From positions 6,324,001 to 6,388,000 of the forward strand of contig NZ_MWQN01000001.1 of the NCBI RefSeq assembly GCF_002024165.1: a DNA stretch of 64,000 nucleotides, in the 5' to 3' direction. Shown here in pieces: positions 1 through 64,000 of the stretch (its first letter is position 1; the number at the start of each line of letters is the position of its first letter). The notes below the pieces were generated by a model. That model had not been told where the DNA came from. It ran no database searches and saw only the letters and a program-made list of their open reading frames with translations. Origin of the DNA: Embleya scabrispora. GTDB lineage: Bacteria; Actinomycetota; Actinomycetes; Streptomycetales; Streptomycetaceae. The position numbers and the translations under genes were made by a program.

Positions 1-933
1 CCCCTGTGCCGCCTCGTCGGCCACCGGGCCGTCGTGGACGGCACAACCGGCTTCGGGCCCGACGACCCCGGCTCACGCTGGGTCTGCTGCGACCGGTGCG
101 GCACCCGCCCCGACCCGCAGGGCCACCTCGACCCGGCCCGCTGGAACATCGGCGACCCCTACGACGACGAACGCGCACCGGAGCCCCACCACCCCTTGGG
201 CCGGCCCACGCGCGCCACCAGCGAGGTCCCCGGCCCCTGGCGCACCTCACCCGAGGGCGTCATCGGCGGCCAGGTCGTCGTCGGCAAGACGTTCGGAGGG
301 ATCGGCATCGACCTGAAGCTGGGCCACGCCGGCAGCGAACACACCCTCGCGGCGAGCATCACTCTCAACCCGCTCGGAGCCGTCTACATCCACACCGAGG
401 GCTACGGCACCTGGCTGCAACGCCGCCTCAACCCCACCGGCTACCACCCCAAGCGCATCGAATTCCGCACCTACAAGGGCAGCGTCTACTGGACGCTCGG
501 CACCGACCGGGACTCCTACTCAAAGGGCGACCCGCGCTGGCGCCACGGCAGCACCGTCATCGATCCCCGCGACCGCATCCTCGGCCCGCGCCGCCACACC
601 TACGACAAGGTCGGCGACCCCGTCACCGCCACCGTCCGCATGCCCCACGGCGACGACCACGGGGTCACCCTCCAACTCGAACGCTGCACCACCGGCCGCG
701 CCAGGGGCCGCAAGACCACCTCCTGGTCGGTCGACTGGGAGAGCAACGGCATCCCTTACAAGCCCGACGGCACCGGCCGCTACACGGGATCCGCCGTCAC
801 CGTCTCCGACCGCTCCGTCCAGGCCGGCACCTGGCCCCACCACGCAACGGCCGCCATCGCCGCCTCGATCACCACCAGCCGCGACCGCCACCGATGGCCG
901 GTCCCGACGGCGGCCGTCGAAGCACCCGCATGA
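1..933 (+). CDS. Phage hypothetical protein, zinc-ribbon paralogue 1 (5' truncated)
   Basis: Unknown function. The frame is open from the first base and aligns with the N-terminus of the next gene, so the true start is probably upstream of the window; a GTG at 34 is the only start inside. Shared features are a CxxC knuckle (RWVCCDRCG), the sequence NIGDPY a few residues later, a GPW motif, an ILGP motif in the second half, and a W-x2-DW segment. The CxxC suggests one half of a metal site. It overlaps the next start by four bases (ATGA), so the two are probably translationally coupled. Confidence 0.75.
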   Translation, partial: PLCRLVGHRAVVDGTTGFGPDDPGSRWVCCDRCGTRPDPQGHLDPARWNIGDPYDDERAPEPHHPLGRPTRATSEVPGPWRTSPEGVIGGQVVVGKTFGGIGIDLKLGHAGSEHTLAASITLNPLGAVYIHTEGYGTWLQRRLNPTGYHPKRIEFRTYKGSVYWTLGTDRDSYSKGDPRWRHGSTVIDPRDRILGPRRHTYDKVGDPVTATVRMPHGDDHGVTLQLERCTTGRARGRKTTSWSVDWESNGIPYKPDGTGRYTGSAVTVSDRSVQAGTWPHHATAAIAASITTSRDRHRWPVPTAAVEAPA

Positions 934-1826
934 GCCGGCTCTACCGGATCACCCGCATCCCACGCCCCGCCTCGCGATGCCTGTGGCGCGGGCACGACCC
1001 CGTCATCGCCGGTGCCCCGGGCGCGCCGGGCACGAGCCCGCCGACCCGCTGGGTCACCTGCTCCCGATGCGGGATGGAACCCACGGGACGAGGCGACCTC
1101 TCGCCTCTGGTCGGGAACATCGGCGACCCCTACACGGGCCGCTTCGACGGGCCCAACACCAACGACCTTCGCCACGCCACCGCCGAGGGCTACCTCGTTC
1201 ACACACCGCCCGGCCCCTGGCCATACAGAGCCCTCCCACGCAGCCTGAGCATCCGGATCGCACCGAGCGGTCGCGGCGTGCGGGCGGGCTTCGTGCTGCG
1301 CCCGCGGCGCAGCGAACGCGTCGCGGCCTGGCTCGAACTCGGCCGACTCGGGTCGATTCACGTGGACACCCGCGTAGACGCCGACTGCGGGCCGGACCAC
1401 TGGACCGATCGCCTCGTGAGCGTGTCCTACGTGGCGCGCCGCCTGAGCCTCGACGGATCCGCACGCCGCATCGCCGAACTGGACCTCGACTGGCGCAACC
1501 ACATCCTCGGCCCCGTCCGGGTAACCGTCACCGAACTCGCCACGGCCTCGGCGACCGCGCGACTGCCCGACGGACGCACCTGCGCCCTCCGCCTCCGCCT
1601 CAGTCGCCGCGACGTCCGCCGAACCCGAGGCCGAACCCGCCGCGAATGGCGCGCCGACTGGAACTGCCCGCAACTTCACCCGTACCTCGAACCACCCGGT
1701 TCGGGACGCATCCACCTCCCGGCCGAGCCCCACGGCGACACGTGGATCGATAGAGCGACGGCCGCCGCAGAAGCGGCCCTTCCCGGCGCCGTGATCACCC
1801 CGGCAGCCGCCCACGACCACCCGTGA
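930..1826 (+). CDS. Phage hypothetical protein, zinc-ribbon paralogue 2
   Basis: A 298-residue protein of unknown function, a diverged copy of the preceding gene. It has the same CxxC (RWVTCSRCG), NIGDPY, GPW, ILGP and W-x2-DW landmarks in the same order, but the middle is far more arginine-rich. The ATG overlaps the upstream stop. The pair looks like an old tandem duplication. A longer reading frame covers both genes in another register, but it lacks the conserved landmarks in its first half and is a shadow. Confidence 0.72.
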   Translation: MSRLYRITRIPRPASRCLWRGHDPVIAGAPGAPGTSPPTRWVTCSRCGMEPTGRGDLSPLVGNIGDPYTGRFDGPNTNDLRHATAEGYLVHTPPGPWPYRALPRSLSIRIAPSGRGVRAGFVLRPRRSERVAAWLELGRLGSIHVDTRVDADCGPDHWTDRLVSVSYVARRLSLDGSARRIAELDLDWRNHILGPVRVTVTELATASATARLPDGRTCALRLRLSRRDVRRTRGRTRREWRADWNCPQLHPYLEPPGSGRIHLPAEPHGDTWIDRATAAAEAALPGAVITPAAAHDHP

Positions 1827-1843
1827 CCCACCCCGGAGTACCC

Positions 1844-2107
1844 ATGCCCCAGCCACGACCGACCGTCGGCCGCATCGTCCACTACGTCGGCCACGGCAGC
1901 CCGGTCCGCGACGACGGCACCCAGGCATACCCCGCCGAGTGCCGAGCGGCCATCGTCACGGAGGTGCCCCACGACGGCTTCGGCACCGAGTCCGTCGGCC
2001 TGTGCATTCTCAATCCGGGCGGCGTCTTCTTCGGCGAGCTGATCATCCACGACGAGAACGACCACGCCGGCGGAACCTGGCACTGGCCCGAGCGGGAGGC
2101 CGCGTGA
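1844..2107 (+). CDS. Small phage hypothetical protein
   Basis: An 87-residue protein of unrecognised family. It begins with GRIVHYVG within the first 15 residues and ends in a WHW-containing tail. The ATG at 1844 is preferred because GGAG sits five bases upstream. An in-frame GTG at 1823 overlaps the previous stop and would add seven residues. The end overlaps the following GTG start by four bases. Small proteins of this kind are frequent in the accessory arms of actinophages; the role is unknown. Confidence 0.65.
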   Translation: MPQPRPTVGRIVHYVGHGSPVRDDGTQAYPAECRAAIVTEVPHDGFGTESVGLCILNPGGVFFGELIIHDENDHAGGTWHWPEREAA

Positions 2108-2790
2108 GCGTCGCCGTCGTCCTGCCCTGGCGCGACACCGGCCCCGAACGCGCCCGCGCCCACGACCTGGTCACCGCCCACTGGGAGCGCATCCTCCCCG
2201 GCGCCCGGCTGGTCGACATCGACACCACCCACGAACCGTTCTGCCTCGCCGCGTGCCGCAACGCCGGTGTCGCCTGGGCCGAACGGCACCACGTCGACGT
2301 CGTCGTCCTCGCCGACGCCGACACCCTCGCCGAAGCCGAACCCGTCGGCGCGGCCGTCCACGCCGCGGCCCGCTCCCACGTGGTCCAACTGCCCTACACC
2401 GAGTACCGCTCCCTGCGGGGCGACGGCACCGCCCAATACCTCGCCGGCGTCCCCCTGCCCGACTGCAACGCGTTCGTCGTCCCCGGCGCCTGCTCCGGCG
2501 TGTACATCACCACCCCCGCCACCTGGTGGGCCCACGGCGGCCAGGACGAACGCTTCCGCGGCTGGGGCTTCGAGGACGCCGCCTGGCACACCGCACACAC
2601 CACCCTCCTCGGCGCCGACCCCGCCCGCCACCCCGGCCGCGTCTACTCCCTGACCCACCCCAGCGCCGTCAAGGAAGGCGAGCAGTACACGGCCAACGCC
2701 GCACTCTGCCACCGCTACCACCGCGCGGCCGCCGACCCCGACGCCATGCGCGCCCTCATCGCCGAAGCCCACACCCCGGAGCACGCGTGA
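2104..2790 (+). CDS. GT-A-fold glycosyltransferase-like protein
   Basis: A 228-residue protein that probably transfers a sugar. The N-terminus reads VAVVLPWRD, as in family-2/galactosyltransferase folds. A DAD metal/nucleotide-sugar motif (VVLADADTL) lies near residue 80, and an acidic GWGFEDAAW segment near residue 160 matches the E/D-D pair of the acceptor site in this fold. It starts at GTG 2104, overlapping the upstream stop, and overlaps the next gene. Target unknown: phage DNA, virion protein or host surface. A second, GT-B-type glycosyltransferase sits beside the capsid gene at 13305. The fold call is good; the substrate is open. Confidence 0.78.
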   Translation: MSVAVVLPWRDTGPERARAHDLVTAHWERILPGARLVDIDTTHEPFCLAACRNAGVAWAERHHVDVVVLADADTLAEAEPVGAAVHAAARSHVVQLPYTEYRSLRGDGTAQYLAGVPLPDCNAFVVPGACSGVYITTPATWWAHGGQDERFRGWGFEDAAWHTAHTTLLGADPARHPGRVYSLTHPSAVKEGEQYTANAALCHRYHRAAADPDAMRALIAEAHTPEHA

Positions 2791-3038
2791 ACACCGGCAC
2801 ACCCGTCACCTACACCTGGACCGTCACCTATCTCGGCGACACCGCGGCCGCGCCCTACACCGCCACCGTCGAGGCCGTCGAAGCCGTCGACGGCGCGGCC
2901 AACGGGTGGGTCCGCTTCCGCGACGCCTCCGACGACTACGTCCTGATGGTGCGCACCTGCGAGATCCGCAGCATCCGCCGCGGCGCACCCGTTACCACCC
3001 CGGTTGCCCCCGGCGGCGCCGCACCCGGCGAGGGCTGA
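2787..3038 (+). CDS. Small phage hypothetical protein
   Basis: An 83-residue protein starting at a GTG that overlaps the stop of the glycosyltransferase gene (GTGA). The first 65 residues have a beta-strand-like pattern (YTWTVTYLGD, then WVRFRDASDDYVLMV), followed by a short proline/glycine tail. No family recognised. Coupling to the glycosyltransferase gene suggests co-expression only. Confidence 0.6.
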   Translation: MNTGTPVTYTWTVTYLGDTAAAPYTATVEAVEAVDGAANGWVRFRDASDDYVLMVRTCEIRSIRRGAPVTTPVAPGGAAPGEG

Positions 3039-3089
3039 CTCGGCGCCCCTGTACGACCCGCACGGCGTCCCGGCGGCTCCGGGCGGCAC

Positions 3090-3329
3090 TCAGGAGTCGG
3101 CGGCGGCCCGGCGAGCCTCCTCCGCCCGGCGCACGGCCTTTGCGACGGCCGTGCCCGTCGTCCCCAACTCCCGGCCCATGGCGGCCTGGTTGCCGCCGAA
3201 CTCGGTCCGCAACCCCTCCGCGATCGCCAGGGCCCGGCGCAGCGCCGACGCCTCGGCCAGCCGCCTCAGCCGGTCCTGTTCCGCGTCCTCGGCGGCCACC
3301 CGCTCACGCCACGTCCTGCGCCTGCCCAT
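3090..3329 (-). CDS. Small helix-turn-helix-like protein
   Basis: A 79-residue basic protein, almost all helix. The C-terminal stretch around GGNQAAMGRELGTTGTAVAKA resembles a sigma-factor- or replisome-organiser-type helix-turn-helix. The ATG at 3329 was chosen because GGAGG lies seven bases upstream; a longer in-frame extension to 3407 has no ribosome site. It is the last gene of a short leftward unit starting at 3849, transcribed against the neighbouring rightward genes. Likely a phage regulator, from fold pattern only. Confidence 0.6.
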   Translation of the reverse strand: MGRRRTWRERVAAEDAEQDRLRRLAEASALRRALAIAEGLRTEFGGNQAAMGRELGTTGTAVAKAVRRAEEARRAAADS

Positions 3330-3438
3330 CCTGGTCCTCCATGCCTCCGGCCGGTCGGCCGGGTCGTCCCGTCGCTCCGCTCCGTACCGGCAGGGCGGGC
3401 GAACCACCGGCGGGCCACAGGGCCCGCCGGCCCGGCGG

Positions 3439-3849
3439 TCAGGCTGCCAGTACCTCGAACACGTCGTTCGGGCCGCACTGCTGGCTCATCTCGGTGCCCC
3501 AGGCGTCCACCACCGTCAGCCGCACCCAGGTGCCGCGGTTGACCGCTCCGGCGACCCGCAGCGGGCTCGTGCCGCCCATGCCGTCGTCCTCCAGCATCCG
3601 CATCCCCACCCGCAGGTCCCGGCCCAGGACCGACACCATCGCCGGCGCCGGCGCGGCTACCGGGGCGGCCGGAGCGGCGGGCTTCGCGGTGCGGCGGGCG
3701 CAGGTCTTGCAGGTCTTGCGGCCGTGGCCCGCCTCCAGCGTGGCGTTCACCCGGCGCCCGCAGGTGGTGCGGCCCTGGCCGCGGACCTCGTGGGCGACGA
3801 CGCCGCGGCCGACGGTGACCTGCGCGGTGGCGGTGGCGGTGGTGGTCAT
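3439..3849 (-). CDS. Zinc-finger-like phage protein
   Basis: A 136-residue protein. The first 60 residues contain TTCGRR, then TCKTCAR after about 20 residues, a CxxC plus an additional Cys suited to a small zinc site. An alanine/proline linker follows, then a beta-rich C-terminal domain (VLGRDLRVGMRM, WVRLTVVDAWG). ATG 3849 has GAGGAG upstream; an in-frame GTG/ATG further up has none. It is transcribed leftwards from a strongly palindromic divergent control region at 3896-3929, so it is probably under repressor control. Function unknown. Confidence 0.62.
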   Translation of the reverse strand: MTTTATATAQVTVGRGVVAHEVRGQGRTTCGRRVNATLEAGHGRKTCKTCARRTAKPAAPAAPVAAPAPAMVSVLGRDLRVGMRMLEDDGMGGTSPLRVAGAVNRGTWVRLTVVDAWGTEMSQQCGPNDVFEVLAA

Positions 3850-3895
3850 CTCGGGCTCCTCGGTTCGCTGTTCCCCTGCCGGTGACACGAAGGTA

Positions 3896-3929
3896 AACCC
3901 CGGGGTTGAGGTATGTCAACCCCGGGGTT
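3896..3929. promoter_or_regulatory. Nested palindromic operator in a divergent control region
   Basis: Two copies of the self-complementary 12-mer AACCCCGGGGTT lie at 3896-3907 and 3918-3929, 22 bp apart centre to centre (two helical turns). With their flanking GA/TC the two copies are also inverted repeats of each other around the six bases GGTATG. They sit between the leftward gene starting at 3849 and the rightward genes after 3951. Known phage operators often use this paired spacing; the binding protein is unknown. Confidence 0.6.
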
Positions 3930-3950
3930 CAGATCGATGGGAGTCGGCCA

Positions 3951-4099
3951 ATGCCCCACCCCCGACCAGCCCCCGACATCGGCGCCGCGGCCCGCCGGCT
4001 CGCCGCAGCCCAGGCAGCCCAACGCCACGCCCAAGCCGCCCTCCTCCACGCCCGAGCCGAAGCACGCCGCCGACTCGCCGACCTCCCCCGGCCCCGTAG
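3951..4099 (+). other. Possible start of a coiled-coil ORF, reading frame unresolved
   Basis: An ATG at 3951 opens a frame whose first 48 residues are a convincing Ala/Gln/Arg amphipathic helix (for example AAAQAAQRHAQAALLHARAE). The frame has no stop before 4664 and after about 4097 becomes a shadow of the HNH gene. The HNH frame itself has TAG at 4097-4099 immediately before its ATG. Either a short protein lost its stop to a frameshift, or an N-terminal helix is joined to the HNH domain by a frame change. The sequence alone does not decide. Confidence 0.35.
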
Positions 4100-4405
4100 A
4101 TGGCCGGCACCCCCGGAGCCTGGGTCGGCAGCAACCGCCGCAACCGCCTCCCCACCGACTGGGCCGCCCGCTGCGCCGCCGTCTACGCCCGCGACGGCCA
4201 CACCTGCCACGTCTGCGGCCGGGACGGCGCCGACCAGATCGACCACATCCGACCCGGCGACGACCACAGCCTCACCAACCTCGCCCCCATCCACGACGAC
4301 CCCTGCCACCGCGCCAAGTCCAGCCGCGAAGGCATCCGCGCCGCCGCCGCCCGCCGCGCATTGGGACGCCATCCCGAGGAACCCCACCCCGGCATCCGGA
4401 GCTGA
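4100..4405 (+). CDS. Small HNH endonuclease
   Basis: A 101-residue HNH nuclease. It has the knuckle CHVCGRDG, the core DQIDHIRPGDDHS with the HNH His, the asparagine in SLTNLAPIH, and the final histidine in DDPCHRAKS. Small free-standing HNH proteins are common in siphoviruses and often assist terminase at cos sites. This one is several genes upstream of the terminase and another HNH protein is closer. The ATG directly follows a TAG and has no clear ribosome site, so translation may depend on upstream reading. Confident domain, uncertain role. Confidence 0.85.
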   Translation: MAGTPGAWVGSNRRNRLPTDWAARCAAVYARDGHTCHVCGRDGADQIDHIRPGDDHSLTNLAPIHDDPCHRAKSSREGIRAAAARRALGRHPEEPHPGIRS

Positions 4406-4406
4406 C

Positions 4407-4664
4407 ATGCCCCGCTACGTCGTCAACGCCGCCAGCACCGAGGCTAGCGTCATCGTCGAAAGCCCCGACCTCCACCTCGGCATCACCGACGGCTGGGCCA
4501 CCTTCACCGACGACCGCGGCATCCTCCTGACCGTGCCCCGCGAACACCTCCACTCCATCCAACGCATCGACCAGGACCACCCCGCCACCAACCCCGACGG
4601 GCCGCCGAAACAAGAGCCGGCCACACCGCAAGCCGACCCCGCCCCGACCCCGCCCCGCCCGTAG
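4407..4664 (+). CDS. Small phage hypothetical protein
   Basis: An 85-residue protein starting two bases after the HNH stop. The first 60 residues look like a compact beta domain (RYVVNAASTEASVIVES, then WATFTDDRGILLTV); the rest is a proline-rich acidic tail. No family recognised. The tight spacing to the HNH gene suggests one message. Confidence 0.6.
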   Translation: MPRYVVNAASTEASVIVESPDLHLGITDGWATFTDDRGILLTVPREHLHSIQRIDQDHPATNPDGPPKQEPATPQADPAPTPPRP

Positions 4665-4711
4665 GCCACCCGCCGCCACACCCGCATCCGCACGCCAGGA
4701 GGCGACCACCC

Positions 4712-4975
4712 ATGGCGACCAACACCAGGACCCACACCGGCAGGCGCGGCACCGGCAACCCGGCGCCCCTGCGCACCTACTGGTCCACCGGACGCGGCGG
4801 AACCACCAAGATCAGGTGGAACACACCCGGAGATCACACCCGGTGCACCAGGCAGCTCCGCACCTACCTCGGCCCCAGGGCCGCGGCCTACTGCGCACGC
4901 CTGCACCGGGACATGACCGGAGTCTGGCCCGGCGACCGCCGCAACATCGGCCGCATGCCCACGCGCCGCCGATGA
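4712..4975 (+). CDS. Small basic phage hypothetical protein
   Basis: An 87-residue, arginine-rich protein with a strong ribosome site (AGGAGGCGA, about eight bases from the ATG). It has two cysteines and a YW/TKIRWNTPGD segment; nothing identifies a family. The final codons overlap the ATG of the next gene (ATGA). Confidence 0.6.
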   Translation: MATNTRTHTGRRGTGNPAPLRTYWSTGRGGTTKIRWNTPGDHTRCTRQLRTYLGPRAAAYCARLHRDMTGVWPGDRRNIGRMPTRRR

Positions 4976-5598
4976 CCCGGTCGCGGGGCGCCGGCGGATG
5001 GATGGCACCCGACACCCTCCACGTCACCCCGGCCCGGGAGACGACCGACCACCCGCTCCGCCCCGACTGCTCCTGCGGGCCCAGGGTCCAAGGTGTCCGG
5101 CGGGCCGACGGGACCAACGGTTGGGTGGTCGTCCACCGCGCCCAGGGCGACGGCGAGCCTGCCGGCAGCCGACCCGGCGACCACCCGAGCCCGCCGGGCG
5201 GGCATCACACACACCGGTCGGTTGGGCCGACCGCCGAGCCCGACCAACCGTGCTGTCGGGCAAGGTGTCCAATCGGTCGGATGATCGTCCGATCGATCAA
5301 CCAACCGAACGGGTCGATCGGCGAACCATCGAGCCGGTTGCTCGACCTCCAGGTGCAACCGACCGGTCGGATATGCCAACTCTGTTGGCCTCACGCATGC
5401 CAACTCTGTTGGCATGACAGCGCCACCCGAGGCGGCCAACACTGTTGGCCTACCGAGGTGGGGGGTTGCCCCCTGGACCAAGATCCGCTCATCGGGGCGT
5501 GTACGCGCTCGGGCCGGCTACGGGTCTGGGGCATCCGCGCGGGGCTCCGACCTGCGATGGAATCGAAGTGGTCTAGACCACACTTCGGGAGCCGATGA
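4972..5598 (+). CDS. Phage hypothetical protein; C-terminal half runs through a repeat-rich region
   Basis: The first 90 or so residues look genuinely coding: CSCGPRVQGV followed by GTNGWVVVHR is a pattern of small actinophage proteins with a Cys pair and a tryptophan/His strand. Beyond residue about 95 the frame passes through palindromes at 5375-5449 and becomes Cys/Trp/Ser-rich low-confidence sequence to a stop at 5596. Either the natural C-terminus has been lost and the frame extends into the control region of the next gene, or the operator array lies inside the gene. Start by ATGA overlap. Confidence 0.5.
   Translation: MTRSRGAGGWMAPDTLHVTPARETTDHPLRPDCSCGPRVQGVRRADGTNGWVVVHRAQGDGEPAGSRPGDHPSPPGGHHTHRSVGPTAEPDQPCCRARCPIGRMIVRSINQPNGSIGEPSSRLLDLQVQPTGRICQLCWPHACQLCWHDSATRGGQHCWPTEVGGCPLDQDPLIGACTRSGRLRVWGIRAGLRPAMESKWSRPHFGSR
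5375..5449. promoter_or_regulatory. Array of three 15-bp inverted repeats (operator or iteron candidates)
   Basis: GCCAAC-N3-GTTGGC occurs at 5375-5389, 5399-5413 and 5435-5449; the spacer is TCT, TCT and ACT. Start-to-start distances are 24 and 36 bp. The array lies about 220-290 bp upstream of the primase-polymerase-like gene and in a stretch of lower GC. Additional CCAACC/GGTTGG half-site-like words occur between 5110 and 5310. It could bind a repressor or a replication initiator. Confidence 0.55.
5568..5581. promoter_or_regulatory. 14-bp perfect palindrome upstream of the primase-polymerase-like gene
   Basis: GTGGTCTAGACCAC is fully self-complementary and is flanked by GAA on the left and CTTC after one extra A on the right, so the symmetry extends to about 22 bp. 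It lies about 85 bp before the ATG at 5667. Probably a regulator binding site. Confidence 0.45.
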
Positions 5599-5654
5599 GG
5601 CAATGATCTTCATAGATCCAGGTCAGCGAGCCATAGCCTACACAGATCACGTGC

Positions 5655-5660
5655 TACAGT
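5655..5660 (+). promoter_or_regulatory. -10 element giving a probably leaderless transcript
   Basis: TACAGT fits the actinobacterial TANNNT -10 pattern and ends six bases before the ATG at 5667, the distance expected if transcription begins at the start codon. No ribosome site precedes that ATG. A good -35 is not visible. Confidence 0.4.
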
Positions 5661-5666
5661 ATTGGC

Positions 5667-6296
5667 ATGAGTCTTGCCTCGACAGCCTGCGTTCAGTGCG
5701 GTGGTCCGCTGCCGACGATGCACCGGGCCGATAGGAAGCACTGCTCCCGTTCCTGCGAGGCGCGCGCCTACCGGGCCCGCAAGCAGGCCAAGGCAGCTGC
5801 CGAAAGGGCAGCGGGAGTACGCCACGTACCCGCGGTCCTGCGCGAGCGGGCACGCTGGGTCAGGCACGTGGCGAAGCGACCGATGCGCACCGACGGCCGA
5901 TGGGCCTCGACAACCGACCCTTCGACCTGGTCGGACTTCGACACCGCATACCGCTCGACCGTGGGCGAGGGCATCGGCTACGTCCTTGCGACCGGTGACG
6001 ACGTCTTGGTCGTCGACCTGGACGATGCCCTCGAGCAGGGCGAACTGCTCCCCTGGGCGCAGCGGATCGTGGACGCGCTCCCGGCCACGTACATGGACAG
6101 GGGACGCTCCGGCAACGGGCTGCACCTGTGGTTCCGGGGCAAGGTCCCGGCGGGGCGGCGCATCCGACGTCGGGGCGTCGCCATCGAGTGGTACTCGGAC
6201 CGCCGGTACATCATCGTCGGCGACCGAGTGCCCGACGCTCCTCTGCAACTGGCCGACCTGCCGAACGCCGCCGCGATACTGACGGCTCTGCTGTGA
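5667..6296 (+). CDS. Bifunctional primase/polymerase-like (AEP Prim-Pol) N-terminal domain protein
   Basis: A 209-residue protein that begins with a small zinc knuckle (CVQCGGPLP, then HCSRSCEARAY) and continues with an archaeo-eukaryotic-primase-type Prim-Pol core: the acidic motif VVDLDDAL near residue 115, the SGNGLHLWF segment near 155 and the IEWYSDRRYIIV strand near 180. These are the acidic, G-x-H and R/Y motifs of the DUF3987/Prim-Pol superfamily. It lacks a helicase domain, so it would act in priming or as a partial replicase. ATG 5667 probably starts a leaderless message. The stop overlaps the next GTG. Confidence 0.8.
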   Translation: MSLASTACVQCGGPLPTMHRADRKHCSRSCEARAYRARKQAKAAAERAAGVRHVPAVLRERARWVRHVAKRPMRTDGRWASTTDPSTWSDFDTAYRSTVGEGIGYVLATGDDVLVVDLDDALEQGELLPWAQRIVDALPATYMDRGRSGNGLHLWFRGKVPAGRRIRRRGVAIEWYSDRRYIIVGDRVPDAPLQLADLPNAAAILTALL

Positions 6297-6997
6297 GCAC
6301 CGCGGGGCAACCGAGGGCGGGCGGAGTGTGTACCGAATGCGGCATCGCGTTCCCCGCCCCGAAGCGCGGGCCCGTCGGGACGTACTGCTCGCCTTCGTGC
6401 CGGGCGGCGGCCGGCTACGTGCGCGCACGAGCCGACGGGCGAGCCGCCCAATGGGCCGCAGATTCGCGCGCCCGGCGAGCGAAGCCGGCCACCGTGTTCG
6501 TGTGCCCCTTCTGCGGGAGCGAGTTCCCCACCGTGCGGGACGATCGCAAGACCTGCGGGGCGCCCGAGTGCCGCCAGGCGCTGACGGCGCGACGCATGGC
6601 CGCCTACCAGCGCAACTACAAGGAGCAGCACGGCCGGTGGCAGTCGGCGCAGCATCACCACAGCGACCGGGCACGCGCACGTCGGCGCGAGCGGCAGGCA
6701 GAGATGCCGGCGCGTCAGCGCTACGCGGCCCAATACAAGGCATACGACAGCGCGCGGCGGCTCACCCTAAAGGCCGCGCGCGTCGAGGTGTTCGAGCCCC
6801 GCGAGATCTTCGAGCGGGACGCGTGGACCTGCGGCATCTGCGGTGAGCCGGTGGACCCGGCGATCGCATGGCCCTCCGGGCGAAGCGCCTCTCTCGATCA
6901 CGTGATCCCGCTGTCCGGGGGCGGCGAACACAGCCGCCGGAACACCCGGTGCACGCACCTGGCCTGCAACCTGGCCAAGGGCAGCCGCCTCACGTAG
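6293..6997 (+). CDS. HNH endonuclease with N-terminal zinc ribbons
   Basis: A 234-residue protein starting at a GTG that overlaps the Prim-Pol stop. Two cysteine clusters come first (CTECGIAF with YCSPSCR; CPFCGSEF with CGAPECR). A long basic helical linker follows, then a C-terminal HNH domain: WTCGICGEPVD, SLDHVIPLSGGGEH with the catalytic His, and NTRCTHLACNLAKG. Large HNH proteins directly upstream of terminase genes are usual in cos-type siphoviruses, where HNH and terminase act together on packaging DNA; that role is inferred here. Confidence 0.88.
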   Translation: MSTAGQPRAGGVCTECGIAFPAPKRGPVGTYCSPSCRAAAGYVRARADGRAAQWAADSRARRAKPATVFVCPFCGSEFPTVRDDRKTCGAPECRQALTARRMAAYQRNYKEQHGRWQSAQHHHSDRARARRRERQAEMPARQRYAAQYKAYDSARRLTLKAARVEVFEPREIFERDAWTCGICGEPVDPAIAWPSGRSASLDHVIPLSGGGEHSRRNTRCTHLACNLAKGSRLT

Positions 6998-7013
6998 CAC
7001 GAGCAACAACCAA

Positions 7014-7072
7014 GCGACCACGTCTCCACGGAGAGCGGACCCCGGAGGTCCGCGCCGTCGGGCCGTGGTCGC
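7014..7072 (+). promoter_or_regulatory. Nested stem-loop between the early module and the packaging genes
   Basis: An outer perfect 9-bp stem pairs 7014-7022 (GCGACCACG) with 7064-7072. An inner perfect 7-bp stem pairs 7035-7041 (GCGGACC) with 7047-7053 around a CCGGA loop. It begins 17 bases after the HNH stop and lies before the small terminase gene, which has its own ribosome sites (GGAGG near 7084 and 7103). A tiny 10-codon frame (7117-7149) sits between. It may be a terminator, an RNA processing site or an antiterminator target. Confidence 0.5.
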
Positions 7073-7148
7073 TCGCGTTTCCCGGAGGAACGCGCACGAC
7101 CCAGGAGGTCGCCCCGATGACCGTCATCACGACCGGGCGGAACGGCTG

Positions 7149-7618
7149 ATGGCCGGCCGTGGCCCCGCGCCCAAGGACCCCTCCCGGCGCGCGCGTGCGA
7201 ACAAGGATCCCGTAGCGCAGACGCTGCTCCGCTTCGAGCACGCCGAACCACCCGACCTGCCCACCTTCCACATCGAGAAGGACGGCGAGCTGATCGAGTA
7301 TCAGTGGCCGCACCGCACGGTGGAGTGGTGGGACATGTGGAAGGCAAGTCCCCAGGCCGACAACTTCAGCTCCACCGACTGGGACTTCCTCCTGGACACC
7401 GCCATCGTGCACGCCCGCCTGTGGTCGGGCGAGGTGACCGCCGCAGCCGAACTGCGGCTTCGCGTGGCCAAGTTCGGCGCCACCCCGAGGACCGCGCGCG
7501 ACTGCGCATGGCGTTCGCGGAGGCCGACGAGAAGGACTCCAAGCGGCCCGCAAGCCCGACGTCGCGTGAACGGTACGGGACGCTGCGCGTCCTCAAGCCT
7601 CCGACCGCGGAGGACTGA
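7149..7618 (+). pseudogene. Terminase small subunit, interrupted by a -1 frameshift near 7484
   Basis: The ATG frame begins MAGRGPAPKDPSRRARANKD and continues to AKFGATP, the usual form of the actinophage small terminase that binds packaging DNA and recruits the large subunit. After the CCCC run at 7483-7486 the frame turns to arginine-rich nonsense. The family-like continuation PEDRARLRMAFAEADEKDS is in the -1 frame and ends at 7616, overlapping the large-subunit ATG (TGATG). One more C would restore a 156-residue protein. This is a real mutation, or an error in a C-run; no recognisable slippery heptamer supports programmed shifting. Confidence 0.85.
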
Positions 7619-9291
7619 TGCCGTGGCGGCCGTCCGTGGCGGGCGAGCTGCCGACCCTCGGGTGGGGCGTCCTCGACTGGATGACCGACATCCTCGCGGC
7701 GCCCGATCGGCCGGAGTACGAGCCGTTCGTCCCCACGCGGGAGCAGGGGGAGTTCATCCTCCGCTTCTACGAACTCGACCCGGTCACGGGCAAGCGTCTC
7801 CGCCGCCGCGCCGTGCTCTCCCGCCCCCGAGGTTGGGGGAAGTCCCCGCTGTTGGCCGCGATCGCCTGCGCGGAGGCCCTGGGCCCCGTGCTGTTCGCCG
7901 ATTGGGACGACGATGGGCAACCCGTCGGGAAGCCCTGGTGCGAGGTCAGAACCCCGCTCGTCCAGATTGCCGCGGTCAGCGAGAAGCAGACCCAGAACTC
8001 CTGGGTGCCGCTGCTGGAGATGCTGCGCGAGGGCCCCGCCCGGGACGAATACCCGGGGCTCGAAGTCCTCGACACGTTCGTCAACCTGCCGCGCGGACGC
8101 ATCGAACCCATCACGTCGTCACCCGCCAGCGTCAAGGGCAACAAGCCCGTTTTCGCGGTCCTGGACCAGTCCGAGGAATGGGTCCGGTCCAACGGCGGAC
8201 TGAAGATGGCGAAGACAATGCGGATCAACGCCGCGAAGATCGGCGGCTCGACCATCGAGTCCCCGAACGCCTTCACCCCTGGTGACGGCTCAGTGGCCGA
8301 GGAATCCGCCGCCTACTGGGCCCAGATCCAGGAAGGGCGCGCCCGCGACGACGGCCTGTACTACGACCACCGGGAAGCTCCTGCGGCAACGGACCCCGCC
8401 GATCGCGAATCGCTGGTTGCGGGCCTGCGGGTGGCCTACGGGGACTCCTCCGATCACCCGGACGGATGCGTTCTCCACGACCCGCCCTGCGAACCCGGCT
8501 GGTCGCCGATCGACCGCCTCGTCGCGGACTTCTACGACCCGTCCAATGACGTCCAGACCCTGCGCGCCGACTTCCTCAACCAGGTCACCCACGCGGCCGA
8601 CGCCTGGGTGTCCGCTCCGGATTGGGCCGGCGTCGCGGCCACGGCCAAACGCATCGAACCCAAGGACACCATCGTCCTGGGCTTCGACGGTTCGCGTCGC
8701 CGCTCGCACGCGGTCACCGACGCCACGGCACTGGTCGGCTGCCGAGTCTCCGACGGCCACCTGTTCCTCCTCGGCTGCTGGGAACAACCGGACGGAGCCC
8801 TCGGCAAGAACTGGCAGGTACCCACCACCGAGGTCCTGGCCACCGTCGACGAGGCATTCGCGACATACCGCGTCGTCGGCATGTACGCGGACCCGGCGAA
8901 ATGGGAATCGCACGTCGCGACGTGGGAGGCCCGCTACGGCAAGCGCCTGCGGGTGAAGGCCACCGTTCAGCATCCGATCGAGTGGTGGATGGTCGGCGGT
9001 CGCGCGGTGCAGATCGTGCGTGCCCTGGAGAAGTTCCGCTCCGCGATCACGGACGAGGAGCTGACCCACGACGGATCCTCCGCGCTGACTCGCCACATCC
9101 TCAACTGCCGGCGCCGCATGTCGCGCTCGGGACTCCAGATCGCCAAGGAACACCCGGAGTCTGCCAACAAGATCGACGCCGCCGTTGCGGCCGTCCTCGC
9201 CTGGCAGGCCCGGGTCGACGCCGTGTCCAAGGGACTCGGCAAGAGCAATAGGGCGGCTCCCGGCGGGGGCCGCGTCATCGTACTGCGCTGA
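7618..9291 (+). CDS. Terminase large subunit
   Basis: A 557-residue DNA packaging motor. The N-terminal ATPase has the Walker A-type SRPRGWGKS at residues 68-76 and a Walker B region FAVLDQSEEW near 179-188. The C-terminal nuclease shows the acidic motif GFDGSRRRSHAV with Asp357, then YADPAKW and the closing ANKIDAAVAAVLAW with another acidic ligand. Length is normal for the family. The ATG overlaps the small-subunit stop. Confidence 0.95.
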   Translation: MPWRPSVAGELPTLGWGVLDWMTDILAAPDRPEYEPFVPTREQGEFILRFYELDPVTGKRLRRRAVLSRPRGWGKSPLLAAIACAEALGPVLFADWDDDGQPVGKPWCEVRTPLVQIAAVSEKQTQNSWVPLLEMLREGPARDEYPGLEVLDTFVNLPRGRIEPITSSPASVKGNKPVFAVLDQSEEWVRSNGGLKMAKTMRINAAKIGGSTIESPNAFTPGDGSVAEESAAYWAQIQEGRARDDGLYYDHREAPAATDPADRESLVAGLRVAYGDSSDHPDGCVLHDPPCEPGWSPIDRLVADFYDPSNDVQTLRADFLNQVTHAADAWVSAPDWAGVAATAKRIEPKDTIVLGFDGSRRRSHAVTDATALVGCRVSDGHLFLLGCWEQPDGALGKNWQVPTTEVLATVDEAFATYRVVGMYADPAKWESHVATWEARYGKRLRVKATVQHPIEWWMVGGRAVQIVRALEKFRSAITDEELTHDGSSALTRHILNCRRRMSRSGLQIAKEHPESANKIDAAVAAVLAWQARVDAVSKGLGKSNRAAPGGGRVIVLR

Positions 9292-9317
9292 GAACTCAAA
9301 CGGATGGGCGGTGAACC

Positions 9318-10757
9318 TTGGCCGCCGACATCATTTCCCTGCCGCTGACCTACCTGACGGATGATCAGAAGCAACTCATGGCGGTGATGCGTCAGGAGTT
9401 GCAGGCGAACCGGTTCAAGCTCCAGTTGCGGGACGCCTACTACGACGGCCGGCAGTTGATTCGGGACCTGGGCATCAGCATCCCCCCGCAACTCAAGGGC
9501 CTGCATACCGTCATCGGGTGGCCGCGGATCGGCGTGGATGCGTTGGAGCAGCGCCTCGACCTCGAGGCGATGCGCTGGTCGGACGGTTCGGACTCCTCGG
9601 AGTTGGAGGAGATCGCCGAGGCCAACGACCTGTACGACGAGTCGAGCCTGGGGCACACCGACGCGTTCGTGTACGGGCGCGGCTACATCAGCGGTGGTTC
9701 GTCGTGCGAGTGCGACGGGCCGGGTAGGTGCGACGACTGCCCACCGTTGCTGACGGTGGAGTCGCCCCTCGACATGACGATGTTGTGGGATCCGCGGCTG
9801 CGTATGGGGTTGTCGGCGCTGCGCGAGTGCATCCAGGACGAGGAACGCATGTCTGTCCTGATGCTTCCGAACTCCACCATTTGGACGGTCGAGACGGAGA
9901 ACGGGTACGAGATCGTCGACCGTGACGACCACGGTCTGGGCATGCTGCCGGTGCTGCGGTTGGCGAACAGGCAGCGCACCGCGGACAGGATCGGCCGGTC
10001 CGAGATCACCCCGGACGTCATGTCCATCACCGACGCCGCCTGCCGGCGCCTGCTCGGCATCGAGGTGGCCGCAGAGTTCTACGGCGCTCCGCAGCGATAC
10101 ATCCTGGGCGCGTCCGAGTCCGCGTTCCAGGATGCCGAGGGCAACGCGACCTCGGCGTGGGAAACGTACATCGGCCGCATGCTCGCGTTGGAACGGGACG
10201 AGGACGGCAATATCCCCGAGGTCGGCCAGTTCACGGCGCACGACCCGTCCGGCCAGACGAAGATCATCGACCTGTATGCGCGGATCATGGCGACCCAACT
10301 CGGCCTACCGCCGCACATGTTGGGCTACACCAGCGACAACCCGGCGTCCGCCGACGCGATCCGCAGCGCCGAGTCCATGCTGGTGAAGAAGGCCGAGCGG
10401 CGTATCCGCCGTTTCGGTCGGGTGTGGGCGCAGGCGATGCGCCTGGCGCTGTGGATCCGCGACGGCGAACCCCCGGACAAGTCGCGACGGATCGAGACCG
10501 TGTGGCGCAACCCCGCCACGCCGACGGTCGCGGCCTCCACCGACGCCGCCGTGAAGTTGGTCCAGGCCGGGGTGCTCCCGGCCGATTCGGACGTCGTGCT
10601 GGAGATGGTCGGCCTGACTCAGTCCCAGCAACAGCGCGTGCGCGCCGATCGGCGCCGTCGCGGCGCGTCGCTGCTCCTGGAGCAGCTGGGCCGGGACCTT
10701 CCGCCGGCTCCGACCGGTGCGAATCCGGGAGCGGTCGATGGCCCGCCGGATCTCTGA
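9318..10757 (+). CDS. Portal protein (SPP1 gp6-like)
   Basis: A 479-residue protein forming the dodecameric ring at the capsid vertex. It has the usual start of actinophage portals (YYDGRQ near residue 40, then GWPRIGVDALEQRL), a Cys-rich insertion at about 130-145 (CECDGPGRCDDC), and a helical C-terminus with the stem region (NPASADAIRSAESMLVKKAE). The TTG at 9318 is the only start matching the family N-terminus; GGTGA lies a few bases upstream. The 3' end overlaps the next gene by 20 bp. Confidence 0.92.
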   Translation: MAADIISLPLTYLTDDQKQLMAVMRQELQANRFKLQLRDAYYDGRQLIRDLGISIPPQLKGLHTVIGWPRIGVDALEQRLDLEAMRWSDGSDSSELEEIAEANDLYDESSLGHTDAFVYGRGYISGGSSCECDGPGRCDDCPPLLTVESPLDMTMLWDPRLRMGLSALRECIQDEERMSVLMLPNSTIWTVETENGYEIVDRDDHGLGMLPVLRLANRQRTADRIGRSEITPDVMSITDAACRRLLGIEVAAEFYGAPQRYILGASESAFQDAEGNATSAWETYIGRMLALERDEDGNIPEVGQFTAHDPSGQTKIIDLYARIMATQLGLPPHMLGYTSDNPASADAIRSAESMLVKKAERRIRRFGRVWAQAMRLALWIRDGEPPDKSRRIETVWRNPATPTVAASTDAAVKLVQAGVLPADSDVVLEMVGLTQSQQQRVRADRRRRGASLLLEQLGRDLPPAPTGANPGAVDGPPDL

Positions 10758-11583
10758 CGGCTCGTCCGCCGCGCGCCGGCTGCGCACTCAACAGCGCGGC
10801 ATGCTTCGCATGCTGTTCCGCGACATCCGCGCGCGCATGCGCACCCTCGACCCGGCGCGACCCGCGTCCGCGCGGCCGTGGATCGCGGGCATCGCCACCG
10901 AGGTGGACCGCTACGCGCAGATCGCTGCGGAACTGTCGGCCCGCGCCTACGAGGCCGAACGCGAAGCGGCCGGGCTGCGCAGTACGTTCCGGCCGGCGCT
11001 CGCCGACTCGCCGCCCGCCGAGCAGATCGAGGCGACGATGCGGTGGGCGGCACACGACGTGTGGACGCCGCCTGACCCCGAGCCGTCCGGACCCGCCGAC
11101 GGCAGACCCCACTCGGCGCGCATCGCCGAACGGCTGCTCGCCGGTGTGCAGCAGCGCGCCGAGGCGGCGGCGGGACGGCTCGCGCTGGACGCAGGGCGGC
11201 GCACGATCGTCGAGGCCGTCGAGCAGGACCCGGACGCCCGCGGCTGGTACCGCTCCGCCCAACCCACCGCGTGCGCGTTCTGCCGGCTGATGGCGAGCAG
11301 GGGAGCGGTCTACAAGACCCGGGGAACCGCCGGGACGGACGCCAACGAGAACTTCACCGGCGAGGGCCTGTTCAAATTCCACAACGACTGCGCCTGCGTC
11401 GCGCTCCCGGTGCTGCGCGGCGACGTCTTCAGCCTGTCGCCCGAGGCCACCGAATGGGACCGGATCTACTTCGAGTTCGCCTCCGGTCACCCCGGTGACC
11501 AGCTCCGGCGCTACCGCATCGCGATGCGCCTGATCGATCAGGGACGCACCCCCACGCCCGAGGACTTCGGCGACCGTCCCTGA
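10738..11583 (+). CDS. Capsid maturation/MuF-like minor head protein
   Basis: A 281-residue protein of the VG15/MuF-like group that follows the portal gene in many actinophages and is packaged inside the head. The N-terminal two thirds are helical. The C-terminal domain carries CAFCRLMASRGAVYKT followed by FHNDCACVALPV, a conserved Cys/His cluster. The ATG at 10738 lies inside the portal gene with GGAGCGG upstream; an earlier in-frame start is less well placed. Confidence 0.82.
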   Translation: MARRISDGSSAARRLRTQQRGMLRMLFRDIRARMRTLDPARPASARPWIAGIATEVDRYAQIAAELSARAYEAEREAAGLRSTFRPALADSPPAEQIEATMRWAAHDVWTPPDPEPSGPADGRPHSARIAERLLAGVQQRAEAAAGRLALDAGRRTIVEAVEQDPDARGWYRSAQPTACAFCRLMASRGAVYKTRGTAGTDANENFTGEGLFKFHNDCACVALPVLRGDVFSLSPEATEWDRIYFEFASGHPGDQLRRYRIAMRLIDQGRTPTPEDFGDRP

Positions 11584-11624
11584 CCCCACATACCCGCCGT
11601 GCGCGAGCGCGGCGCCGTCCCAAC

Positions 11625-11646
11625 GCCCGCCCAGGTGGCGGGCTTT
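11625..11646 (+). terminator. Intrinsic-type terminator before the capsid genes
   Basis: A perfect 7-bp stem GCCCGCC/GGCGGGC (11625-11631 with 11637-11643) around CAGGT is followed by TTT. It separates the packaging genes from scaffold and capsid genes and may let the capsid genes have their own level of expression. Confidence 0.55.
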
Positions 11647-11675
11647 CGCATGTCCGCCCCAGGAGGGCCAACCGC

Positions 11676-12335
11676 ATGAGCACCCCCATCGAACTGACCC
11701 CTGCCGCCCCCGAGCAGGAGCCGGTCGAGCCCGTCACGCCCGCGCCCGTCGATCCGCAGGCGCCCGAGCCGGAAGAGCCCACCACCGAGCCCCAGGCGGG
11801 CCCGACGGACCCCTGGGCGGATCCGGACGTGGCTCGACGCGAGATCGAGAAGCTGCGTCGTGAGGCCGCGGCCAGCCGAACCAAGGCCAAGGACCGCGAC
11901 ACCCTCGCGGCCAAGGTCGCCGAGTACGAGCGGGCCCAACTCTCCGAGCAGGAACGGCTCCAGGCGGAGCTGGCCGAGGCCCGACAGCAGTCCCAGGCCC
12001 TCCAGACCCGCACGGCCCGCGCCGAACTGCGTGCTGCGGCAGGGGAGTTCAAGGACCCCGAGGACGCGGTCGCGTACCTCAAGGACCGGCTCGGCTCCTA
12101 CGTCGACGCGCAGGGCGAGATCGACGAGGCGCAGATCGCGGTCGACCTGGCGGACCTCGTGGAGCGCAAGCCGCACCTGGCCAAGGCCGCCCCCGCCGCG
12201 CCGCCCGCAGAGCCCGCGTCCCCGCGCCGCCCGGCGCCGGATCGCACGCAGGCCGCGGGCGCCAACCCCACCCGCACCTCCACCCCCGGCGACGAGTTCG
12301 CCGAGTGGTTCACGAACGCGGCCTTCGGCCGCTGA
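11676..12335 (+). CDS. Scaffolding protein
   Basis: A 219-residue scaffold that guides capsid assembly. The N-terminus is acidic and proline-rich (residues 1-50), the centre is a long charged coiled coil (about 55-115), a KDPEDAVAYL segment follows near 125, and the C-terminus ends in a short EFAEWF helix typical of capsid-binding ends. AGGAGGG lies about ten bases before the ATG. Position directly upstream of the major capsid gene fits. Confidence 0.86.
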   Translation: MSTPIELTPAAPEQEPVEPVTPAPVDPQAPEPEEPTTEPQAGPTDPWADPDVARREIEKLRREAAASRTKAKDRDTLAAKVAEYERAQLSEQERLQAELAEARQQSQALQTRTARAELRAAAGEFKDPEDAVAYLKDRLGSYVDAQGEIDEAQIAVDLADLVERKPHLAKAAPAAPPAEPASPRRPAPDRTQAAGANPTRTSTPGDEFAEWFTNAAFGR

Positions 12336-12348
12336 AAGCAGGACCCCG

Positions 12349-13308
12349 ATGGCGGCTACGCCCCCGATCAAGCTCTCCAATGTCGACGCCGCACTTTTGC
12401 CCCGCATCCTGACGGGGCCGATCTTCGAAAAGAGCGTCGAGCAGTCCGCGGTCATGCAGCTGTCGAAGCGCATCCCGCTCGCGATCGACACGACGACCAG
12501 CATCCCGGTGCCGCTGGACGTGCCTACGGCCGACTGGGTCGGTGAGGCCCAGCGCAAGCCGATCTCCTCCGGCGCGGTCGCGATCAAGACCATGACCGCG
12601 AAGAAGATCGCGGTCCTGATCCCCGTGTCCGAGGAGGTCGCCAAGACCAACGCGGGCGGGCTGTGGACACAGCTCCAGAACGACCTGCCCACCGCGTTCG
12701 CCAGGGCCTTTGACTTCGCGACCATCCACGGCAAGACCATGCGCGGTGCGACGGGCCCGTTCGCGGACTACCTGACGAAGACCTCGCAGTCCGTCACGCT
12801 CGGTACCGCGACCAAGGCCAACGGCGGCCTGTGGGCCGACTTCGTGACCGGCATGAAGACGATCACGAACAACGACTACGACCTGACCGGGTTCGTCGCG
12901 GACTACCGGCTGAAGCCGGACCTGATGCTCTCGACGGACCTGAACGGGCGGCCGTTCTTCGCCGACACCACGACCTCCCCGGTCACCGACCGGGCGCTGT
13001 CGGGTTCGCTGCTTGCGCAGCCCCTGGCGTACTCCCGGTCGGTGTCCGGGAAGCAGCGCCGCCAGTCCACCTCCACCGACACCGGCCTGCGGGCCGTCGG
13101 CGGCGACTGGTCGCAGACCGCCTACGGCGTCGGCATGGACATCACCGTGCGCATCTCCAACGAGGCGACCTACATCGACGAAGAGGGCGCCGTTCACAGC
13201 GCGTTCCAAGAGAACTTGGTTTTGCTCCTGGCGGAGGCGTACTACGGCTACGTCCAGGGCGACGACGACGCGTTCGTCAAGTACGTCGGCACCCCCAGCG
13301 GTTCGTGA
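12349..13308 (+). CDS. Major capsid protein (HK97 fold)
   Basis: A 319-residue capsid protein. The N-arm (LLPRILTGPIFEKSVEQS), the P-domain segment with VGEAQRKPISSGAV, and the long spine helix EEVAKTNAGGLW are typical of the HK97 fold in streptomycete phages. There is no large delta domain; scaffolding is separate. GCAGGA precedes the ATG. Its stop overlaps the glycosyltransferase start (GTGA), tying the two together in translation. Confidence 0.92.
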   Translation: MAATPPIKLSNVDAALLPRILTGPIFEKSVEQSAVMQLSKRIPLAIDTTTSIPVPLDVPTADWVGEAQRKPISSGAVAIKTMTAKKIAVLIPVSEEVAKTNAGGLWTQLQNDLPTAFARAFDFATIHGKTMRGATGPFADYLTKTSQSVTLGTATKANGGLWADFVTGMKTITNNDYDLTGFVADYRLKPDLMLSTDLNGRPFFADTTTSPVTDRALSGSLLAQPLAYSRSVSGKQRRQSTSTDTGLRAVGGDWSQTAYGVGMDITVRISNEATYIDEEGAVHSAFQENLVLLLAEAYYGYVQGDDDAFVKYVGTPSGS

Positions 13309-14318
13309 CCACGACGGCGGCGAGGCCGCTGCGCATCGTCGCCCGCATGGGCCAGTACCCGCCCGCGCACAACGCCGGCGGCGAGATCGCGACCCACGCC
13401 ATGCTGCGCGCCCTGGTGGCACGCGGCCACGACGTCTCGGTGTGGCTCGCCCGCTACGGCTCCGCCGCACGGCCCTACGAGGTCGACGGTGTGCGCGTCG
13501 TCCCCTTCGAGACCCAGGCCGACTTCGACACCGCGCTGCGCCGGTCACACGCGGTGCTCGGCCAGTACGAACTGGTCCCGGCGACACGGGCGTTGGCGAA
13601 CGGCTACGGCAAGCCCCTGATCGTGCCGGTGCACACCTCGCGCCCTCCGACACTGCGGAATCTGGTGGCCGGCACCACGGCGCTTGCCGTGCACAACTCC
13701 CAGTGGGTCAGCCGGGAGGCTGAAGCGCTCCTTGCGGAGCAGCCCGACGCGACGCGCCCGAACGCGTCGATCGTGGTGCGGCCCCCGGTGGTCGCCGCGG
13801 AGTACGCGACGACACCGGGGGACCGGGTCACCCTGGTCAACCCGTGCCACGAGAAGGGCGGCACGGTGGTGCGGGAACTCGCCCGACGGATGCCCGACAC
13901 CGCGTTCATGGTGGTGGCCGGCGCCTACGGCGAACAGGTCGACTACACGGGCCTGAACAACGTGAGCGTCGTCGGCCACACCGCCGGCGCCGCCGCCATG
14001 CGGGACCGGGTCTATGCCCGCTCCCGCATCGTGCTCATGCCCTCCACCTACGAGTCGTGGGGCAGAGTCGCCGTCGAGGCCATGGCGTCCGGCATCCCCG
14101 TGATCGCCTCGCCCACACCCGGCCTGCGCGAATGCCTCGGCGACGCCGGGACGTTCGCCGACCCGCGCGACATCGACGCGTGGGAGACGGCGCTGCGCCG
14201 ACTGGAGAAGCCCGCCGCCTGGAAGGCGGCGTCGAGCCGGGCGCTCGCCCGGTCGGCGGAACTCGATCCCACCGACGACCTCGAGGCGTTCGTGAGCGCC
14301 GTCGAGGCTCTGCACTGA
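13305..14318 (+). CDS. GT4-type glycosyltransferase inserted in the capsid operon
   Basis: A 337-residue GT-B enzyme. The N-terminal half begins RIVARMGQYPPAHNAGGE, with the glycine-rich acceptor loop of group-1 transferases. The C-terminal half has the E-x7-E donor motif (YESWGRVAVEAMASGIPV) and a following PGLRECLGDAG strand. It starts at a GTG overlapping the capsid stop and precedes the head-tail connector genes. Translational coupling to the major capsid gene suggests that virion protein glycosylation is the job; actinophage virion glycosylation is known, but this substrate is inferred. Confidence 0.88.
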   Translation: MTTTAARPLRIVARMGQYPPAHNAGGEIATHAMLRALVARGHDVSVWLARYGSAARPYEVDGVRVVPFETQADFDTALRRSHAVLGQYELVPATRALANGYGKPLIVPVHTSRPPTLRNLVAGTTALAVHNSQWVSREAEALLAEQPDATRPNASIVVRPPVVAAEYATTPGDRVTLVNPCHEKGGTVVRELARRMPDTAFMVVAGAYGEQVDYTGLNNVSVVGHTAGAAAMRDRVYARSRIVLMPSTYESWGRVAVEAMASGIPVIASPTPGLRECLGDAGTFADPRDIDAWETALRRLEKPAAWKAASSRALARSAELDPTDDLEAFVSAVEALH

Positions 14319-14331
14319 GGGAGGTGCGGTC

Positions 14332-14742
14332 GTGGCGTTCGTGCCCCCCTCCGCCGAGGACCTGGGGCTGTACCTGTCCCTCGGCGAGATCGACGGCGCC
14401 CGCGCCGACCTGATGATCCATCAGGCCGTGCTGCTGTGCGAGTCCGTCGTCACACCCCTGCCCGACGCTGCCTCCGTCGTCGTGCTGTCCGCCGCGGGCC
14501 GCGCCTACGCGAACCCCCAGGGCGTCAGCTACGAGACGATCGGCCCGATCAGCGTGCAACGGCCCCAGGCGGGCTTGTACTTGACCAAGGCCGAACGCAC
14601 CGCGCTGAAGGCGATGGCCGGGCGCGGCGGCGCGTTCACGATCGACCCCACCCCTGCGGACGCGACCCCCGTCCCGACCTATCCGATCGACGACGACGGC
14701 TGGTGGGGCCTCGAGTGGGAACCGGGCTGGGGGTGGATCTGA
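14332..14742 (+). CDS. Head-tail connector (adaptor) protein
   Basis: A 136-residue protein in the adaptor position right after the capsid genes. The N-terminal PSAEDLGLYLSL and alpha-helical core are usual for gp6/gp15-type adaptors, while the C-terminus is Trp-rich. GGGAGGTG stands just before the GTG start. Assignment rests on position and general pattern. Confidence 0.7.
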   Translation: MAFVPPSAEDLGLYLSLGEIDGARADLMIHQAVLLCESVVTPLPDAASVVVLSAAGRAYANPQGVSYETIGPISVQRPQAGLYLTKAERTALKAMAGRGGAFTIDPTPADATPVPTYPIDDDGWWGLEWEPGWGWI

Positions 14743-14743
14743 C

Positions 14744-15106
14744 GTGGTCTTCCCCGTCCCGTTCGGGGTCACCCTGATCCGACTCCGGTCCGGACCGTCG
14801 CCGGGCCGGGATCCCTACGGCAAACCGATTCCCGGGCCGGTCGTCGAAACCCCCCTGCCCGGCTGTGTGGTCACGCCACGTCAGGCTGCTCCGGCCCCCG
14901 GAGGGTCCGAGCAACAGGCACGCGACACCGTCATCAAGGGCCTGACCGTGTACGCGCCCCCGGGAACGGACGTGCGCACCACCGACCGGTTCCGCCACCG
15001 CGGCCTCGTCTACGAGGTCACCGGCGAGCCGGGGGAGTGGGGGCCGTCGGCGTTCACCGGCACCGCCGGTTGCACGCAGTTCCTCCTCGACCGCATCACC
15101 GGCTGA
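14744..15106 (+). CDS. Head closure/stopper protein
   Basis: A 120-residue beta-rich protein (VTLIRLRSG at the start, GLVYEVTGEPGEW near the end), typical of the head-completion stopper that seals the portal after packaging. It begins with GTG one base after the adaptor stop. Positional assignment. Confidence 0.68.
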   Translation: MVFPVPFGVTLIRLRSGPSPGRDPYGKPIPGPVVETPLPGCVVTPRQAAPAPGGSEQQARDTVIKGLTVYAPPGTDVRTTDRFRHRGLVYEVTGEPGEWGPSAFTGTAGCTQFLLDRITG

Positions 15107-15121
15107 CGAGGGGAGACCGAC

Positions 15122-15460
15122 ATGCCCACCCGGTTCAAGCTCGACAACAAGGGCGTCGGGGAACTCCTGCGCTCGCAGATGCTGCTGCGCGAGATGATCC
15201 GCCGGGCCCAGGCGATCAAGAGCACCGCCGAGGCGCTGGCCCCGGTGAGCCCACGCCCCGACGACTACCACTCGGGCCTGTACAAGACGTCGTTCAAGGT
15301 CATCGTCACCGACCGCGGCGCCCGTCGACACGACCGCGCCCAGGCCACCGTCCACAACTCCGCGTGGTATGCGGCCTGGGTCGAGTACGGCGCCGAGGGC
15401 GGACGCGGCGGCGGACACCACGTCCTGCTGCGCGCGGCAGAGGCAGCAGGCGGCGGCTGA
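15122..15460 (+). CDS. HK97 gp10-like tail completion protein
   Basis: A 112-residue protein. LLREMIRRAQAIKSTAEALAP at the N-terminus and SAWYAAWVEYG near the end are the classic gp10 pattern (helix, then the W/Y-x-EYG strand). It joins head and tail. GGGGA lies near the ATG. The stop overlaps the next ATG. Confidence 0.78.
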   Translation: MPTRFKLDNKGVGELLRSQMLLREMIRRAQAIKSTAEALAPVSPRPDDYHSGLYKTSFKVIVTDRGARRHDRAQATVHNSAWYAAWVEYGAEGGRGGGHHVLLRAAEAAGGG

Positions 15461-15852
15461 TGGACGCCTTCGTCGACATCGAGGTCCTGCTCATCGCGTG
15501 GTTGTCGGCCGGCAGGCCCGGTACGACCTGGGCGGCCGAACTCGACAACGACCTCCTGTCCTACCTGCCGTGCGGCCAAGTGGTTCGCGTCGGCGGCGAC
15601 GACGACGGAACCCGGCTGGACCGGGCCCTCGTCGACGTCGACATCTACGCGGCCGGCCGGGCGCAGGCCGCCGACATCGCCGCGTGGACCCGCACCGCCC
15701 TCACCAGGAACCTGCCCGGGAGTTCGCTCCCCGGCGCGGTCGTCGGGCGCGTCTCCACGGTGTCCGCGCCCGCGTGGCGCCCCTACGAGAACACCGCGCT
15801 GCGCCGCATGGGCGCCACCTACGAGGTGTTCCTTCACCCGGCCGTGACCTGA
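15460..15852 (+). CDS. Tail terminator protein
   Basis: A 130-residue protein in the tail terminator position. It shows the alternating helix/strand layout (FVDIEVLLIAWL; RALVDVDIYAAGRAQAADI; TYEVFLHPAV) of lambda gpU-like proteins that cap the tube. It starts at an ATG overlapping the gp10-like stop (TGATG). Confidence 0.76.
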   Translation: MDAFVDIEVLLIAWLSAGRPGTTWAAELDNDLLSYLPCGQVVRVGGDDDGTRLDRALVDVDIYAAGRAQAADIAAWTRTALTRNLPGSSLPGAVVGRVSTVSAPAWRPYENTALRRMGATYEVFLHPAVT

Positions 15853-15871
15853 CCGGCCCACTTTCCTTTCC

Positions 15872-15892
15872 GGCCCCGCCGCGCGTGGGGCC
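15872..15892 (+). terminator. Hairpin before the major tail gene
   Basis: GGCCCC (15872-15877) pairs with GGGGCC (15887-15892) across nine bases, followed by TT. Together with the stronger hairpin after the tail gene it brackets the major tail gene and may set up a separate, abundant message or protect its ends. Confidence 0.4.
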
Positions 15893-15916
15893 TTCGCACG
15901 TCTGGAGACACCCCCG

Positions 15917-16504
15917 ATGTCCCTTGTGATTCCCCGCGATGCCGATGTGACGATGGCAGGTGTGAACGGCGGAGGCTGGGTCGGCCCCCTGGGTACGGCC
16001 AAGCCCGCCAGTCCGCTTGCAACCCCTCCGCCGACCTGGGCCGCCCTGGGCCGCCTCACCGAGGACGGCCTGGTCCGCGGCTGGGACGAGGACTCCACCG
16101 AGTTCCGTTCCTGGGGTCAGACCGCGCCGTTCCGCACGATCATCACCAAGTCCAACAGGACCTTCAAGGTCGCGTGCCAGGAGATCAACCGGCCTGCGGT
16201 GATGAGCCTGTGGAACCGCATCCCCGAGGGCTCGCTGACGCCCGACGTCGACGGATTCGTCAACTTCGCCGAGACCGCGACGCCGGTTCCCGACCGGCGC
16301 GCCTGGTGGTTCATCGTCCTGGACGGCACGACGTTCCGCGGGTTCTACGTCCCCCAGGGCGAGATCAGCAACCGCGAGGACGAGACGTACAAGAACGACG
16401 AGTTGGCGACCTACAACATGACGATCACCGCGTACCCGGACGACGCCGGGAACACCGTCTACCACACCTACAAGGTCGCCACGGTGGACAGCCCCAGCAG
16501 CTGA
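15917..16504 (+). CDS. Major tail (tube) protein
   Basis: A 195-residue tube subunit. The sequence has the long beta-strand pattern of siphovirus tube proteins (WGQTAPFRTIITKSNRTFKV; WFIVLDGTTFRGFYVPQGEIS; YNMTITAYPDDAGN). Position between tail terminator and chaperones is diagnostic. It stands between two hairpins, in keeping with its need for high expression. Confidence 0.9.
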   Translation: MSLVIPRDADVTMAGVNGGGWVGPLGTAKPASPLATPPPTWAALGRLTEDGLVRGWDEDSTEFRSWGQTAPFRTIITKSNRTFKVACQEINRPAVMSLWNRIPEGSLTPDVDGFVNFAETATPVPDRRAWWFIVLDGTTFRGFYVPQGEISNREDETYKNDELATYNMTITAYPDDAGNTVYHTYKVATVDSPSS

Positions 16505-16520
16505 CCCGCCATCACCGACC

Positions 16521-16558
16521 GGTGGGCGGGCGGCACTTCGCGGGACCGCCCGCCCACC
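16521..16558 (+). terminator. Strong terminator-like hairpin after the major tail gene
   Basis: A perfect 13-bp stem pairs 16521-16533 (GGTGGGCGGGCGG) with 16546-16558 around a 12-base loop. It follows the tail gene stop by 17 bases. There is no long T-run, as is common for actinomycete terminators. It should reduce expression of chaperones and tape measure relative to tube protein. Confidence 0.65.
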
Positions 16559-16610
16559 ACCTCTCTACATCCCGCGACCCGCGACCCGCGAACCATCAGG
16601 AGTGAAACCC

Positions 16611-17063
16611 ATGAACGACGCCCCCACGCAGCCCTACGTCGACCTCGACCGGCCCCAGGCCGCCACGGCTGCGGAACCGCGGCAGGACATCGCGCGCGAA
16701 CCCGTCGTCGCCCGGGAGGCGAGCCCCGAATTCCGGGCGCAGGAGATCGAGGCCCTTGCCCCGGACGGATACGTGCGCGCGGACCTGGCCGGCGAGATCG
16801 ACGGCGAGACCGTCGTCGCCGAGGTCATGGCACTCATGCCCGGCAAATGGCGGGCATCGGTCATGCGCCTCCTGCGTGCGGGCGACTTCGACGGCTTCAT
16901 GTCCGCCGTCCTCACCGCGGACGGCTACGACGCCTATCTCGAACTCGACCCGAACCAGGACCAGTTCGCGGCCTTCGTCGAGGACCTGTCCACGAAGGGC
17001 GGCGAATCGGTGGGAAAGTCGAGTGGACGACGGGGATCTGCGACGCGTATGCGGAGGAGGTAG
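16611..17063 (+). CDS. Tail assembly chaperone (short product)
   Basis: A 150-residue chaperone, the unshifted product. It has a Pro/Ala N-terminal tail and a helical domain (RADLAGEIDGETVVAEVMAL; WRASVMRLLRAGDFDGF; FAAFVEDLSTKGGES). ATG 16611 has AGGAGTG upstream; an in-frame GTG at 16602 is inside that ribosome site. The last 15 residues beyond the slippery site are Arg/Ser-rich read-through. Confidence 0.88.
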   Translation: MNDAPTQPYVDLDRPQAATAAEPRQDIAREPVVAREASPEFRAQEIEALAPDGYVRADLAGEIDGETVVAEVMALMPGKWRASVMRLLRAGDFDGFMSAVLTADGYDAYLELDPNQDQFAAFVEDLSTKGGESVGKSSGRRGSATRMRRR

Positions 17064-17470
17064 AAGCGGACCTCCGTTCCTACAGCGGCGTGAACTTTCT
17101 CGACGTCCATCGCGGACTCCTGACCTGGCGTCAGGTCCGGGTGATGATCGAGAAACTGCCGCCGGAGTCGGCGACGTGGACGGCGATCCGCAACGACGCC
17201 CCCGAACCCGCCGCCGACGATCCCCCCGGCCGGCCGCCCGAGGAGGGCCGCTGGTCCCAGGTGGAAATGCTCCTGGCCGCCGTATTGGAGGCCATCCGCG
17301 ATCTCCACCACCACGAGATCTGCGTGAACTGGGACACCTCCAAGGCCCCCCGCCCCGCGCCGCCCGACCGCATCCGGCGACCCGGATGGCGGCCTCCGAC
17401 AACGCAACTCGACCCGTCGCCCGCATGGGCGCGGGCACTGTTCGACGCCATCGTCGACGGCCCTACGTGA
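16611..17470 (+). CDS. Tail assembly chaperone, -1 frameshift product
   Basis: The heptamer GGGAAAG at 17012-17018 is read as G-GGA-AAG in the chaperone frame. A slip back by one base at 17018 joins residues 1-136 to a frame that runs to 17470, giving about 286 residues with a second helical part (CDAYAEEVEADLRSY; RQVRVMIEKLPPES; QVEMLLAAVLEAIRDLHHH). This G/GT arrangement is nearly universal in siphoviruses and regulates tape-measure assembly. No separate start for the second part is convincing. Confidence 0.88.
17012..17018 (+). promoter_or_regulatory. Programmed -1 ribosomal frameshift site
   Basis: GGGAAAG fits the X-XXY-YYZ slippery pattern in the correct register (codons GGA AAG become GGG AAA). 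The downstream -1 frame is a long family-like continuation, and the 0 frame stops 45 bases later at 17061-17063. Confidence 0.85.
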
Positions 17471-17487
17471 CCCACGTCTGACACCAG

Positions 17488-17509
17488 CACGAGGAGGTGA
17501 CTCCTCGTG
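17488..17509 (+). promoter_or_regulatory. Hairpin sequestering the tape-measure ribosome site and start codon
   Basis: CACGAGGAG (17488-17496) and CTCCTCGTG (17501-17509) form a perfect 9-bp stem closed by the loop GTGA, a GNRA-type tetraloop. The stem contains the GAGGAG ribosome site on one side and the GTG start codon (17507-17509) on the other. It should strongly limit initiation unless opened, for example by ribosomes finishing the frameshifted chaperone 18 bases upstream (17470). Confidence 0.75.
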
Positions 17510-20500
17510 CCGATCACCGTGGGCACCGTCGAGGTGCACGTCATCCCCAACACCCAGGGGATCCTGACCCGGCTGCGCAACGGCATCCTGCCCGCCGCGA
17601 ACACCGTCGGCACCGAAGCCGGTCAGCAGATGGGCAACCGCCTCACCCAGGCACTCCAGGTCCAGGTCGTCGGGGCGGGCATCCGCATCGGGCGCCAGCT
17701 CGGCGAGGAGATCTCGCGGGAACTGCGCCGCGCGGTGCGCGACGCGCTCCCGGACACGATCCGCACGAGCGGCAAGTTGGCGGCCGCGCAGGGCGGGCGC
17801 GCTGGCGCCGAGACCGGCGGCGCATTCTCACGCGAGCTGAAGACCCGCGTCGAGGCCGCGGTTCGATCCCTACCCAACATCAAGGTCGGCGCCAACACCT
17901 CCGAGGCCGAGTCCGACCTCCAGGCGCTGCGGGTGCGGATGGAGTCTTTGCGCGACAAGCGCATCGGCATCGACATCGGCGCCGACGAGGCGCGCATCGA
18001 GGCGGAAGCCCTCGAGGCCGAACTGCGCCGCCTGGGCGCGATCAGCCCGAACGTCCGCGTCCGGGTCGACACCGCCCGTGCGATCGCCGAACTGGAGGCG
18101 ATGCGCGAGCAGATCAGGCTCGCGACCCTCAAGCCCTGGGAAGTCCGCCTCGAGGTGGACGGCGGGTTCGGCGCCCGGCTGCGCGCCGCAGTCCAGGCCG
18201 CGCAGGCGAGCCTGCCGAACATCAACATCGACTCCAACACGTCCCCGGCGCGTGCCCGGATCCAGGGCCTGCGCGCCGAGCTGGAGCAACTGCGCGACGT
18301 CCGCGTCGGCATCGACATCGACGCCGCCGCGGCGCAGGCGAAGATCGACCAGATTCGGGCCGAGCTGGCCAAGCTCGGGATGAACAAGGACGTCGACCTC
18401 GACGTCCGCGTCGACGCCATGAACGCGCGGCGCGAACTGAAGGCCGTCGAGCTCCAGGCCGACATCCTGGACCGCAAGCGGATCGACATTCCGATCCACA
18501 CCAGTTCGGCGATGAGCAACATCCTGCAACTCGCCGCCGCGCTGGGCGCCGTGATTGTGCCACCCGCGATCGGTGTCCTGGCCGCCGGCCTGGGCGCCGT
18601 CACCTCGGCCGCGTTCGCCGCTGCGGCGGGCATCGGCGCGGTCGCGCTCGTCGCCGTGCCCGGGATCATGAAGATCGCCGGCGCGTTGCAGGCACAGAAG
18701 GCCGCCAACGAAGCGGCAGCCACAGCCTCCGGGAAGTCCGGCGCGGCTGCCGCTCAGCAGGCGATCCAGGCCCAGCAGCAGGCCCTTCAGATGGAGGGCG
18801 CGCAGCAGACTCTCACCCAGGCGTACCGGCAGGCCGCCCAGCAGCGCGAACAGTCGCTGCGGCAGGTCTCGGCCGCGCAGCGTGCCGTCGGCGATGCCCA
18901 GGTGCAGGCGGCGGAGCGCGCGAGGCAGGCGGAACAGCAGCTCGTCGACGCCCAGGCCGACGCGCGGCGGGCGCAGATCGCGCTGACCGACGCCCGCAAG
19001 GCGGCGCGCCTGGAGTTGGAGGACATGCGGTCCCGGCTTGCCGGGGCGGCCCTCGACGAGCGCAGCGCGGTGCTGGCGGTCGAGCGCGCCCAGCAGCGGC
19101 TGGCTTCGACGCGCGAGGCCGGTGCGTCGGTGTCGCGGTTGGACCGCGAGGAAGCGCAACTCGCCTACGACGAGGCCGTACAGCGCCTGGAGGACCAGCG
19201 GCGCGAGAACGGCCGCCTCCAGGAGAGCGCGGCGGCTGCCGCGAAGGCGGGGGTGGAGGGCTCCGACCAGGTCGTCAAGGCCAAGGAGGCCGTGACGCAG
19301 GCCGATCGGCGCGCCGTCGAGGCCGCCGCCGGTGTCCGCACGGCGCAGACCGAGGGTGCGCGTGCCGTCGCGGACGCGCAGCAGCAACTCGCCGACGCGC
19401 AGCGCAACGCGGCACAGGCGGCTCAGCAGTCCGCGGACCAGGTCGCCTCCGCGCAGCGCGGTATCCAGTCGGCCCAACTCGCGGCGGCAGCCGCGGCCGA
19501 GCAGTCGGCCGGCGGCATGGATGCGGCGGCGACCGCCGCGCAGAAGTACCAGGACGCGCTCGCGAAGATGAACCCCGCGACGCGCTCCACCTACGACGCG
19601 GTCCTGCGGCTCAAGGACGCGTTCAAGGCGTGGTCCGATGCGGCTTCACCTGCGGTGATGCCGCTTTTCACGCGGTTCGTCGACGGTCTCACCAGGACTC
19701 TGCCGACGCTGACGCCGATGGTCATGGCAGCGGCCGACGGCATCGGGCGGCTGATGGACCGGGCCTCGCGCTCCTTCGCGCGCGACCCGTTCTGGGCCTC
19801 CTTCAAGGCCGACCTGACGATTGCGATGCCGCGTGCGATCGAGGGGATGGGGGTCTCTTTCGGCAATCTCTTCCGGGGGATCGCCGGGATCTTCGATGCC
19901 TTCAACCCTCACATGGACTCGATCGCCGCCCGCATGGAGAAGGCGACGGGCCGGTTCGCGAACTGGGGTACACAGCTCAAGGGTTCCCCCGAGTTCGAAC
20001 GGTTCCTGGACAACGCCTCACGCAACGCCCCCCTGTTGAAAGAGGCGTTCGCCGCGATGGGGCGGGCGATCCTCGAGGTGAGCAACGCGCTGGAACCTCT
20101 GCGCGGGCCGGCACTGGTGATCCTCACCGCCGTCGCGCAGTTCATCGCGCTGCTGGCCGAGCGGCTGCCCGGCGTCATCCAGTTCCTGGTTCTGTACGCG
20201 ATCGCGTGGCGCGCGATCAACACGGCGATGGCCATCAACGCGGCGGTGTCGAAGATGACGCCGATGGGCCAGCTCATCATGATCATCGCCGCCGTGATCG
20301 CGGTGATCGTGCTGTTGGTCCTGCACTGGGACAAGGTCACCGCCGTGTTCCGGTGGGTCTGGGAGCACGTGCTGCGGCCGGTGTTCCTCGCGATCGCCGA
20401 CGCGGCCGGAGTCATGTGGCGCAACGGCATCAAGCCGGTCGTCGACGGCCTGGTGGCCGGCTGGAACGCGGTCGCCGAGGCCGCGAACTGGCTGTGGCGC

Positions 20501-22759
20501 AAAGTGCTTTCGCCCGTGTTCGACGGCATCGGCGTCGGTGCGCGCATCCTCGCGGCGATCGTCCTCGTGATCCTGATCGCGCCGCTGCTGATCGCCTTCC
20601 GCCTTCTCGCGGCCATCGGGCTGTGGCTGTGGCACGACATATTCGAGCCCGTCTGGACCGGCATGTCCATGGCTGCGGACTGGGCCTGGCGGAACATCCT
20701 CAAGCCGACACTGGAGGGCATCGGCGCCGGGCTCGGCTGGGTCGGCGACCGCCTGGGCGACCTGTGGCACGGCGTGTTCGAGCCGGCCTGGTCGGGCATG
20801 TCCGGGGCGGCCGACTGGGCTTGGCGGAACATCCTCAAGCCGACGTTGGACGCCATCGGCGCCGGATGCGGCTGGGTCGGCGACCGCCTGGGCGACCTGT
20901 GGCACGGCGTGTTCGAGCCCGTCTGGTCGGGCATCTCGAGCGCGGTGTCGTTGGCGTGGAGCATGTTCCTGAAGCCGAGCTTCGACTCGATCACCGGCGG
21001 GATGCAGGCGGTCGGCTCCTGGGCCCAGGACCTCTACCAGGTCTGGATCAAGCCCTGGTTCGACAAGATCGGCGCGGTCATCGGCGACACGATGACCAAC
21101 GCCCAGAAAGCGTTCAGGGTTGCGATCGACGGGATCACCCTTCTCTGGGGATTCCTGAAGGAAATCGTCGCCGCGCCCGTGCGGTTCGTCGTCAACCAGG
21201 TCTACGACAAGGGCATCAAAAAGGTATGGAACTGGGTGGCCGACAAGGTCGGTTTGCCCTCCCTGCCGGACGGCGTGGCCGGATTCGCAAGCGGCGGTAT
21301 CTACCCGGGATATACGCCCGGGCGTGACATCGGGCTTGCCGCCGTTTCCGGTGGCGAGGCCATCATGCGTCCGGAATGGACGCGCGCCGTCGGCCCCGGA
21401 TTTGTCAACTCCATGAATGCCGCCGCCCGCAGCGGCGGTGTGGCCGGGGTGCGTTCCGCACTGTCCACGACGCCGATCGTGGGCGCGTATTCGTGGGGCG
21501 GAATCGTCGGCAGTGTCGTCGACACCGTCAAGTCGGGAATCGACGCGATTCCCGGCGCGTCCTGGGTCCTGGACAAGGGTGCCAGTCTCGCCCGGGGTTT
21601 CCTCGCGGGTTCCGTCGAGCTGGCGATGAAGCCTGTGCGGGCCATGATCGGGGAGATCCGAGGCGAGAGTCCCTGGTCGAAGGTCGCGCGCGGCCTGCCG
21701 AACAAGGCGATCGACGGTGTCATCGACTGGATCCGCGAGGACGACCGCAAGCAGGCGCTTTCCGGCGTCGGCGTCGCGGCGTCCGCGCTGCGCGAGGCCA
21801 TGACCTATGCGGGCGTGCCGTACCTGTGGGGCGGCACCTCGAGGTTGGGCATCGACTGTTCCGGCCTGACGCAGGCCGCCTACAAGGCGGTCGGTGTGGA
21901 GATCGGCCGCACGACCTACGACCAGGTCAAACGCGGCCGGCACATCGCGATGCGGGACGCCGTGCCCGGCGACTTGGTCTTCGAGCAGTTCGAAGGTCCC
22001 TCTCCGAGCCACGTCGGCATGTACCTGCGCCCCGGCGTCATCTGGAACGCGCCGCGCCCGGGACTGGGCGTCGGGGAGTCCGGAATCGCGAACGTCGTCG
22101 ACGTGCGCCGTATGGCGTCCGACGTCATGGGCGGCTCCGTGAGCGCCTTCGGCGACGTCGCCGGCTGGCTGCGGGCCGCGCTCGCGGCGACCGGGAAGCC
22201 GGCCGAATGGCTCGCACCGTTGATGACGATCGCGAAATTCGAATCGGGTGGAAATCCGCGTGCGGAAAACCACTGGGACTCGAACCAGCGATACGGCGGG
22301 ACGTTCGGGTTGATGCAGACCATTCCGCCGACTTTCAATGCATACAAGTTGCCCGGCATGGACGACATCCTGAACCCGATCCACAATGCAATTGCGGCGA
22401 TTCGCTACATTGCAGCCCGCTACGGAACTCCCTTCAATACTCCGGGAATTCGGTCGCTGTCGGCGGGCGGCGGTTATCTGGGATACAAGGCCGGCGGCAT
22501 CGTCCCGTTGGCGTTCGACAGCGGCGGCTATCTGCCTCCGGGGTTGAACCTGACGTACAACGGGCTCGGGCGGCCCGAGCCGGTTTTCACCCCGGCGCAG
22601 TCCGCAGCACTGTTCTCCGGGGTGCGCGGCGGCGACGGCGGGGGAGTGTTCACCGGCGAACTCCGCCTCTCGGGCGGGGAATTGCTGGGCGTCGTCGACG
22701 GCCGGATCGATCGCAAACAGGACGAACTCGCGGGTCGGCTCGGCATGGGCAGGGGGTGA
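17507..22759 (+). CDS. Tape measure protein with NlpC/P60 and lytic transglycosylase-like domains
   Basis: A 1750-residue tail-length ruler. It starts PITVGTVEVHVIPNTQG; residues 1-650 are coiled coil, with hydrophobic segments around 340-390 and 890-1040. Trp-rich repeats of 45 residues lie around 1045-1145. Near 1425-1530 there is an NlpC/P60 peptidase (YLWGG, Cys1451 in DCSG, His1502 in PSHVG). Near 1565-1645 there is a transglycosylase-like domain (Glu1579 in AKFESGG, then FGLMQTIPPTFNAY). These domains suggest local wall digestion during DNA injection. By the usual 0.15 nm per residue the tail would be roughly 260 nm, an inference. The GTG start is inside a hairpin. Confidence 0.95.
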   Translation: MPITVGTVEVHVIPNTQGILTRLRNGILPAANTVGTEAGQQMGNRLTQALQVQVVGAGIRIGRQLGEEISRELRRAVRDALPDTIRTSGKLAAAQGGRAGAETGGAFSRELKTRVEAAVRSLPNIKVGANTSEAESDLQALRVRMESLRDKRIGIDIGADEARIEAEALEAELRRLGAISPNVRVRVDTARAIAELEAMREQIRLATLKPWEVRLEVDGGFGARLRAAVQAAQASLPNINIDSNTSPARARIQGLRAELEQLRDVRVGIDIDAAAAQAKIDQIRAELAKLGMNKDVDLDVRVDAMNARRELKAVELQADILDRKRIDIPIHTSSAMSNILQLAAALGAVIVPPAIGVLAAGLGAVTSAAFAAAAGIGAVALVAVPGIMKIAGALQAQKAANEAAATASGKSGAAAAQQAIQAQQQALQMEGAQQTLTQAYRQAAQQREQSLRQVSAAQRAVGDAQVQAAERARQAEQQLVDAQADARRAQIALTDARKAARLELEDMRSRLAGAALDERSAVLAVERAQQRLASTREAGASVSRLDREEAQLAYDEAVQRLEDQRRENGRLQESAAAAAKAGVEGSDQVVKAKEAVTQADRRAVEAAAGVRTAQTEGARAVADAQQQLADAQRNAAQAAQQSADQVASAQRGIQSAQLAAAAAAEQSAGGMDAAATAAQKYQDALAKMNPATRSTYDAVLRLKDAFKAWSDAASPAVMPLFTRFVDGLTRTLPTLTPMVMAAADGIGRLMDRASRSFARDPFWASFKADLTIAMPRAIEGMGVSFGNLFRGIAGIFDAFNPHMDSIAARMEKATGRFANWGTQLKGSPEFERFLDNASRNAPLLKEAFAAMGRAILEVSNALEPLRGPALVILTAVAQFIALLAERLPGVIQFLVLYAIAWRAINTAMAINAAVSKMTPMGQLIMIIAAVIAVIVLLVLHWDKVTAVFRWVWEHVLRPVFLAIADAAGVMWRNGIKPVVDGLVAGWNAVAEAANWLWRKVLSPVFDGIGVGARILAAIVLVILIAPLLIAFRLLAAIGLWLWHDIFEPVWTGMSMAADWAWRNILKPTLEGIGAGLGWVGDRLGDLWHGVFEPAWSGMSGAADWAWRNILKPTLDAIGAGCGWVGDRLGDLWHGVFEPVWSGISSAVSLAWSMFLKPSFDSITGGMQAVGSWAQDLYQVWIKPWFDKIGAVIGDTMTNAQKAFRVAIDGITLLWGFLKEIVAAPVRFVVNQVYDKGIKKVWNWVADKVGLPSLPDGVAGFASGGIYPGYTPGRDIGLAAVSGGEAIMRPEWTRAVGPGFVNSMNAAARSGGVAGVRSALSTTPIVGAYSWGGIVGSVVDTVKSGIDAIPGASWVLDKGASLARGFLAGSVELAMKPVRAMIGEIRGESPWSKVARGLPNKAIDGVIDWIREDDRKQALSGVGVAASALREAMTYAGVPYLWGGTSRLGIDCSGLTQAAYKAVGVEIGRTTYDQVKRGRHIAMRDAVPGDLVFEQFEGPSPSHVGMYLRPGVIWNAPRPGLGVGESGIANVVDVRRMASDVMGGSVSAFGDVAGWLRAALAATGKPAEWLAPLMTIAKFESGGNPRAENHWDSNQRYGGTFGLMQTIPPTFNAYKLPGMDDILNPIHNAIAAIRYIAARYGTPFNTPGIRSLSAGGGYLGYKAGGIVPLAFDSGGYLPPGLNLTYNGLGRPEPVFTPAQSAALFSGVRGGDGGGVFTGELRLSGGELLGVVDGRIDRKQDELAGRLGMGRG
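20640..20945 (+). repeat. 135-bp tandem repeats inside the tape-measure gene
   Basis: The segment coding for DWAWRNILKPTL...WVGDRLGDLWHGVFEP occurs twice in near-identical DNA 135 bp apart (for example 20678 and 20813), with a third diverged unit after 20930. Unit length is 45 residues. Such repeats allow tape-measure length change by recombination. Confidence 0.8.
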
Positions 22760-22762
22760 CCG

Positions 22763-24988
22763 GTGGCGATCAGCACGAACCTCCTCGACGCGAACACGTC
22801 CGGGTTCGAAACCAACATCGGGACCTGGACGGCCGGGAGCAACACCACGGCGGCCCGGGTCACCGGTGTCTGGTACACCGGCGCCGCGTGCATGCGGTTG
22901 ACGGCGACCGCGAACGGGTCGGTGGTCGCGACCACCGGGGCGGTGCCGATCACCGCCCTGTCCGAGTACCTGGCGTTCGCGTTCACCGCGAACACCGCGG
23001 CGGTCGCGGGCCGCACGGTGTCGCTGACCCTGACCTGGCTGAACGCATCCAACGCCACCGTCGGGACCTCGGTCGGCACCACCCCGACGGCCATGCCCGC
23101 GTCCACCGCGTGGGTCACACCCCCGACGTTCGTGGACGCCGTCGCCCCGGCGACCGCGACCCAGGTCAAACTCACCGTCACCGTGACGGGCATGCTCGCC
23201 GGCGGGCAGATCCTCGTCGACGAGGTCGGCCTCGGCCCGCCGCTCCTCCAGAGCGGCAACCTGCTGTTCTACAACGACCAGTCCATCGAGATGGACGCGA
23301 GCGGCTGGACGGCGTCCGTCAACTGCACGGCGGCGCGTTCGTCCGCCCAGTTCGTCGAGGGCTGGTACTCGCTCGCGGTCACCGCGACCGCGTCCGGCGA
23401 CGTCCAGGTCCGCTCGGTGGCGACACCGGCCGTCGCCGCCGGCACCGAGTACTTCGGGTACTTCTGGATCCGCACGCCGATTGCGCTCACGGTCCAGGCG
23501 GACCTGTGGTGGTACGACGCGTCGAACGCGCAGGTCGGGACGACCAGCACCACCACGGTCACCGCGGTGACGACCTGGCAGCGCCTGGGCGTGGCCGCGA
23601 AACCCCCGGCGACCGCGACCAAGGTCCGGCTCGTCGTCCGGCCGCAGGCCACCGCCGCCGCGCAGGTCGTGTACGTCGACCAGATGACGATCCGCACCGC
23701 GCCGTTCAGCGTGGCCGGCAACCTCCTCGCGTTCGGCGTCGAGTCGATGGAGTGCGATCTCACCGGCTGGGCCGCGGGGGCGAACGCGAGCATCGCCCGC
23801 ACCACCGCGCAGGCGTCCGCCGGCTTCTGGTCCATGGAGGTCACGACCCCCGCCGCCGGCCAGGGTCGCGCCCAGACAACCGCGCTCGTGCCGGTCGTCG
23901 CCGGCACCTACTACCTGGCCAAGCAGAGCTATCGGTCTGCGACCGCCGGCGCGATGTGGACCGACATCGACTGGTACGCCTCGGACGGCGTCACCTGGCT
24001 GGGCAACGCCGGCCCCGACCGGGACCTCGGCCTCACGCCCGGCTCTTGGTGGTCGAACACCATCGGCCGCAAGGCCCCGCCCGGCGCGGCGTGGGCCCGG
24101 GTGGTGTCCCTACCGCAGTCCACGCTCGCCGGTCAGGTGTGGTGGGTCGACGCGGTCGGCCTCAGCGTCGGCACTCCGCCCTACGAACTCACCGCCCACC
24201 CGGAAACGGGCTCCGCGACCCTGGTCATCAACAACGCCACCTCGTCCGGCGCCACCTCCATCACCGTGCACCGCGTCGACCCGGACGGCACCCGCTCGCC
24301 CGTCCGCGGCTACGGCGGCGACCTCGAGAACGTGGCCGTCCCGGGCGCGGTCATGGTCGTCACCGACTACGAGGTCCCCCTCGGCGCCGAGATCCACTAC
24401 GAGTACATCCGGCACGCCCCCGGGCCGCCCGCCGTCGACTACAGCACCGGCACCACCGGCATCGTCGTGGCTCCGCCGGCCGACCCGGCGTATGTATGGC
24501 TGTCCGACCCGGGCCAACCCGCCCGATCCATCCGGCTCATGATCGAGAAGCCGCCGGACTGGACGTTCGGCATCGAACGGGCCGTGTATCGGGTGCGGGG
24601 CCGTGCCGACCCGATCGTGCGCTCCGACGTGCGCCGGACCCCGGAAGGCGACCTGGCCGCCTACACCTGGACCACCAGCGACGACACCCAACTGCGGTTC
24701 ACGCTGGAGACCGGCCACGTCCTGCTCCTGCGGGCGCGGCCCGGCTGGGGCCTCGACTACCAGTACGTGTCCGTGGGATCCGTGCAGTCGCCCCGCGTGG
24801 TGCAGATGGGTTCCGAGGCCGGCCGGCGCTGGACCCTGCCGCTCACCGTCGTCGCCCGCCCGACCGGCGGCATGGTCGGGTCCGCGTCCCGTACCTGGCA
24901 GACCGTCAAGGACGACGCGACCGCGACCACCTGGGCTGCGGTCCTCGCGAAGTACTCGACGTGGCTCGACGTCCTCCAGGGGGTGTGA
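22763..24988 (+). CDS. Minor tail protein with three carbohydrate-binding-like repeats
   Basis: A 741-residue protein in the distal-tail position after the tape measure. Three repeats of about 155 residues begin with similar N-L-L words near residues 6, 165 and 319, each with a GW/TW turn (GTWTAGSNTTAAR; SGWTASVNCTAAR; TGWAAGANASIAR). This is the pattern of CBM-like jelly rolls. The C-terminal 280 residues resemble distal-tail/Dit-like domains (YVWLSDPGQPARSIRLMIEK). It may bind host wall polymers. GTG start after GGGGGTGA. Confidence 0.75.
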   Translation: MAISTNLLDANTSGFETNIGTWTAGSNTTAARVTGVWYTGAACMRLTATANGSVVATTGAVPITALSEYLAFAFTANTAAVAGRTVSLTLTWLNASNATVGTSVGTTPTAMPASTAWVTPPTFVDAVAPATATQVKLTVTVTGMLAGGQILVDEVGLGPPLLQSGNLLFYNDQSIEMDASGWTASVNCTAARSSAQFVEGWYSLAVTATASGDVQVRSVATPAVAAGTEYFGYFWIRTPIALTVQADLWWYDASNAQVGTTSTTTVTAVTTWQRLGVAAKPPATATKVRLVVRPQATAAAQVVYVDQMTIRTAPFSVAGNLLAFGVESMECDLTGWAAGANASIARTTAQASAGFWSMEVTTPAAGQGRAQTTALVPVVAGTYYLAKQSYRSATAGAMWTDIDWYASDGVTWLGNAGPDRDLGLTPGSWWSNTIGRKAPPGAAWARVVSLPQSTLAGQVWWVDAVGLSVGTPPYELTAHPETGSATLVINNATSSGATSITVHRVDPDGTRSPVRGYGGDLENVAVPGAVMVVTDYEVPLGAEIHYEYIRHAPGPPAVDYSTGTTGIVVAPPADPAYVWLSDPGQPARSIRLMIEKPPDWTFGIERAVYRVRGRADPIVRSDVRRTPEGDLAAYTWTTSDDTQLRFTLETGHVLLLRARPGWGLDYQYVSVGSVQSPRVVQMGSEAGRRWTLPLTVVARPTGGMVGSASRTWQTVKDDATATTWAAVLAKYSTWLDVLQGV

Positions 24989-24989
24989 A

Positions 24990-26099
24990 GTGCTCACCGT
25001 CACCCCACGGTTCCTGCCCGCGCTCACCCTGAGCCACAACCAGGCCGGGAGGGTCGACGTCCTCCAGGGCGTCACCCTCCTGCTGTCCGGCGTCCCCTAC
25101 GAGGACGGCACCGTCACCGCGGACGCCGGATCCGACGTCCGCTATTCGATGACGCTCACCGTCTCCGACCCGTCCCTCCTCCCGTTCGACCCCGCGGACT
25201 TTCTCGCCCCCTACGGCCAGGCACTGCACCCCTACCAGGGCCTGACCTACACCGACGGCACCACCGAGGTCGTGCCCTGCGGCGTCCACGTGATCACCCA
25301 GGTGTCCGGGGACCGCGACACGGGCCCGGTCACCGTCACCGCCAAGGGACGCGAAGTCGTCGTCCAGGCGGCCAGGTTCACCGCCTCGTGGGACACGCGC
25401 GGGTTCGGCTCCCACGTCGACGCGATCTCCGCCGCCGTGATCACGGTCATGCCGGCCGTCGTCGTCGACGACCGCACCACCCACGACCGCACCCCCGCCT
25501 ACCGGGTCTGGAAGGCGGGCGACGACCGATGGTCCGCCTGCCGTGAACTCGCCAAGGCCATCGGCGCGAGTTGCTACTTCGACGCGGTCGGCACACTCGT
25601 GGTCGCCGACCTGCCGCCCGCCCCCGACGGCGCGACCCCCGTGTGGGACGTCGCCGCGGGCCCCGGCGGCGTCCAGGTGTCCGCCGGCTGGGGACTGTCC
25701 TCCGACGGCCTCTACAACGGCGTCCGCGCGTCCGGCCAGAACTCCACCGACAACGTCGCCCCCGTCACCGACCTCGTCGTCGACACCGACCCCACCAGCC
25801 CGACCCGCTGGGGCGGACCCCTCGGTCAGCGCCTGCTCACCTACGAATCGCCGCTCCTGATCACGACCGGGGACTGCACCGTCGCCGCCGAAGGTCTCCT
25901 GCGCACCGGCATCGGCCTCAAGACCACCGTCGACCTGCAATCGGTCCCCAACCCCGCCCTGGAACCGGGGGACTGCGTGCGCACGATCTACACCGACGGC
26001 ACCCGCACCCTCCACATCGTGCGCTCCCTCACCATCCCCCTCGGCGACGGACCCTGCTCCATCAAGACCATGTCGGCGGCCGACGACCCGGAGCCCTGA
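24990..26099 (+). CDS. Minor tail protein (DUF5047-like)
   Basis: A 369-residue protein of a type regularly found in the tail tip of streptomycete phages, related in layout to Tal/gp27-like hub proteins. It has a beta-rich N-terminus (LTLSHNQAGRVDVL), a core with KAGDDRWSACRELAKAIGA and a C-terminal strand-rich part (PGDCVRTIYTDGTRTLHIV). GTG start with GGGGGTG directly upstream. Stop and next ATG overlap. Confidence 0.72.
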   Translation: MLTVTPRFLPALTLSHNQAGRVDVLQGVTLLLSGVPYEDGTVTADAGSDVRYSMTLTVSDPSLLPFDPADFLAPYGQALHPYQGLTYTDGTTEVVPCGVHVITQVSGDRDTGPVTVTAKGREVVVQAARFTASWDTRGFGSHVDAISAAVITVMPAVVVDDRTTHDRTPAYRVWKAGDDRWSACRELAKAIGASCYFDAVGTLVVADLPPAPDGATPVWDVAAGPGGVQVSAGWGLSSDGLYNGVRASGQNSTDNVAPVTDLVVDTDPTSPTRWGGPLGQRLLTYESPLLITTGDCTVAAEGLLRTGIGLKTTVDLQSVPNPALEPGDCVRTIYTDGTRTLHIVRSLTIPLGDGPCSIKTMSAADDPEP

Positions 26100-26350
26100 T
26101 GGACCTCGCCGACATCATCCACGACGTCGTGCGCCGCCTGCTGGACGAATCCTCCGCCGACTGGCGCATGGGCACCGTCACCGCCCTCACCCCCGACTCC
26201 ACCGCCGGAACCCTCCTCGTCGACGTCGGCGGCGGCACCGTCGTCAAAGCCCGCCGCGCCGCCACCTACACCAGCCCCGTCGTGGGCGACCGCGTGTGGG
26301 CGGACCGCAACCGGGCCGGCGAATGGCGCGTGACCGGCAAGCTCGCCTGA
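26099..26350 (+). CDS. Small baseplate/OB-like tail protein
   Basis: An 83-residue protein. After an N-terminal helix (DLADIIHDVVRRLLDE), strands such as MGTVTALTPDSTAGTLLVDV and VVGDRVWADRNRAGEWRV look like a small OB barrel, as in tail-hub or puncturing-device proteins. The ATG overlaps the previous stop (TGATG). Function inferred from fold pattern and place. Confidence 0.65.
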   Translation: MDLADIIHDVVRRLLDESSADWRMGTVTALTPDSTAGTLLVDVGGGTVVKARRAATYTSPVVGDRVWADRNRAGEWRVTGKLA

Positions 26351-26405
26351 ACCCACGAACCCCCCTGCAACGCCCGGCAATCACGAGTCCGGGTGGAGGT
26401 GACGC

Positions 26406-26987
26406 ATGCCCGCTACCGACAAATACGGCCAGGAGATCCCCTACTCGCTCCTCACCGACTCACCCGACGCCCAAGCCCTCGGCAAGGGCATCGCCGACGC
26501 CGCCGCCGGACGCTCCGTCATGCGGTTCGCATCCGCGGCCAACCGCGGCGCCACCCTCATCGGCGACTCCGCCGCCCAGGAGGGCATGGTCACCTACGTC
26601 AAGGACGCGGACCGCATCGACTACTACGACGGCGCGAACTGGCAGCCCCTGACGCCCGGCCCCTGGATCCCGTTCCCCGTGGCGTCCGGCATCTCCTACA
26701 ACTCCGGCAGCCCCGCCTACCGGCTGGTCAACGGCGTCGTGGAAATGCGCGGCACCCTGCGCCGCACCGACGGCGAAGGCTTCGACGCCGAGAGCGTCAT
26801 CCACCTGGGAACCCTGCCCGGCGGCTACTGGCCCGGCTACTACCGCTACTACATCGTCGCCACCGAGTGGGCCGCGCAGATCCACGCCCGCCTGGAGATC
26901 GACCCCACCAACGGCTGGATCAACGCCCTCATCCTCGAGGGCTCCCCGCACTGGATCGCCGTGGACGGCGTGTCCTCCAGCCTCTGA
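26406..26987 (+). CDS. Putative tail fibre/receptor-binding protein
   Basis: A 193-residue protein. The N-terminus (YGQEIPYSLLTDSPDAQALG and YDGANWQPLTP) resembles attachment domains of actinophage fibres. The C-terminal 100 residues are beta-rich and aromatic (YRLVNGVVEMRGTLRR; GYWPGYYRYYIVATEW). GGAGGTGACGC directly before the ATG is a strong ribosome site. Candidate receptor-binding protein; no enzymatic motif seen. Confidence 0.62.
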   Translation: MPATDKYGQEIPYSLLTDSPDAQALGKGIADAAAGRSVMRFASAANRGATLIGDSAAQEGMVTYVKDADRIDYYDGANWQPLTPGPWIPFPVASGISYNSGSPAYRLVNGVVEMRGTLRRTDGEGFDAESVIHLGTLPGGYWPGYYRYYIVATEWAAQIHARLEIDPTNGWINALILEGSPHWIAVDGVSSSL

Positions 26988-27053
26988 CCCCTCGCCACAC
27001 CCCGGGCCGCAACAGCCCGAGGACCCCCCCTTTTCCCGCGCCCGGAGAACCCC

Positions 27054-27287
27054 ATGCCCCACTACCACGCCGCGATCGTCCACCCCGGCGACGAGACCAC
27101 CTACTGCGGAATCGTCCCCGGCGAGCACGTCGAAGCGGTACTCGCCGCCTGCGAAACCCACCCCGAACGCGAACCCAAAACCGGCCGCGACGGCGGGATC
27201 TACGTGCTCCGCGCCGACGGCGACCTCGACCACTACCTCCCCGTCGACGCCCCCGCGCGCCCGACCGAAACAGCGGTGACCCCATGA
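27054..27287 (+). CDS. Small phage hypothetical protein
   Basis: A 77-residue protein with CGGAGAA before its ATG. HYHAAIVHPGDETTYCGIVPG at the start and IYVLRADGDLDHYLPV at the end suggest a small alpha/beta domain. No family recognised. It overlaps the endolysin ATG by four bases and may belong to tail tip or lysis functions. Confidence 0.55.
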   Translation: MPHYHAAIVHPGDETTYCGIVPGEHVEAVLAACETHPEREPKTGRDGGIYVLRADGDLDHYLPVDAPARPTETAVTP

Positions 27288-28444
27288 CCGGACCGTCCTA
27301 CATCCCCGGCGCCGAACGCCTCGGCCCCGACACCGGCGGCTCCATGGACACCCCGAACCTGCCGCCGCGCGCCGTCTGGCACACCGTCGAATCCCCCTCC
27401 GGCAGCGGCTGGTTCACCTCGATGGCGTCCTACCTCAAGCGCGAATCCGTCTGGCCGCAGGTCCTCTACGACCCCGCCTCCGACCGCCTCGGCCAATTCG
27501 CCGCCCTCGACACCAGCGGCCGAGCCCTGCGCAACGACGGCACCTCACGCACCAACCGCACCGGCCGCGTCTGCATCCAGGTCGAGGTGTGCGGACGCGC
27601 CTCCGAACCGTGGACCGACGGCTTCGACCCGGCCGGCAAACCCAACTTCCTGAAGCTGATCGGCGCGATGCGCGCCTGGGGCATCCCCGACACCTGGCCC
27701 GCCGGCGCCCCCCAGCGCTACCCGGGAGACCACGACGACCGCGACCGCGCCACCTGGCTGGGCCGCGGCGGCCACTACGGGCACAGCCAAATCCCCGGCA
27801 ACGACCACGGCGACCCCGGCGCGATCGACACCTCGAAGGTCCCACCGAACGGCACCACCACCCCCGGCGGCGGATCCCCCGGCGGCGTCTCCCGAGCCCA
27901 GGACTCCATCAACGGACTCCTCTACGGCTACGGCGCGCACGGCGACCACGTCACCGCGGTGGGCCGAGCCCTGGTCGCGGCCGGCTTCGGCAGCCACTAC
28001 ACCACCGGACCCGGACCGGACTGGACCGATGCCGACACCCTCAACTACGCCGACTACCAACGCTCGTTGGGATACCGCGGATCCGACGCCGACGGCGTCC
28101 CCGGCGAGGAATCCCTCATCCGCCTCCTCGGAGCCCTGCCCTCCCGCAACGACACGCCGACCGTGTCCCTGTCCAACCTGATCGCCGCCGCCCGCGCCGA
28201 CGTCCCCGCCGCAACCGGCCACCTCACCCACCCCGACGACGTCCTGACCGTGGAGAACGCCCTCGTCGCCGAGGGCCTGCTGGCCTCCTCCTACGCGGAC
28301 GGCTCCTACGGCACCCGGACCGTCTCCGCCTACGCCGCCTGGCAACGCCGCCTCGGCTACTCGGGATCGGACGCCGACGGCTACCCCGGACGAACCTCGC
28401 TGAGCAGGCTCGGCGACGCACACGGATTCAAGGTGACCCCATGA
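27284..28444 (+). CDS. Endolysin: N-acetylmuramoyl-L-alanine amidase with two wall-binding repeats
   Basis: A 386-residue lysin. The N-terminal Amidase_2/PGRP-type domain has the zinc His in AVWHTVES (His33), a second His in GGHYGHSQIP (His167) and the acidic end DHGDPGAID. A Gly/Pro/Thr linker follows (about 185-200), then two repeats of about 75 residues ending in YQRSLGYRGSDADGVPG and WQRRLGYSGSDADGYPG, typical of PG_binding_1-like modules. No signal peptide, so release depends on the holin encoded next. ATGA overlap with both neighbours. Confidence 0.9.
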   Translation: MTGPSYIPGAERLGPDTGGSMDTPNLPPRAVWHTVESPSGSGWFTSMASYLKRESVWPQVLYDPASDRLGQFAALDTSGRALRNDGTSRTNRTGRVCIQVEVCGRASEPWTDGFDPAGKPNFLKLIGAMRAWGIPDTWPAGAPQRYPGDHDDRDRATWLGRGGHYGHSQIPGNDHGDPGAIDTSKVPPNGTTTPGGGSPGGVSRAQDSINGLLYGYGAHGDHVTAVGRALVAAGFGSHYTTGPGPDWTDADTLNYADYQRSLGYRGSDADGVPGEESLIRLLGALPSRNDTPTVSLSNLIAAARADVPAATGHLTHPDDVLTVENALVAEGLLASSYADGSYGTRTVSAYAAWQRRLGYSGSDADGYPGRTSLSRLGDAHGFKVTP

Positions 28445-28911
28445 CCACGACCATCCCCGGCAAGTACCTCGCCACCCTGGCCGAACGCACCGCAGCGTCC
28501 TTCGTCGAGGCATTCGCGTCCGCGTGGATGGTCGCGGACGCCTACAACCTGAGCACGGCCGAGACCGCCGCCCTGGCCGGCGTCATGGCCGCGCTGACCG
28601 TCCTGCGCGCGGCCCTCACCTCGTTCCTTGGCCACCGCGCCGCCGACCCCACCATCCGCACCGGATACGCCTACGCCGTCGACGTGTTCGAGCGCGTGGC
28701 CGCAACGTTCGCCGAAGCCGGCATCGCCGCACTCCTCCTGGCCGGCACCCTCGACCTCTCGCATGCCCGAGCGGCCGGCTTCGCGGGCCTGACCGCCGCG
28801 CTCTCCGTACTCAAGGCACTCCTCGCCCGCTTCGTGGGCTCCACAGCGACCGCATCGCTGCTCCCCGCCGCCAAGGACCCGGGCACACCGCCCGGGTCGC
28901 GACCGGCCTGA
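28441..28911 (+). CDS. Holin
   Basis: A 156-residue membrane protein directly after the endolysin, overlapping by four bases. It has four hydrophobic stretches: near 25-60 (AETAALAGVMAALTVLRAALT) and 95-135 (AGIAALLLAG; FAGLTAALSVLKALLARFVG). A charged C-terminal tail follows. This matches the holins of streptomycete phages. It would form the pore that releases the amidase. Confidence 0.85.
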   Translation: MTTTIPGKYLATLAERTAASFVEAFASAWMVADAYNLSTAETAALAGVMAALTVLRAALTSFLGHRAADPTIRTGYAYAVDVFERVAATFAEAGIAALLLAGTLDLSHARAAGFAGLTAALSVLKALLARFVGSTATASLLPAAKDPGTPPGSRPA

Positions 28912-28927
28912 GCGGGCGGGTGCTGCC

Positions 28928-29275
28928 ATGCCCGATGAGCTGACCGTCGGAGAGTTGGGCCGATCGATCGACGCCCTCCGCGGCGAACTCCGCGACGGCA
29001 TGGCGGCCCTGAACGCCCGCCTGGACCGCATGGTGACCACCGAGGTGTACGCGGCGCAGAGCGCCCATACCGAATGGCGGATGGCCGAACTCGCCCGCGA
29101 ACTCGAAAAGTTGCGCAACGAGGCGGCGCGCCTCGAGGACGACTTCGAGGCGTACCAGCGGGCCGAGCAGGAACGCCGGGAACGCGACCGGCAGACCCGC
29201 CTGTACTCGGCGATCATCCCGATCCTCCTGGGGGTGCTGGCGGTGGCGGCGACGATATGGGCGGCGATCCGATGA
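28928..29275 (+). CDS. Coiled-coil protein with C-terminal membrane anchor (lysis cassette)
   Basis: A 115-residue protein. Residues 5-90 are a charged coiled coil ([39 protein letters not shown]), and residues 93-113 are a single transmembrane segment ([20 protein letters not shown]). Such bitopic proteins often accompany holins as a second holin or membrane regulator. GGGTGCTGCC-type weak ribosome site. Overlaps the next gene by four bases. Confidence 0.72.
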
Positions 29276-29895
29276 GCGAACAGGCCCCCACCACGGGCCG
29301 CCGACGCCTTCGCGGCGCCGAATGGCTCGCCGTCGTCACCGTGATCCTCGCCCTCGCCGGCGCGGGATGGCTCGCCGTCCAGGTCGTGCAACTCTCCGCC
29401 GAGCTGCGCGACGCCAACCGAGCACGCGACCAACTCGCCACCCAGGTACAGGGAATGGGCGGCACACCCGTCGCCGGACCACCGGGCAGCCGCGGCGACC
29501 CGGGCAAATCCGGCGAGCAGGGACCGCCCGGGGAACCCGGACGCGACGGAGCCCCCGGAATCGGCGCCACCGGGCCGCCCGGACCACCCGGACCCTCCGG
29601 TCCTCCCGGCTCCCAGGGCGGCGACGGCCGCAACGGCGCCGACGCCACGGGCCCGCCCGGCCCCCCGGGCGCCGACGGCACGACCGGCGCGGCCGGACCC
29701 GCCGGCCCCCAGGGCGAACCCGGGCCTCCGGGGCCGGCAGGCGCAGCGGGGGAGCGGGGCGCCTCCGGCCCGCCGGGCCCGGCCTGCCCGAGCGACTACG
29801 GCCTCGCGACCCCGACCTGGGACCCGAACGCACTCGTGTGCACCCGCACCGCCCCGACCGGCACCCCCACGACCACCGCCGCACGGCGCAGATAG
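29272..29895 (+). CDS. Membrane-anchored collagen-like protein
   Basis: A 207-residue protein. Residues 17-39 form a transmembrane helix, 40-60 a short coiled coil, and residues 69-171 are almost pure Gly-X-Y triplets ([42 protein letters not shown]), followed by a 36-residue tail with two cysteines (172 and 190). Collagen-like repeats would give a trimeric rod outside the membrane. It is the last gene of the late operon. Collagen-like stretches are known in phage fibres, but an anchored form in a lysis cassette is unusual; it may act in lysis or remain on the lysogen surface. Confidence 0.85.
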
Positions 29896-29899
29896 ACAA

Positions 29900-29939
29900 G
29901 GCGGCCCCTCGACACCCGGCCGGGTGTCGAGGGGCCGCC
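29900..29939. terminator. Bidirectional terminator, 40-bp perfect palindrome
   Basis: Bases 29900-29919 and 29920-29939 are exact reverse complements (20-bp arms, starting GGCGGCCCCTCGACACCCGG), followed by CTTTCTT. It ends the rightward late operon and faces the leftward genes from 30198. Confidence 0.85.
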
Positions 29940-29952
29940 CTTTCTTGCGTAC

Positions 29953-30198
29953 TCAGGTCGGCGAGGTCCCCACCAGACGTGCGGCAACCGCCACGGCCGC
30001 GATGCGCGCCACGTCCTCCACCGTGCGCTGCCCCTCGCAGGCATCCCGCAGGAGCCCGGGCGCGCCGGTCGGCACCGATCCGTCCCACGCCTCGACGATC
30101 GCCTCCACCAGATCCGTGCGCACGCCGATTCCGTGAGGCCCGTACACGTAGTCGGGGCGCGGAGGCGCGCCGAACGTGTAGTGGAAGAGGCTGCTCAT
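29953..30198 (-). CDS. Small phage hypothetical protein
   Basis: An 81-residue protein read leftwards into the palindromic terminator. It opens SSLFHYTFGAPPRPDYVYG and continues with a helix-rich, mildly acidic body ending in RIAAVAVAARLVG. The ATG at 30198 has GGGGA just upstream; a longer TTG-initiated version to 30252 is less likely. No family recognised. Confidence 0.55.
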   Translation of the reverse strand: MSSLFHYTFGAPPRPDYVYGPHGIGVRTDLVEAIVEAWDGSVPTGAPGLLRDACEGQRTVEDVARIAAVAVAARLVGTSPT

Positions 30199-30264
30199 GT
30201 CCCCAGATTCGCAGGTGGGATGGGGCCGCGCATCGCGCTTGCGAGTGAACAAGCACGGTCGCGG

Positions 30265-30867
30265 TCACGACGCGGGCAGAGAGCCCGTCACCACCACGTC
30301 TGGGAACGGGCCGCCGAAGCCCGGTTGCATCGCCACCGTGATCCTGAACGCCGAGGCGACCGGGCCCGGAACGACGTAACCCACCGCGCCGGACCCTGTC
30401 GACCCGGGCGCGACCGAACCCGCGAACGGCTCCTCGCGAACGTTGCCCAGGTCCGTGTAGTTCGCCTTCCCACCAGACGTGGTCCCGACCATGTCGCGGA
30501 CGAACACCTTCGACAGGTCGAACGGCGCCTGCCCCGTGTTCGCCACGGCAACGCGAACCATGACCGGACGCGAACCGGCCGGGATGAACTCGGCGTTGAC
30601 CTGTCCCTCGGGCGTCGAGGCGCGGGCGCCGGTGAACACCGGGACCGGCTGCACGGTCGTGGTGACCTCCAACCCCGGTAGGACGAACGGCTGCCCCAGG
30701 CCCACCGGCGAAGCCTGCGCTGCGGGGATCGTCCCCGGCGGTTCCGTCGGCGCGCCCGGAGCCGGCAGGCCGCTCGTCGACGTCTTCGAACCTCCATCCG
30801 ACGAGCAGGACGCGAGCACGAGCGCGAGCAGCGCCGCGCTGCCTGCGGCGACGGTACGTCTGTACAT
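30265..30867 (-). CDS. Prophage lipoprotein (DUF4352-like)
   Basis: A 200-residue secreted lipoprotein. A basic start, a hydrophobic core and the lipobox LASC with Cys21 form a clear lipoprotein signal. A Ser/Pro/Gly linker follows to about 60, then an immunoglobulin-like beta domain (LEVTTTVQPVPVFTG; VMVRVAVANTGQAPFDLSKV; VGYVVPGPVASAFRITV). It lies in the right arm and opposes the late operon, as expected for a gene expressed in the lysogen. Superinfection exclusion by prophage lipoproteins is known in other phages; here it is only a suggestion. Confidence 0.78.
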   Translation of the reverse strand: MYRRTVAAGSAALLALVLASCSSDGGSKTSTSGLPAPGAPTEPPGTIPAAQASPVGLGQPFVLPGLEVTTTVQPVPVFTGARASTPEGQVNAEFIPAGSRPVMVRVAVANTGQAPFDLSKVFVRDMVGTTSGGKANYTDLGNVREEPFAGSVAPGSTGSGAVGYVVPGPVASAFRITVAMQPGFGGPFPDVVVTGSLPAS

Positions 30868-31038
30868 GAACCCCCCCGGGTCTTCGGTGCGCGCACGCTA
30901 CCGCCGCTACCTCGAGGACGGGAGGAGGATCATCGAATTGCGACACGCCCGTGGCGCAGTGGTGATCCAGGGCGGGGATCGATCCGGAGCCGCCTGATCC
31001 CTTAGTGGAGGAGTACCACCGAACTGGAGTGTGAACGA

Positions 31039-31083
31039 CGAAGCCCCCGCTGCTGCCTTCGGGCTGCGGCGGGGGCGGCTTCG
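31039..31083 (-). terminator. Terminator of the leftward 31-32 kb operon
   Basis: A stem pairs CCCCCGC (31044-31050) with GCGGGGG (31069-31075), extended by CGAAG/CTTCG at the outside. It lies just past the 3' end of the leftward gene at 31096. Confidence 0.6.
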
Positions 31084-31095
31084 TGCTGTCCGGGG

Positions 31096-31587
31096 TCAGG
31101 CGCTGTGTTCGCGAGGGGCGACCGCGTCCAGGTCCCGGACGGCGGTCTGAGCCCTGCGCAGGTCGGCTTCGACCCGTTCCCGCCATGCCTCGATGCGCTG
31201 GCGACGCAGCCGGGCGGGGTCGTCGTTCGGTTCGAGCGGGTGGACCTCGGCGTCGAGGTGTTCGCGGCACACGCGGATGGCGGGTTCGGCCTCGTTGTCG
31301 CAGGTGGGGACCCAGCACAGTTCGGCGACGCTGGTGCCCTCGACGGTGTATCGGGCTCCGCCGGTGGTGAAGGTCTCGCCGTCGGCCTCGACGTCGATGT
31401 GGGGGTTGGCGTGGTAGTCGGAGAGGGCGAGGTGTCCGGCGAGGGCGATGATCACGGTGGCGCTGATCTCGGCGGTGCCGCCGTCGGTGGTGGGGACGTC
31501 GATGCGTCCGCCGGTGGCCGCGCGGGCGAGGTAGCCGGTGCTGTTCGCGGTGATGGCTTCGGTCACGAGGTCGTAGAGCTTGGTCAT
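31096..31587 (-). CDS. Phage hypothetical protein with a Cys/His cluster
   Basis: A 163-residue protein. The N-terminal half is an alpha/beta domain (KLYDLVTEAITANSTGYLAR, then a strand-rich part). The middle contains CWVPTCDNEAEP followed by VCREHLD, which could bind zinc, and the C-terminus is a charged helix. GGAGGACCCGCA precedes ATG 31587. It overlaps the preceding gene by four bases. Unknown function. Confidence 0.62.
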   Translation of the reverse strand: MTKLYDLVTEAITANSTGYLARAATGGRIDVPTTDGGTAEISATVIIALAGHLALSDYHANPHIDVEADGETFTTGGARYTVEGTSVAELCWVPTCDNEAEPAIRVCREHLDAEVHPLEPNDDPARLRRQRIEAWRERVEADLRRAQTAVRDLDAVAPREHSA

Positions 31588-31823
31588 TGCGGGTCCTCCT
31601 GGGGCGTGGTGTGCAGGTCGGTGCGGGCGCCTTGTCCGGGCCGGTTGGCTTTTGCGTCGCGAACGGCTTGGGCGTTGTAGAGGTTCTGGCCGCCACGGCC
31701 GGGCTGTCGGCCTACGGGTTTGACGCCCCAGCGGCGGAGGGTGACGCGGGCGGAGTCGGGGTTGCCGGCGCGGATGTGGGCGGCGGCTTGGGCGAGGGTC
31801 CACGTCTCGGTAGGTTCGGACAT
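31584..31823 (-). CDS. Small helix-turn-helix DNA-binding-like protein
   Basis: A 79-residue protein. TLAQAAAHIRAGNPDSARVT followed by RRWGVKPVGRQPGRGGQN has the form of a MerR/excisionase-like winged helix: a helix-turn-helix and a basic wing. Middle gene of the leftward operon 32227 to 31096. AAGGAGCCC precedes ATG 31823. Likely regulatory. Confidence 0.62.
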   Translation of the reverse strand: MSEPTETWTLAQAAAHIRAGNPDSARVTLRRWGVKPVGRQPGRGGQNLYNAQAVRDAKANRPGQGARTDLHTTPQEDPQ

Positions 31824-31897
31824 GGTTCGGGCTCCTTCCGAGCCACGCTCGGCCCGCTCCCGGGATGCCGCCCGGGGCGGGCCGTTCGTGTCGTGCG

Positions 31898-32227
31898 TCA
31901 GTTGCGGTTCTCGACCTCGTCCTCGACGCCGTCCTGGGGGTAGGTGGCGGCGAAGGCTTCGCGGATGGCCTGTTCGGCGTTGTCGCTGATGGTGATCCAG
32001 GAATAGGTGTCGAGGTCGCTGGGGTTGTCCTCGGCCAAGTCCGGCCGGATGGGGCGCTTGGAGATGATCGTCGCGCCCTCGCCGTCGATCGCGATGATGT
32101 CCGCGAGGAAGCTGTGGATCGCGTCGTGTGCTTCGCGGTCGCTGCCGACGTATTTGCGCATGTCGTCGAGGAGGTCGTAGGGGTGGATGGTGCGGCCGGT
32201 GCGGTGGCTCGCGATTTCGGTGGTCAT
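31898..32227 (-). CDS. Small phage hypothetical protein
   Basis: A 109-residue acidic protein, first gene of the leftward operon. GAAGGAGCCTCCA precedes its ATG. DLLDDMRKYVGSDREAHDAI forms a helix and TYSWITISDNAEQAIREAF a strand-helix unit. No family recognised. Two palindromes upstream (32285-32303 and 32326-32341) probably regulate it. Confidence 0.58.
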   Translation of the reverse strand: MTTEIASHRTGRTIHPYDLLDDMRKYVGSDREAHDAIHSFLADIIAIDGEGATIISKRPIRPDLAEDNPSDLDTYSWITISDNAEQAIREAFAATYPQDGVEDEVENRN

Positions 32228-32284
32228 TGGAGGCTCCTTCTCCGTGTGGGCTTCGGGTGGTCCGTCGGCCTCACATCCCTAACC

Positions 32285-32303
32285 TTGCTACACAGTGAAG
32301 CAA
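32285..32303. promoter_or_regulatory. 19-bp near-perfect palindromic operator
   Basis: TTGCTACAC-A-GTGAAGCAA is symmetric except for one A/A position in each arm. It lies about 60 bp upstream of the leftward gene starting at 32227, inside the only lower-GC part of this intergenic region. Confidence 0.5.
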
Positions 32304-32325
32304 AGTTCAAGGGCTTCCCGCCGAT

Positions 32326-32341
32326 TCACCCGAACGGGTGA
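32326..32341. promoter_or_regulatory. 16-bp perfect palindrome
   Basis: TCACCCGAACGGGTGA is fully self-complementary. Its centre is 40 bp from that of the preceding palindrome (about four helical turns), between the leftward operon and the hairpin array. Confidence 0.45.
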
Positions 32342-32355
32342 GTTCGGCGATCCAC

Positions 32356-32385
32356 TGCACACCCGTCGGGACGACCCGATACGGT
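32356..32385 (+). promoter_or_regulatory. Candidate promoter for the hairpin-array transcript
   Basis: TGCACA (32356-32361) and TACGGT (32380-32385) are spaced by 18 bp; the -10 fits TANNNT and the -35 matches four of six consensus positions. Transcription would begin about 30 bases before the first hairpin unit. Confidence 0.35.
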
Positions 32386-32420
32386 CTACATACCGGCACC
32401 GCTTCGGCGGGATCGGTAAC

Positions 32421-32590
32421 CTGCTCCCCGCATCTGCGGGGATGGCCCTGATTACAGGGGCGCCAGGCACTGCTCCCCATGCATATGGGGATGGCCCGGA
32501 TTCGATGGGCAAGCTGCATTGCTCCCCGAGCACTCGGGGATGACCCTGATTGCAGGGGTGCCCGACCTTGTTCCCCGCGCATGCGGGGAT
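32421..32590 (+). repeat. Four tandem 49-bp units with conserved hairpins
   Basis: Units start at 32421, 32470, 32519 and 32568 (the last is partial). The hairpins are CCCCGC-ATCT-GCGGGG, CCCCAT-GCAT-ATGGGG, CCCCGA-GCAC-TCGGGG and CCCCGC-GCAT-GCGGGG, each flanked by T-(G)-YTC on the left and GGGGATG on the right. The 20 bases between hairpins are also related (each begins GATT; units 1 and 3 contain CCCTG-ATTR-CAGGG). Because the intervals resemble one another they are not CRISPR spacers. Confidence 0.9.
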
Positions 32591-32593
32591 GCG

Positions 32594-32625
32594 AAGCCCC
32601 ACCGCCTCACGGTGGTGAGGCTTTT
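32594..32625 (+). terminator. Intrinsic terminator after the hairpin array
   Basis: AAGCC-CCACCG (32594-32604) pairs with CGGTGG (32610-32615) and, after a three-base bulge, GGCTT (32619-32623) around a CCTCA loop, followed by TT then GTG. It immediately follows the fourth unit. Confidence 0.7.
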
Positions 32626-32737
32626 GTGCTGTCCACACCCGGCCCGGTTGTCCACAGGCCGGCCGCCGCCCACCCGCCCGGGTCCCGCCTCCCGCCACGC
32701 TCTCCCCACGGGCCGCCCGGCCCACGGAGGAGGCGTC

Positions 32738-32935
32738 GTGTGGGATCTGGTGTGCGCGCTGGTCGGCGCGGCGGGCTCGGTGGCGGCGGCCTGGGTGGCT
32801 ACTCGCCCTCGGCCTGTCGTGTCTGGTGGTCGGCGAGCGGTGTGCTGTCGTGGGTGTCGTGCATCCGTGCGACGCTACCCGCCGGTCCGACACTGCCCGG
32901 GTCGGTGCGGCCTTCAGCGAATGCTGTACTCGTAG
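32738..32935 (+). CDS. Possible small membrane protein
   Basis: A 65-codon frame with a very good ribosome site (GGAGGAGGCGTC) before GTG 32738. The first 25 residues are hydrophobic (WDLVCALVGAAGSVAAAWVA), like short one-helix phage membrane proteins, and the rest is Arg/Cys-rich. It overlaps the 3' end of the opposing gene at 32914, so it is uncertain. Confidence 0.4.
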   Translation: MWDLVCALVGAAGSVAAAWVATRPRPVVSGGRRAVCCRGCRASVRRYPPVRHCPGRCGLQRMLYS

Positions 32936-33108
32936 TACAACCTGCCGTCGCCGGGGTTCTCGCCAGGCTCGTAGTGGTGCACCTGGTCGTCGGTGGCGTC
33001 CGCCTGATGGAGGTAGACGCCGCCGATCCCCTCGTGCTCGGCGACGGTCAGTTCGACCTCCCCGCCGTCGAGCGGCCCACCCACCAGTATTCGCGTCGTA
33101 TCAGCCAT
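32914..33108 (-). CDS. Small phage hypothetical protein
   Basis: A 64-residue protein, RILVGGPLDGGEVELTV then GIGGVYLHQADATDDQVHHY and LYYEYSI, a common small beta protein pattern of actinophages (GGPLDG opening). ATG 33108 was chosen because the conserved part starts there; the ribosome site is weak. Confidence 0.58.
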   Translation of the reverse strand: MADTTRILVGGPLDGGEVELTVAEHEGIGGVYLHQADATDDQVHHYEPGENPGDGRLYYEYSIR

Positions 33109-33156
33109 GCATCCAGGCTGCCGGCCGCTGCTGCGGCCGGCCATACCCCCGGTGCG

Positions 33157-33405
33157 TCACCGACCGGCGCGCCAGGGGCCGCCGGTCTCGCCGTCGGGCG
33201 GGTCGACGGGGCCGTTGCGCATCCAGCCGGTGCCGCGGCAGTGCGGGCACCGGGTGCCTGTCCACATCGTGATGACGGGACGGCCCGCAGGGACCGGCGT
33301 GTTGGGGTTCGGGTCGCCGGGTTTGTACATGCGGCCCGCGGTGTCGAGGCCGCTGCCTTGGCAGCCGTTGCACCTGATCGCCTCGGTACCGGGTTCGTCA
33401 GCCAT
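33157..33405 (-). CDS. DnaJ-type zinc-finger mini-protein
   Basis: An 82-residue protein with two CxxCxGxG knuckles, CNGCQGSG near residue 12 and CPHCRGTG near 53, the zinc-binding arrangement of the DnaJ central domain, separated by about 40 residues. There is no J domain. It overlaps the 3' end of the next leftward gene by eight bases. Such stand-alone knuckles are frequent in phage accessory regions; role unknown. Confidence 0.65.
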   Translation of the reverse strand: MADEPGTEAIRCNGCQGSGLDTAGRMYKPGDPNPNTPVPAGRPVITMWTGTRCPHCRGTGWMRNGPVDPPDGETGGPWRAGR

Positions 33406-33556
33406 CGATCCAGCCTCGTCCCTTGCACTTGGGGCACTTGACCTCGACTTCTTCAGTCTCGGTCACGGTGGTGCCGTCGGGCTTCTTCTTGTCCCTTCGG
33501 ACCTGGGTGAAGATGACGCCCGCGTTGTCGCACTGTGGGCATACCTGCTGTGGCAT
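33398..33556 (-). CDS. DnaJ-type zinc-knuckle micro-protein
   Basis: A 52-residue protein with CPQCDNAG and CPKCKGRG, again DnaJ-like knuckles, joined by a charged strand (DKKKPDGTTVTETEEVEVK). AAGGAGCGAG precedes ATG 33556. It lies directly upstream of, and overlaps, the related 33157-33405 gene. Confidence 0.65.
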   Translation of the reverse strand: MPQQVCPQCDNAGVIFTQVRRDKKKPDGTTVTETEEVEVKCPKCKGRGWIDG

Positions 33557-33761
33557 CTCGCTCCTTCTCGAGGCTGGACTCCACCATGCCACGCCCTGCG
33601 GGTGTCGGGTGGCCGGTGCATCTGGTCGGGTCCGGACATGCGCCCGCCCCGCCTCCAGCGGCCCTGGAGACTGGGCGGATGCGTTGTACATGGCATCGTC
33701 GCCCGGGTGATCGGTAGCCGACGCACTCGGGTGGAGCACGCGCCGGGGGGTGCGCCGGGCT

Positions 33762-34451
33762 CTACCCACATACGAGTTCGACGACCGCCGCCGTGTCGGA
33801 CAGGTCGTCGAGCACGTGGTCCGCATGCGAAAGCGCGCCCCTGTCACTCGCTCCGGTTGCAACCGCAATCACTCTGGCGCCGCCCTGGAGGCCAGCGTCG
33901 ATGTCGGCGGGGGTGTCCCCGATGATCAAAGTGTTCGCCTCGTCGAACGCTGTGCCGTAGCGCACCTCGGCGAGGCGGCGGGCGGCACGCACCAACTCGG
34001 GCCGCTCTGTGTGGTCGTCGCCGTAGGCACCGAGGCTGAAGTCGATGCGCTCGTCCAGTCCGAACATCTCCAGCTTGATGCGGCTGACGGAGCGCGGGTT
34101 GCCGCTCACGACGGTCTGCACGACGCCGTCCTCTTTGTGCAGGGCGGCGAGGATCGATGCCGCCCCGGGCAGTGCGTGTCCACGCTCGCGCATCTCGGCG
34201 GCACGGGCGCGGTAGCCGTCGGCCAGGGCAGTGGCGAAGTCGCCGAAATCGAAGGCATCCGGGTCGAGATCGTGGAGACGTGCCGTGTCGGCGAAGATGA
34301 CCTGCTCGGTGCGCCCGTGCACGCTCGCTTGTTCGCGCATGCTCACGCCGGTGACGTGTCGGAACGCATCGGCGAACACCTGTCGGCCGACGCCTCCAGT
34401 GTCGATCAGGGTGTGGTCGATGTCCCACAGGACGAGGCGGTGGCGTGCCAT
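33762..34451 (-). CDS. HAD-family phosphatase
   Basis: A 229-residue haloacid-dehalogenase hydrolase. Motif I is LWDIDHTL with nucleophile Asp10 and Asp12; motif II is TVVSGNPR; motif IV is LIIGDTPADIDAG. The helical cap lies between about 20 and 95. The substrate is unknown (phosphoglycolate- or nucleotide-type small molecule). GGAGAGTGACC precedes ATG 34451. It is transcribed away from the XRE/TPR regulator; the 97-bp gap should hold both promoters, so mutual control is likely. Cargo rather than phage morphogenesis. Confidence 0.85.
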   Translation of the reverse strand: MARHRLVLWDIDHTLIDTGGVGRQVFADAFRHVTGVSMREQASVHGRTEQVIFADTARLHDLDPDAFDFGDFATALADGYRARAAEMRERGHALPGAASILAALHKEDGVVQTVVSGNPRSVSRIKLEMFGLDERIDFSLGAYGDDHTERPELVRAARRLAEVRYGTAFDEANTLIIGDTPADIDAGLQGGARVIAVATGASDRGALSHADHVLDDLSDTAAVVELVCG

Positions 34452-34548
34452 GGTCACTCTCCGGTGTGTATCGGGCGGTCCGGCCAGCGTTGCATGGTCT
34501 GCCCGCATACCGTGGGGACAAGTGCCAATTGCGAGACGAGGACCGGCG

Positions 34549-35766
34549 ATGAGCCACAACTCTCCGACGGACATCCCCATCGGGGAACGCGTGCGCTTCT
34601 ACCGCACCCGGCGGGGTAGAACCCAGGCCGCAATCGCGGGCCTCGTCGGCATTGCCGAGGACTACCTGTCGCAGATCGAGCGCGGCCTCAAGACGCCGAC
34701 GATCGCCGTACTCCACGCTCTGGCGCAGGAGTTGGGGGTGCCGACCTCGGCCCTGCTGGGAGAACCGCAACGGGTGCAGGAAGATCGGGTTCGAGCCGGC
34801 CTCGACGCGGTGGAGCGGGCGCTGATGGGTCTCGGCTCGTCAGCGGACGACTCGCAGCCCGACCTGTCGGTGCTGAGAGATCGCGTCGAGGCTGCGTGGC
34901 GCACGTACCAGTCGTCGCCGACCCGATTCTCCGACACCGGACTGCTCTTGCCGACACTGATCACGGACACCGATCATGCCCTGCGGTCCTGGAGGGCCCC
35001 GGGCGAGATGCGGCAGTGCCGCGATGCGCACCGGATCGCCGCCGATCTCTATGCCCTGTTGCGCACCTACTGCAAGCGGACCGGCCGCATGGACCTTTCG
35101 CTGCTCGCTGCGGATCGTGCCCGCCGTTCGGCGCAGGAAGCCGACGATCCGTTGCGTATCGCGGCATCCGACTGGAACCTCGGACATGTGCTGCTTTCGG
35201 ACGGGGAGCCGGAGGGAGCCGAACTCGTGGCTCGGAAGGCCGCATCGGAACTGTGCGATTGGCAGTCGACGCCCGATCTGGCGGCGCTGTACGGATCCCT
35301 GCACTTGGTCGTCGCCGTGGCACTCGCTCGCCGCCGCCGCTGGTCCGATGCCCGCAAGGTTCTGCGCGACCACGCCGACCCAGCGGCTTGCGTCGCGGGT
35401 GAGGGCAACGTGCAGTGGACGGTGTTCGGGCCGGCGAACGTCCTGCTGCATCGGGTCTCCATCGCCATGGAGGCAGGTGAGACCGGAGATGCCCTGCGTA
35501 TCGCCAACGGTGTCGATCCCTACGCGATGCCCTCCGTCGAACGGCAGGCCACGCACCTGCTGGAATTGACCCGCTGCTACGAGCAGCGGCGCGAGGACCC
35601 GGCGGTACTCCTGCACCTGAAAGAGGCTGAGCGAGTAGCGCCCGAGGATGTCCACAACAGTCTCCTGGTCCGCGAACTGGTGCGGGGGTTGAGGCAACGA
35701 GCACGACCCTCCTACTCGCGCGAGGTCGCGGCGCTCGCGGCGCGCATGGGCATGCTCGCCAACTGA
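34549..35766 (+). CDS. XRE-family regulator with TPR-like sensor domain
   Basis: A 405-residue transcription regulator. The N-terminal helix-turn-helix (RVRFYRTRRGRTQAAIAGLV; EDYLSQIERGLKTPTIAVL) occupies residues 12-75. The rest is a helical repeat region of TPR type (AHRIAADLYALLRTYCKRTG; ASDWNLGHVLLSDGEPEGAE; HLLELTRCYEQRREDPAVLL). Similar proteins in streptomycetes sense peptides or small ligands. Divergent from the HAD gene. A hairpin at 35783-35807 follows. Confidence 0.85.
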   Translation: MSHNSPTDIPIGERVRFYRTRRGRTQAAIAGLVGIAEDYLSQIERGLKTPTIAVLHALAQELGVPTSALLGEPQRVQEDRVRAGLDAVERALMGLGSSADDSQPDLSVLRDRVEAAWRTYQSSPTRFSDTGLLLPTLITDTDHALRSWRAPGEMRQCRDAHRIAADLYALLRTYCKRTGRMDLSLLAADRARRSAQEADDPLRIAASDWNLGHVLLSDGEPEGAELVARKAASELCDWQSTPDLAALYGSLHLVVAVALARRRRWSDARKVLRDHADPAACVAGEGNVQWTVFGPANVLLHRVSIAMEAGETGDALRIANGVDPYAMPSVERQATHLLELTRCYEQRREDPAVLLHLKEAERVAPEDVHNSLLVRELVRGLRQRARPSYSREVAALAARMGMLAN

Positions 35767-35782
35767 CCGCCGAACTACGGGA

Positions 35783-35807
35783 GTACCCGAGCCCACAGCT
35801 CGGGTAC
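35783..35807 (+). terminator. Hairpin after the XRE/TPR gene
   Basis: GTACCCGAGC (35783-35792) and GCTCGGGTAC (35798-35807) form a perfect 10-bp stem around CCACA, 17 bases after the stop. No clear T-run. Terminator or regulatory site for the next gene. Confidence 0.55.
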
Positions 35808-35864
35808 CTGCCGTCTGTCGCCCCTATCGTGCCTACGTCGGAAGGCAACCGAAGGGAACCGATC

Positions 35865-36368
35865 GTGGAAGACGAGCAGGTCACCGAGTGGTTTGCCCAG
35901 GTCGGCACCTCTCCTGGCGTCGGCGGAATCGTGAGCCAGCTGCATGGGCCTGCGGTTCGGGTTGTCTCGGTCGGCCCCCTGTTCGATGTCGTGGTTGTCG
36001 CCACCGACCTCGGACAAGAGGCGTGCTCACTCCTCAAGGCCGCGAATGACCTCGGCCCCGTCGTCGGTACCGAGTTGGGCAGGCTCTCGTTCCTGATTGC
36101 ACCCCGCGGTCGAGATCGTTGGACGGAACTCGTCGCCGATTCCGGCCTCTCGGCCGTTGCCCAGGCGCGGTACCTGTCCGCAGGTACCTACCTGTGGCTG
36201 CCCACCCCAGTCCCACCACCAGCTCCGTGGAAGCCCATGGCCTGGTGGGTCGAGCATCCTCGGATGGTCGACGGCGCGGTGCGGCTCACGGATGGTGCAC
36301 ATCTGTGCGCGGCCATCGGCGTCGCCGTGCATACGCTGGCTGCCAGCGCGCTGCCCGGAAGCGGTTGA
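35865..36368 (+). CDS. Hypothetical protein next to the XRE/TPR regulator
   Basis: A 167-residue protein. It has a mixed alpha/beta pattern: VRVVSVGPLFDVVVVATDLG, LSFLIAPRGRDRW, and a proline-rich YLWLPTPVPPPAPWKPMAWW turn. Related-looking small proteins in streptomycetes accompany helix-turn-helix regulators and resemble fragments of Prim-Pol-like folds, but I do not recognise the family. GTG 35865 was chosen for the AGGGA seven bases upstream; an earlier GTG at 35829 has none. Confidence 0.6.
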   Translation: MEDEQVTEWFAQVGTSPGVGGIVSQLHGPAVRVVSVGPLFDVVVVATDLGQEACSLLKAANDLGPVVGTELGRLSFLIAPRGRDRWTELVADSGLSAVAQARYLSAGTYLWLPTPVPPPAPWKPMAWWVEHPRMVDGAVRLTDGAHLCAAIGVAVHTLAASALPGSG

Positions 36369-36397
36369 TGACCCGACTCACCCGTCCCGGCGGCTGA

Positions 36398-36646
36398 CGG
36401 GCCGCCTTCCCGCCGCTGCGGTACGGGACCGCACGCGGCATCCGGCCCGGCCCGCGCCTCCCACCGCGCAGCCGGGCCGGAACCCCGGCGGGCCGACCGC
36501 ACCGTTCGACGGGCGGCCCTCGGCCCGGCGGTGTGGCAGCGCTGCCGGGCCCCCGACTCCCGCCCGGCCGTAGCCAACCCCCGACGGCGGCCGGGCGGGA
36601 CACCACATGCAGCACCGCAAACCCACAACCCATCGCCGGAGCCATC
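36398..36646 (+). other. Very GC-rich intergenic stretch
   Basis: About 280 bp between two small genes. It contains several CGGCCCGG/CCGGGCCG words able to form hairpins but no frame with convincing composition or ribosome site, and no tRNA. It probably holds the end of one transcript and the promoter of the gene at 36647. Confidence 0.4.
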
Positions 36647-36889
36647 GTGACCGAGACGTTCGTGCGCCTCACCGCGGCCGTTGCCGCGCACCGGCGCCTG
36701 CACGCGACCTGTCCGGACCCGATATCGGCCGCGCAGACGCCTCGCGATCGCTGTCGTGCCGCCGCGGCCGAGGTGCGGACCGCCGTCGCCAACGCCGCCC
36801 GCGACCGCGTGCCCGTCGAGGCCATCGCACGAGCCACGGGATTCTCACCGCGCTACATCGACCTGATCCTCGACCGCGATCGGGACTGA
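36647..36889 (+). CDS. Small helix-turn-helix-like protein
   Basis: An 80-residue all-helical protein. The C-terminal part, PVEAIARATGFSPRYIDLIL, resembles a helix-turn-helix. GGAG lies six bases before GTG 36647. Longer frames upstream are not supported. Possibly a small regulator in the lysogeny region. Confidence 0.55.
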   Translation: MTETFVRLTAAVAAHRRLHATCPDPISAAQTPRDRCRAAAAEVRTAVANAARDRVPVEAIARATGFSPRYIDLILDRDRD

Positions 36890-36931
36890 TACCCACCCAT
36901 GCCCCGCCACACCGATCGAGATGGAGAAGCC

Positions 36932-37246
36932 ATGCCCGAACCCGGCCGGACACTGCTCGACTTCGAGTACGGGAACGACCTGCTCGTTGCCCGCTACACG
37001 TGGCCCGGTCAGGGCCCCGACGACGCCTATGAGTTCCGGACGTTCACGGTTTCGGTCGCGGAGGTGCCGCAGTTGATCGCGATCCTCCTCGCCCGCGTCG
37101 ACCAGAACCTGCGCGCCGACATCCTGCGGGACGAGGTGCGCAAGGACCGTGGCGTTCGCATTCAGCGCGCCGAGTCCATGGGGCAGCGGCTCGACCCGGA
37201 CAATCCGCTCACCGCGTCCATCCTCGCCATGGGGGACGGAGACTGA
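36932..37246 (+). CDS. Phage hypothetical protein
   Basis: A 104-residue acidic protein with GGAGAAGCC before ATG 36932. RTLLDFEYGNDLLVARYTW and YEFRTFTVSVAEVPQLIAIL look like a small strand-helix domain. No family recognised. About 40 bp after the preceding small gene; probably the same message. Confidence 0.55.
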   Translation: MPEPGRTLLDFEYGNDLLVARYTWPGQGPDDAYEFRTFTVSVAEVPQLIAILLARVDQNLRADILRDEVRKDRGVRIQRAESMGQRLDPDNPLTASILAMGDGD

Positions 37247-37699
37247 CATCCCTTCGGAGAGCGCCTCCCGAGGCGGTTACGGAGCGAAGTCGGTTGGTCG
37301 AACGATCTTTCGGGCTCACGTGTCGACCGGCTAGGAATGGAACACGGCATTCCGGATGCGCCGCGGCTTCGCCGGGTGCGCGGGCCCCAGTCTCGAGCGT
37401 GCCGAACGGCTTTCTTTTCGAAATGCCGAAAACCTGAATCTGCCGATTCGGGACATAATCTCACCGAAACAATCGAACGTGCTTGCTACTCTCCTCAATC
37501 CGGCGCGCGCGCGATAGAACGGATGATCAATTCGTCGACGTCGATCCGCGTCGACGGACGCGCCGGCACCCCATGAGCGCGTCGAGGGTGCTCCCGTCGG
37601 TGAGCCGCCGCTATGGGGACGCCCTCGGCGCTTATCCGCCCGACCGCATCGGAAGTTGCGGTCGGGCGGAGCCGTCTCGGACCGTCGTCCGCCCACGGC
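37247..37699. other. 450-bp intergenic region of lower GC, no gene seen
   Basis: No frame here has a ribosome site or credible composition. The part 37410-37560 is the least GC-rich of the right arm and contains short symmetric words (GTCGACGTCGATCCGCGTCGAC). It could contain promoters, the end of the excisionase transcript or an untranslated regulatory RNA, but nothing specific can be shown. Confidence 0.4.
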
Positions 37700-37924
37700 C
37701 TACGCCTTCTCCAGAAGCGCGATCAGCGAGGCCGTGACGACGCGTTGCGAGGTTCCCAGGGTCAGGACACGCACCGGGAACGTGCCGCGCCTGATGAGTT
37801 CGTAGGCGTGAGAGCCGGAAATCCCGAGGGCTCGTGCGCCCTGGCTCACGGCGACGGTGGCCGGCCACTCGCGCACGTCCGCGAGGGTGGGCCGAGTCGG
37901 GGCCGGGGACGCGGTGTTCGGCAT
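37700..37924 (-). CDS. Excisionase-like helix-turn-helix protein
   Basis: A 74-residue protein of HTH_17/Xis type. VSQGARALGISGSHAYELIR is the helix-turn-helix, followed by a basic wing (RGTFPVRVLTLGTSQRVV) and TASLIALLEKA. It is divergent from the repressor gene and close to the integrase, as excisionases usually are. GGAG precedes ATG 37924. Confidence 0.75.
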   Translation of the reverse strand: MPNTASPAPTRPTLADVREWPATVAVSQGARALGISGSHAYELIRRGTFPVRVLTLGTSQRVVTASLIALLEKA

Positions 37925-38004
37925 GACGGCTACTCCAGGGGTGCGGTTCTACGGCCGAATCACACGCTCCGCGATGTCCCACCGGTTGTCAATCCACATC
38001 TCCC

Positions 38005-38025
38005 ATGTCATTCTCATCCTGACAT
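38005..38025. promoter_or_regulatory. Inverted repeat in the lysogeny switch region
   Basis: ATGTCA-N9-TGACAT lies in the 117-bp gap between the divergent excisionase-like gene (37924) and the repressor (38042), about 17 bp before the repressor start. A TTGTCA word at 37986 could be part of the repressor promoter. Likely operator for autoregulation. Confidence 0.5.
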
Positions 38026-38041
38026 CACGAGAGGTTGGATT

Positions 38042-38575
38042 GTGAAGATCGAGCACCTGATCGGCCGAAACGTGCGTCGCATCCGCGAGGCGCGCGGTCT
38101 CTCCCAGGCCGACCTCGGACGCGCCGTGGAGGACCAACTGGGCCACGCCTGGAGTCGCCAGGCCGTGTCGGCGGCCGAGAAGGGCCGCCGATCGTTCGCC
38201 GCGTCCGACCTCCTCGCGCTGTCGCGCGTGTTGGAATCGACGATCCCGGACCTGCTTCTGCCGGTGGAACGGTGGGCGGAGTCCGCGATCGAACTCGGGG
38301 ACGGCGTACACGTCGCGGTCGCGGAGTATCGCGACCGCGTCCTGCGCCACGGCGACGAGCGGGGGGCCTCCCGGGCCGTGACCCGGGCCGACGTCCGGGA
38401 ACTCGCGACCACCGTGGTCCGCCTCAAGCAGCAACTGGACGCGGTGCACGCCACCGCCGCGGGCCTGGAGGCCGATGTCTCGGCCGCCGTCGGGACCGCG
38501 GACCCCGTCTCGGATCCACGCGCGCACGACCACGCCGACCGCCTCGAGGGCGGGGCGGGCGGCTCGGACATCTGA
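38042..38575 (+). CDS. XRE-family immunity repressor
   Basis: A 177-residue protein. The N-terminal helix-turn-helix spans residues 5-70 (RNVRRIREARGLSQADLGRA; WSRQAVSAAEKGRRSFAASD; LLALSRVLESTIPDLLLP). The C-terminal half is a charged helix (ATTVVRLKQQLDAVHATAAG) that could dimerise. It lies immediately upstream of the integrase, 20 bases apart, so both may share a transcript in the lysogen. GTG 38042 follows GAGAGGTTG. Confidence 0.8.
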   Translation: MKIEHLIGRNVRRIREARGLSQADLGRAVEDQLGHAWSRQAVSAAEKGRRSFAASDLLALSRVLESTIPDLLLPVERWAESAIELGDGVHVAVAEYRDRVLRHGDERGASRAVTRADVRELATTVVRLKQQLDAVHATAAGLEADVSAAVGTADPVSDPRAHDHADRLEGGAGGSDI

Positions 38576-38595
38576 GCGTTCGGGACTGGAGTGCA

Positions 38596-39825
38596 GTGGC
38601 GGCAGCGGATCCGACCATCAAGAAGATCAAACTGAAGAACGGCAAGGTGCGATACCGGTTCGTCATCGACATCGGCAAGAAGAAAGAGGACGGCAAGCGC
38701 AATCAGCTCACCGTCACGCGGGATACGCTCACGGAGGCGAAGAACGAGCGGGCCCGCATCATCCACGAGCAGGCACGGGGCACGTTCGTCGCGCCCAACA
38801 AGATGACCGTGGACGAACTCCTCGACGCGTGGCTGGAATCCGCGACCCGCGGCCTGGAGGAGGGGACCCGCTCGAACTACACGAGCGCGGTTCTGCCCGT
38901 GCGGACCCGCCTCGGTCACAAGCAGATCCAGCAGCTGACGGAGTCGGACGTCGAGAAGTTCGTCGACTGGATGATCTCCAGCGGACGGCGGCGCGGGGGC
39001 AAGCCGGGTACCGGGCTGAGCGTGCGCGCGGTCGAGCTGACCCTCGGACGGCTGAGGTCGGCCCTGACGTTCGCGAGGCGCCGCTTCTGGGTCGTGTCCA
39101 ACGTCGCCCAGTACGTGGTTATCACGCGCGAGGCCCGGCAGCAGGCCGCGGCGCTCACGCGCGACGACCCGCCGTGGGACGAGACGGAGGTGCGGACGTT
39201 CATCGGGGCCATCGAGCATCGCCGGTTGTACGGCGCCATGATGTTGACGCTGATCGCCGAACGGCCCGCCGAGGTGTGCGGGGTCCGGTGGGAGCACGTC
39301 GACCTGGCGGCCGGGACCGTCAAGGTCGCCAGGACCCGGACCATCGTCTACGACCGCGCCCTCGCGAGGGGCGAGCGGAACAAGGTCGTGGAGAAGGAAC
39401 CGAAGTCCCGGGCCGGGTCCCGGACGTTGCCGTTGCCGTCGCCCGTCGTCCAGGGTCTGAAGACGTTCCGCGCGATCCAGGCCCGGGAGAAGCTGGCCGC
39501 CGGCGAGGCGTACAACGCGAGCGGTTACGTCCTGGTCGACGAACTCGGCAACCCGATGAAGACGGACATGCTCCGCCGCAGGGCGTACAGGTTCATGGAA
39601 CTGGCCGGCGTGCGTCGGGTGCGGTTGTACCTCGCCCGTCACGCGATCCTGTCCTGGATGGCGAACAACGGCGTCCCGGACACGGTGGTCTCGGCCTGGG
39701 CCGGCCACACGGACCTGGGCTTCACGAAGCGGACCTACGTGCACCCGGATCCGCAGAGCCTGAAGGCGGGATCCGACAAACTCACCGAACTGCTGAGCCT
39801 GGAGAGGCCCGAAACCGGGATGTGA
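38596..39825 (+). CDS. int: Tyrosine integrase
   Basis: A 409-residue site-specific recombinase. An N-terminal arm-type DNA-binding part (residues 8-60) is followed by a SAM-like core-binding domain (70-165) and the catalytic domain with Arg223 (ERPAEV), Arg348 in YLARHAI (the first His of the usual HxxR is Tyr, common in actinobacterial integrases), His371 in AGHTD and nucleophile Tyr381 in KRTYVHP. GGAG precedes GTG 38596. The gene points at tRNA-Pro, whose 3' end is the presumed attachment site. Confidence 0.93.
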   Translation: MAAADPTIKKIKLKNGKVRYRFVIDIGKKKEDGKRNQLTVTRDTLTEAKNERARIIHEQARGTFVAPNKMTVDELLDAWLESATRGLEEGTRSNYTSAVLPVRTRLGHKQIQQLTESDVEKFVDWMISSGRRRGGKPGTGLSVRAVELTLGRLRSALTFARRRFWVVSNVAQYVVITREARQQAAALTRDDPPWDETEVRTFIGAIEHRRLYGAMMLTLIAERPAEVCGVRWEHVDLAAGTVKVARTRTIVYDRALARGERNKVVEKEPKSRAGSRTLPLPSPVVQGLKTFRAIQAREKLAAGEAYNASGYVLVDELGNPMKTDMLRRRAYRFMELAGVRRVRLYLARHAILSWMANNGVPDTVVSAWAGHTDLGFTKRTYVHPDPQSLKAGSDKLTELLSLERPETGM

Positions 39826-39856
39826 GAAATTGTGAGACGAAACAGGCCCACCAACC

Positions 39857-39898
39857 GGTCAGGGCCCTGCCTCACCGAAGTGAAACAGGGCTCTGACC
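39857..39898 (+). terminator. Integrase terminator
   Basis: GGTCAGGGCCCTG (39857-39869) pairs with CAGGGCTCTGACC (39886-39898), 13 positions with one G-T, 31 bases after the integrase stop. It separates the prophage message from the convergent tRNA-Pro gene. Confidence 0.65.
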
Positions 39899-39922
39899 TG
39901 CGCGTGACCGCGTCAAACACCG

Positions 39923-39996
<74 letters not shown>

Positions 39997-40109
39997 GTGT
40001 TCGGTTGGCCGAACACGGAAACCATATCGCACTTGAGGGGTGGTCCGCCACGTGGTTGTTCGGTGGTGTCGGGGGTCGGGGTGGGGGAGCGGTCCGGGAA
40101 GATCTTCGG

Positions 40110-41084
40110 GTGGCTTATCCGGTGAATGTCGATGTCGTGCCCCTCGAGACCTATCCCGATCTGGATGAACTCCAGCGGCTCGGGGTCGGGGCGTTGCTGA
40201 GTGATGGGCTCGATGCCGTGGAGGGGTTCGAGGAGGCGGATGGGGTCGGGGTGGATCTGGTGGACCATCGGGTCGCGCCTCGGTCGGATGGGGCCGGGGT
40301 GTTGTTGTCGGTGGACGCGCCGACACTGGAGGCGGCCGAGCGGACGGCTCGGCAGATCGTGCTCGCGGTGTTGGAGGCCAGCGTGTTGCTCGCGGATTGG
40401 CGGGTGGTGCGTAGCGAGGTGCAGTTGCACGACGAACTCGTGTACGAGAGTTTGCTGGCCGCCGAGGGGCCGGACGCGCCGGCGGAGGATCCGACCATGC
40501 GGGCGCGGCGGCCGATGCCGGAGGAGCGGCTGCGGATCGAGCGGCAGGCGGCGGGGGTGCGGGCGTTCGGGCTCGACGCGTTCGGGTGTGAGCCCGACAC
40601 CGCGCAGCCCGACGTGCCGGAGGAGAAGGCCCGGCTCGCGGCGGGCGCCGTGGCCGCCTCCGTCGGGGTTTTGATCGACCTCCTCTTCACCGACCTCGTC
40701 AATCTCCGCGAGGAGGACGGCGCCTCGTTCTTCGTCCTCGACGCGTTGCCGCTGACCGAGGAGGGGTTCGTCCGGCGCTTCGTGGTGGCCGCGGTCACCG
40801 TCACCGGGCGGCTCGCCGGCAGCGAGTGGGCGCCGCCCGGCTGCTTCGCCGAGGAGATGGCGCTGCGGTTGCTGGTGGATCAGGCGGCGTCGCTGCTGGA
40901 GCGGCACGGGCTGTACGACGACGACGTCGAGGCCGCCTTCGTGACCTTCAGCGACGCGGCCTCCGACGACCCCGAGAGCGTCGAGCCGCGCCTGTCGGAC
41001 CCCGGCCCGGAGGAGTGGTTCGACCCCATCGTGCCCGGGCGGGCCGTACACGGATATCTGAGAGCGAACCGACATGAGTGGTGA
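40110..41084 (+). CDS. Conserved-looking hypothetical protein
   Basis: A 324-residue acidic protein, first host gene beyond the prophage. It is mostly mixed alpha/beta without catalytic motifs (YPDLDELQRLGVGALLSDGL; ARQIVLAVLEASVLLADWRV; LAAGAVAASVGVLIDLLFTD). The start GTG 40110 or 40122 is uncertain. It overlaps the AraC gene by 11 bases, suggesting co-transcription. Function unknown. Confidence 0.62.
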   Translation: MAYPVNVDVVPLETYPDLDELQRLGVGALLSDGLDAVEGFEEADGVGVDLVDHRVAPRSDGAGVLLSVDAPTLEAAERTARQIVLAVLEASVLLADWRVVRSEVQLHDELVYESLLAAEGPDAPAEDPTMRARRPMPEERLRIERQAAGVRAFGLDAFGCEPDTAQPDVPEEKARLAAGAVAASVGVLIDLLFTDLVNLREEDGASFFVLDALPLTEEGFVRRFVVAAVTVTGRLAGSEWAPPGCFAEEMALRLLVDQAASLLERHGLYDDDVEAAFVTFSDAASDDPESVEPRLSDPGPEEWFDPIVPGRAVHGYLRANRHEW

Positions 41085-41967
41085 GCCCGACCCCGGGGCA
41101 CGACGCGCGGGCCGAGGCGGCGGCGACGCCCTCGGCCCCGCCGCCGTGGACCGCGCCGTGTGGACCCGCGTACACGGCGTCCAGGACGCGCCCCTCGACC
41201 TGATGACCGCCCGCTTCCGGCGGCACCGCTACGCCCCGCACGCGCACGAGGAGTACGCGATCGGCGTCTGCGTCGAGGGCATCGAGCAGATCAACTACCG
41301 AGGCGCCGTACACCGCTCCGGCCCCGGCGCGGTGGTCGTCGCCGAGCCGGGCGAGACGCACACCGGCGGGCCGGGCATCCCCGAGGGGTACGCCTACCGG
41401 GTCTTCTACCCCTCCACCACCCTGGTCGGCGAGGACCTGCCCGGCCCCGCGCCGCACTTCCCGTCGCTGATCGTCGCCGACCCGGCGCTCGCCGCCGAGA
41501 TGGTCGCCGTACACGTGCACCTGACCGCCGGCGGGGACGCCTTCGAGGGCGAGTCCCGGCTCGTGGAGGTGCTGCGCGCCCTCGTCGGCCGACACGCGGT
41601 CCGCGAGCAGGCGCGCCGCCGCACCTCGCCGGACGCCGCCCGGGTGGCCCGCGCCGTCCGGGAGCGGCTGGCCGACCAGCTCGTCGAGCCGCCGTCGCTG
41701 AGCGAGCTGGCGGCCGGGATCGGCCTGTCCCGCTACCAGACCCTGCGCGCCTTCCGCGACGTGGCGGGCCTGCCCCCGTACGCCTGGCTCGCCCAGCACC
41801 GCGTCGCCCGCGCCCAGGAGCTCCTGGCCCGCGGGATGACGCCCGCCGGGGCCGCCTTGGCCGTCGGCTTCGCGGACCAGGCGCATTTGGGCCGGTGGTT
41901 TCGCCGCGTACTCGGCGTCACGCCCGCCGGCTACCGCAGCAGCGTGCTGCGCGACAGCGTGCTGTAG
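41074..41967 (+). CDS. AraC-family transcriptional regulator
   Basis: A 297-residue regulator. The N-terminal cupin-type sensor (residues about 30-150) contains HRYAPHAHEEYAIGVCVEG and GAVVVAEPGETHTGG, an arrangement of AraC-type ligand barrels. The C-terminal double helix-turn-helix (about 190-290) has LSELAAGIGLSRYQTLRAF and the signature AVGFADQAHLGRWFRRVLG. It precedes an EamA exporter and likely controls it. Confidence 0.9.
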   Translation: MSGEPDPGARRAGRGGGDALGPAAVDRAVWTRVHGVQDAPLDLMTARFRRHRYAPHAHEEYAIGVCVEGIEQINYRGAVHRSGPGAVVVAEPGETHTGGPGIPEGYAYRVFYPSTTLVGEDLPGPAPHFPSLIVADPALAAEMVAVHVHLTAGGDAFEGESRLVEVLRALVGRHAVREQARRRTSPDAARVARAVRERLADQLVEPPSLSELAAGIGLSRYQTLRAFRDVAGLPPYAWLAQHRVARAQELLARGMTPAGAALAVGFADQAHLGRWFRRVLGVTPAGYRSSVLRDSVL

Positions 41968-42050
41968 CACGCCGTGCAACAACGTTCTAGACCGATCGGC
42001 CCCGCGTGGTCGATCATCCTCTTCGATCCAGAGATTGAGGGGACACGGCC

Positions 42051-42995
42051 GTGAGTCGTCGTGGAGCGTTGTTGTTCGCGTGCATGTGCGTGATCTGGGG
42101 GATCCCATACCTGCTGATCAAGGTCGCGGTGGACGAGGTGTCGCCGGGCGTGCTGGTGTTCGCGCGTACCGGGATCGGCGCCCTGCTGCTGTTGCCGTTC
42201 GCGCTGCGCGGCGGGGGGATGCGCGGGCTGGCGCCGTACAAGTGGCCGCTGCTCGTCTTCGCGGTGACCGAGTTCGTCGGGCCGTGGTGGCTGCTCTCGG
42301 ACGCCGAGCGGCGGCTGTCCAGCTCGACCACCGGGCTGCTGATCGCGTCCGTGCCGATCTTCGGGGCGGTACTGGTCTACCTGACCGGCGGCACCGAGCG
42401 GATGGGACCGGTGCGGTGGGCCGGGCTCGCGATCGGGTTCGGCGGGGTCGCGGTACTGGCCGGGCCGACGCTGGGCGGCGGCGACCCGTGGGCGGCGGTC
42501 GAGGTATTGGCCACGGCCCTGTGCTACGCGGGCGCGGCGCTGGTGGCCGAGCGCCGGCTCAAGGATGTGCCGAGCCTGCCGATGACCGTGGTGTGCCTCG
42601 GCTTCACCGCACTGGTGTACACCCCGCTCGCCGCCGTGCAGTGGCCGGCGCACGCGCCGGGCGGCAAGGCGCTCGCCGCGATCGGCGTACTGGCCCTGGT
42701 GTGCACGGCGATCGCGATGGTGATCTTCTTCGAACTGGTCCGCGAGGTCGGCGCGGCCCGCGCCACGGTCATCACGTACGTCAACCCGGCGGTCGCGGTG
42801 GCGGCCGGCGTGCTGATCCTGGACGAGACGTTCACCCTCGCGATCGGCGCCTCGTTCGTCCTGATCCTGGGCGGAGCGGTACTGGCCACCCGCAAGAACG
42901 CCGCGCCCGCCGACGCGGACACCAAGGGGATCGAGGCGGCCGAGGCGACCGACGACCTGCCCGGGGCCAAGGACGCCTCGACGCGGAGCAGTTGA
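42051..42995 (+). CDS. EamA/DMT-superfamily exporter
   Basis: A 314-residue inner membrane protein with about ten transmembrane helices in two EamA halves (first half opens FACMCVIWGIPYLLIKVAV; second half has TAIAMVIFFELVREVGAARA followed by TYVNPAVAVAAGVLIL). The tail is hydrophilic. It probably exports a metabolite or amino acid. GAGGGG precedes GTG 42051. AraC plus DMT exporter is a common pairing. Confidence 0.9.
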   Translation: MSRRGALLFACMCVIWGIPYLLIKVAVDEVSPGVLVFARTGIGALLLLPFALRGGGMRGLAPYKWPLLVFAVTEFVGPWWLLSDAERRLSSSTTGLLIASVPIFGAVLVYLTGGTERMGPVRWAGLAIGFGGVAVLAGPTLGGGDPWAAVEVLATALCYAGAALVAERRLKDVPSLPMTVVCLGFTALVYTPLAAVQWPAHAPGGKALAAIGVLALVCTAIAMVIFFELVREVGAARATVITYVNPAVAVAAGVLILDETFTLAIGASFVLILGGAVLATRKNAAPADADTKGIEAAEATDDLPGAKDASTRSS

Positions 42996-43124
42996 CCCCG
43001 GGCCGGGTGGAGGGCGCCGGCGGCCGGGACCGCACCCGCAGCCGCCCACCCCCACCACAACCCATCGACGACAAACGCCCGTTCCCCTCGGACGCCGCCC
43101 GCCCCCGCGTGGCATCGTGGCGGG

Positions 43125-44375
43125 ATGACGAGCCATGGGGGAACCGATCCGCACCCGAGCGGCACCGGCCGTAAGCACCGCTCACGCCGGCCCACGGAAG
43201 CCGAACTGCGCGCCGTGATCGAGCCGTTGGCCGAGATCGAACGGCTGCCCACCTCGGCCGGCGAGCGGGAGGCCGCGCACCGGATAGCCGATCTGCTGCG
43301 CACGCTGGGCGCGACCGACGCCGCGGTCGAGGAGGAGCCGGCGTACACCTCCTACGCCCGCCCGATCGGCACCCTCACCGCCCTGGCCACCGCCGCCGGC
43401 CTGCTCGCCGGCCGCTCCCGCCTCGCCGCAACGGCGGTCGCGGCCGCGGCGACCCTGGGCATCGCCGACGACATCTCCTACCGCCACCAATACGCCCGCC
43501 GAGCCCTCGGCGGTCGCCGGCGCAGCGCCCACAACGTGGTTGCCTCCGTCGGTGACCCGGACGCGCCACGCACCCTCGTGGTGACCGCCCACCACGACGC
43601 GGCGCCCACCGGCGCGGTGTTCGACGAACGAGCCGCACGCTGGTTCGCCACCCGCTACCCGCACCTGATCGACCGGGTGAGCGAGAACCCGCCGCTGTGG
43701 TGGCCGGTCGTCGCCGGCCCCGCCCTGATCGCGCTCGGCGCGGCCACCGGCGCCAAGAGCCTGCGCCGCGCCGGCATCGGCCTCGCCGCCCTGTCCACCG
43801 CCGCGTTCACCCAGATCGGCCGCAGCCGCGCGGTCCCCGGCGCCAACGACAACCTGTCGGGGGTGGCCGTACTGGTCGCCCTCGCCCGCACACTGCGCGC
43901 CGAACCCGTCAACGGCGTAAGGGTGTTGCTCGTCTCCGCCGGCGCCGAAGAGGCCCTGCAGGAGGGCATCCGCGGCTTCGCCCGCCGACACTTCCCCGAC
44001 CTCGACCGCGAACGCACCTGGTTCCTGAACGTCGATACCGTCGGCTCCGGAAACCTCGTACTCCTCGAAGCCGAGGGCCCGTTGCGCATGGAGCCCTACG
44101 ACGTCCCGTTCAACAACCTGCTCTCCGAGTGCGCCACCCGCAACGACATCAAGGTCCTGACCGGCCTGCGCTCGCGCAGCTCCACCGACGGCGTGGTGCC
44201 CAACCGGCACGGCTACCCCACCGCGACGCTCGTCTCCATCGACGACCAGAAGCTGATCCCGCACTACCACCTGCACACCGACCTGCCCGAACACGTCGAC
44301 TACGACTGCGTCGCCGACGCCTGCGCCCTGGCCGAAGCCGCCGCCCGGGCGCTGGCACCGCAGCCAACCGAATAG
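43125..44375 (+). CDS. M28-family metallopeptidase
   Basis: A 416-residue zinc aminopeptidase-like protein. Metal ligands appear in VVTAHHDAAPTG, GANDNLSGVAVL, SAGAEEALQEG and the late HYHLHTDLPEH. Two hydrophobic segments inside the first half (LTALATAAGLLAGRSRLAA; VAGPALIALGAATGA) suggest membrane attachment. Ends before a low-complexity stretch. Confidence 0.88.
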   Translation: MTSHGGTDPHPSGTGRKHRSRRPTEAELRAVIEPLAEIERLPTSAGEREAAHRIADLLRTLGATDAAVEEEPAYTSYARPIGTLTALATAAGLLAGRSRLAATAVAAAATLGIADDISYRHQYARRALGGRRRSAHNVVASVGDPDAPRTLVVTAHHDAAPTGAVFDERAARWFATRYPHLIDRVSENPPLWWPVVAGPALIALGAATGAKSLRRAGIGLAALSTAAFTQIGRSRAVPGANDNLSGVAVLVALARTLRAEPVNGVRVLLVSAGAEEALQEGIRGFARRHFPDLDRERTWFLNVDTVGSGNLVLLEAEGPLRMEPYDVPFNNLLSECATRNDIKVLTGLRSRSSTDGVVPNRHGYPTATLVSIDDQKLIPHYHLHTDLPEHVDYDCVADACALAEAAARALAPQPTE

Positions 44376-44383
44376 GCCGACGC

Positions 44384-44475
44384 CCGACCCGCGCCCGCGC
44401 CCGACCCCCGCCCACACCCGCAAACGACCCACACCCGCGCCCACACCCGCACCCGCAGCCGATCCCTACCCACTC
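44384..44475. repeat. Low-complexity cytosine-rich stretch
   Basis: Irregular repeats of CCCGCGCCCGA/CCCACACCCGCA units fill most of the gap between the converging peptidase and nuclease genes. Frames reading through it are composition artefacts. It may act as a transcription stop. Confidence 0.6.
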
Positions 44476-44556
44476 CCGCAAAACGCCTCGCGCCCGATGC
44501 CGAAACCACCGACACCGGGCGCGAGTCGACGCACCATCACCTCGAAGCAGTTCCGG

Positions 44557-47064
44557 CTACGAACGCTCGAACAGCTCCTCCCACAACCGCTCCAGCCGGT
44601 CCAGGAAGTCGTTGCCCGTACTGGGATGCACGCGCAGCACCTGCGGATCGTGATCGCTCGCCTGGTCCGCGAACGCCGCGTTCACGTGCACGATGTCGTA
44701 CTCGAATCGGGTGAGCCGAGGGCTGGTCAGAATGTGGTCGAGCATCTGGCTGTTGCCGTTGAACACATACCCCCACCGCTCGTTCGCCGGCAGCGTGTCG
44801 ACCATCGTGCGCAGCGCCCCGCCGTCCGTGAGCGTCTTCAACGTCGGGGAGAACGCGAAGTCGTTCAGGTCGCCGAGCAGTACCAGGTTCGCCCGCGGGT
44901 CGGAGCGGAGCAGTTCGTCCACGAAGGCGCGCAGCACCTTCGCCTGCGCCACCCGCTGCACCTCGGAACCGCGCGTCGGCGGCTGGAATCGGCTGTCCAG
45001 CGCCTGGTCGCCGCCCTTGGAGGCGAAGTGGTTCGCGATCACGAACACGGTCTTGCCGCGGAAGCGGAATTCGCCCGCGAGCGGCTTGCGGCTGTTGTCC
45101 CACGCCGCGTCCGTCGGGGCCACCCGGCCCGGGGACTGGGTCAGTTGGGTGCGCCCGAGCCAGTCCTTGCGCACACCCACCGCGCTGGTCGAGCCGCCGC
45201 CGGGACGGTCCACGAACTCCACGCGCGTAGCGTCGAAGAGGAACGCCGTGCGGATGTTCCCGCCCGGCTGGCCGCCGTCCTTGCCGTCGACCGGCTCGAT
45301 CGAACGCCACGAATAGGCGGGCCCGCCCGCGGCGCTGATCGCCGCGACCAACTGGTCCAGGGTCTGATTCGCGGCCACCACACCGTCGTTGGTGGGCCCG
45401 CTGTTGTCCTGGATCTCCTCCAGGGCCACCACGTCGGGCGTCGACAGGTTGGTGACGATGCCCTTCGCGAGGCGGTCGAACTTCGCCTGCGGGTCCTTGG
45501 GGGAGAGGTTCTCCACGTTGTAGGTGGCGACCGCGAGTTCGGAGTTCTTCTGATCCCGCGTGGTCTCCGGCGTCAACGCGCCCTTGGTGACCTTGCCCAG
45601 GGTCGTCGCGGCCAGCGTGTACCCGCCGAACTGGTCGTAGGTGAACGGGCCCGTGGTCTCGCCGGTGAGCGTGTCGCCGACGTTCGCCTGCGGGAACGGC
45701 TCCTGGGCGAACGGGATCAGCGAGGAGACCTTGATCCGACCGCTGTTCTGCGCGTCGTAGCCGGCGTACAGCGTGCCGCCCTGCGCGGTCGGGTTCTGCG
45801 TCGGCTCGACGGTGACCCACAACTCGCCGTGCGAGTTGCTCGGGCCGACCACACGCGAGTCGGCTACGCGCGTCAATTGGCCTTCGAGCGACTCGTACAG
45901 GTCCAACGCGTACTTCGTCGGCTCCAGCGGCAGCGCCTCGATCGACGGCGCCCCGACGGGCACGTACGCGTCCGGCACGGTGGCCGCGTCGAGCAGCACG
46001 GGGGCGGGCAGCGCCTGACCGGAGGCGTCGATTACCCAGGTGGCGTCGGCGAGTTGGGTCAACGACTGGCCGCCGATGTCCGCGCCCCCCGGATAGAACT
46101 CGTCGACCCGACCGGTCACCTTCACCGCGTCGCCGACCGCGACCTTCGGCGTCACCGAACCGGTGAACACGAACAGCCCCTCGGACGTGCGCGGATCGTC
46201 GTCCGCCAGGGTGTCCTGGAACCAAAAGCCGCGCGCGGTACCGAAACCGCGGATGCCGGTGACCACACCGGGCACGCTCGTCACCCGCGCGCCCTTCTTC
46301 GGCGACACCCGCGTGGTGCCCTGGATGTCGTGGATCCGCGCACTGGTCGGCTCCGGCTCGCCGCCGCCCGGGTCGGTCGGACCCTGCCCACGCGCGTTGA
46401 GCGGCGTCGGCGCGCCCGCCGCGAAGTCGGCGCCGTTGTCGTCGGTGTCCGCGAGCGCCGAAGTGCGGGCCACCGAGGTGGAGTTCGTGGTGGCCGCCGC
46501 CGGGGTGCCCTCGCGGACCACCGCGTCGCCGTAGCCGACGACGTCCACGACCCGCCCGTCCGCGAGGCAGTCCGCGGCGGTCAGGCAGGTGAGCGCGGCG
46601 GTGCCGCGGACCAGGGCGACGGTGCCGGTGGTGCCGGACATGTTGATCGCGCCCGCGGCGTCCGGAGCGGGCAGCGCGACGGTGCCGCCCGCGCCCTTGG
46701 CCTCGCCGATCAGGTACCGGCCGCCCGGCGCCACCGAGCCGGTCAGGGCGGTGACCTGCCAGGCCGAGGTCGGCTTGGGCGCGGCCGGGAGGTATTGCAC
46801 GCTCCAACCGTCGACCGCGACCGCGGCCGAACCCTTGTTGGCCAACTCGACGAAGTCGTTGGTCAGGGTCGCGCCGCTGTTGCCGCCACCGCCGTACACT
46901 TCGGCGAGCAGTACGTCCACGGCCGGCGCCGCGACGGCCGGAGCGGGCGCGACGACGAGCGCGGTGCCGGCGAGGGCGCCGGCCACGGTCGTGGCCACGA
47001 CACCGATCCGGCGCCGCGATACCGACGCGGATCGTCGTCGAGACGATTGCTGACGGAATGTCAC
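44557..47064 (-). CDS. Secreted ExeM/NucH-type nuclease with lamin-tail domain
   Basis: An 835-residue extracellular protein. An Arg-rich signal peptide with a hydrophobic core and APAVAAPA cleavage region is followed by a lamin-tail-like domain (residues about 35-180: DVLLAEVYGGGGNSG; NDFVELANKGSAAVAVDGW), an OB-rich middle (RIHDIQGTTRVSPKKGARVT) and a C-terminal endonuclease/exonuclease/phosphatase domain with ATYNVENLSPKD, VALEEIQDN, VIANHFASKGGD, LLGDLNDF and ASDHDPQVL. It would degrade extracellular DNA, giving phosphate and nucleosides. GTG 47064 follows CGGAGGCTCTGG. Confidence 0.9.
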   Translation of the reverse strand: MTFRQQSSRRRSASVSRRRIGVVATTVAGALAGTALVVAPAPAVAAPAVDVLLAEVYGGGGNSGATLTNDFVELANKGSAAVAVDGWSVQYLPAAPKPTSAWQVTALTGSVAPGGRYLIGEAKGAGGTVALPAPDAAGAINMSGTTGTVALVRGTAALTCLTAADCLADGRVVDVVGYGDAVVREGTPAAATTNSTSVARTSALADTDDNGADFAAGAPTPLNARGQGPTDPGGGEPEPTSARIHDIQGTTRVSPKKGARVTSVPGVVTGIRGFGTARGFWFQDTLADDDPRTSEGLFVFTGSVTPKVAVGDAVKVTGRVDEFYPGGADIGGQSLTQLADATWVIDASGQALPAPVLLDAATVPDAYVPVGAPSIEALPLEPTKYALDLYESLEGQLTRVADSRVVGPSNSHGELWVTVEPTQNPTAQGGTLYAGYDAQNSGRIKVSSLIPFAQEPFPQANVGDTLTGETTGPFTYDQFGGYTLAATTLGKVTKGALTPETTRDQKNSELAVATYNVENLSPKDPQAKFDRLAKGIVTNLSTPDVVALEEIQDNSGPTNDGVVAANQTLDQLVAAISAAGGPAYSWRSIEPVDGKDGGQPGGNIRTAFLFDATRVEFVDRPGGGSTSAVGVRKDWLGRTQLTQSPGRVAPTDAAWDNSRKPLAGEFRFRGKTVFVIANHFASKGGDQALDSRFQPPTRGSEVQRVAQAKVLRAFVDELLRSDPRANLVLLGDLNDFAFSPTLKTLTDGGALRTMVDTLPANERWGYVFNGNSQMLDHILTSPRLTRFEYDIVHVNAAFADQASDHDPQVLRVHPSTGNDFLDRLERLWEELFERS

Positions 47065-47114
47065 CCAGAGCCTCCGAAATGTGAAAGGGACAGGTTCGGG
47101 ACATTCTCCGGACT

Positions 47115-47170
47115 CCGGGTGAACGGCGTCCATCGTTTGGGCGGCCCAAAGGGAGCCAAGGTTCACCCGG
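47115..47170 (-). promoter_or_regulatory. Nested stem-loop upstream of the secreted nuclease
   Basis: CCGGGTGAAC (47115-47124) pairs with GTTCACCCGG (47161-47170), and an inner TTTGGG-CGG-CCCAAA hairpin lies between. Each outer arm contains GTTCACC, the core unit of streptomycete PHO boxes, though in inverted rather than direct order. It may be a regulatory site or leader structure of the nuclease message. Confidence 0.45.
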
Positions 47171-47355
47171 CGTCCGAATCTTTTCCGCCCGACCCCTTCG
47201 GGCCCGTCGGCCTTCACACAACGACGCGCCACGCGCCACGCAGCGCGCACAACGCAGCGCGCACATGCACCACGCACCACGCACCGCACCGCAGCGCCCG
47301 GCCCGTCGCAGCCGGCACGCATGGACATCTACGCGACGCCCGCGCGCCGCTTCGG

Positions 47356-47426
47356 AGATGGAGGCGGGATTCGAACCCGCGTACACGGTTTTGCGGACCG
47401 CTGCCTTGCCTCTCGGCCACTCCATC
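47356..47426 (-). tRNA. tRNA-Cys(GCA), variant copy with C33
   Basis: 71 bases: acceptor GATGGAG/CTCCATC, D stem GCC/GGC, anticodon stem GCGGT/ACCGT, loop CCGCAAA (anticodon GCA), T-arm GCGGG-TTCGAAT-CCCGC, discriminator T as expected for cysteine. The base before the anticodon is C instead of the nearly universal U33. All stems pair, so it may be expressed, but decoding could be impaired. Confidence 0.85.
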
Positions 47427-47435
47427 GGGACTACG

Positions 47436-47506
47436 AGGTGGAGACGGGATTCGAACCCGCGTGAACGGCTTTGCAGGCCGCTGCCTAACCTCTCGGCCAC
47501 TCCACC
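47436..47506 (-). tRNA. tRNA-Cys(GCA)
   Basis: 71 bases with acceptor GGTGGAG/CTCCACC, anticodon stem GCGGC/GCCGT, loop CTGCAAA (anticodon GCA, normal T33), T-arm GCGGG-TTCGAAT-CCCGT and discriminator T. No encoded CCA. It lies nine bases upstream of the variant copy and is probably cotranscribed with it. Confidence 0.95.
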
Positions 47507-47753
47507 AGGCCTTTGTGCTCAACCTTTGCCGCCGCCTCGGCCCGGGCGATCCGATGGGCCTCCGCACCGGATCGCCCGGCCCTACGGGGCTGCGCCGCCG
47601 GCCCCCTCCGTCCGGCCACGCACCCTCGAACCGGTCCCGCACCTCGGGATCCCCGTTACGCACGCGTCCCGACGTGCGCACATCCCACAGGACCGACACC
47701 GACCCGACCGAAGCCGGACCGGCGAACTCCGCGAACCTCGCGGGTCGTCCGGC

Positions 47754-48653
47754 TCACCCCAACGCGGCCCGATCCTGCGCCGACGCCCACTGCGCGGCGG
47801 TCGGCGACGCCGGCGATTCGGGGAATCGCCGCTGCCGGCTCTCCGCCAGCACCGCGAGATCCGTGGTCTCCCGGAACTCCGGCCGGCTGTACAGGTCACG
47901 CGCGTACGCCCACAGGTGCGGGTAGTCGACCAGCGTGCGCCCGTCCTCGGCGATCGCCGCCCGGTACGTCTCCGTGAAGCGCACCAGCTTCACCCAGAAC
48001 CGGACGTCCGAGATGGTCAGCCGATCCCCGAACAGGTAGCGCTTGTCGGCCAGATGCGCGTCCGAGCGCTCCAGGGTATGGATCGTCTCACCCTCCTCCG
48101 ACGTCCACAGTCCGCCCTTGCGCGCGGCGGTGGCGAAGTCGGTGTCGGTGATGTCGATCGCCTCGCGCAGATCCTCCGGGTACAGGTCCACGGCCTGTTC
48201 GCCGACCAACTCCGGGAAGGCGACGGCGAGATCGTTCGGGATGGCGTCGTAGGCGTTGGACACGATCCGCTGCGTCTGCCGATCCCACAGCGTCGGCACC
48301 GAGATGTGTCCCGCGTACCCGGGCACGGTCGCTTCGTACGCCTCCCGCAGCAGGGTGAACCCGTTCACCGGATCCGGGCCGAACCGCTCCCGGAACGCCC
48401 AGCCGCGGGCGTCGCGTTCCTCGTCCACGTACGACGCGCCGACGATCCCGGTGAGACCGCGCGCATGTCGTACGATCGCGACGATGTGCGCCCACGGGCA
48501 ACCGTGCGCCAGGTACACGTGATATCGCCCGGCCTCCGCCGGAAACTCGGCGTCACCGATCGCTCCGACGAACGGATACTCCGGGTTCGTCACGCCGTAC
48601 GGTCCGTAGCGGTCGAGATCGACGGGGCTCGCATAACCGAGTTGTATGGTCAC
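47754..48653 (-). CDS. ECM4/Xi-class thiol transferase (glutathionyl-hydroquinone reductase-like)
   Basis: A 299-residue GST-superfamily enzyme. The thioredoxin-like half has the catalytic-site motif AHGCPWAHIVAI near residue 51. The all-helical C-terminal half has YLFGDRLTISDVRFWVKLV and YPHLWAYARDLY. Members reduce S-conjugates of quinones; in actinomycetes lacking glutathione another thiol is probably used. It overlaps the FAD/NAD(P) gene by four bases and is the second gene of a unit with a Cys-type leader peptide, which points to sulfur metabolism. Confidence 0.87.
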   Translation of the reverse strand: MTIQLGYASPVDLDRYGPYGVTNPEYPFVGAIGDAEFPAEAGRYHVYLAHGCPWAHIVAIVRHARGLTGIVGASYVDEERDARGWAFRERFGPDPVNGFTLLREAYEATVPGYAGHISVPTLWDRQTQRIVSNAYDAIPNDLAVAFPELVGEQAVDLYPEDLREAIDITDTDFATAARKGGLWTSEEGETIHTLERSDAHLADKRYLFGDRLTISDVRFWVKLVRFTETYRAAIAEDGRTLVDYPHLWAYARDLYSRPEFRETTDLAVLAESRQRRFPESPASPTAAQWASAQDRAALG

Positions 48654-50620
48654 TGACTTGCTCCTGTCACGAGTTCCAACCGATCGCCGCTCGGCTCACC
48701 GGTCCGCCTCCCGACCCGTGTCCCGGTCCGGTCGGCGGCGCCGTCGACCGCCCGATCCACCGTCGGATCGGCGGTCCGTACATGCTCCAATACGCCTCGG
48801 GCCAACGCGTCGTTGACCCGGAACGACGGTGCGTCGAAGCGCGGCCGGGAAAACCCCGCGCTCCCGGCACCGCCCGCCACGCCGTGCCCCACCGCGAACC
48901 GGTCCGGATGTACCGCGCCCCGCGCGTCGACCAACCTGCGGTCGCCGACCCGGGTCGCCAGTCGGCCCGTCGGATCCGCCGCCGCGTCGCCGCGCGCGGC
49001 CAGCCGGCGCAGCAGCGCGTCCCGGGTGCGGGCGAGCGAGGGCTCGGGCAACCGGGCCTCCACGAGCGCCCGGGTCCGTATTCGCGCCGTCGGCACGGTC
49101 GGACTCGACGCCCACCACGCACCCGCCTCCTCGTCGGCGGTGATCGTCACATCCTCGCCCAGGAAACGCACCACGCCGGCCCTGGCCAGCGCCGACATCT
49201 CCTCCAGGCGCGGCCCCGGCGGTCCACTGGCCAGGTAGCTGAAGAAGCCGAGAAGCCTGGGCACTTGCGCCAAGGACTGTGCACCGCCGTCGCCGCCGTC
49301 CTGGAGCCGCAGCAGTACCCCGTACACGCTCAACAACGCGTGTATCACCGCCAGATCCTGGCTGTACGCGGGATCGTGCCGCCGGGCCAGATCGCCCTCG
49401 ATGTGCGCGAACATCCAGTCCTGCAAGGCGGCTTCATCGGCGAACCGCCGCCCCTGTATCGGCCGATCCAACCGCTCCGGGTCGAACCGGTCGGCCGGAT
49501 CCGGCACCGCCCGGGCGACCACCTCGTCCGGATCGTCCGCCGCCGCGAACTCCGCGTCGAACTCCGCCCACTCCATCGTGGTCCGCTCGCCGTGCGCGGT
49601 GAACAGCCGGTGGTAGTGCGCGCCGGCCAACTCCCGGAGGATCAACGGCCACAGGTCCGTCGCCTCCCGCGCCGCGGCCACGGTGAAGTGGCGGGGGAGC
49701 GGCGGCCGTTCGCCCGCCCAGGCGTAGCCGGTCTTGGACCGGTACGGCACCCCGCGCCGCGACGCCGCCAGCAACAGCGGCTCGCGCCCCGACGGCCGAT
49801 AGCGCAATACGCCCTCCGCGTCGCGCTCGAACGTACCGCCGCGTCCGTGGCTGAGCCGCACCATCAGATCGACGAACGCCAATCCGATCCCGCGAACCAA
49901 CACCGGCTCGCCCGGGCGCAGCGCGTCCAGGTCGAGGTCGGCGGTGTACCCCGTCGGGATGTAGGCCAGCCCGTGCCGGCGGGCGAACCTGATCTGCTCG
50001 CGCTCGTCGGGCGAGGGTTCGACGTCCAGGTGGCCCTGGGCCAGGATCACCGCGTCCACCTGGAGCGGCGGCCTGCGCCCGGCCAGGTGCACCCGCTGTC
50101 GACGCGGTCCGTCGGTGACGTCCACCACCACCGTCTGGTGCACCAACACCCGTACGTTCGCCGGCGCACCCGCCACCGACGCCCGAAAGAACCAGGCCAG
50201 ATAGGCGCTCAGCAACGGTCGGGACGGAAACGACGTCGGTGTGCACTCGGCCAACTCACGGGCGAACGGCGCCAGATCGTCCGAACCGCCACCCTCGCTC
50301 AGCTCCCGGGCACGCGCCGCGGCCCACTCGGCAAGCGAGGGTCCCGGCCGGATCGCCCCCGCGATCGTGGATGCCTCGTCGGTGAACAACGTGATGTCGG
50401 CGGCCAACGAATTGGCCCACAGCAGCGGCGACTGGGCCCGCCGCCACACCCGGCCCGCACCCGGCGGGTAGGGGTCGACGACGTGTATGTGCAGCGGGCG
50501 GTCGCCGAGGAGTTCGGGAACGTTGGCCAACAGGCGTTCGAGCACGGACGCACCGCCCGGACCGGCGCCGACGATGCAGACGGCGACGGGGCGGAAACGG
50601 CCGGACGGATGGTCGGGCAT
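48650..50620 (-). CDS. FAD/NAD(P)-binding oxidoreductase-like protein (NAD_binding_9 type)
   Basis: A 656-residue protein. The dinucleotide-binding start CIVGAGPGGASVLERLL is at residues 14-30, with VDPYPPGAGRVW and LLWANSLAADITLF following as in the FAD-NAD(P)-binding family. A second nucleotide-binding strand is near VILAQGHLDVEP. The C-terminal region has FSRPRFDAPSFRVNDALARG. Reaction unknown; perhaps N- or S-oxidation. GGGGAGAGCC precedes ATG 50620. First structural gene after leader peptide A. Confidence 0.82.
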   Translation of the reverse strand: MPDHPSGRFRPVAVCIVGAGPGGASVLERLLANVPELLGDRPLHIHVVDPYPPGAGRVWRRAQSPLLWANSLAADITLFTDEASTIAGAIRPGPSLAEWAAARARELSEGGGSDDLAPFARELAECTPTSFPSRPLLSAYLAWFFRASVAGAPANVRVLVHQTVVVDVTDGPRRQRVHLAGRRPPLQVDAVILAQGHLDVEPSPDEREQIRFARRHGLAYIPTGYTADLDLDALRPGEPVLVRGIGLAFVDLMVRLSHGRGGTFERDAEGVLRYRPSGREPLLLAASRRGVPYRSKTGYAWAGERPPLPRHFTVAAAREATDLWPLILRELAGAHYHRLFTAHGERTTMEWAEFDAEFAAADDPDEVVARAVPDPADRFDPERLDRPIQGRRFADEAALQDWMFAHIEGDLARRHDPAYSQDLAVIHALLSVYGVLLRLQDGGDGGAQSLAQVPRLLGFFSYLASGPPGPRLEEMSALARAGVVRFLGEDVTITADEEAGAWWASSPTVPTARIRTRALVEARLPEPSLARTRDALLRRLAARGDAAADPTGRLATRVGDRRLVDARGAVHPDRFAVGHGVAGGAGSAGFSRPRFDAPSFRVNDALARGVLEHVRTADPTVDRAVDGAADRTGTRVGRRTGEPSGDRLELVTGASQ

Positions 50621-50731
50621 GGCTCTCCCCTCGTGGGGCACAGCAGGAGTACCCGAACCGGCGCGCGCGGACATCCGGACTGCGGGACACCACGCGGCAG
50701 CGGTTCGATCGGGTGGGAATCGGGTGAGAGG

Positions 50732-50766
50732 GGCCTTGCGCCACAAGGCCGGGTGCGCAAACCCGG
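50732..50766 (-). promoter_or_regulatory. Mutually exclusive hairpins (attenuator candidate) of unit A
   Basis: GGCCTTG (50732-50738) pairs with CAAGGCC (50744-50750), and CCGGGT (50749-50754) pairs with ACCCGG (50761-50766). The two stems share bases 50749-50750, so both cannot form completely. They lie between leader peptide A and the FAD gene, as in transcription or translation attenuators. Confidence 0.6.
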
Positions 50767-50841
50767 GCGGGAGCTCAGGAGTCCTCGGGGCGGCACCGCG
50801 GATGGCGGCGCACGGTCAGACCGAGGAGCGCGGCGGCGAGG

Positions 50842-50925
50842 TCAGCCGCGCGGACGACACAGCCCGCCGGCCACACGACACAGGTCGATGGGGCGGCACG
50901 ACACGAGGAAGAGGTCGGGGCTCAC
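50842..50925 (-). CDS. Sulfur-type leader peptide A
   Basis: A 27-residue open frame starting with GTG and ending in CRPIDLCRVAGGLCR plus four residues. It has three Cys codons. The P-I-D-L-x-R-V-x4-C-R pattern is that of the actinobacterial 'putative leader peptides' found before sulfur-assimilation genes. The GTG lies seven bases after a TAGCGT -10, so the message is probably leaderless. It precedes the FAD/NAD(P)-ECM4 unit by 221 bases. Confidence 0.85.
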   Translation of the reverse strand: MSPDLFLVSCRPIDLCRVAGGLCRPRG

Positions 50926-50932
50926 GACGTCG

Positions 50933-50962
50933 ACGCTACGGAGCCGTCCGACGAGTTGTCAA
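50933..50962 (-). promoter_or_regulatory. Promoter of unit A
   Basis: Reading leftwards, TTGACA (50962-50957) is followed after 18 bases by TAGCGT (50938-50933), and the GTG start of leader A begins seven bases later. The -35 is a perfect consensus and the -10 fits TANNNT. Confidence 0.75.
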
Positions 50963-51041
50963 CGTCGAACGGCCCCGATCGGCCGGCCGCCGCGCCTGGA
51001 GCGCTCACGAAATGCCTTGAGGGCAGCGCAAGTTCGGGTTC

Positions 51042-51353
51042 CTAGAATATGTAGTCGTAGATGCGGAACACGGTCAGCGTCGCCAACTTGGCGGCGCACC
51101 CGAAGGTGTGCCGCGCCCTGATGTGCCAGTCGAGCGCCATCATCTTCAGGACCAGCATCAGGCCCAGGAATCCGCTGAGGGCCTCCGGGTCGAACACCAC
51201 GACGATCCCCGCCGCCACCAGCACCGTGAGCACGATCCCGCACAGCGAGTCCCGGACGACCTCGGTCCACCGCACCGGCCCCGACGCCCACTCCTTCTTC
51301 CGGCCGAACGAGAGCGTGATGTGATCCGAGGTGGAGCATCTTTCCCTGTCCAC
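51042..51353 (-). CDS. Small membrane protein
   Basis: A 103-residue protein with one or two transmembrane helices (SLCGIVLTVLVAAGIVVVF; ALSGFLGLMLVLKMMALDW) and a basic, Cys-containing tail. GAAAGG precedes GTG 51353. It stands between the control regions of units A and B and does not resemble a sulfur enzyme. Function unknown. Confidence 0.55.
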   Translation of the reverse strand: MDRERCSTSDHITLSFGRKKEWASGPVRWTEVVRDSLCGIVLTVLVAAGIVVVFDPEALSGFLGLMLVLKMMALDWHIRARHTFGCAAKLATLTVFRIYDYIF

Positions 51354-51442
51354 AGAGCGAACCTTTCGCCTATGACGCCCGGTTTGGCCATGCCCGAGGG
51401 AACCACGAGCCGCTTGGCTCCCACTTCGGATCGGATGGGTCC

Positions 51443-51498
51443 GCAGCCCCGCAGCCCCGCAGCCCCGCAGCCCCGCAGCCCCGCAGCCCCGCAGCCCC
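51443..51498. repeat. Seven tandem copies of an 8-bp unit
   Basis: GCAGCCCC is repeated seven times without change, followed by diverged copies to about 51,550. Frames through it give simple Pro/Gln/Ser repeats. A slippage-prone tract in non-coding DNA upstream of unit B. Confidence 0.92.
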
Positions 51499-51628
51499 GC
51501 GGCCCACAGCCCGGCGGCCCACAGCCCCCGAGTCCGCAGCCCCGCAGGCAACCGCGTCGCAGCCCACCGCCCCCGCCCGCCCACCCGACGAATGCCCGAT
51601 GCCGACCACCCCGGCCGGCTTCGGACAA

Positions 51629-51658
51629 TTGACCGAGCACCGCCCGGCGGGTTAGGTT
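51629..51658 (+). promoter_or_regulatory. Promoter of unit B
   Basis: TTGACC (51629-51634) and TAGGTT (51653-51658) are separated by 18 bp. Transcription would start near 51665. A 7-bp hairpin (CCGTGGC/GCCACGG, 51672-51690) lies between this point and leader peptide B, which has its own ribosome site. Confidence 0.65.
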
Positions 51659-51708
51659 CCGGACCATCTCGCCGTGGCACTCCGCCACGGCCCAGCGAGG
51701 GGATCCCG

Positions 51709-51825
51709 GTGGCGCACCACGCGCGACGCAGCGACGGGGCGGTCAGGTCCGCCGCCGGTTGGCTGCTGTCCGCCCGCCTCCACATCGACCTCGGGCGCGT
51801 CACCAGCGCCGCCTGTTGTCGCTGA
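51709..51825 (+). CDS. Sulfur-type leader peptide B
   Basis: A 38-residue frame starting at GTG after GAGGGG and ending RLHIDLGRVTSAACCR. It shares H-I-D-L-x-R-V-x4-C with the other three leaders and has two consecutive Cys codons just before the final Arg. It precedes the FMN reductase gene by 390 bases, in which two perfect hairpins follow shortly. Confidence 0.85.
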   Translation: MAHHARRSDGAVRSAAGWLLSARLHIDLGRVTSAACCR

Positions 51826-51845
51826 CCGCAGCAGGGGTACGAGCA

Positions 51846-51889
51846 CGCGGCCGAAGCCGCGCGGCCGGCGCCCGATCGTCCCGGATCGG
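51846..51889 (+). promoter_or_regulatory. Tandem hairpins after leader peptide B
   Basis: CGCGGC-CGAA-GCCGCG (51846-51861) and CCGATC-N6-GATCGG (51872-51889) are perfect stems starting 20 bases after the leader stop. Likely part of the unit B attenuator. Confidence 0.5.
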
Positions 51890-52215
51890 CACACCCGACC
51901 GACTCGTCACACGCCACCGCCGCCACGCCCGGCCCGCCGTCGAGGCGCACGGGTAGACCCGCCACGGCCCGCTTCGGCGGCCCGAAAAGCGGCGAATACC
52001 CCAACCCCGGACGGCCATAGCGGGCAAGTCGCCCCCGGGTACGGACGGCCGCCGGTCACCCCGCACCCCGGCCGACCGCCGCGCACCCCATCCGCCTCCT
52101 CGACACACCCGCGCCGCCCCGGGGCGCACGACCCGACGCCCCCGGACCAAAACGCCGCCGATCCGTACCCCCGCCCCCAACCCCACCCCAGAACCACCCG
52201 AACCGAGGTAATCCC

Positions 52216-52749
52216 ATGGCAACCGTCCTGACCGTATGGGGCAGCCCCTCCGCGACCTCCCGCACCGGCGCCGTCGCCCGCCACGTCGCCGCCCGGCTGG
52301 CCGCCGACGGGCACGACGTGTCCACCCTCGCCGTGCGCGACCTGCCCGCCCAGGCCCTCCTGCACGCCGACTTCGCCGACCCCGACCTGCGCGCGGCCCT
52401 GGCCCGGGTCGCCGACGCCGACGCCCTCGTCATCGCCAGCCCCGTCTACAAGGCCGCCTACAGCGGCGTCCTCAAGACGTTCCTCGACGTGCTCCCCCAA
52501 TTCGCCCTGCGCGGCAAGGAGATCCTTCCGGTCCTCACCGGCGGCACCCCCGCACACGTCCTGGCCCTCGACTACGCGCTGCGCCCGGTGCTGACCTCGC
52601 TCGGCGCCGACCACGTCGCGCAGGGCTGGTTCGTGCACGAACGCTTCGTCACCGCCGCCGGCGGGATACAGACCGAGGGCGTGGCGCCGCTGGAGGAACT
52701 CGCCGACGCGTTCTCCGCCCGGCTGCGCCGCCCCGCCGCCGTCGCCTGA
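52216..52749 (+). CDS. NAD(P)H-dependent FMN reductase (SsuE-like)
   Basis: A 177-residue flavodoxin-like reductase. VLTVWGSPSATSRTGAVARH is the FMN phosphate-binding loop, and ALVIASPVYKAAYSGVLKTF is the conserved SsuE-type segment. It supplies reduced FMN to the two-component monooxygenases encoded next. GAGGTAA precedes the ATG. First enzyme gene of unit B. Confidence 0.92.
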   Translation: MATVLTVWGSPSATSRTGAVARHVAARLAADGHDVSTLAVRDLPAQALLHADFADPDLRAALARVADADALVIASPVYKAAYSGVLKTFLDVLPQFALRGKEILPVLTGGTPAHVLALDYALRPVLTSLGADHVAQGWFVHERFVTAAGGIQTEGVAPLEELADAFSARLRRPAAVA

Positions 52750-52819
52750 TCCGCGCCGCTCGGCGCCCCGCCCCGCCGACCGGCCCGGTCAGACCCACCC
52801 CTCACCCCAGGGAGTTCGC

Positions 52820-53947
52820 ATGACCACCGGCCACCCCCACCTCGGCGTCGCCCTCGACGGCGCGGGCCGTCACCCCGCCGCGTGGCGCTCGCCACACGCC
52901 CGCCCGGCCGACCTGTTCGACCCGAACTACTGGGTCGCGCTCGCCCGCACCGCCGAACGCGGCCTCCTCGACTTCATCCGCCTCGACGACTCGCTCGGCC
53001 CGCCGTCCGCCCGCCTCCCCGGCCGGCTCGACGCGGTCTCGGTGGCCGCCCGCGTGGCGCCGACGACCGCGTCCATCGGCCTGATCCCGGCCGCCACCAC
53101 CACCCACACCGAACCGTTCCACGTCTCCACCGCCATCGCCACCCTCGACCATGTCGGCCGCGGCCGGGCCGGCTGGTGGCCCAAGGTGTCGCGCACCGCC
53201 GCCGAAGCCCGCCACTTCGGCCGCAAGCCGGTCGCCCCCGACGGCGAACTCATCGACGAGCAAGGAGAGTTCACCGACGTCGTCGGTCGACTGTGGGACA
53301 GCTGGGAGGACGACGCGGTCATCCGCGACGTCGCCACCAGCCGTTTCCTGGACCGGGAGAAGTTGCACTACGTCGACTTCGAGGGCACCTACTTCGACGT
53401 CCGCGGCCCCTCCATCACCCCCCGCCCGCCCCAGGGCCGGCCGGTGGTCGGGATCAGCGTCGACGGGCCGGACACGCTGGAGATCGCGGCCCGGTTCGCC
53501 GACGTGCTGTTCATCGACGCCTCCGGCCCGGACGAGGCCCGACGACTGCGCGAACGCGCCCACGCGATCGCCGAGGGCAACGACCGCGACCCCGCCGAGC
53601 TGCGCGTGCTCGCCGACATCACCGTGCACCTGGCCGAGAGCGAACCCCAGGCCCGCCGGCAACGCGCCCTGCTGGACGCGCGCTCGGACGTCCCCGTGCC
53701 CGACGGACTCGCCTTCGTCGGCACCGCCGCCGTCCTCGCCGACCGCATCGCCGCCTGGTACACGGGCAACGCCGTCGACGGATTCACACTCGTCCCCGGC
53801 GTGCTGCCGTACGACCTGGACCGGATCGTCGAGGACCTGGTCCCGATCCTGCGCGAACACGGCCTCGCCCGCACCGCCTACACCGCCGACACCCTGCGCG
53901 GCCACCTGGACCTGCCGCGTCCGGCCAACCGCTACGCCCACACCTGA
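52820..53947 (+). CDS. LLM-class flavin-dependent monooxygenase 1
   Basis: A 375-residue TIM-barrel monooxygenase. NYWVALARTAERGLLDFIRL at the N-terminus, TASIGLIPAATTTHTEPFHV, and TAIATLDHVGRGRAGWWPKV are typical of the NtaA/SnaA/DszA-like branch. It should use FMNH2 from the adjacent reductase to oxidise a sulfur- or nitrogen-containing substrate. AGGGAG precedes the ATG; 12 bases separate it from the next gene. Confidence 0.9.
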   Translation: MTTGHPHLGVALDGAGRHPAAWRSPHARPADLFDPNYWVALARTAERGLLDFIRLDDSLGPPSARLPGRLDAVSVAARVAPTTASIGLIPAATTTHTEPFHVSTAIATLDHVGRGRAGWWPKVSRTAAEARHFGRKPVAPDGELIDEQGEFTDVVGRLWDSWEDDAVIRDVATSRFLDREKLHYVDFEGTYFDVRGPSITPRPPQGRPVVGISVDGPDTLEIAARFADVLFIDASGPDEARRLRERAHAIAEGNDRDPAELRVLADITVHLAESEPQARRQRALLDARSDVPVPDGLAFVGTAAVLADRIAAWYTGNAVDGFTLVPGVLPYDLDRIVEDLVPILREHGLARTAYTADTLRGHLDLPRPANRYAHT

Positions 53948-53958
53948 GGAGGGTACGC

Positions 53959-55353
53959 ATGCCCCACTCCCAGCACCCCCGCCTCCGCACGCGCATCCAC
54001 CTCGCCGCCCACTTCCCGGGCGTGAACAGCACCACCGTCTGGAGCGACCCGCACTCGGGCAGCCAGATCGACTTCGCCTCGTTCGAACACCTCGCCCGCA
54101 CCGCCGAACGCGGCAGGTTCGACTTCTTCTTCCTCGCCGAGGGCCAGCGGCTGCGCGAACACCAGGGCCGCATCCTCGAACTCGACGTCGCCGGACGCCC
54201 CGACGCCCTGACCGTACTGGCGGGCCTGGCCGCGGTCACCGACCGGATCGGCCTGGCCGCGACCGCCACCGCCACCTACAACGAGCCGTACGAACTGGCC
54301 CGCAGGATCGCCTCGCTCGACCACCTCAGCGCCGGCCGCGCCGCCTGGAACGTGGTCACCTCGCCCGACGCGTGGACGGGGGAGAACTTCCGCCGCGGCG
54401 GCTTCCTGCCCCGCGAGGAACGCTACGAACGCGCCGCCGAGTTCGTCGACGCCGCCCGCACCCTGTGGGACAGCTGGGCCCCCGACGCGCACCTCGCCGA
54501 CCGCGACACGGGCACGTTCGCCACCGCCGACGCGGGGCGATTCGCGCACCACGGTCGGCACTTCGCCATCGAGGGCCGATTCACCGTGCCGCGCGGCCCG
54601 CAGGGCAGGCCGGTGCTGATCCAGGCAGGCGACTCCGAGGACGGCCGCGAGTTCGGCGCCGCGTACGCCGACGTGATCTTCTCCCGGCACGGCCACTACG
54701 ACGCGGGACGCGCCTTCTACGCCGACCTGAAGGGCCGCGCCGCCCGACACGGGCGCGCCCCCGACGAGATCAGGATCCTGCCCGCGGTGACCGCCGTCGT
54801 CGGCGCCACCACCGAGGAGGCCCGGGAGAAGGCCGCCTGGATCCGCCGGCAACAGGTCAGCCCGCGCAACGCCATCCACAGCGCCGAACAGGTCTGGGGC
54901 CGCGACCTGTCCGACCTGGACCCCGACGGCCCACTCCCGGACTTCGACCCCGTCGCCGACGGCACCTCGATCAGCCGCGGCCGGGTCCGCTCCGGCACCG
55001 ACCCGCTGGAGACCGCCCGCGCCTGGCGCGAACTCGCCGCCGCCAAGGGGGGCTTGAGCCTGCGCGAGGTGGTGATCGAGGTGGCCGCACACCAGACGTT
55101 CATCGGCACCGCCGAGCACATCGCGGACCGGATGGAGGTGCACGTGCGCGACGGCGCGAGCGACGGCTTCATCCTCGTACCGCACCTGACCCCGACCGGC
55201 CTCGACGACTTCGTCGACCAGGTGGTGCCCATCCTCCAGGAACGCGGCGTCTTCCGCGCCGAGTACGAGGGCACCACCTTGCGCGAACACCTGCGCCTGC
55301 CCACCCCCGGCCCGGCGGCCGGCAGCCACCGCCACGACGACGTGGCGGTGTGA
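53959..55353 (+). CDS. LLM-class flavin-dependent monooxygenase 2 (NtaA/SnaA/DszA-like)
   Basis: A 464-residue monooxygenase, full length for the NtaA/SnaA/DszA group (also SfnG/CmoO-like). Landmarks: FFLAEGQRLREHQG, TYNEPYELARRIASLDHLS, GRAAWNVVTSPD, and PRGPQGRPVLIQAGDSEDGR. These enzymes cleave C-S or C-N bonds using FMNH2. GAGGAGGGTACGC precedes the ATG. Last gene of unit B. Confidence 0.93.
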   Translation: MPHSQHPRLRTRIHLAAHFPGVNSTTVWSDPHSGSQIDFASFEHLARTAERGRFDFFFLAEGQRLREHQGRILELDVAGRPDALTVLAGLAAVTDRIGLAATATATYNEPYELARRIASLDHLSAGRAAWNVVTSPDAWTGENFRRGGFLPREERYERAAEFVDAARTLWDSWAPDAHLADRDTGTFATADAGRFAHHGRHFAIEGRFTVPRGPQGRPVLIQAGDSEDGREFGAAYADVIFSRHGHYDAGRAFYADLKGRAARHGRAPDEIRILPAVTAVVGATTEEAREKAAWIRRQQVSPRNAIHSAEQVWGRDLSDLDPDGPLPDFDPVADGTSISRGRVRSGTDPLETARAWRELAAAKGGLSLREVVIEVAAHQTFIGTAEHIADRMEVHVRDGASDGFILVPHLTPTGLDDFVDQVVPILQERGVFRAEYEGTTLREHLRLPTPGPAAGSHRHDDVAV

Positions 55354-55392
55354 GCCCGGCCCGAAGCCGAAGCCCCCACCGCCCGCGCCGAC

Positions 55393-56337
55393 TCAGCTCC
55401 AGTCGTTGAGCGCGATCGACACCCCCGAAGCCGCCGGGCCACGACAGTGGCTCCGGTGGTTTCGGGCGATGTGGTCCAGGCGCAGGTTGTCGCGGAACGC
55501 CGGGATCAGGTTCAACCGCCGCGCGTACGCCCACAGATGCGGGTGCGCCGCGAGCCGGTGCACGTCGGCCGCGTCCAAGTGCCGCTTGTGCACCGCGTCC
55601 AGGTGCACGAGGGTCACCCACAGGTGTACGTCCGCCGAGGTCAACCGATCGCCCAGCAGGAACGGCCGCACCGCGAGCCGCCGTTCTGCCACCGCCAAGG
55701 TGGCCAGCACGGTGTCCATCGCCTCCGCCCGCCGCGACCCGGCCGGCGCCCGCCCGGCCCGCTGCGCCGCGTCGGTGACGTCCTCCTCGAACAGGGTCTC
55801 CAGCGCGCACAGTTCCTCGCGCCGATCGGCCGGATACAGATCCGGCCCGCCCCCGAACGCGGTGGCCAGGTCGCGCAGCACGTGCGGCGCGTGGTTGCTG
55901 ACGATGCGTCCGCTCCACCGGTCCCACAACACCGGCACGCTCACCGGCCCGTCGTAGTGGTACTCGGTCGCCTCGTACGCCTCGCGCAGGAACGCGAACC
56001 CGCCGACCGGGTCCAGGCCGTGGCCGTCCCCGTCGCGAAACGCCCAGCCGCGCCCGTCGCGGACCGGGTCCACCAGCGAGGTGCCCACCACGTCGCCCAG
56101 GCCCTTCAGATCCCGGGTGATCGCCACCCGCAGGGACTTCGGGCAGGCCAGGCACAGGTACAGGTGGAAGCGGTACGGCTCGGCGCGGAACCCGGCGCCG
56201 ATCCGGCCGCGGAAGCGCTGCATCGGCGGGCGGATGGTCTCCAGGCCCGGCAGCGGCGACCCGGAGTGGCGGGCGCGGTAGCGCCCGTGGGTGCGGAAGT
56301 CGATCGGTCCGGCGGCCTTCGGGGGTGTCGTGGACAT
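55393..56337 (-). CDS. ECM4/Xi-class thiol transferase paralogue with altered active site
   Basis: A 314-residue enzyme of the same family as the 47754-48653 gene. The active-site segment reads YLCLACPKSLRVAI, so the Cys-Pro is kept but the following Trp of CPW is replaced by Lys, and another Cys is added three residues before. The C-terminal half has FLLGDRLTSADVHLWVTLV and HPHLWAYARRLN. It forms its own unit C with a leader peptide, convergent with unit B. Possibly a different thiol or conjugate substrate. Confidence 0.83.
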   Translation of the reverse strand: MSTTPPKAAGPIDFRTHGRYRARHSGSPLPGLETIRPPMQRFRGRIGAGFRAEPYRFHLYLCLACPKSLRVAITRDLKGLGDVVGTSLVDPVRDGRGWAFRDGDGHGLDPVGGFAFLREAYEATEYHYDGPVSVPVLWDRWSGRIVSNHAPHVLRDLATAFGGGPDLYPADRREELCALETLFEEDVTDAAQRAGRAPAGSRRAEAMDTVLATLAVAERRLAVRPFLLGDRLTSADVHLWVTLVHLDAVHKRHLDAADVHRLAAHPHLWAYARRLNLIPAFRDNLRLDHIARNHRSHCRGPAASGVSIALNDWS

Positions 56338-56438
56338 ACGGGTCTCCCTCGCGCGGGTCGTTGAGTGTGGCAACGGTCGAGACGGCACGGCACGGCGCGA
56401 TCCGACCCCGAAACGCGGGCGGACCGGTGGCGTGAAAC

Positions 56439-56573
56439 TCAGACCGCGCGACAACTCGCGCTGCACACGCGCAGGAAGTCGATGTGGCGGCGGATCAACA
56501 GGTGAACGGCGATCAGGACCCGCGCCCTCGGCAGAACCGGGCGGGGGCCCGCGTGACACACGCAGCCGTCCAT
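56439..56573 (-). CDS. Sulfur-type leader peptide C
   Basis: A 44-residue frame (ATG at 56573) ending RRHIDFLRVCSASCR plus two residues, with four Cys codons including two near the start (MDGCVC). The ATG is seven bases after an AATAAT -10, so the message is probably leaderless. It lies 101 bases before the second ECM4-type gene. Confidence 0.85.
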   Translation of the reverse strand: MDGCVCHAGPRPVLPRARVLIAVHLLIRRHIDFLRVCSASCRAV

Positions 56574-56580
56574 GGCTCGG

Positions 56581-56609
56581 ATTATTCGCTCTGCGGAGCG
56601 CCCCCGCAA
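56581..56609 (-). promoter_or_regulatory. Promoter of unit C
   Basis: Reading leftwards, TTGCGG (56609-56604), 17 bases, AATAAT (56586-56581), seven bases, then the ATG of leader C. The -35 begins six bases beyond the stop of the monooxygenase gene of unit D, so units C and D are packed back to back. Confidence 0.7.
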
Positions 56610-56615
56610 GGGCCT

Positions 56616-57704
56616 TCACCGATCCTCGGCGCCGATTCCCGAACCGGCCGATCCGGCCCCCTCCCACACCCGTGAGGGCAACGCACGACGCAACTCCGGC
56701 GCCACCTCGTCCGCGAACAGCTCCAACACCGCGCGCCGTTCCGCCCGATCCAGCCCCTCCGTCCCGATCGCCTGCACCTGATGTCCGTACGCGGCGTGGT
56801 AGCGACCGATCTTGTCCACGATCTGCGCCGGACTGCCCACCAGCGCCGGGCCGTTGGCGACGTTGTCCTCCAGCGACGTGAACGGCGAACGGTTGTGCTG
56901 CGCCGCCGCCGACTTCGCGAACGCGTCGTAGTACGGCCGATATCGCGCCAACGCCTCCTGCGAGGTCGGCGCCACATAGCAGCCGCCCGCACCCGAACCG
57001 ACCACCGCGTCCGCCGGATCGTGCCCGTACGCCGCCCAGCGCTCGCGATAGTGGTCGATCAGATCCGCGTACTTGGCCATCGGATGGAACCCGTTCGCGG
57101 TGAACAGCGGATCCGCCCACTTCGCGGCCAACTCCGTGGACGCCCGGCTGGTCGCGCTGCCGAGCCAGATCACCGGCGCCCGTCCGTCCGCCCGCGGGAA
57201 CGGGCGCGGCTGGGTGGTGACCTCGTGCAGCGGGCTGCGAAAACGCCCCGACCACGTCACCTTCTCCTCGCCCCACAACCGCCGCAGCAGCTCGAACTTC
57301 TCCTCCTGCAACTCCCACTGATCCGCCTCGTCGAGGCCGAACAGCGGGAAGTGCCGGGGATCGTTGCCCTTGCCGACCATCAGATCCAGCCGGCCCCCGG
57401 ACAACTGGTCGACCGTCGCGTAGTCCTCGGCCACCCGCACCGGATCCAGCACACTGATCACGGTCAACGTGGTCAACAACCGGATCCGCGAGGTGCGTTG
57501 CGCCACCGCCGCCAAAATCACCGGCGGCGCCGAGGACAGGAACGGCTCGCCGTGCCGCTCGCCGACCCCGAACGCGTCGAATCCCAACTCCTCCGCCAGC
57601 GCCGCGCTCTCCACCAAGTCCCGGAACCGCTCGTGCGCCGGCGCCTGTTCGCCGGTGAGCGGATGCGGCGCGTTGGCACCCAGGGTGAACACCGCGAACT
57701 TCAC
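56616..57704 (-). CDS. LLM-class flavin-dependent monooxygenase 3
   Basis: A 362-residue TIM-barrel oxidoreductase. It begins [19 protein letters not shown], has [14 protein letters not shown] and [20 protein letters not shown], and [19 protein letters not shown]. It is shorter than the DszA-like protein and belongs to a bacterial-luciferase-like branch. GTG 57704 overlaps the ATPase stop. Last gene of unit D, so its substrate is probably brought in by the ABC transporter encoded before it. Confidence 0.9.
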
Positions 57705-59458
57705 GACACCGCCCCCAGCGGTCGCGGGCGCCGCCGCCCCGGAATGGCCGCGATCAACTCGCGCGTATACGGATGGGCGGGCGCCGCCAACACCTGCTCG
57801 CAGGTGCCCTTCTCGACCAGCCGACCCGCGCGCAGCACACCCACCCGATCGGCGATCTGCCGCACCACGGCCAGGTCGTGCGAGATGAACAGGTAGCTCA
57901 CCCCCAACTCCTCCTGGAGCCGGGAGAGCAGATCCAGGATCTGCGCCTGAACGGACACGTCCAGCGCGGACACCGGCTCGTCGCACACCACCAGATCCGG
58001 CTCCAGCGCCAACGCCCGCGCGATCGCCACCCGTTGCCGCTGTCCACCCGACAACTCCGCGGGTCTGCGGCGCAACACCTCCGCCGGCAGCGCCACCTGG
58101 TCGATCAGAACCGCCGCCCGGGCCCGCTGCTCCGCCCGGGAGCCGACCCGATAGGCGCGCAGCGGCTCCTCGACGATCTCGGACACGGTGAAGCGCGGAT
58201 CCAGCGACGCGTACGGGTTCTGGTACACCAACTGCATACGCCGGCGCAGCGCCCGTGCCTCGCCGCGCCCGGGCCGGGTGACGTCCCGGCCCTCGACCAG
58301 GACGCGGCCCCCGGTGGGCGTCTCCAGGCCCAGGATCATCCGCACCGTGGTCGACTTGCCCGAACCCGACTCGCCGACCAGCGCGAAGGTCTCGCCGCGC
58401 CGCACGGTGAACGAGACGTCGTCCACCGCGCGCAGCGTACGCGGCCCCTCCTTGGTCCTGGGCAGCGCGAACTCCTTGACCAGCCCGGTCACGGTCAACA
58501 GCGGCTCGGTCCGCGGCACCGGATCGCGGACCGGACGCGGCCGGGCCCGCCGCCCGGTCAAACTGGGCGCGGCGGCGATCAACCGCCGGGTGTACGGGTG
58601 TTCGGGATCGGTCAGGACCCGCTCCGCCGGCCCCTGCTCGACCACCTCGCCCCGCGACATCACCACCACCCGCCGGGCCCGGTCGGCGGCCACCCCCAGA
58701 TCGTGCGTGATCAACAACATCGCGGTGCCGTGCGCGGAGGTCAGTTCCTCGATGTGGTCCAGGATGCGCCGCTGCACGGTGACATCGAGCGCACTGGTCG
58801 GCTCGTCGGCGATCACCAGCTTCGGCCGGCACGCCAGCGCGATGGCGATCAACACCCGCTGGCACATGCCCCCGGACAACTCGTGCGGGAACTGCCGTGC
58901 GCGCAACGCCGGTTCGGGCAGTCCCGCCTCGTCGAGCGCGGCCACCGCCCGTTCGGCGGCCTCCTTCCCGCCGGCCAACCCGTGCACGATCAGCGCCTCG
59001 GCGACCTGGTCGCCGATCCGCCGCACCGGATTGAGCGAGACCATCGGGTCCTGCGGGATCAGCCCGATCGCACGGCCGCGCACCGCACGCAGGTCCCGCT
59101 CGCGCAGCCCCAGCAGGTCCCGATCCTCGAACAACACCCGCCCCGCGCCGACCCGTCCGCCCGCCGGCAGCAGCCCCACGATCGCGTGCGCCATGGTGCT
59201 CTTGCCCGACCCCGACTCGCCCACCACCGCCACCACTTCACCCGGCAGCACGCTCACGTCGGCGGCCGTGACCGCGTCCACCGACCCGTTCGACGAGCGA
59301 TACGACACCCGCAACCCGCGAACATCCAGCAGCGGCACGTCGGCCGAAGGCACCTCGGACGCCCCCGACACCCCCGACACGCCGGGCGCGCCCGCCACCC
59401 CCGAAACCGCCCCCTCCGCCCGCCGAGTCCGCCCACCGCGTACCAAGCCGCCGCTCAC
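57701..59458 (-). CDS. ABC transporter ATPase, two fused nucleotide-binding domains (Dpp/Opp/Nik type)
   Basis: A 585-residue double ATPase (DppD plus DppF in one chain). Each half has a Walker [10 protein letters not shown], signature motifs LSGGMCQRV and LSGGQRQRV, and Walker [13 protein letters not shown] and [24 protein letters not shown] and [13 protein letters not shown] are the oligopeptide-type C-terminal motifs. GTG 59458 overlaps the stop of the second permease gene; the first 45 residues are a Gly/Ala/Ser-rich extension. Confidence 0.95.
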
Positions 59459-60321
59459 CGCTCCCGCCTCCGCTCTCCGTCCAGCGCCCGCGACACGCGG
59501 TTCGCCGACAACACCGTCGCCGCGATCACCAGACCGGGAAATGTGGTCAACCACCACGCCGTGGCCACGAACCCGCGCCCGTCGGAGATCAACACGCCCC
59601 ACTCCGGCGTCGGCGGCGGCGCGCCGAACCCCAGGAAGCTCAGCGCCGACACGGACAGGATCGCCACGCCGAACTCCAACGCGGCCAACACGAACACCGG
59701 CCCGGACGCGTTCGGCACCACATGCCGCGCCAGGATCGCCCCCGACCGCACCCCGCTCGCCCGCGCCGCCTCCACGTACACCGACGAACGCACCCGCAAC
59801 ACCTCGGCGCGCATCACCCGGGCGAAGGAGGCGACACTGGCCACCCCCACCGCGATCGCCACCTTCGTGGTGCCGAAACCCAACGCGCTCACCAGCGCCA
59901 GCGACAACAACAGCCGCGGAATCGCCTGCACCACGTCCACCGTGCGCATCAACACCGCGTCGAGCCACCCGCCGACGAACCCGGCCACCAGGCCGAGCCC
60001 GCCGCCGACCACCAGGGCCACCGCCACCGCGACCACCGTCGCCCGCAACGAGAGCGAACTGCCGTGCACGACCCGGGTGAACAGGTCCCGCCCGAGCTGA
60101 TCGGTACCGAACAGGTGCGCCCCGCTCGGCCCCCGCAACCGCTCGCGCGGCGTACCCACCAGCGGATCCCCGTCCGCCAACCACGTCGGGAACAGCGCCG
60201 CGACCGACACCAGCGCCAGTACCACCAGCGAGAGCAACAACCCGGGCCGGCGCAGCACGAACCACGCGTGCCCACGCGCCGCGGGCACCACCCGCGCGCC
60301 GAACGCGGTCGCCGTCGTCAC
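59455..60321 (-). CDS. ABC transporter permease (DppC type)
   Basis: A 288-residue permease with an N-terminal transmembrane helix ([20 protein letters not shown]), the periplasmic [19 protein letters not shown] segment typical of DppC/OppC, and the EAA loop [23 protein letters not shown] start overlaps the previous stop by four bases. Confidence 0.93.
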
Positions 60322-61250
60322 ACCGTCCTCCCCACCCGCGGATCCAGCAGCGGATACAGCAGATCCACCACCAGCGCGACCACCACGAACACCCCCGCGG
60401 CCAGCAACACCACGCCCTGCACCACGGCCAGGTCCTGGGTGTCCACCGCCGCCGCCGTCAACCGGCCCACCCCGGCCCGGGAGAACACCGTCTCCACCAC
60501 CACCGACTCCATCAGCAGATTCCCCGCCACCACCGCCGCCAGCGTCAGCGCCGGCAACGACGCGTTGCGCAGCGCGTGCCGCAGATGGATCCGCACCCGC
60601 CCCGCCCCCTTGGCCCGCGCGGTCTCCACATACGGCTCGGCCAACGCGGTGGTCAGGCTCTTCGCCAACACCTGCGCGATCATCGCGCCCGCCGGCAACG
60701 CCATCGTGATCGCCGGCAGCACCAGGCTCTCGAACCCCTCGTTGCCCATCGCCGGCAGCAGCCCCCACTGGAACGACACCACCTGGACCAGCAGCAGACC
60801 CACCCAAAAGCCCGGCATCGAGATCCCGATCGCGGGCAACGACAACAACACCTGACGCAGCGCCCGCACCCGGGTGAACGTGGCCGCCAGCGCCACCGCC
60901 CCGCCGCCGAGCACCGCCAACACCATCGCGCACCCGGTCAGCGCCAGCGTCTGCGGCAGCGCGTCGGCGATCGTGCGCACCACCGGCGCCCCCGTCTGGG
61001 CCGATCGCCCCAGATCCCCGCCCAGCGCGTCACCCAGGGCGTGCGCGTACTGCAGATACAGGGGGTCGTCCAGGCCGTACTCGGCACGCACCGCGTCGAT
61101 CTGCGCCGACGTCGCGGTGCCTTCCAGGCCGCCCAGCTTGATCGACAACGAATCCCCGGGCAGCAGATACAGCACCACGAACGAGACGGTGAACGCCGCC
61201 CACAACACCACCACCGCCTGGAGCAACCGGCGCACCAGATACCCGCGCAT
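60318..61250 (-). CDS. ABC transporter permease (DppB type)
   Basis: A 310-residue permease. The start [20 protein letters not shown] and the [12 protein letters not shown] motif are characteristic of DppB/OppB, and the EAA loop is [20 protein letters not shown]. Six transmembrane helices. The ATG overlaps the binding-protein stop. Confidence 0.93.
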
Positions 61251-62902
61251 CAGCCCACCCACGTGTCGTGGAACTGCAGCCGCGAGGACGCCTCGAAGGT
61301 CAACCCGTGCACCTTCGGACCCAGCCCGTGCACCTGCGCGAGCTCGAACAGCGGGACCACATAGGCGCGATCGGTGACGATGCGCTGCGCCTCGGCGACC
61401 TTCGCGAAGCGCTGCGCCGGGTCGAGGTTCTGCGCCTGGTCGTCGAGCACCGTGTCCAGGTCGCCGGAGGCGATCCTGAGCCGGTTCACCGTCCTGGTGC
61501 CGAACAGGGTGCGCAGGATGTCCGGGTCGGAGCGGGTGACGTTGTAGTAGGCGAAGTCGTAGTCGCCCGCGTTCTGCGTCTGGTTCTGCTCACCGGCGGC
61601 CAACTTGCGCAGCCGCAGGTCCACCCCGACCCGGCGCAACTGCTGCTGGACCAGCTCCAGGACCGACTGGCTGGCGTTGAACAGCGGCGCGAAGATCACG
61701 TCCACGCTCAGCCGGCGCCCGTCCTTGACCCGGACGCCGTCCGAGCCGGCCCGCCAACCGGCCTCCTCCAGCAGTCGTTTCGCCCCCTCGGGGTCGTATC
61801 CCAGCTGCGCGGACAGGTCGACGTAGCCGGGTGTGACCGAGGCCAGCGGCGAGGTGGCCGCCTTGTACTTGGGGGTGAGTACGGTCTGCGCCACCTCGGG
61901 CCGGTCGACCGCCTTGGCGATCGCGCGCCGGACCGCGTCCTCGCCCAGGATCGGGCGCGAGACGTTGGCCTGGAGCATGAACACCACGCCCGGGTTGGGC
62001 CGGGTCAGCACGGTGTAGCCGGCGGCGAAGCGGGCCTCGTCCTGGGGCTGGACGTCGCTGATCGCGTCCACTTGGCCGGACTCCAGGCTGCCGGCGCGCA
62101 CCCCGGACTCGGGCACGATCTTGAACACCAGCCGATCCAGGTACGCCTCGCCCGGGTGGGCGAACAGCGACGAGCCCCAGCCGTACCCGGTGCGCTTGGC
62201 CAACTCCACGCTCTGGTTCGGCTTGTACGAGCGCAGCGTGAACGGGCCCGAGCCGACCAGGTCGCCCTGGCAGCGCTGTTCGGGCGTCTTGGCGAGGGTG
62301 GCGGGGGAGAGCAGGCCCAGTGACATGGTCGAGGTGGCCTGGAGGAACTGGGCGCTGGGCGCCGCGAATTCCACGCGCACGGTGGTCGGGTCGAGCACCG
62401 CGGTGCCCCGGTAGCCGGCGAGGTAGCTGCTCGCCACGGTCGCCTTTGCGCCCAGCGCGAGCACCGCGTCGAAGTTGGCCTTGACCGCCGCGCCGTCCAG
62501 CGGGGCGCCGTCGGCGAAGGTCACCCCCGGGCGCAGGTGGAAGGTGAACGCGGTGGCCTGCGGGTTCACCTCCCACGAGGTGGCCAGCCACGGCTTGATC
62601 TCGCCGGTGCGCCCGTCCTGGTCGGTCAGCGAGTCGACGAGTTGGCGGCCCACGTTCAGGCTCGCGTTGGTGCCGAACTGCTGCGGGTCCAGGCACGTGG
62701 GGTCGGCGGCCAGCGCGAAGGTGAGCGTGCCGCCGGCCTTCGGCGGGCCGACCTCGACGGAACTCGCCGAAGGGCCGCCGGCGCCGTTGCAGGCGGCGAC
62801 CAGGGCCAGGGCGGCGGTCGCGGCGGCGCCGGAGCCGGCGACGCGGCGCAGTCTTCGGACGTGGGCGGAGGCGGGGTCGGCGGCGAATCGCGAAAGGCGC
62901 AT
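61250..62902 (-). CDS. ABC transporter substrate-binding lipoprotein (family 5)
   Basis: A 550-residue binding protein. After the basic start the lipobox ALVAAC anchors the mature protein. GGTLTFALAADPTCLDPQQF opens the family-5 fold, and LVGSGPFTLRSYKPNQSVEL is the conserved GTGPF-type segment. It may recognise peptides or other organosulfur compounds. CGGAGATATAC precedes ATG 62902; a longer frame upstream lacks a ribosome site. First gene of unit D. Confidence 0.93.
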   Translation of the reverse strand: MRLSRFAADPASAHVRRLRRVAGSGAAATAALALVAACNGAGGPSASSVEVGPPKAGGTLTFALAADPTCLDPQQFGTNASLNVGRQLVDSLTDQDGRTGEIKPWLATSWEVNPQATAFTFHLRPGVTFADGAPLDGAAVKANFDAVLALGAKATVASSYLAGYRGTAVLDPTTVRVEFAAPSAQFLQATSTMSLGLLSPATLAKTPEQRCQGDLVGSGPFTLRSYKPNQSVELAKRTGYGWGSSLFAHPGEAYLDRLVFKIVPESGVRAGSLESGQVDAISDVQPQDEARFAAGYTVLTRPNPGVVFMLQANVSRPILGEDAVRRAIAKAVDRPEVAQTVLTPKYKAATSPLASVTPGYVDLSAQLGYDPEGAKRLLEEAGWRAGSDGVRVKDGRRLSVDVIFAPLFNASQSVLELVQQQLRRVGVDLRLRKLAAGEQNQTQNAGDYDFAYYNVTRSDPDILRTLFGTRTVNRLRIASGDLDTVLDDQAQNLDPAQRFAKVAEAQRIVTDRAYVVPLFELAQVHGLGPKVHGLTFEASSRLQFHDTWVG

Positions 62903-63135
62903 GTATATCTCCGGGCAGGACGAATTCACGCGGCGGCGCGCGGGATTTCGGGCAGGCGATATCCATCGATGCACGCGCGCGCGGCGGCGTGTGAAACCCG
63001 ACGGAAATCGGGCCGGCGCGGGACGCGGCGCATCGAGGGCAGGAATGTGGAACGGCGGGCGGACGCCCCGCGATCACCGGTGTCGGCGGGATCGACGAGG
63101 GGGGTCCGGCGGCGGAGCGGGCCGGTCCGCGGCGG

Positions 63136-63303
63136 TCAGCGAGCCCGACAGGCCGAGCTGTGGACCCGGCCGAAATCGACATGCCTGCGCGTGCACAGGG
63201 GAGTTCGCGGGCGGTGCACGGCCGCGCCCGGCGGCGCGACGGCCTCGACACGCCGCGAGGAGACCCCCGGCGTGGAGGCGGTGACCGGCACCACGAGCGT
63301 CAT
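63136..63303 (-). CDS. Sulfur-type leader peptide D
   Basis: A 55-residue frame from ATG 63303 (AAGGA five bases upstream) ending LCTRRHVDFGRVHSSACR plus two residues. An internal GTG at 63201 would give 27 residues, closer to the usual size. The H-V-D-F-x-R-V-x4-C-R core aligns without gaps to leaders A and C. It precedes the binding-protein gene by 233 bases. Confidence 0.8.
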   Translation of the reverse strand: MTLVVPVTASTPGVSSRRVEAVAPPGAAVHRPRTPLCTRRHVDFGRVHSSACRAR

Positions 63304-63345
63304 GACGTCCTTCGACAACAATGGATCGATATCCGTACCGGCGAG

Positions 63346-63375
63346 AGCCTATCGAGTCCGCAGTGGCGACAACAA
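63346..63375 (-). promoter_or_regulatory. Promoter of unit D
   Basis: Reading leftwards, TTGTTG (63375-63370) and TAGGCT (63351-63346) are separated by 18 bp. The transcript would start near 63338, about 35 bases before the ATG of leader D, which has a ribosome site. Confidence 0.5.
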
Positions 63376-63493
63376 GTGGTAATTCCGCTTTTCGGCGCGG
63401 GTATGCGAAAACCCGCATCCGGCGGGCAATACCCGCGGCCCCGGCGCCGCGATATCGCCGGCGCCGGCGCCGCACCGCGCGGCCGCCGACGGC

Positions 63494-64000
63494 CTACGGG
63501 ACGTCGGAGGAGTGGCCGGGAAAGACGTGCGCCGAGGGGTCGATCACGGTCATCGCGTTGTTGACGGCGGTTGCCGCCTCGCCGAAGCCGGTGGCGATCA
63601 GCTTGACCTTGCCGTCGTAGTCGACGATGTCGCCGGCGGCGAACACCCGCTCCAGGTTGGTGCGCATCGCCTGGTTCACCACGATGTGCCGCTTGCGCTG
63701 CTCCAGGCCCCAGTGGGTCATCGGGCCCAGGTCCGCGATGAAGCCGAGCGCGGCCACCACCGCCTGAACCGGCAGGGTGCGTACCGCGCCGTCGAGTTTG
63801 CCGACCACATCCGCCGCCCGCACCTGCCCGTTGCCGTGCAGCGCGGTGACCTCGGCGGAGGTGATCACCTCGGTGGTGGAGGCCAACACCCGCCGCACGG
63901 TGTGCTCGTGCGCGCGGAACTTGTCCCGCCGGTGGACCAGCGTGATCGACTTGGCGATCGGCTCCAGGCTGGTCGCCCAGTCGAACGCCGAGTCGCCGCC
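63494..64000 (-). CDS. Ferredoxin-NADP reductase, thioredoxin-reductase-like (5' end outside window)
   Basis: The C-terminal 168 residues of a FAD/NAD(P) reductase. GGDSAFDWATSLEPIAKSI is the NAD(P)-binding part typical of type 2 ferredoxin-NADP reductases, followed by LVHRRDKFRAHE with the Arg pair for NADPH. The FAD end VFAAGDIVDYDGKVKLIATG and AATAVNNAM closes the fold. It would supply reduced ferredoxin, for example to sulfite reductase or P450s. The start lies beyond 64,000. Confidence 0.9.
   Translation of the reverse strand, partial: GGDSAFDWATSLEPIAKSITLVHRRDKFRAHEHTVRRVLASTTEVITSAEVTALHGNGQVRAADVVGKLDGAVRTLPVQAVVAALGFIADLGPMTHWGLEQRKRHIVVNQAMRTNLERVFAAGDIVDYDGKVKLIATGFGEAATAVNNAMTVIDPSAHVFPGHSSDVP

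Follow-up and report, generated by a model that had tools for sequence, protein, structure and literature searches.

Structure of the Array and Its Prophage Context

The window, by which we mean the whole analysed stretch of 64,000 nt of the Embleya scabrispora genome, contains an array of four hairpin units spaced at exactly 49 nt (Table 1). Units 1 to 3 follow the layout of type I-E CRISPR repeats, in which 5 nt, a 16-nt hairpin and an 8-nt handle make up 29 nt, and three 20-nt intervals remain between the repeats. The inner stem pairs at positions 5 and 6 read GC/GC, AT/AT, GA/TC and GC/GC in units 1 to 4, respectively. The spacing, the type I-E-like geometry, the compensatory stem changes and the mutual resemblance of the intervals, all claimed in a preliminary description of this DNA, were borne out. 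The promoter-like sequence and the intrinsic terminator that it had placed before and after the array were also found, and the array is likely transcribed; a strict sigma-70 scan returned no promoter before it. The RNA fold of positions 32415–32640, terminator included, had a z-score of −4.31, with equal stability in 0 of 200 shuffles, and in the best fold unit 1 pairs with unit 4. According to a DNA search, the array is single-copy in the 10.96-Mb genome. Across the array, none of five ORFs had a PHROG match at E ≤ 0.1 and none of the three tested ORFs had a Pfam match.

Table 1. Positions of the array elements and of neighbouring features in the window.
Feature	Position	Strand	Description
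Promoter-like sequence	32356..32385	+	TGCACA (32356–32361), 18 nt, TACGGT (32380–32385); direct sequence
Repeat 1	32421..32449	+	29 nt, type I-E layout, 8-nt handle ATGGCCCT
Guide S1	32450..32469	+	GATTACAGGGGCGCCAGGCA, 20 nt
Repeat 2	32470..32498	+	stem CCCCAT/ATGGGG, handle ATGGCCCG
Guide S2	32499..32518	+	GATTCGATGGGCAAGCTGCA, 20 nt
Repeat 3	32519..32547	+	stem CCCCGA/TCGGGG, handle ATGACCCT
Guide S3	32548..32567	+	GATTGCAGGGGTGCCCGACC, 20 nt
Repeat 4, terminal	32568..32591	+	stem kept, handle lost (ATGCGAAG)
Intrinsic terminator	32594..32625	+	directly after the array
Small ORF	32738..32935		directly after the terminator; membrane-like N-terminus (VWDLVCALVGAAGSVAAAWVATRPRP), weak PHROG match only (E 0.063)
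Integrase gene with adjoining tRNA gene	38035..39996		possible prophage attachment site
tRNA gene	39923..39996	−	adjoins the integrase gene
Two further tRNA genes	47356..47506		

The array lies in a prophage, in agreement with its earlier designation as phage-encoded. The surrounding genes encode TerL (just below the Pfam cut-off), an SPP1-type portal with 39% identity to mycobacteriophage portals, a tape measure and an HTH regulator; the integrase gene adjoins a tRNA gene.

Related Arrays in Viral Contigs

Two pattern scans of viral contigs yielded 100 loci. With no requirement for inner stem pairing, 59 of these loci contain 149 units placed 47–51 nt from another unit, and 148 of the 149 have two complementary inner pairs, which upholds the earlier proposal that stem pairing is selected. 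Among them, a few, for example L013, look unrelated to type I-E repeats, and one (L021) is the window's own record. The inner-pair forms found among viral units were GC, AT, GU and TA.

In the second scan, where spacings of 38–60 nt were allowed, 76 of 136 matches were spaced 49 or 50 nt and 12 were spaced 43 or 44 nt. A separate tally, from which arrays with less than 60% distinct repeats were left out, had its other peak at 61/62 nt. With a 29-nt repeat, spacings of 49/50, 43/44 and 61/62 nt correspond to guides of 20/21, 14/15 and 32/33 nt. In Cascade, the step is 6 nt of crRNA per Cas7. The Cas7 subunit count is described as following crRNA length (PMC6828817).

The handle is kept inside arrays and rarely at their ends: CC occurs at handle positions 6–7 in all 36 second units that have a further hairpin after them, compared with 9 of 46 terminal units. 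Each unit is thus best understood as crRNA-like, with handle, 20-nt guide and stem. A terminator-like structure comes after 40 of the 54 arrays compared and after 31 of 270 random control windows, and −10-like hexamers precede 17 of 55 arrays versus 12 of 275 control windows.

Several arrays deviate from the common form. Conserved and unusually short guides of 14/15 nt (GCTTGnTACTynnA) are present in L014, L019, L165 and L175; no target was found for the 14-nt or the 32-nt guides. Other repeat and handle types, with stems CTCCGC....GCGGAG and often the handle GTGGATCG, occur in L014, L023, L165, L175, L178 and L183, possibly serving another Cas6e type. The guides of L030, L213 and L015 are mutual variants within or between arrays, such as AGTAATCGGACCATTGATTCA and AGCAATCTGACTAATGATTCA in Pectobacterium, and no convincing target was found for them. 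L203 consists of near-identical units with one repeated guide, unlike the diversified arrays. The Streptomyces-like genome G272 (L308, L306) holds both a type I-E cas locus and a phage-type array, whose units are spaced 49 and 61 nt.

The window array had no relative among 50,697 phage records (INPHARED). When sibling arrays were compared with the same database, L016 gave no match and L204 and L022 one weak match each. Short matches were obtained in nine Streptomyces plasmid records; the two inspected (H8 and H1) were both long arrays at 61-nt spacing.

A Host creT-Like Gene with Its Own CreA-Like Guide

The Streptomyces olivochromogenes genome G654 carries, at locus L377 near cas3, cas7e and cas6e, a 49-nt unit whose guide is GATTCCAGGGGCGTACCGTC. 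A 72-aa membrane ORF adjoining cas3 has its ribosome-binding site and its start in the AAC-flanked site GATTCAAGGGGAGTCCGATG, about 330 nt upstream of this unit. A search for this ORF in 297 family genomes returned 23 with a match at E ≤ 0.01, including four strong ones at E ≤ 2e-15 (G637, G194, G643 and G617). In each of these four, a CreA-like unit is located roughly 250–300 nt after the ORF start, and upstream of the ORF lies an AAC-flanked site that the guide of this unit matches. Counting G654, the membrane ORF is accompanied by its own CreA-like guide downstream in five of five strong host loci. The guide and site of G617 differ within the first 18 positions only at 6, 12 and 18.

The host units are degenerate: pairing of the first repeat is imperfect in G637, and G194 and G643 each have a shortened first repeat and a 32-nt guide. 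Adjacency to cas genes was looked at in G654 and G194, and in G194 the ORF lies ~300 bp from cas8e. CRISPR repeats were found near the ORF loci of G637 and G617. The 3-kb loci of four weaker homologues (E 3e-6 to 4e-5) contained no CreA-like unit.

Judged by sequence, the 72-aa ORF with its downstream guide is a CreTA arrangement. The label "toxin" rests on this arrangement, since the ORF has no Pfam match. We infer the name creT-like, because a small membrane protein is conserved here, whereas the described CreT toxins are tRNA-sequestering RNAs (PMC8501985, PMC9458426).

Window Guides Compared with creT-Like Sites

Type I-E Cascade flips every sixth base and leaves the sixth bases unpaired. 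Guides and sites were compared over positions 1–14, ignoring 6 and 12. The sites of G637, G194, G643 and G617 had been obtained via the ORF and that of G654 via the host's own guide, none of them via the window. Guide S2 has one non-sixth mismatch over 14 nt to the G637 site, and S1 and S3 have two each to the G654 site; in all three comparisons, 0 of 500 shuffles were as good. The metagenomic phage guides L016.2 and L020.1 match the G654 site with no non-sixth mismatch. Overall, 11 of 90 tested guides reach p ≤ 0.01 against creT-like sites, two of them (L015 and L030, from phages of unrelated hosts) probably by chance. When 96 guides were compared with seven sites, 20 reached p ≤ 0.02 and 76 were left without a site.

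All three window guides start with GATT, and their fifth base is A, C or G, as though to cover target alleles. S1 and S3 mismatch their nearest known site at this seed position. Their exact alleles were not found in creT-like context, and the AAC-flanked GATTGCAGGGGTG (S3) in G549 has no such context. The idea in the preliminary description that each unit may mimic the repeat of a different host gained no support; the allele-like variation that could be followed is in the guides. The preliminary description had also set the intervals apart from spacers; this was not supported, as the intervals are 20-nt guide segments whose mutual likeness fits variants for one target.

Two further searches of the 297 genomes led to rejected candidates. 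The pattern AACGATTNNAGGGGNG gave eight matches versus one in the control, and no repeat unit lay within 1.5 kb of any of them. When a host site conserved for GATTCNAGGGGNGTNC was sought, 16 genomes matched versus 9 in the reversed control, and seven of the places looked at were not such arrays. The GATTCNAGGGGNGTNC match in the lysogen's own genome lies before what we take to be a peptide-deformylase-like ORF.

The creT-like sites carry AAC, instead of the AAG described as the type I-E PAM of Streptomyces avermitilis (PMC4762764). An AAC PAM may permit binding without cutting.

A search of the lysogen genome (10.96 Mb) for Cas6e and Cas8e detected neither, and the creT-like ORF had no match in four genomes of the lysogen's genus. 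Both the partner and the target therefore seem absent in the lysogen, and the benefit of the array would lie in other hosts.

Guides Directed at cas Genes in Other Arrays

The Pectobacterium polonicum contig L147, identical with viral contig L015, carries five units. Its phage guide AGTATTTCGGAAGTGCTCCA matches the cas3–cas8e intergenic region of the same genome, where the host has its own two-repeat unit with 49-nt spacing and the guide AGTATCTCGGAAGTGCTTCA. The phage and host guides are identical at 18 of 20 positions and differ at 6 and 18. The AAG-flanked site AGTATTTCGGATGTG lies less than 100 nt upstream of the host unit. From sequence, the host guide resembles a CreR and the phage guide a copy of that CreR. 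Two of the three remaining guides of this array matched the 20-kb cas locus no better than shuffles; the third, P2, gave a match reached by 0 of 100 shuffles, at a place of no evident meaning.

The guide GATGC-x-CAnGA-x-G is shared by L012, L016, L019, L020 and L165 (family B). Searching AANGATGCNCATGANGACA in the 297 genomes gave three matches, all with AAC, and none in the reversed control; the cas-locus findings cover one of the three genomes, G588. Its match falls in the cas8e 5′UTR, with a TACGGT box on one side and the ribosome-binding site on the other. Cas5e of this locus scores above its curated cut-off and Cas8e, Cas7 and Cas6e below theirs, so the system is regarded as a divergent type I-E. 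A single repeat just after cas6e carries the guide GATGCACACGAAGACATC, which mismatches the cas8e site at position 9 besides 6. Guides L016.1, L019.0 and L020.0 match the G588 cas8e 5′UTR with 0 mismatches and L012 with one; since the site was found with the family B pattern, these matches are not independent. The place of the site in the cas8e 5′UTR and the host's own guide are independent of the search pattern. L016, L019 and L020 also carry a family A guide, always after the cas guide; for the family A guide of L019, comparison with creT-like sites gave p = 0.07.

L028 and Nocardiopsis L074 carry guides to the cas7e start. Out of 57 type I-E loci, 23 match the L028 guide and 39 the L074 guide at the orthologous position, and none of 291 shuffled guides exceeded 6. 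A first search of cas loci, in which the hairpins had been masked, singled out the cas7e guides alone. As masking could hide host copies of CreR or CreA, the search was repeated unmasked on a larger set. None of the window guides stood out against the 57 type I-E loci or the tested cas sites. The aim at host CRISPR-Cas that the preliminary description suggested is considered likely. Some array guides match sites in host type I-E loci.

Guide Selection and Decoy Function

Among 38 pairs of alike guides, which overlap and are not independent and were chosen by total similarity, mismatches within positions 1–14 peak at 6 and 12. The sixth-position count was reached by 50 of 5000 common position shuffles. 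These peaks are as expected of Cascade, and the guides thus seem to be selected as guides. A Fisher test was given no weight because some host pairs had been found by a search ignoring positions 6 and 12.

Pairing between guide and handle was examined in 59 distinct short units, leaving out the long guides of L181, L182, L191, L197 and L208, which stem from genuine CRISPR arrays or from units paired by chance. The pairing of guides with the 5′ handle of the same unit exceeded that obtained after the handles had been re-dealt (z = 4.7, 0 of 2000). This test mixed AT-rich and GC-rich phages, which may inflate the excess, and the guide-shuffling version gave a weak excess only. Such pairing was set aside as a general rule. 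It could account for part of the conservation of family A guides, and two 32-nt guides of L204 form 10–11 bp with the handle of the same unit.

These results bear on the reading of the preliminary description, which saw the units mainly as repeat decoys. The corresponding rival explanation would make the array a Racr-like RNA anti-CRISPR in which the hairpins occupy Cas6e or Cas7 and the intervals are mere linkers. It has precedents, as Racr RNAs are described as mimics of single repeats and two type I-E Racrs inhibited a type I-E system (PMC10651486), and the pairing of guides with their own handles could lock a unit. However, the handle persists ahead of a guide and is mostly missing from terminal units, a pattern that a combination of handle, guide and stem needs and a plain Cas6e sponge would not. 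The clustering of spacings at 49/50 and 61/62 nt, and hence of guide lengths, the matches of some guides to host guide/target pairs in type I-E loci, and the sixth-position pattern also speak against it. We therefore consider a pure decoy unlikely; a decoy role alongside the guide role is possible.

Proposed Mechanism and Alternative Explanations

The comparisons above reveal the anatomy of the array, the conservation of its pairing, spacing and handle, and a relationship between some guides and the guide/target pairs of hosts. With moderate confidence, we interpret the window array as a phage set of CreA-like antitoxin-guide mimics that holds down a creT-like gene through the type I-E Cascade of the host. 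The locus would make a short RNA of about 230 nt. In a type I-E host, Cas6e would process this RNA into three mini-crRNAs that each comprise a handle of 8 nt, a guide of 20 nt and a Cas6e stem. After loading into host Cascade, these short and partly matching guides, together with the non-standard AAC PAM, would direct binding to the 5′ region of the small membrane gene and block it without cutting. This gene adjoins the host type I-E system in a creT-like arrangement, and the CreA-like guide of the host appears placed to repress it. The three variant guides would cover target alleles. Interference of the phage with host CRISPR-Cas would then not release the alarm gene, whose product is presumed toxic, and here the phage would benefit. 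The trigger may be a disturbance of CRISPR-Cas by phage proteins, flooding of Cascade or, in relatives, CreR-like cas repression. Some related phages add CreR-like guides against the cas operon.

A wider form of this idea, a two-lock RNA anti-CRISPR in temperate phages, is tentative, and we rate it slightly short of an even chance. CreR mimics would make Cascade silence the cas operon, and CreA mimics in the same transcript would silence the gene that signals CRISPR loss. The window array would supply the antitoxin part, its three guides serving different target alleles and its repeats differing to prevent loss by recombination.

Alternatively, the array could be part of an addiction module owned by the phage and repressing a phage gene. 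A guide of G272 resembles the start of the gene directly after its own array (one non-sixth mismatch over 14 nt; over 16 nt, shuffle p = 0.13), and a small membrane ORF also follows the window array. However, no good site for the window guides exists within ~1.5 kb of the array or elsewhere in the window, and over all arrays local matches exceeded shuffles only for the host unit L109 and for L203, an array whose own copies were unmasked. Such a module is quite improbable.

Slightly lower still, we place a viral mini-CRISPR directed against competing phages, as known from archaeal viruses (PMC6858448), even though some relatives of the window array carry 32-nt guides. Guides matched the 100 viral loci about as well as single shuffles did (mean mismatch fraction 0.254 vs. 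0.265), and the clearest matches were other arrays. Furthermore, the 20-nt window guides are variants of each other, and the repeats differ from unit to unit.

GC-rich sequence folds easily, but inverted repeats arisen by chance, or a repeat acting as DNA (operator, cruciform), can practically be dismissed given the conservation of spacing and pairing across many contigs, the stability of the fold, the strand-specific handle, the promoter-like motif and the terminator.

Significance and Comparison with Known Systems

If the interpretation as antitoxin-guide mimics is true, phages counter CRISPR-guarding toxins by copying host regulatory guide RNAs, and RNA anti-CRISPRs are joined with antitoxin mimicry. 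The array strategy appears to be common to some related viruses. The interpretation would explain repeat-like phage arrays that were set aside by the search for solitary repeats, and viral guides would offer a route to CreTA and CreR modules in Streptomyces. The arrays would also provide naturally short, diversified guides for type I-E gene repression and make it testable whether CRISPR-linked alarm genes stop CRISPR-interfering phages.

CreR is reportedly treated in a paper of Liu et al. from 2023. It is described as a crRNA-like RNA that represses its own cas operon through a guide to the cas promoter and is known for type I-E (PMC12737573, PMC13131331). CreR-like host units are present in Pectobacterium and G588, whereas the phage copies are mimics. 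The window array has no CreR-like guide; a guide to its own cas promoter was not found, nor were type I-E genes in its own genome.

Racrs likewise are phage RNAs that mimic CRISPR repeats, with type I-E examples known (PMC10651486). They are, however, presented as solitary repeats in mobile elements, and the Racr search, as outlined in that source, set aside repeats associated with other repeats. The window has four repeats with guides, and constraint acts on guides as well as handles in the phage arrays studied here. Virus-borne mini-CRISPR arrays are similar in being small viral arrays that use host Cas proteins, but they are described as having host-identical repeats and spacers mostly against related viruses (PMC11656645). 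A canonical type I-E CRISPR array has near-identical repeats, spacers of 32/33 nt and cas genes in the same genome, whereas the window array has four different stems and 20-nt guides, and no Cas6e or Cas8e was found.

No phage-borne CreA or CreR mimics or short-guide type I-E phage arrays were among the literature titles and abstract starts listed, a coverage outside which subscription journals and most preprints fall.

In CrePA, a protein toxin is held down by a crRNA-like CreA with Cascade and is released when anti-CRISPRs strike (PMC12737573). The control of a protein, not an RNA, by CreA and Cascade resembles the situation proposed for the 72-aa ORF. CreP is described there as typically carrying a KilA-N domain, whereas this ORF has no Pfam match.

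A close counterpart is CreTA, in which crRNA-like CreA represses CreT via Cascade, and loss of Cascade releases CreT (PMC8501985, PMC9458426, PMC12948488). CreA is described as resembling a crRNA and having two degenerate repeats; in hosts it is located next to type I cas genes, and its guide partly matches the 5′ region of its target (PMC8501985, PMC9458426). At the sequence level, the window array also has degenerate repeats that would yield the 8-nt handle and Cas6 stem. The array differs in being phage-borne, in having several guides per transcript and in that no creT-like gene was found with it; a guide to the 5′ region of a linked toxin gene beside cas genes was not seen within the window, and the resembling sites lie in other genomes. 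As a linked target site is missing from the window, we call the array a "CreA mimic" and not a CreTA module.
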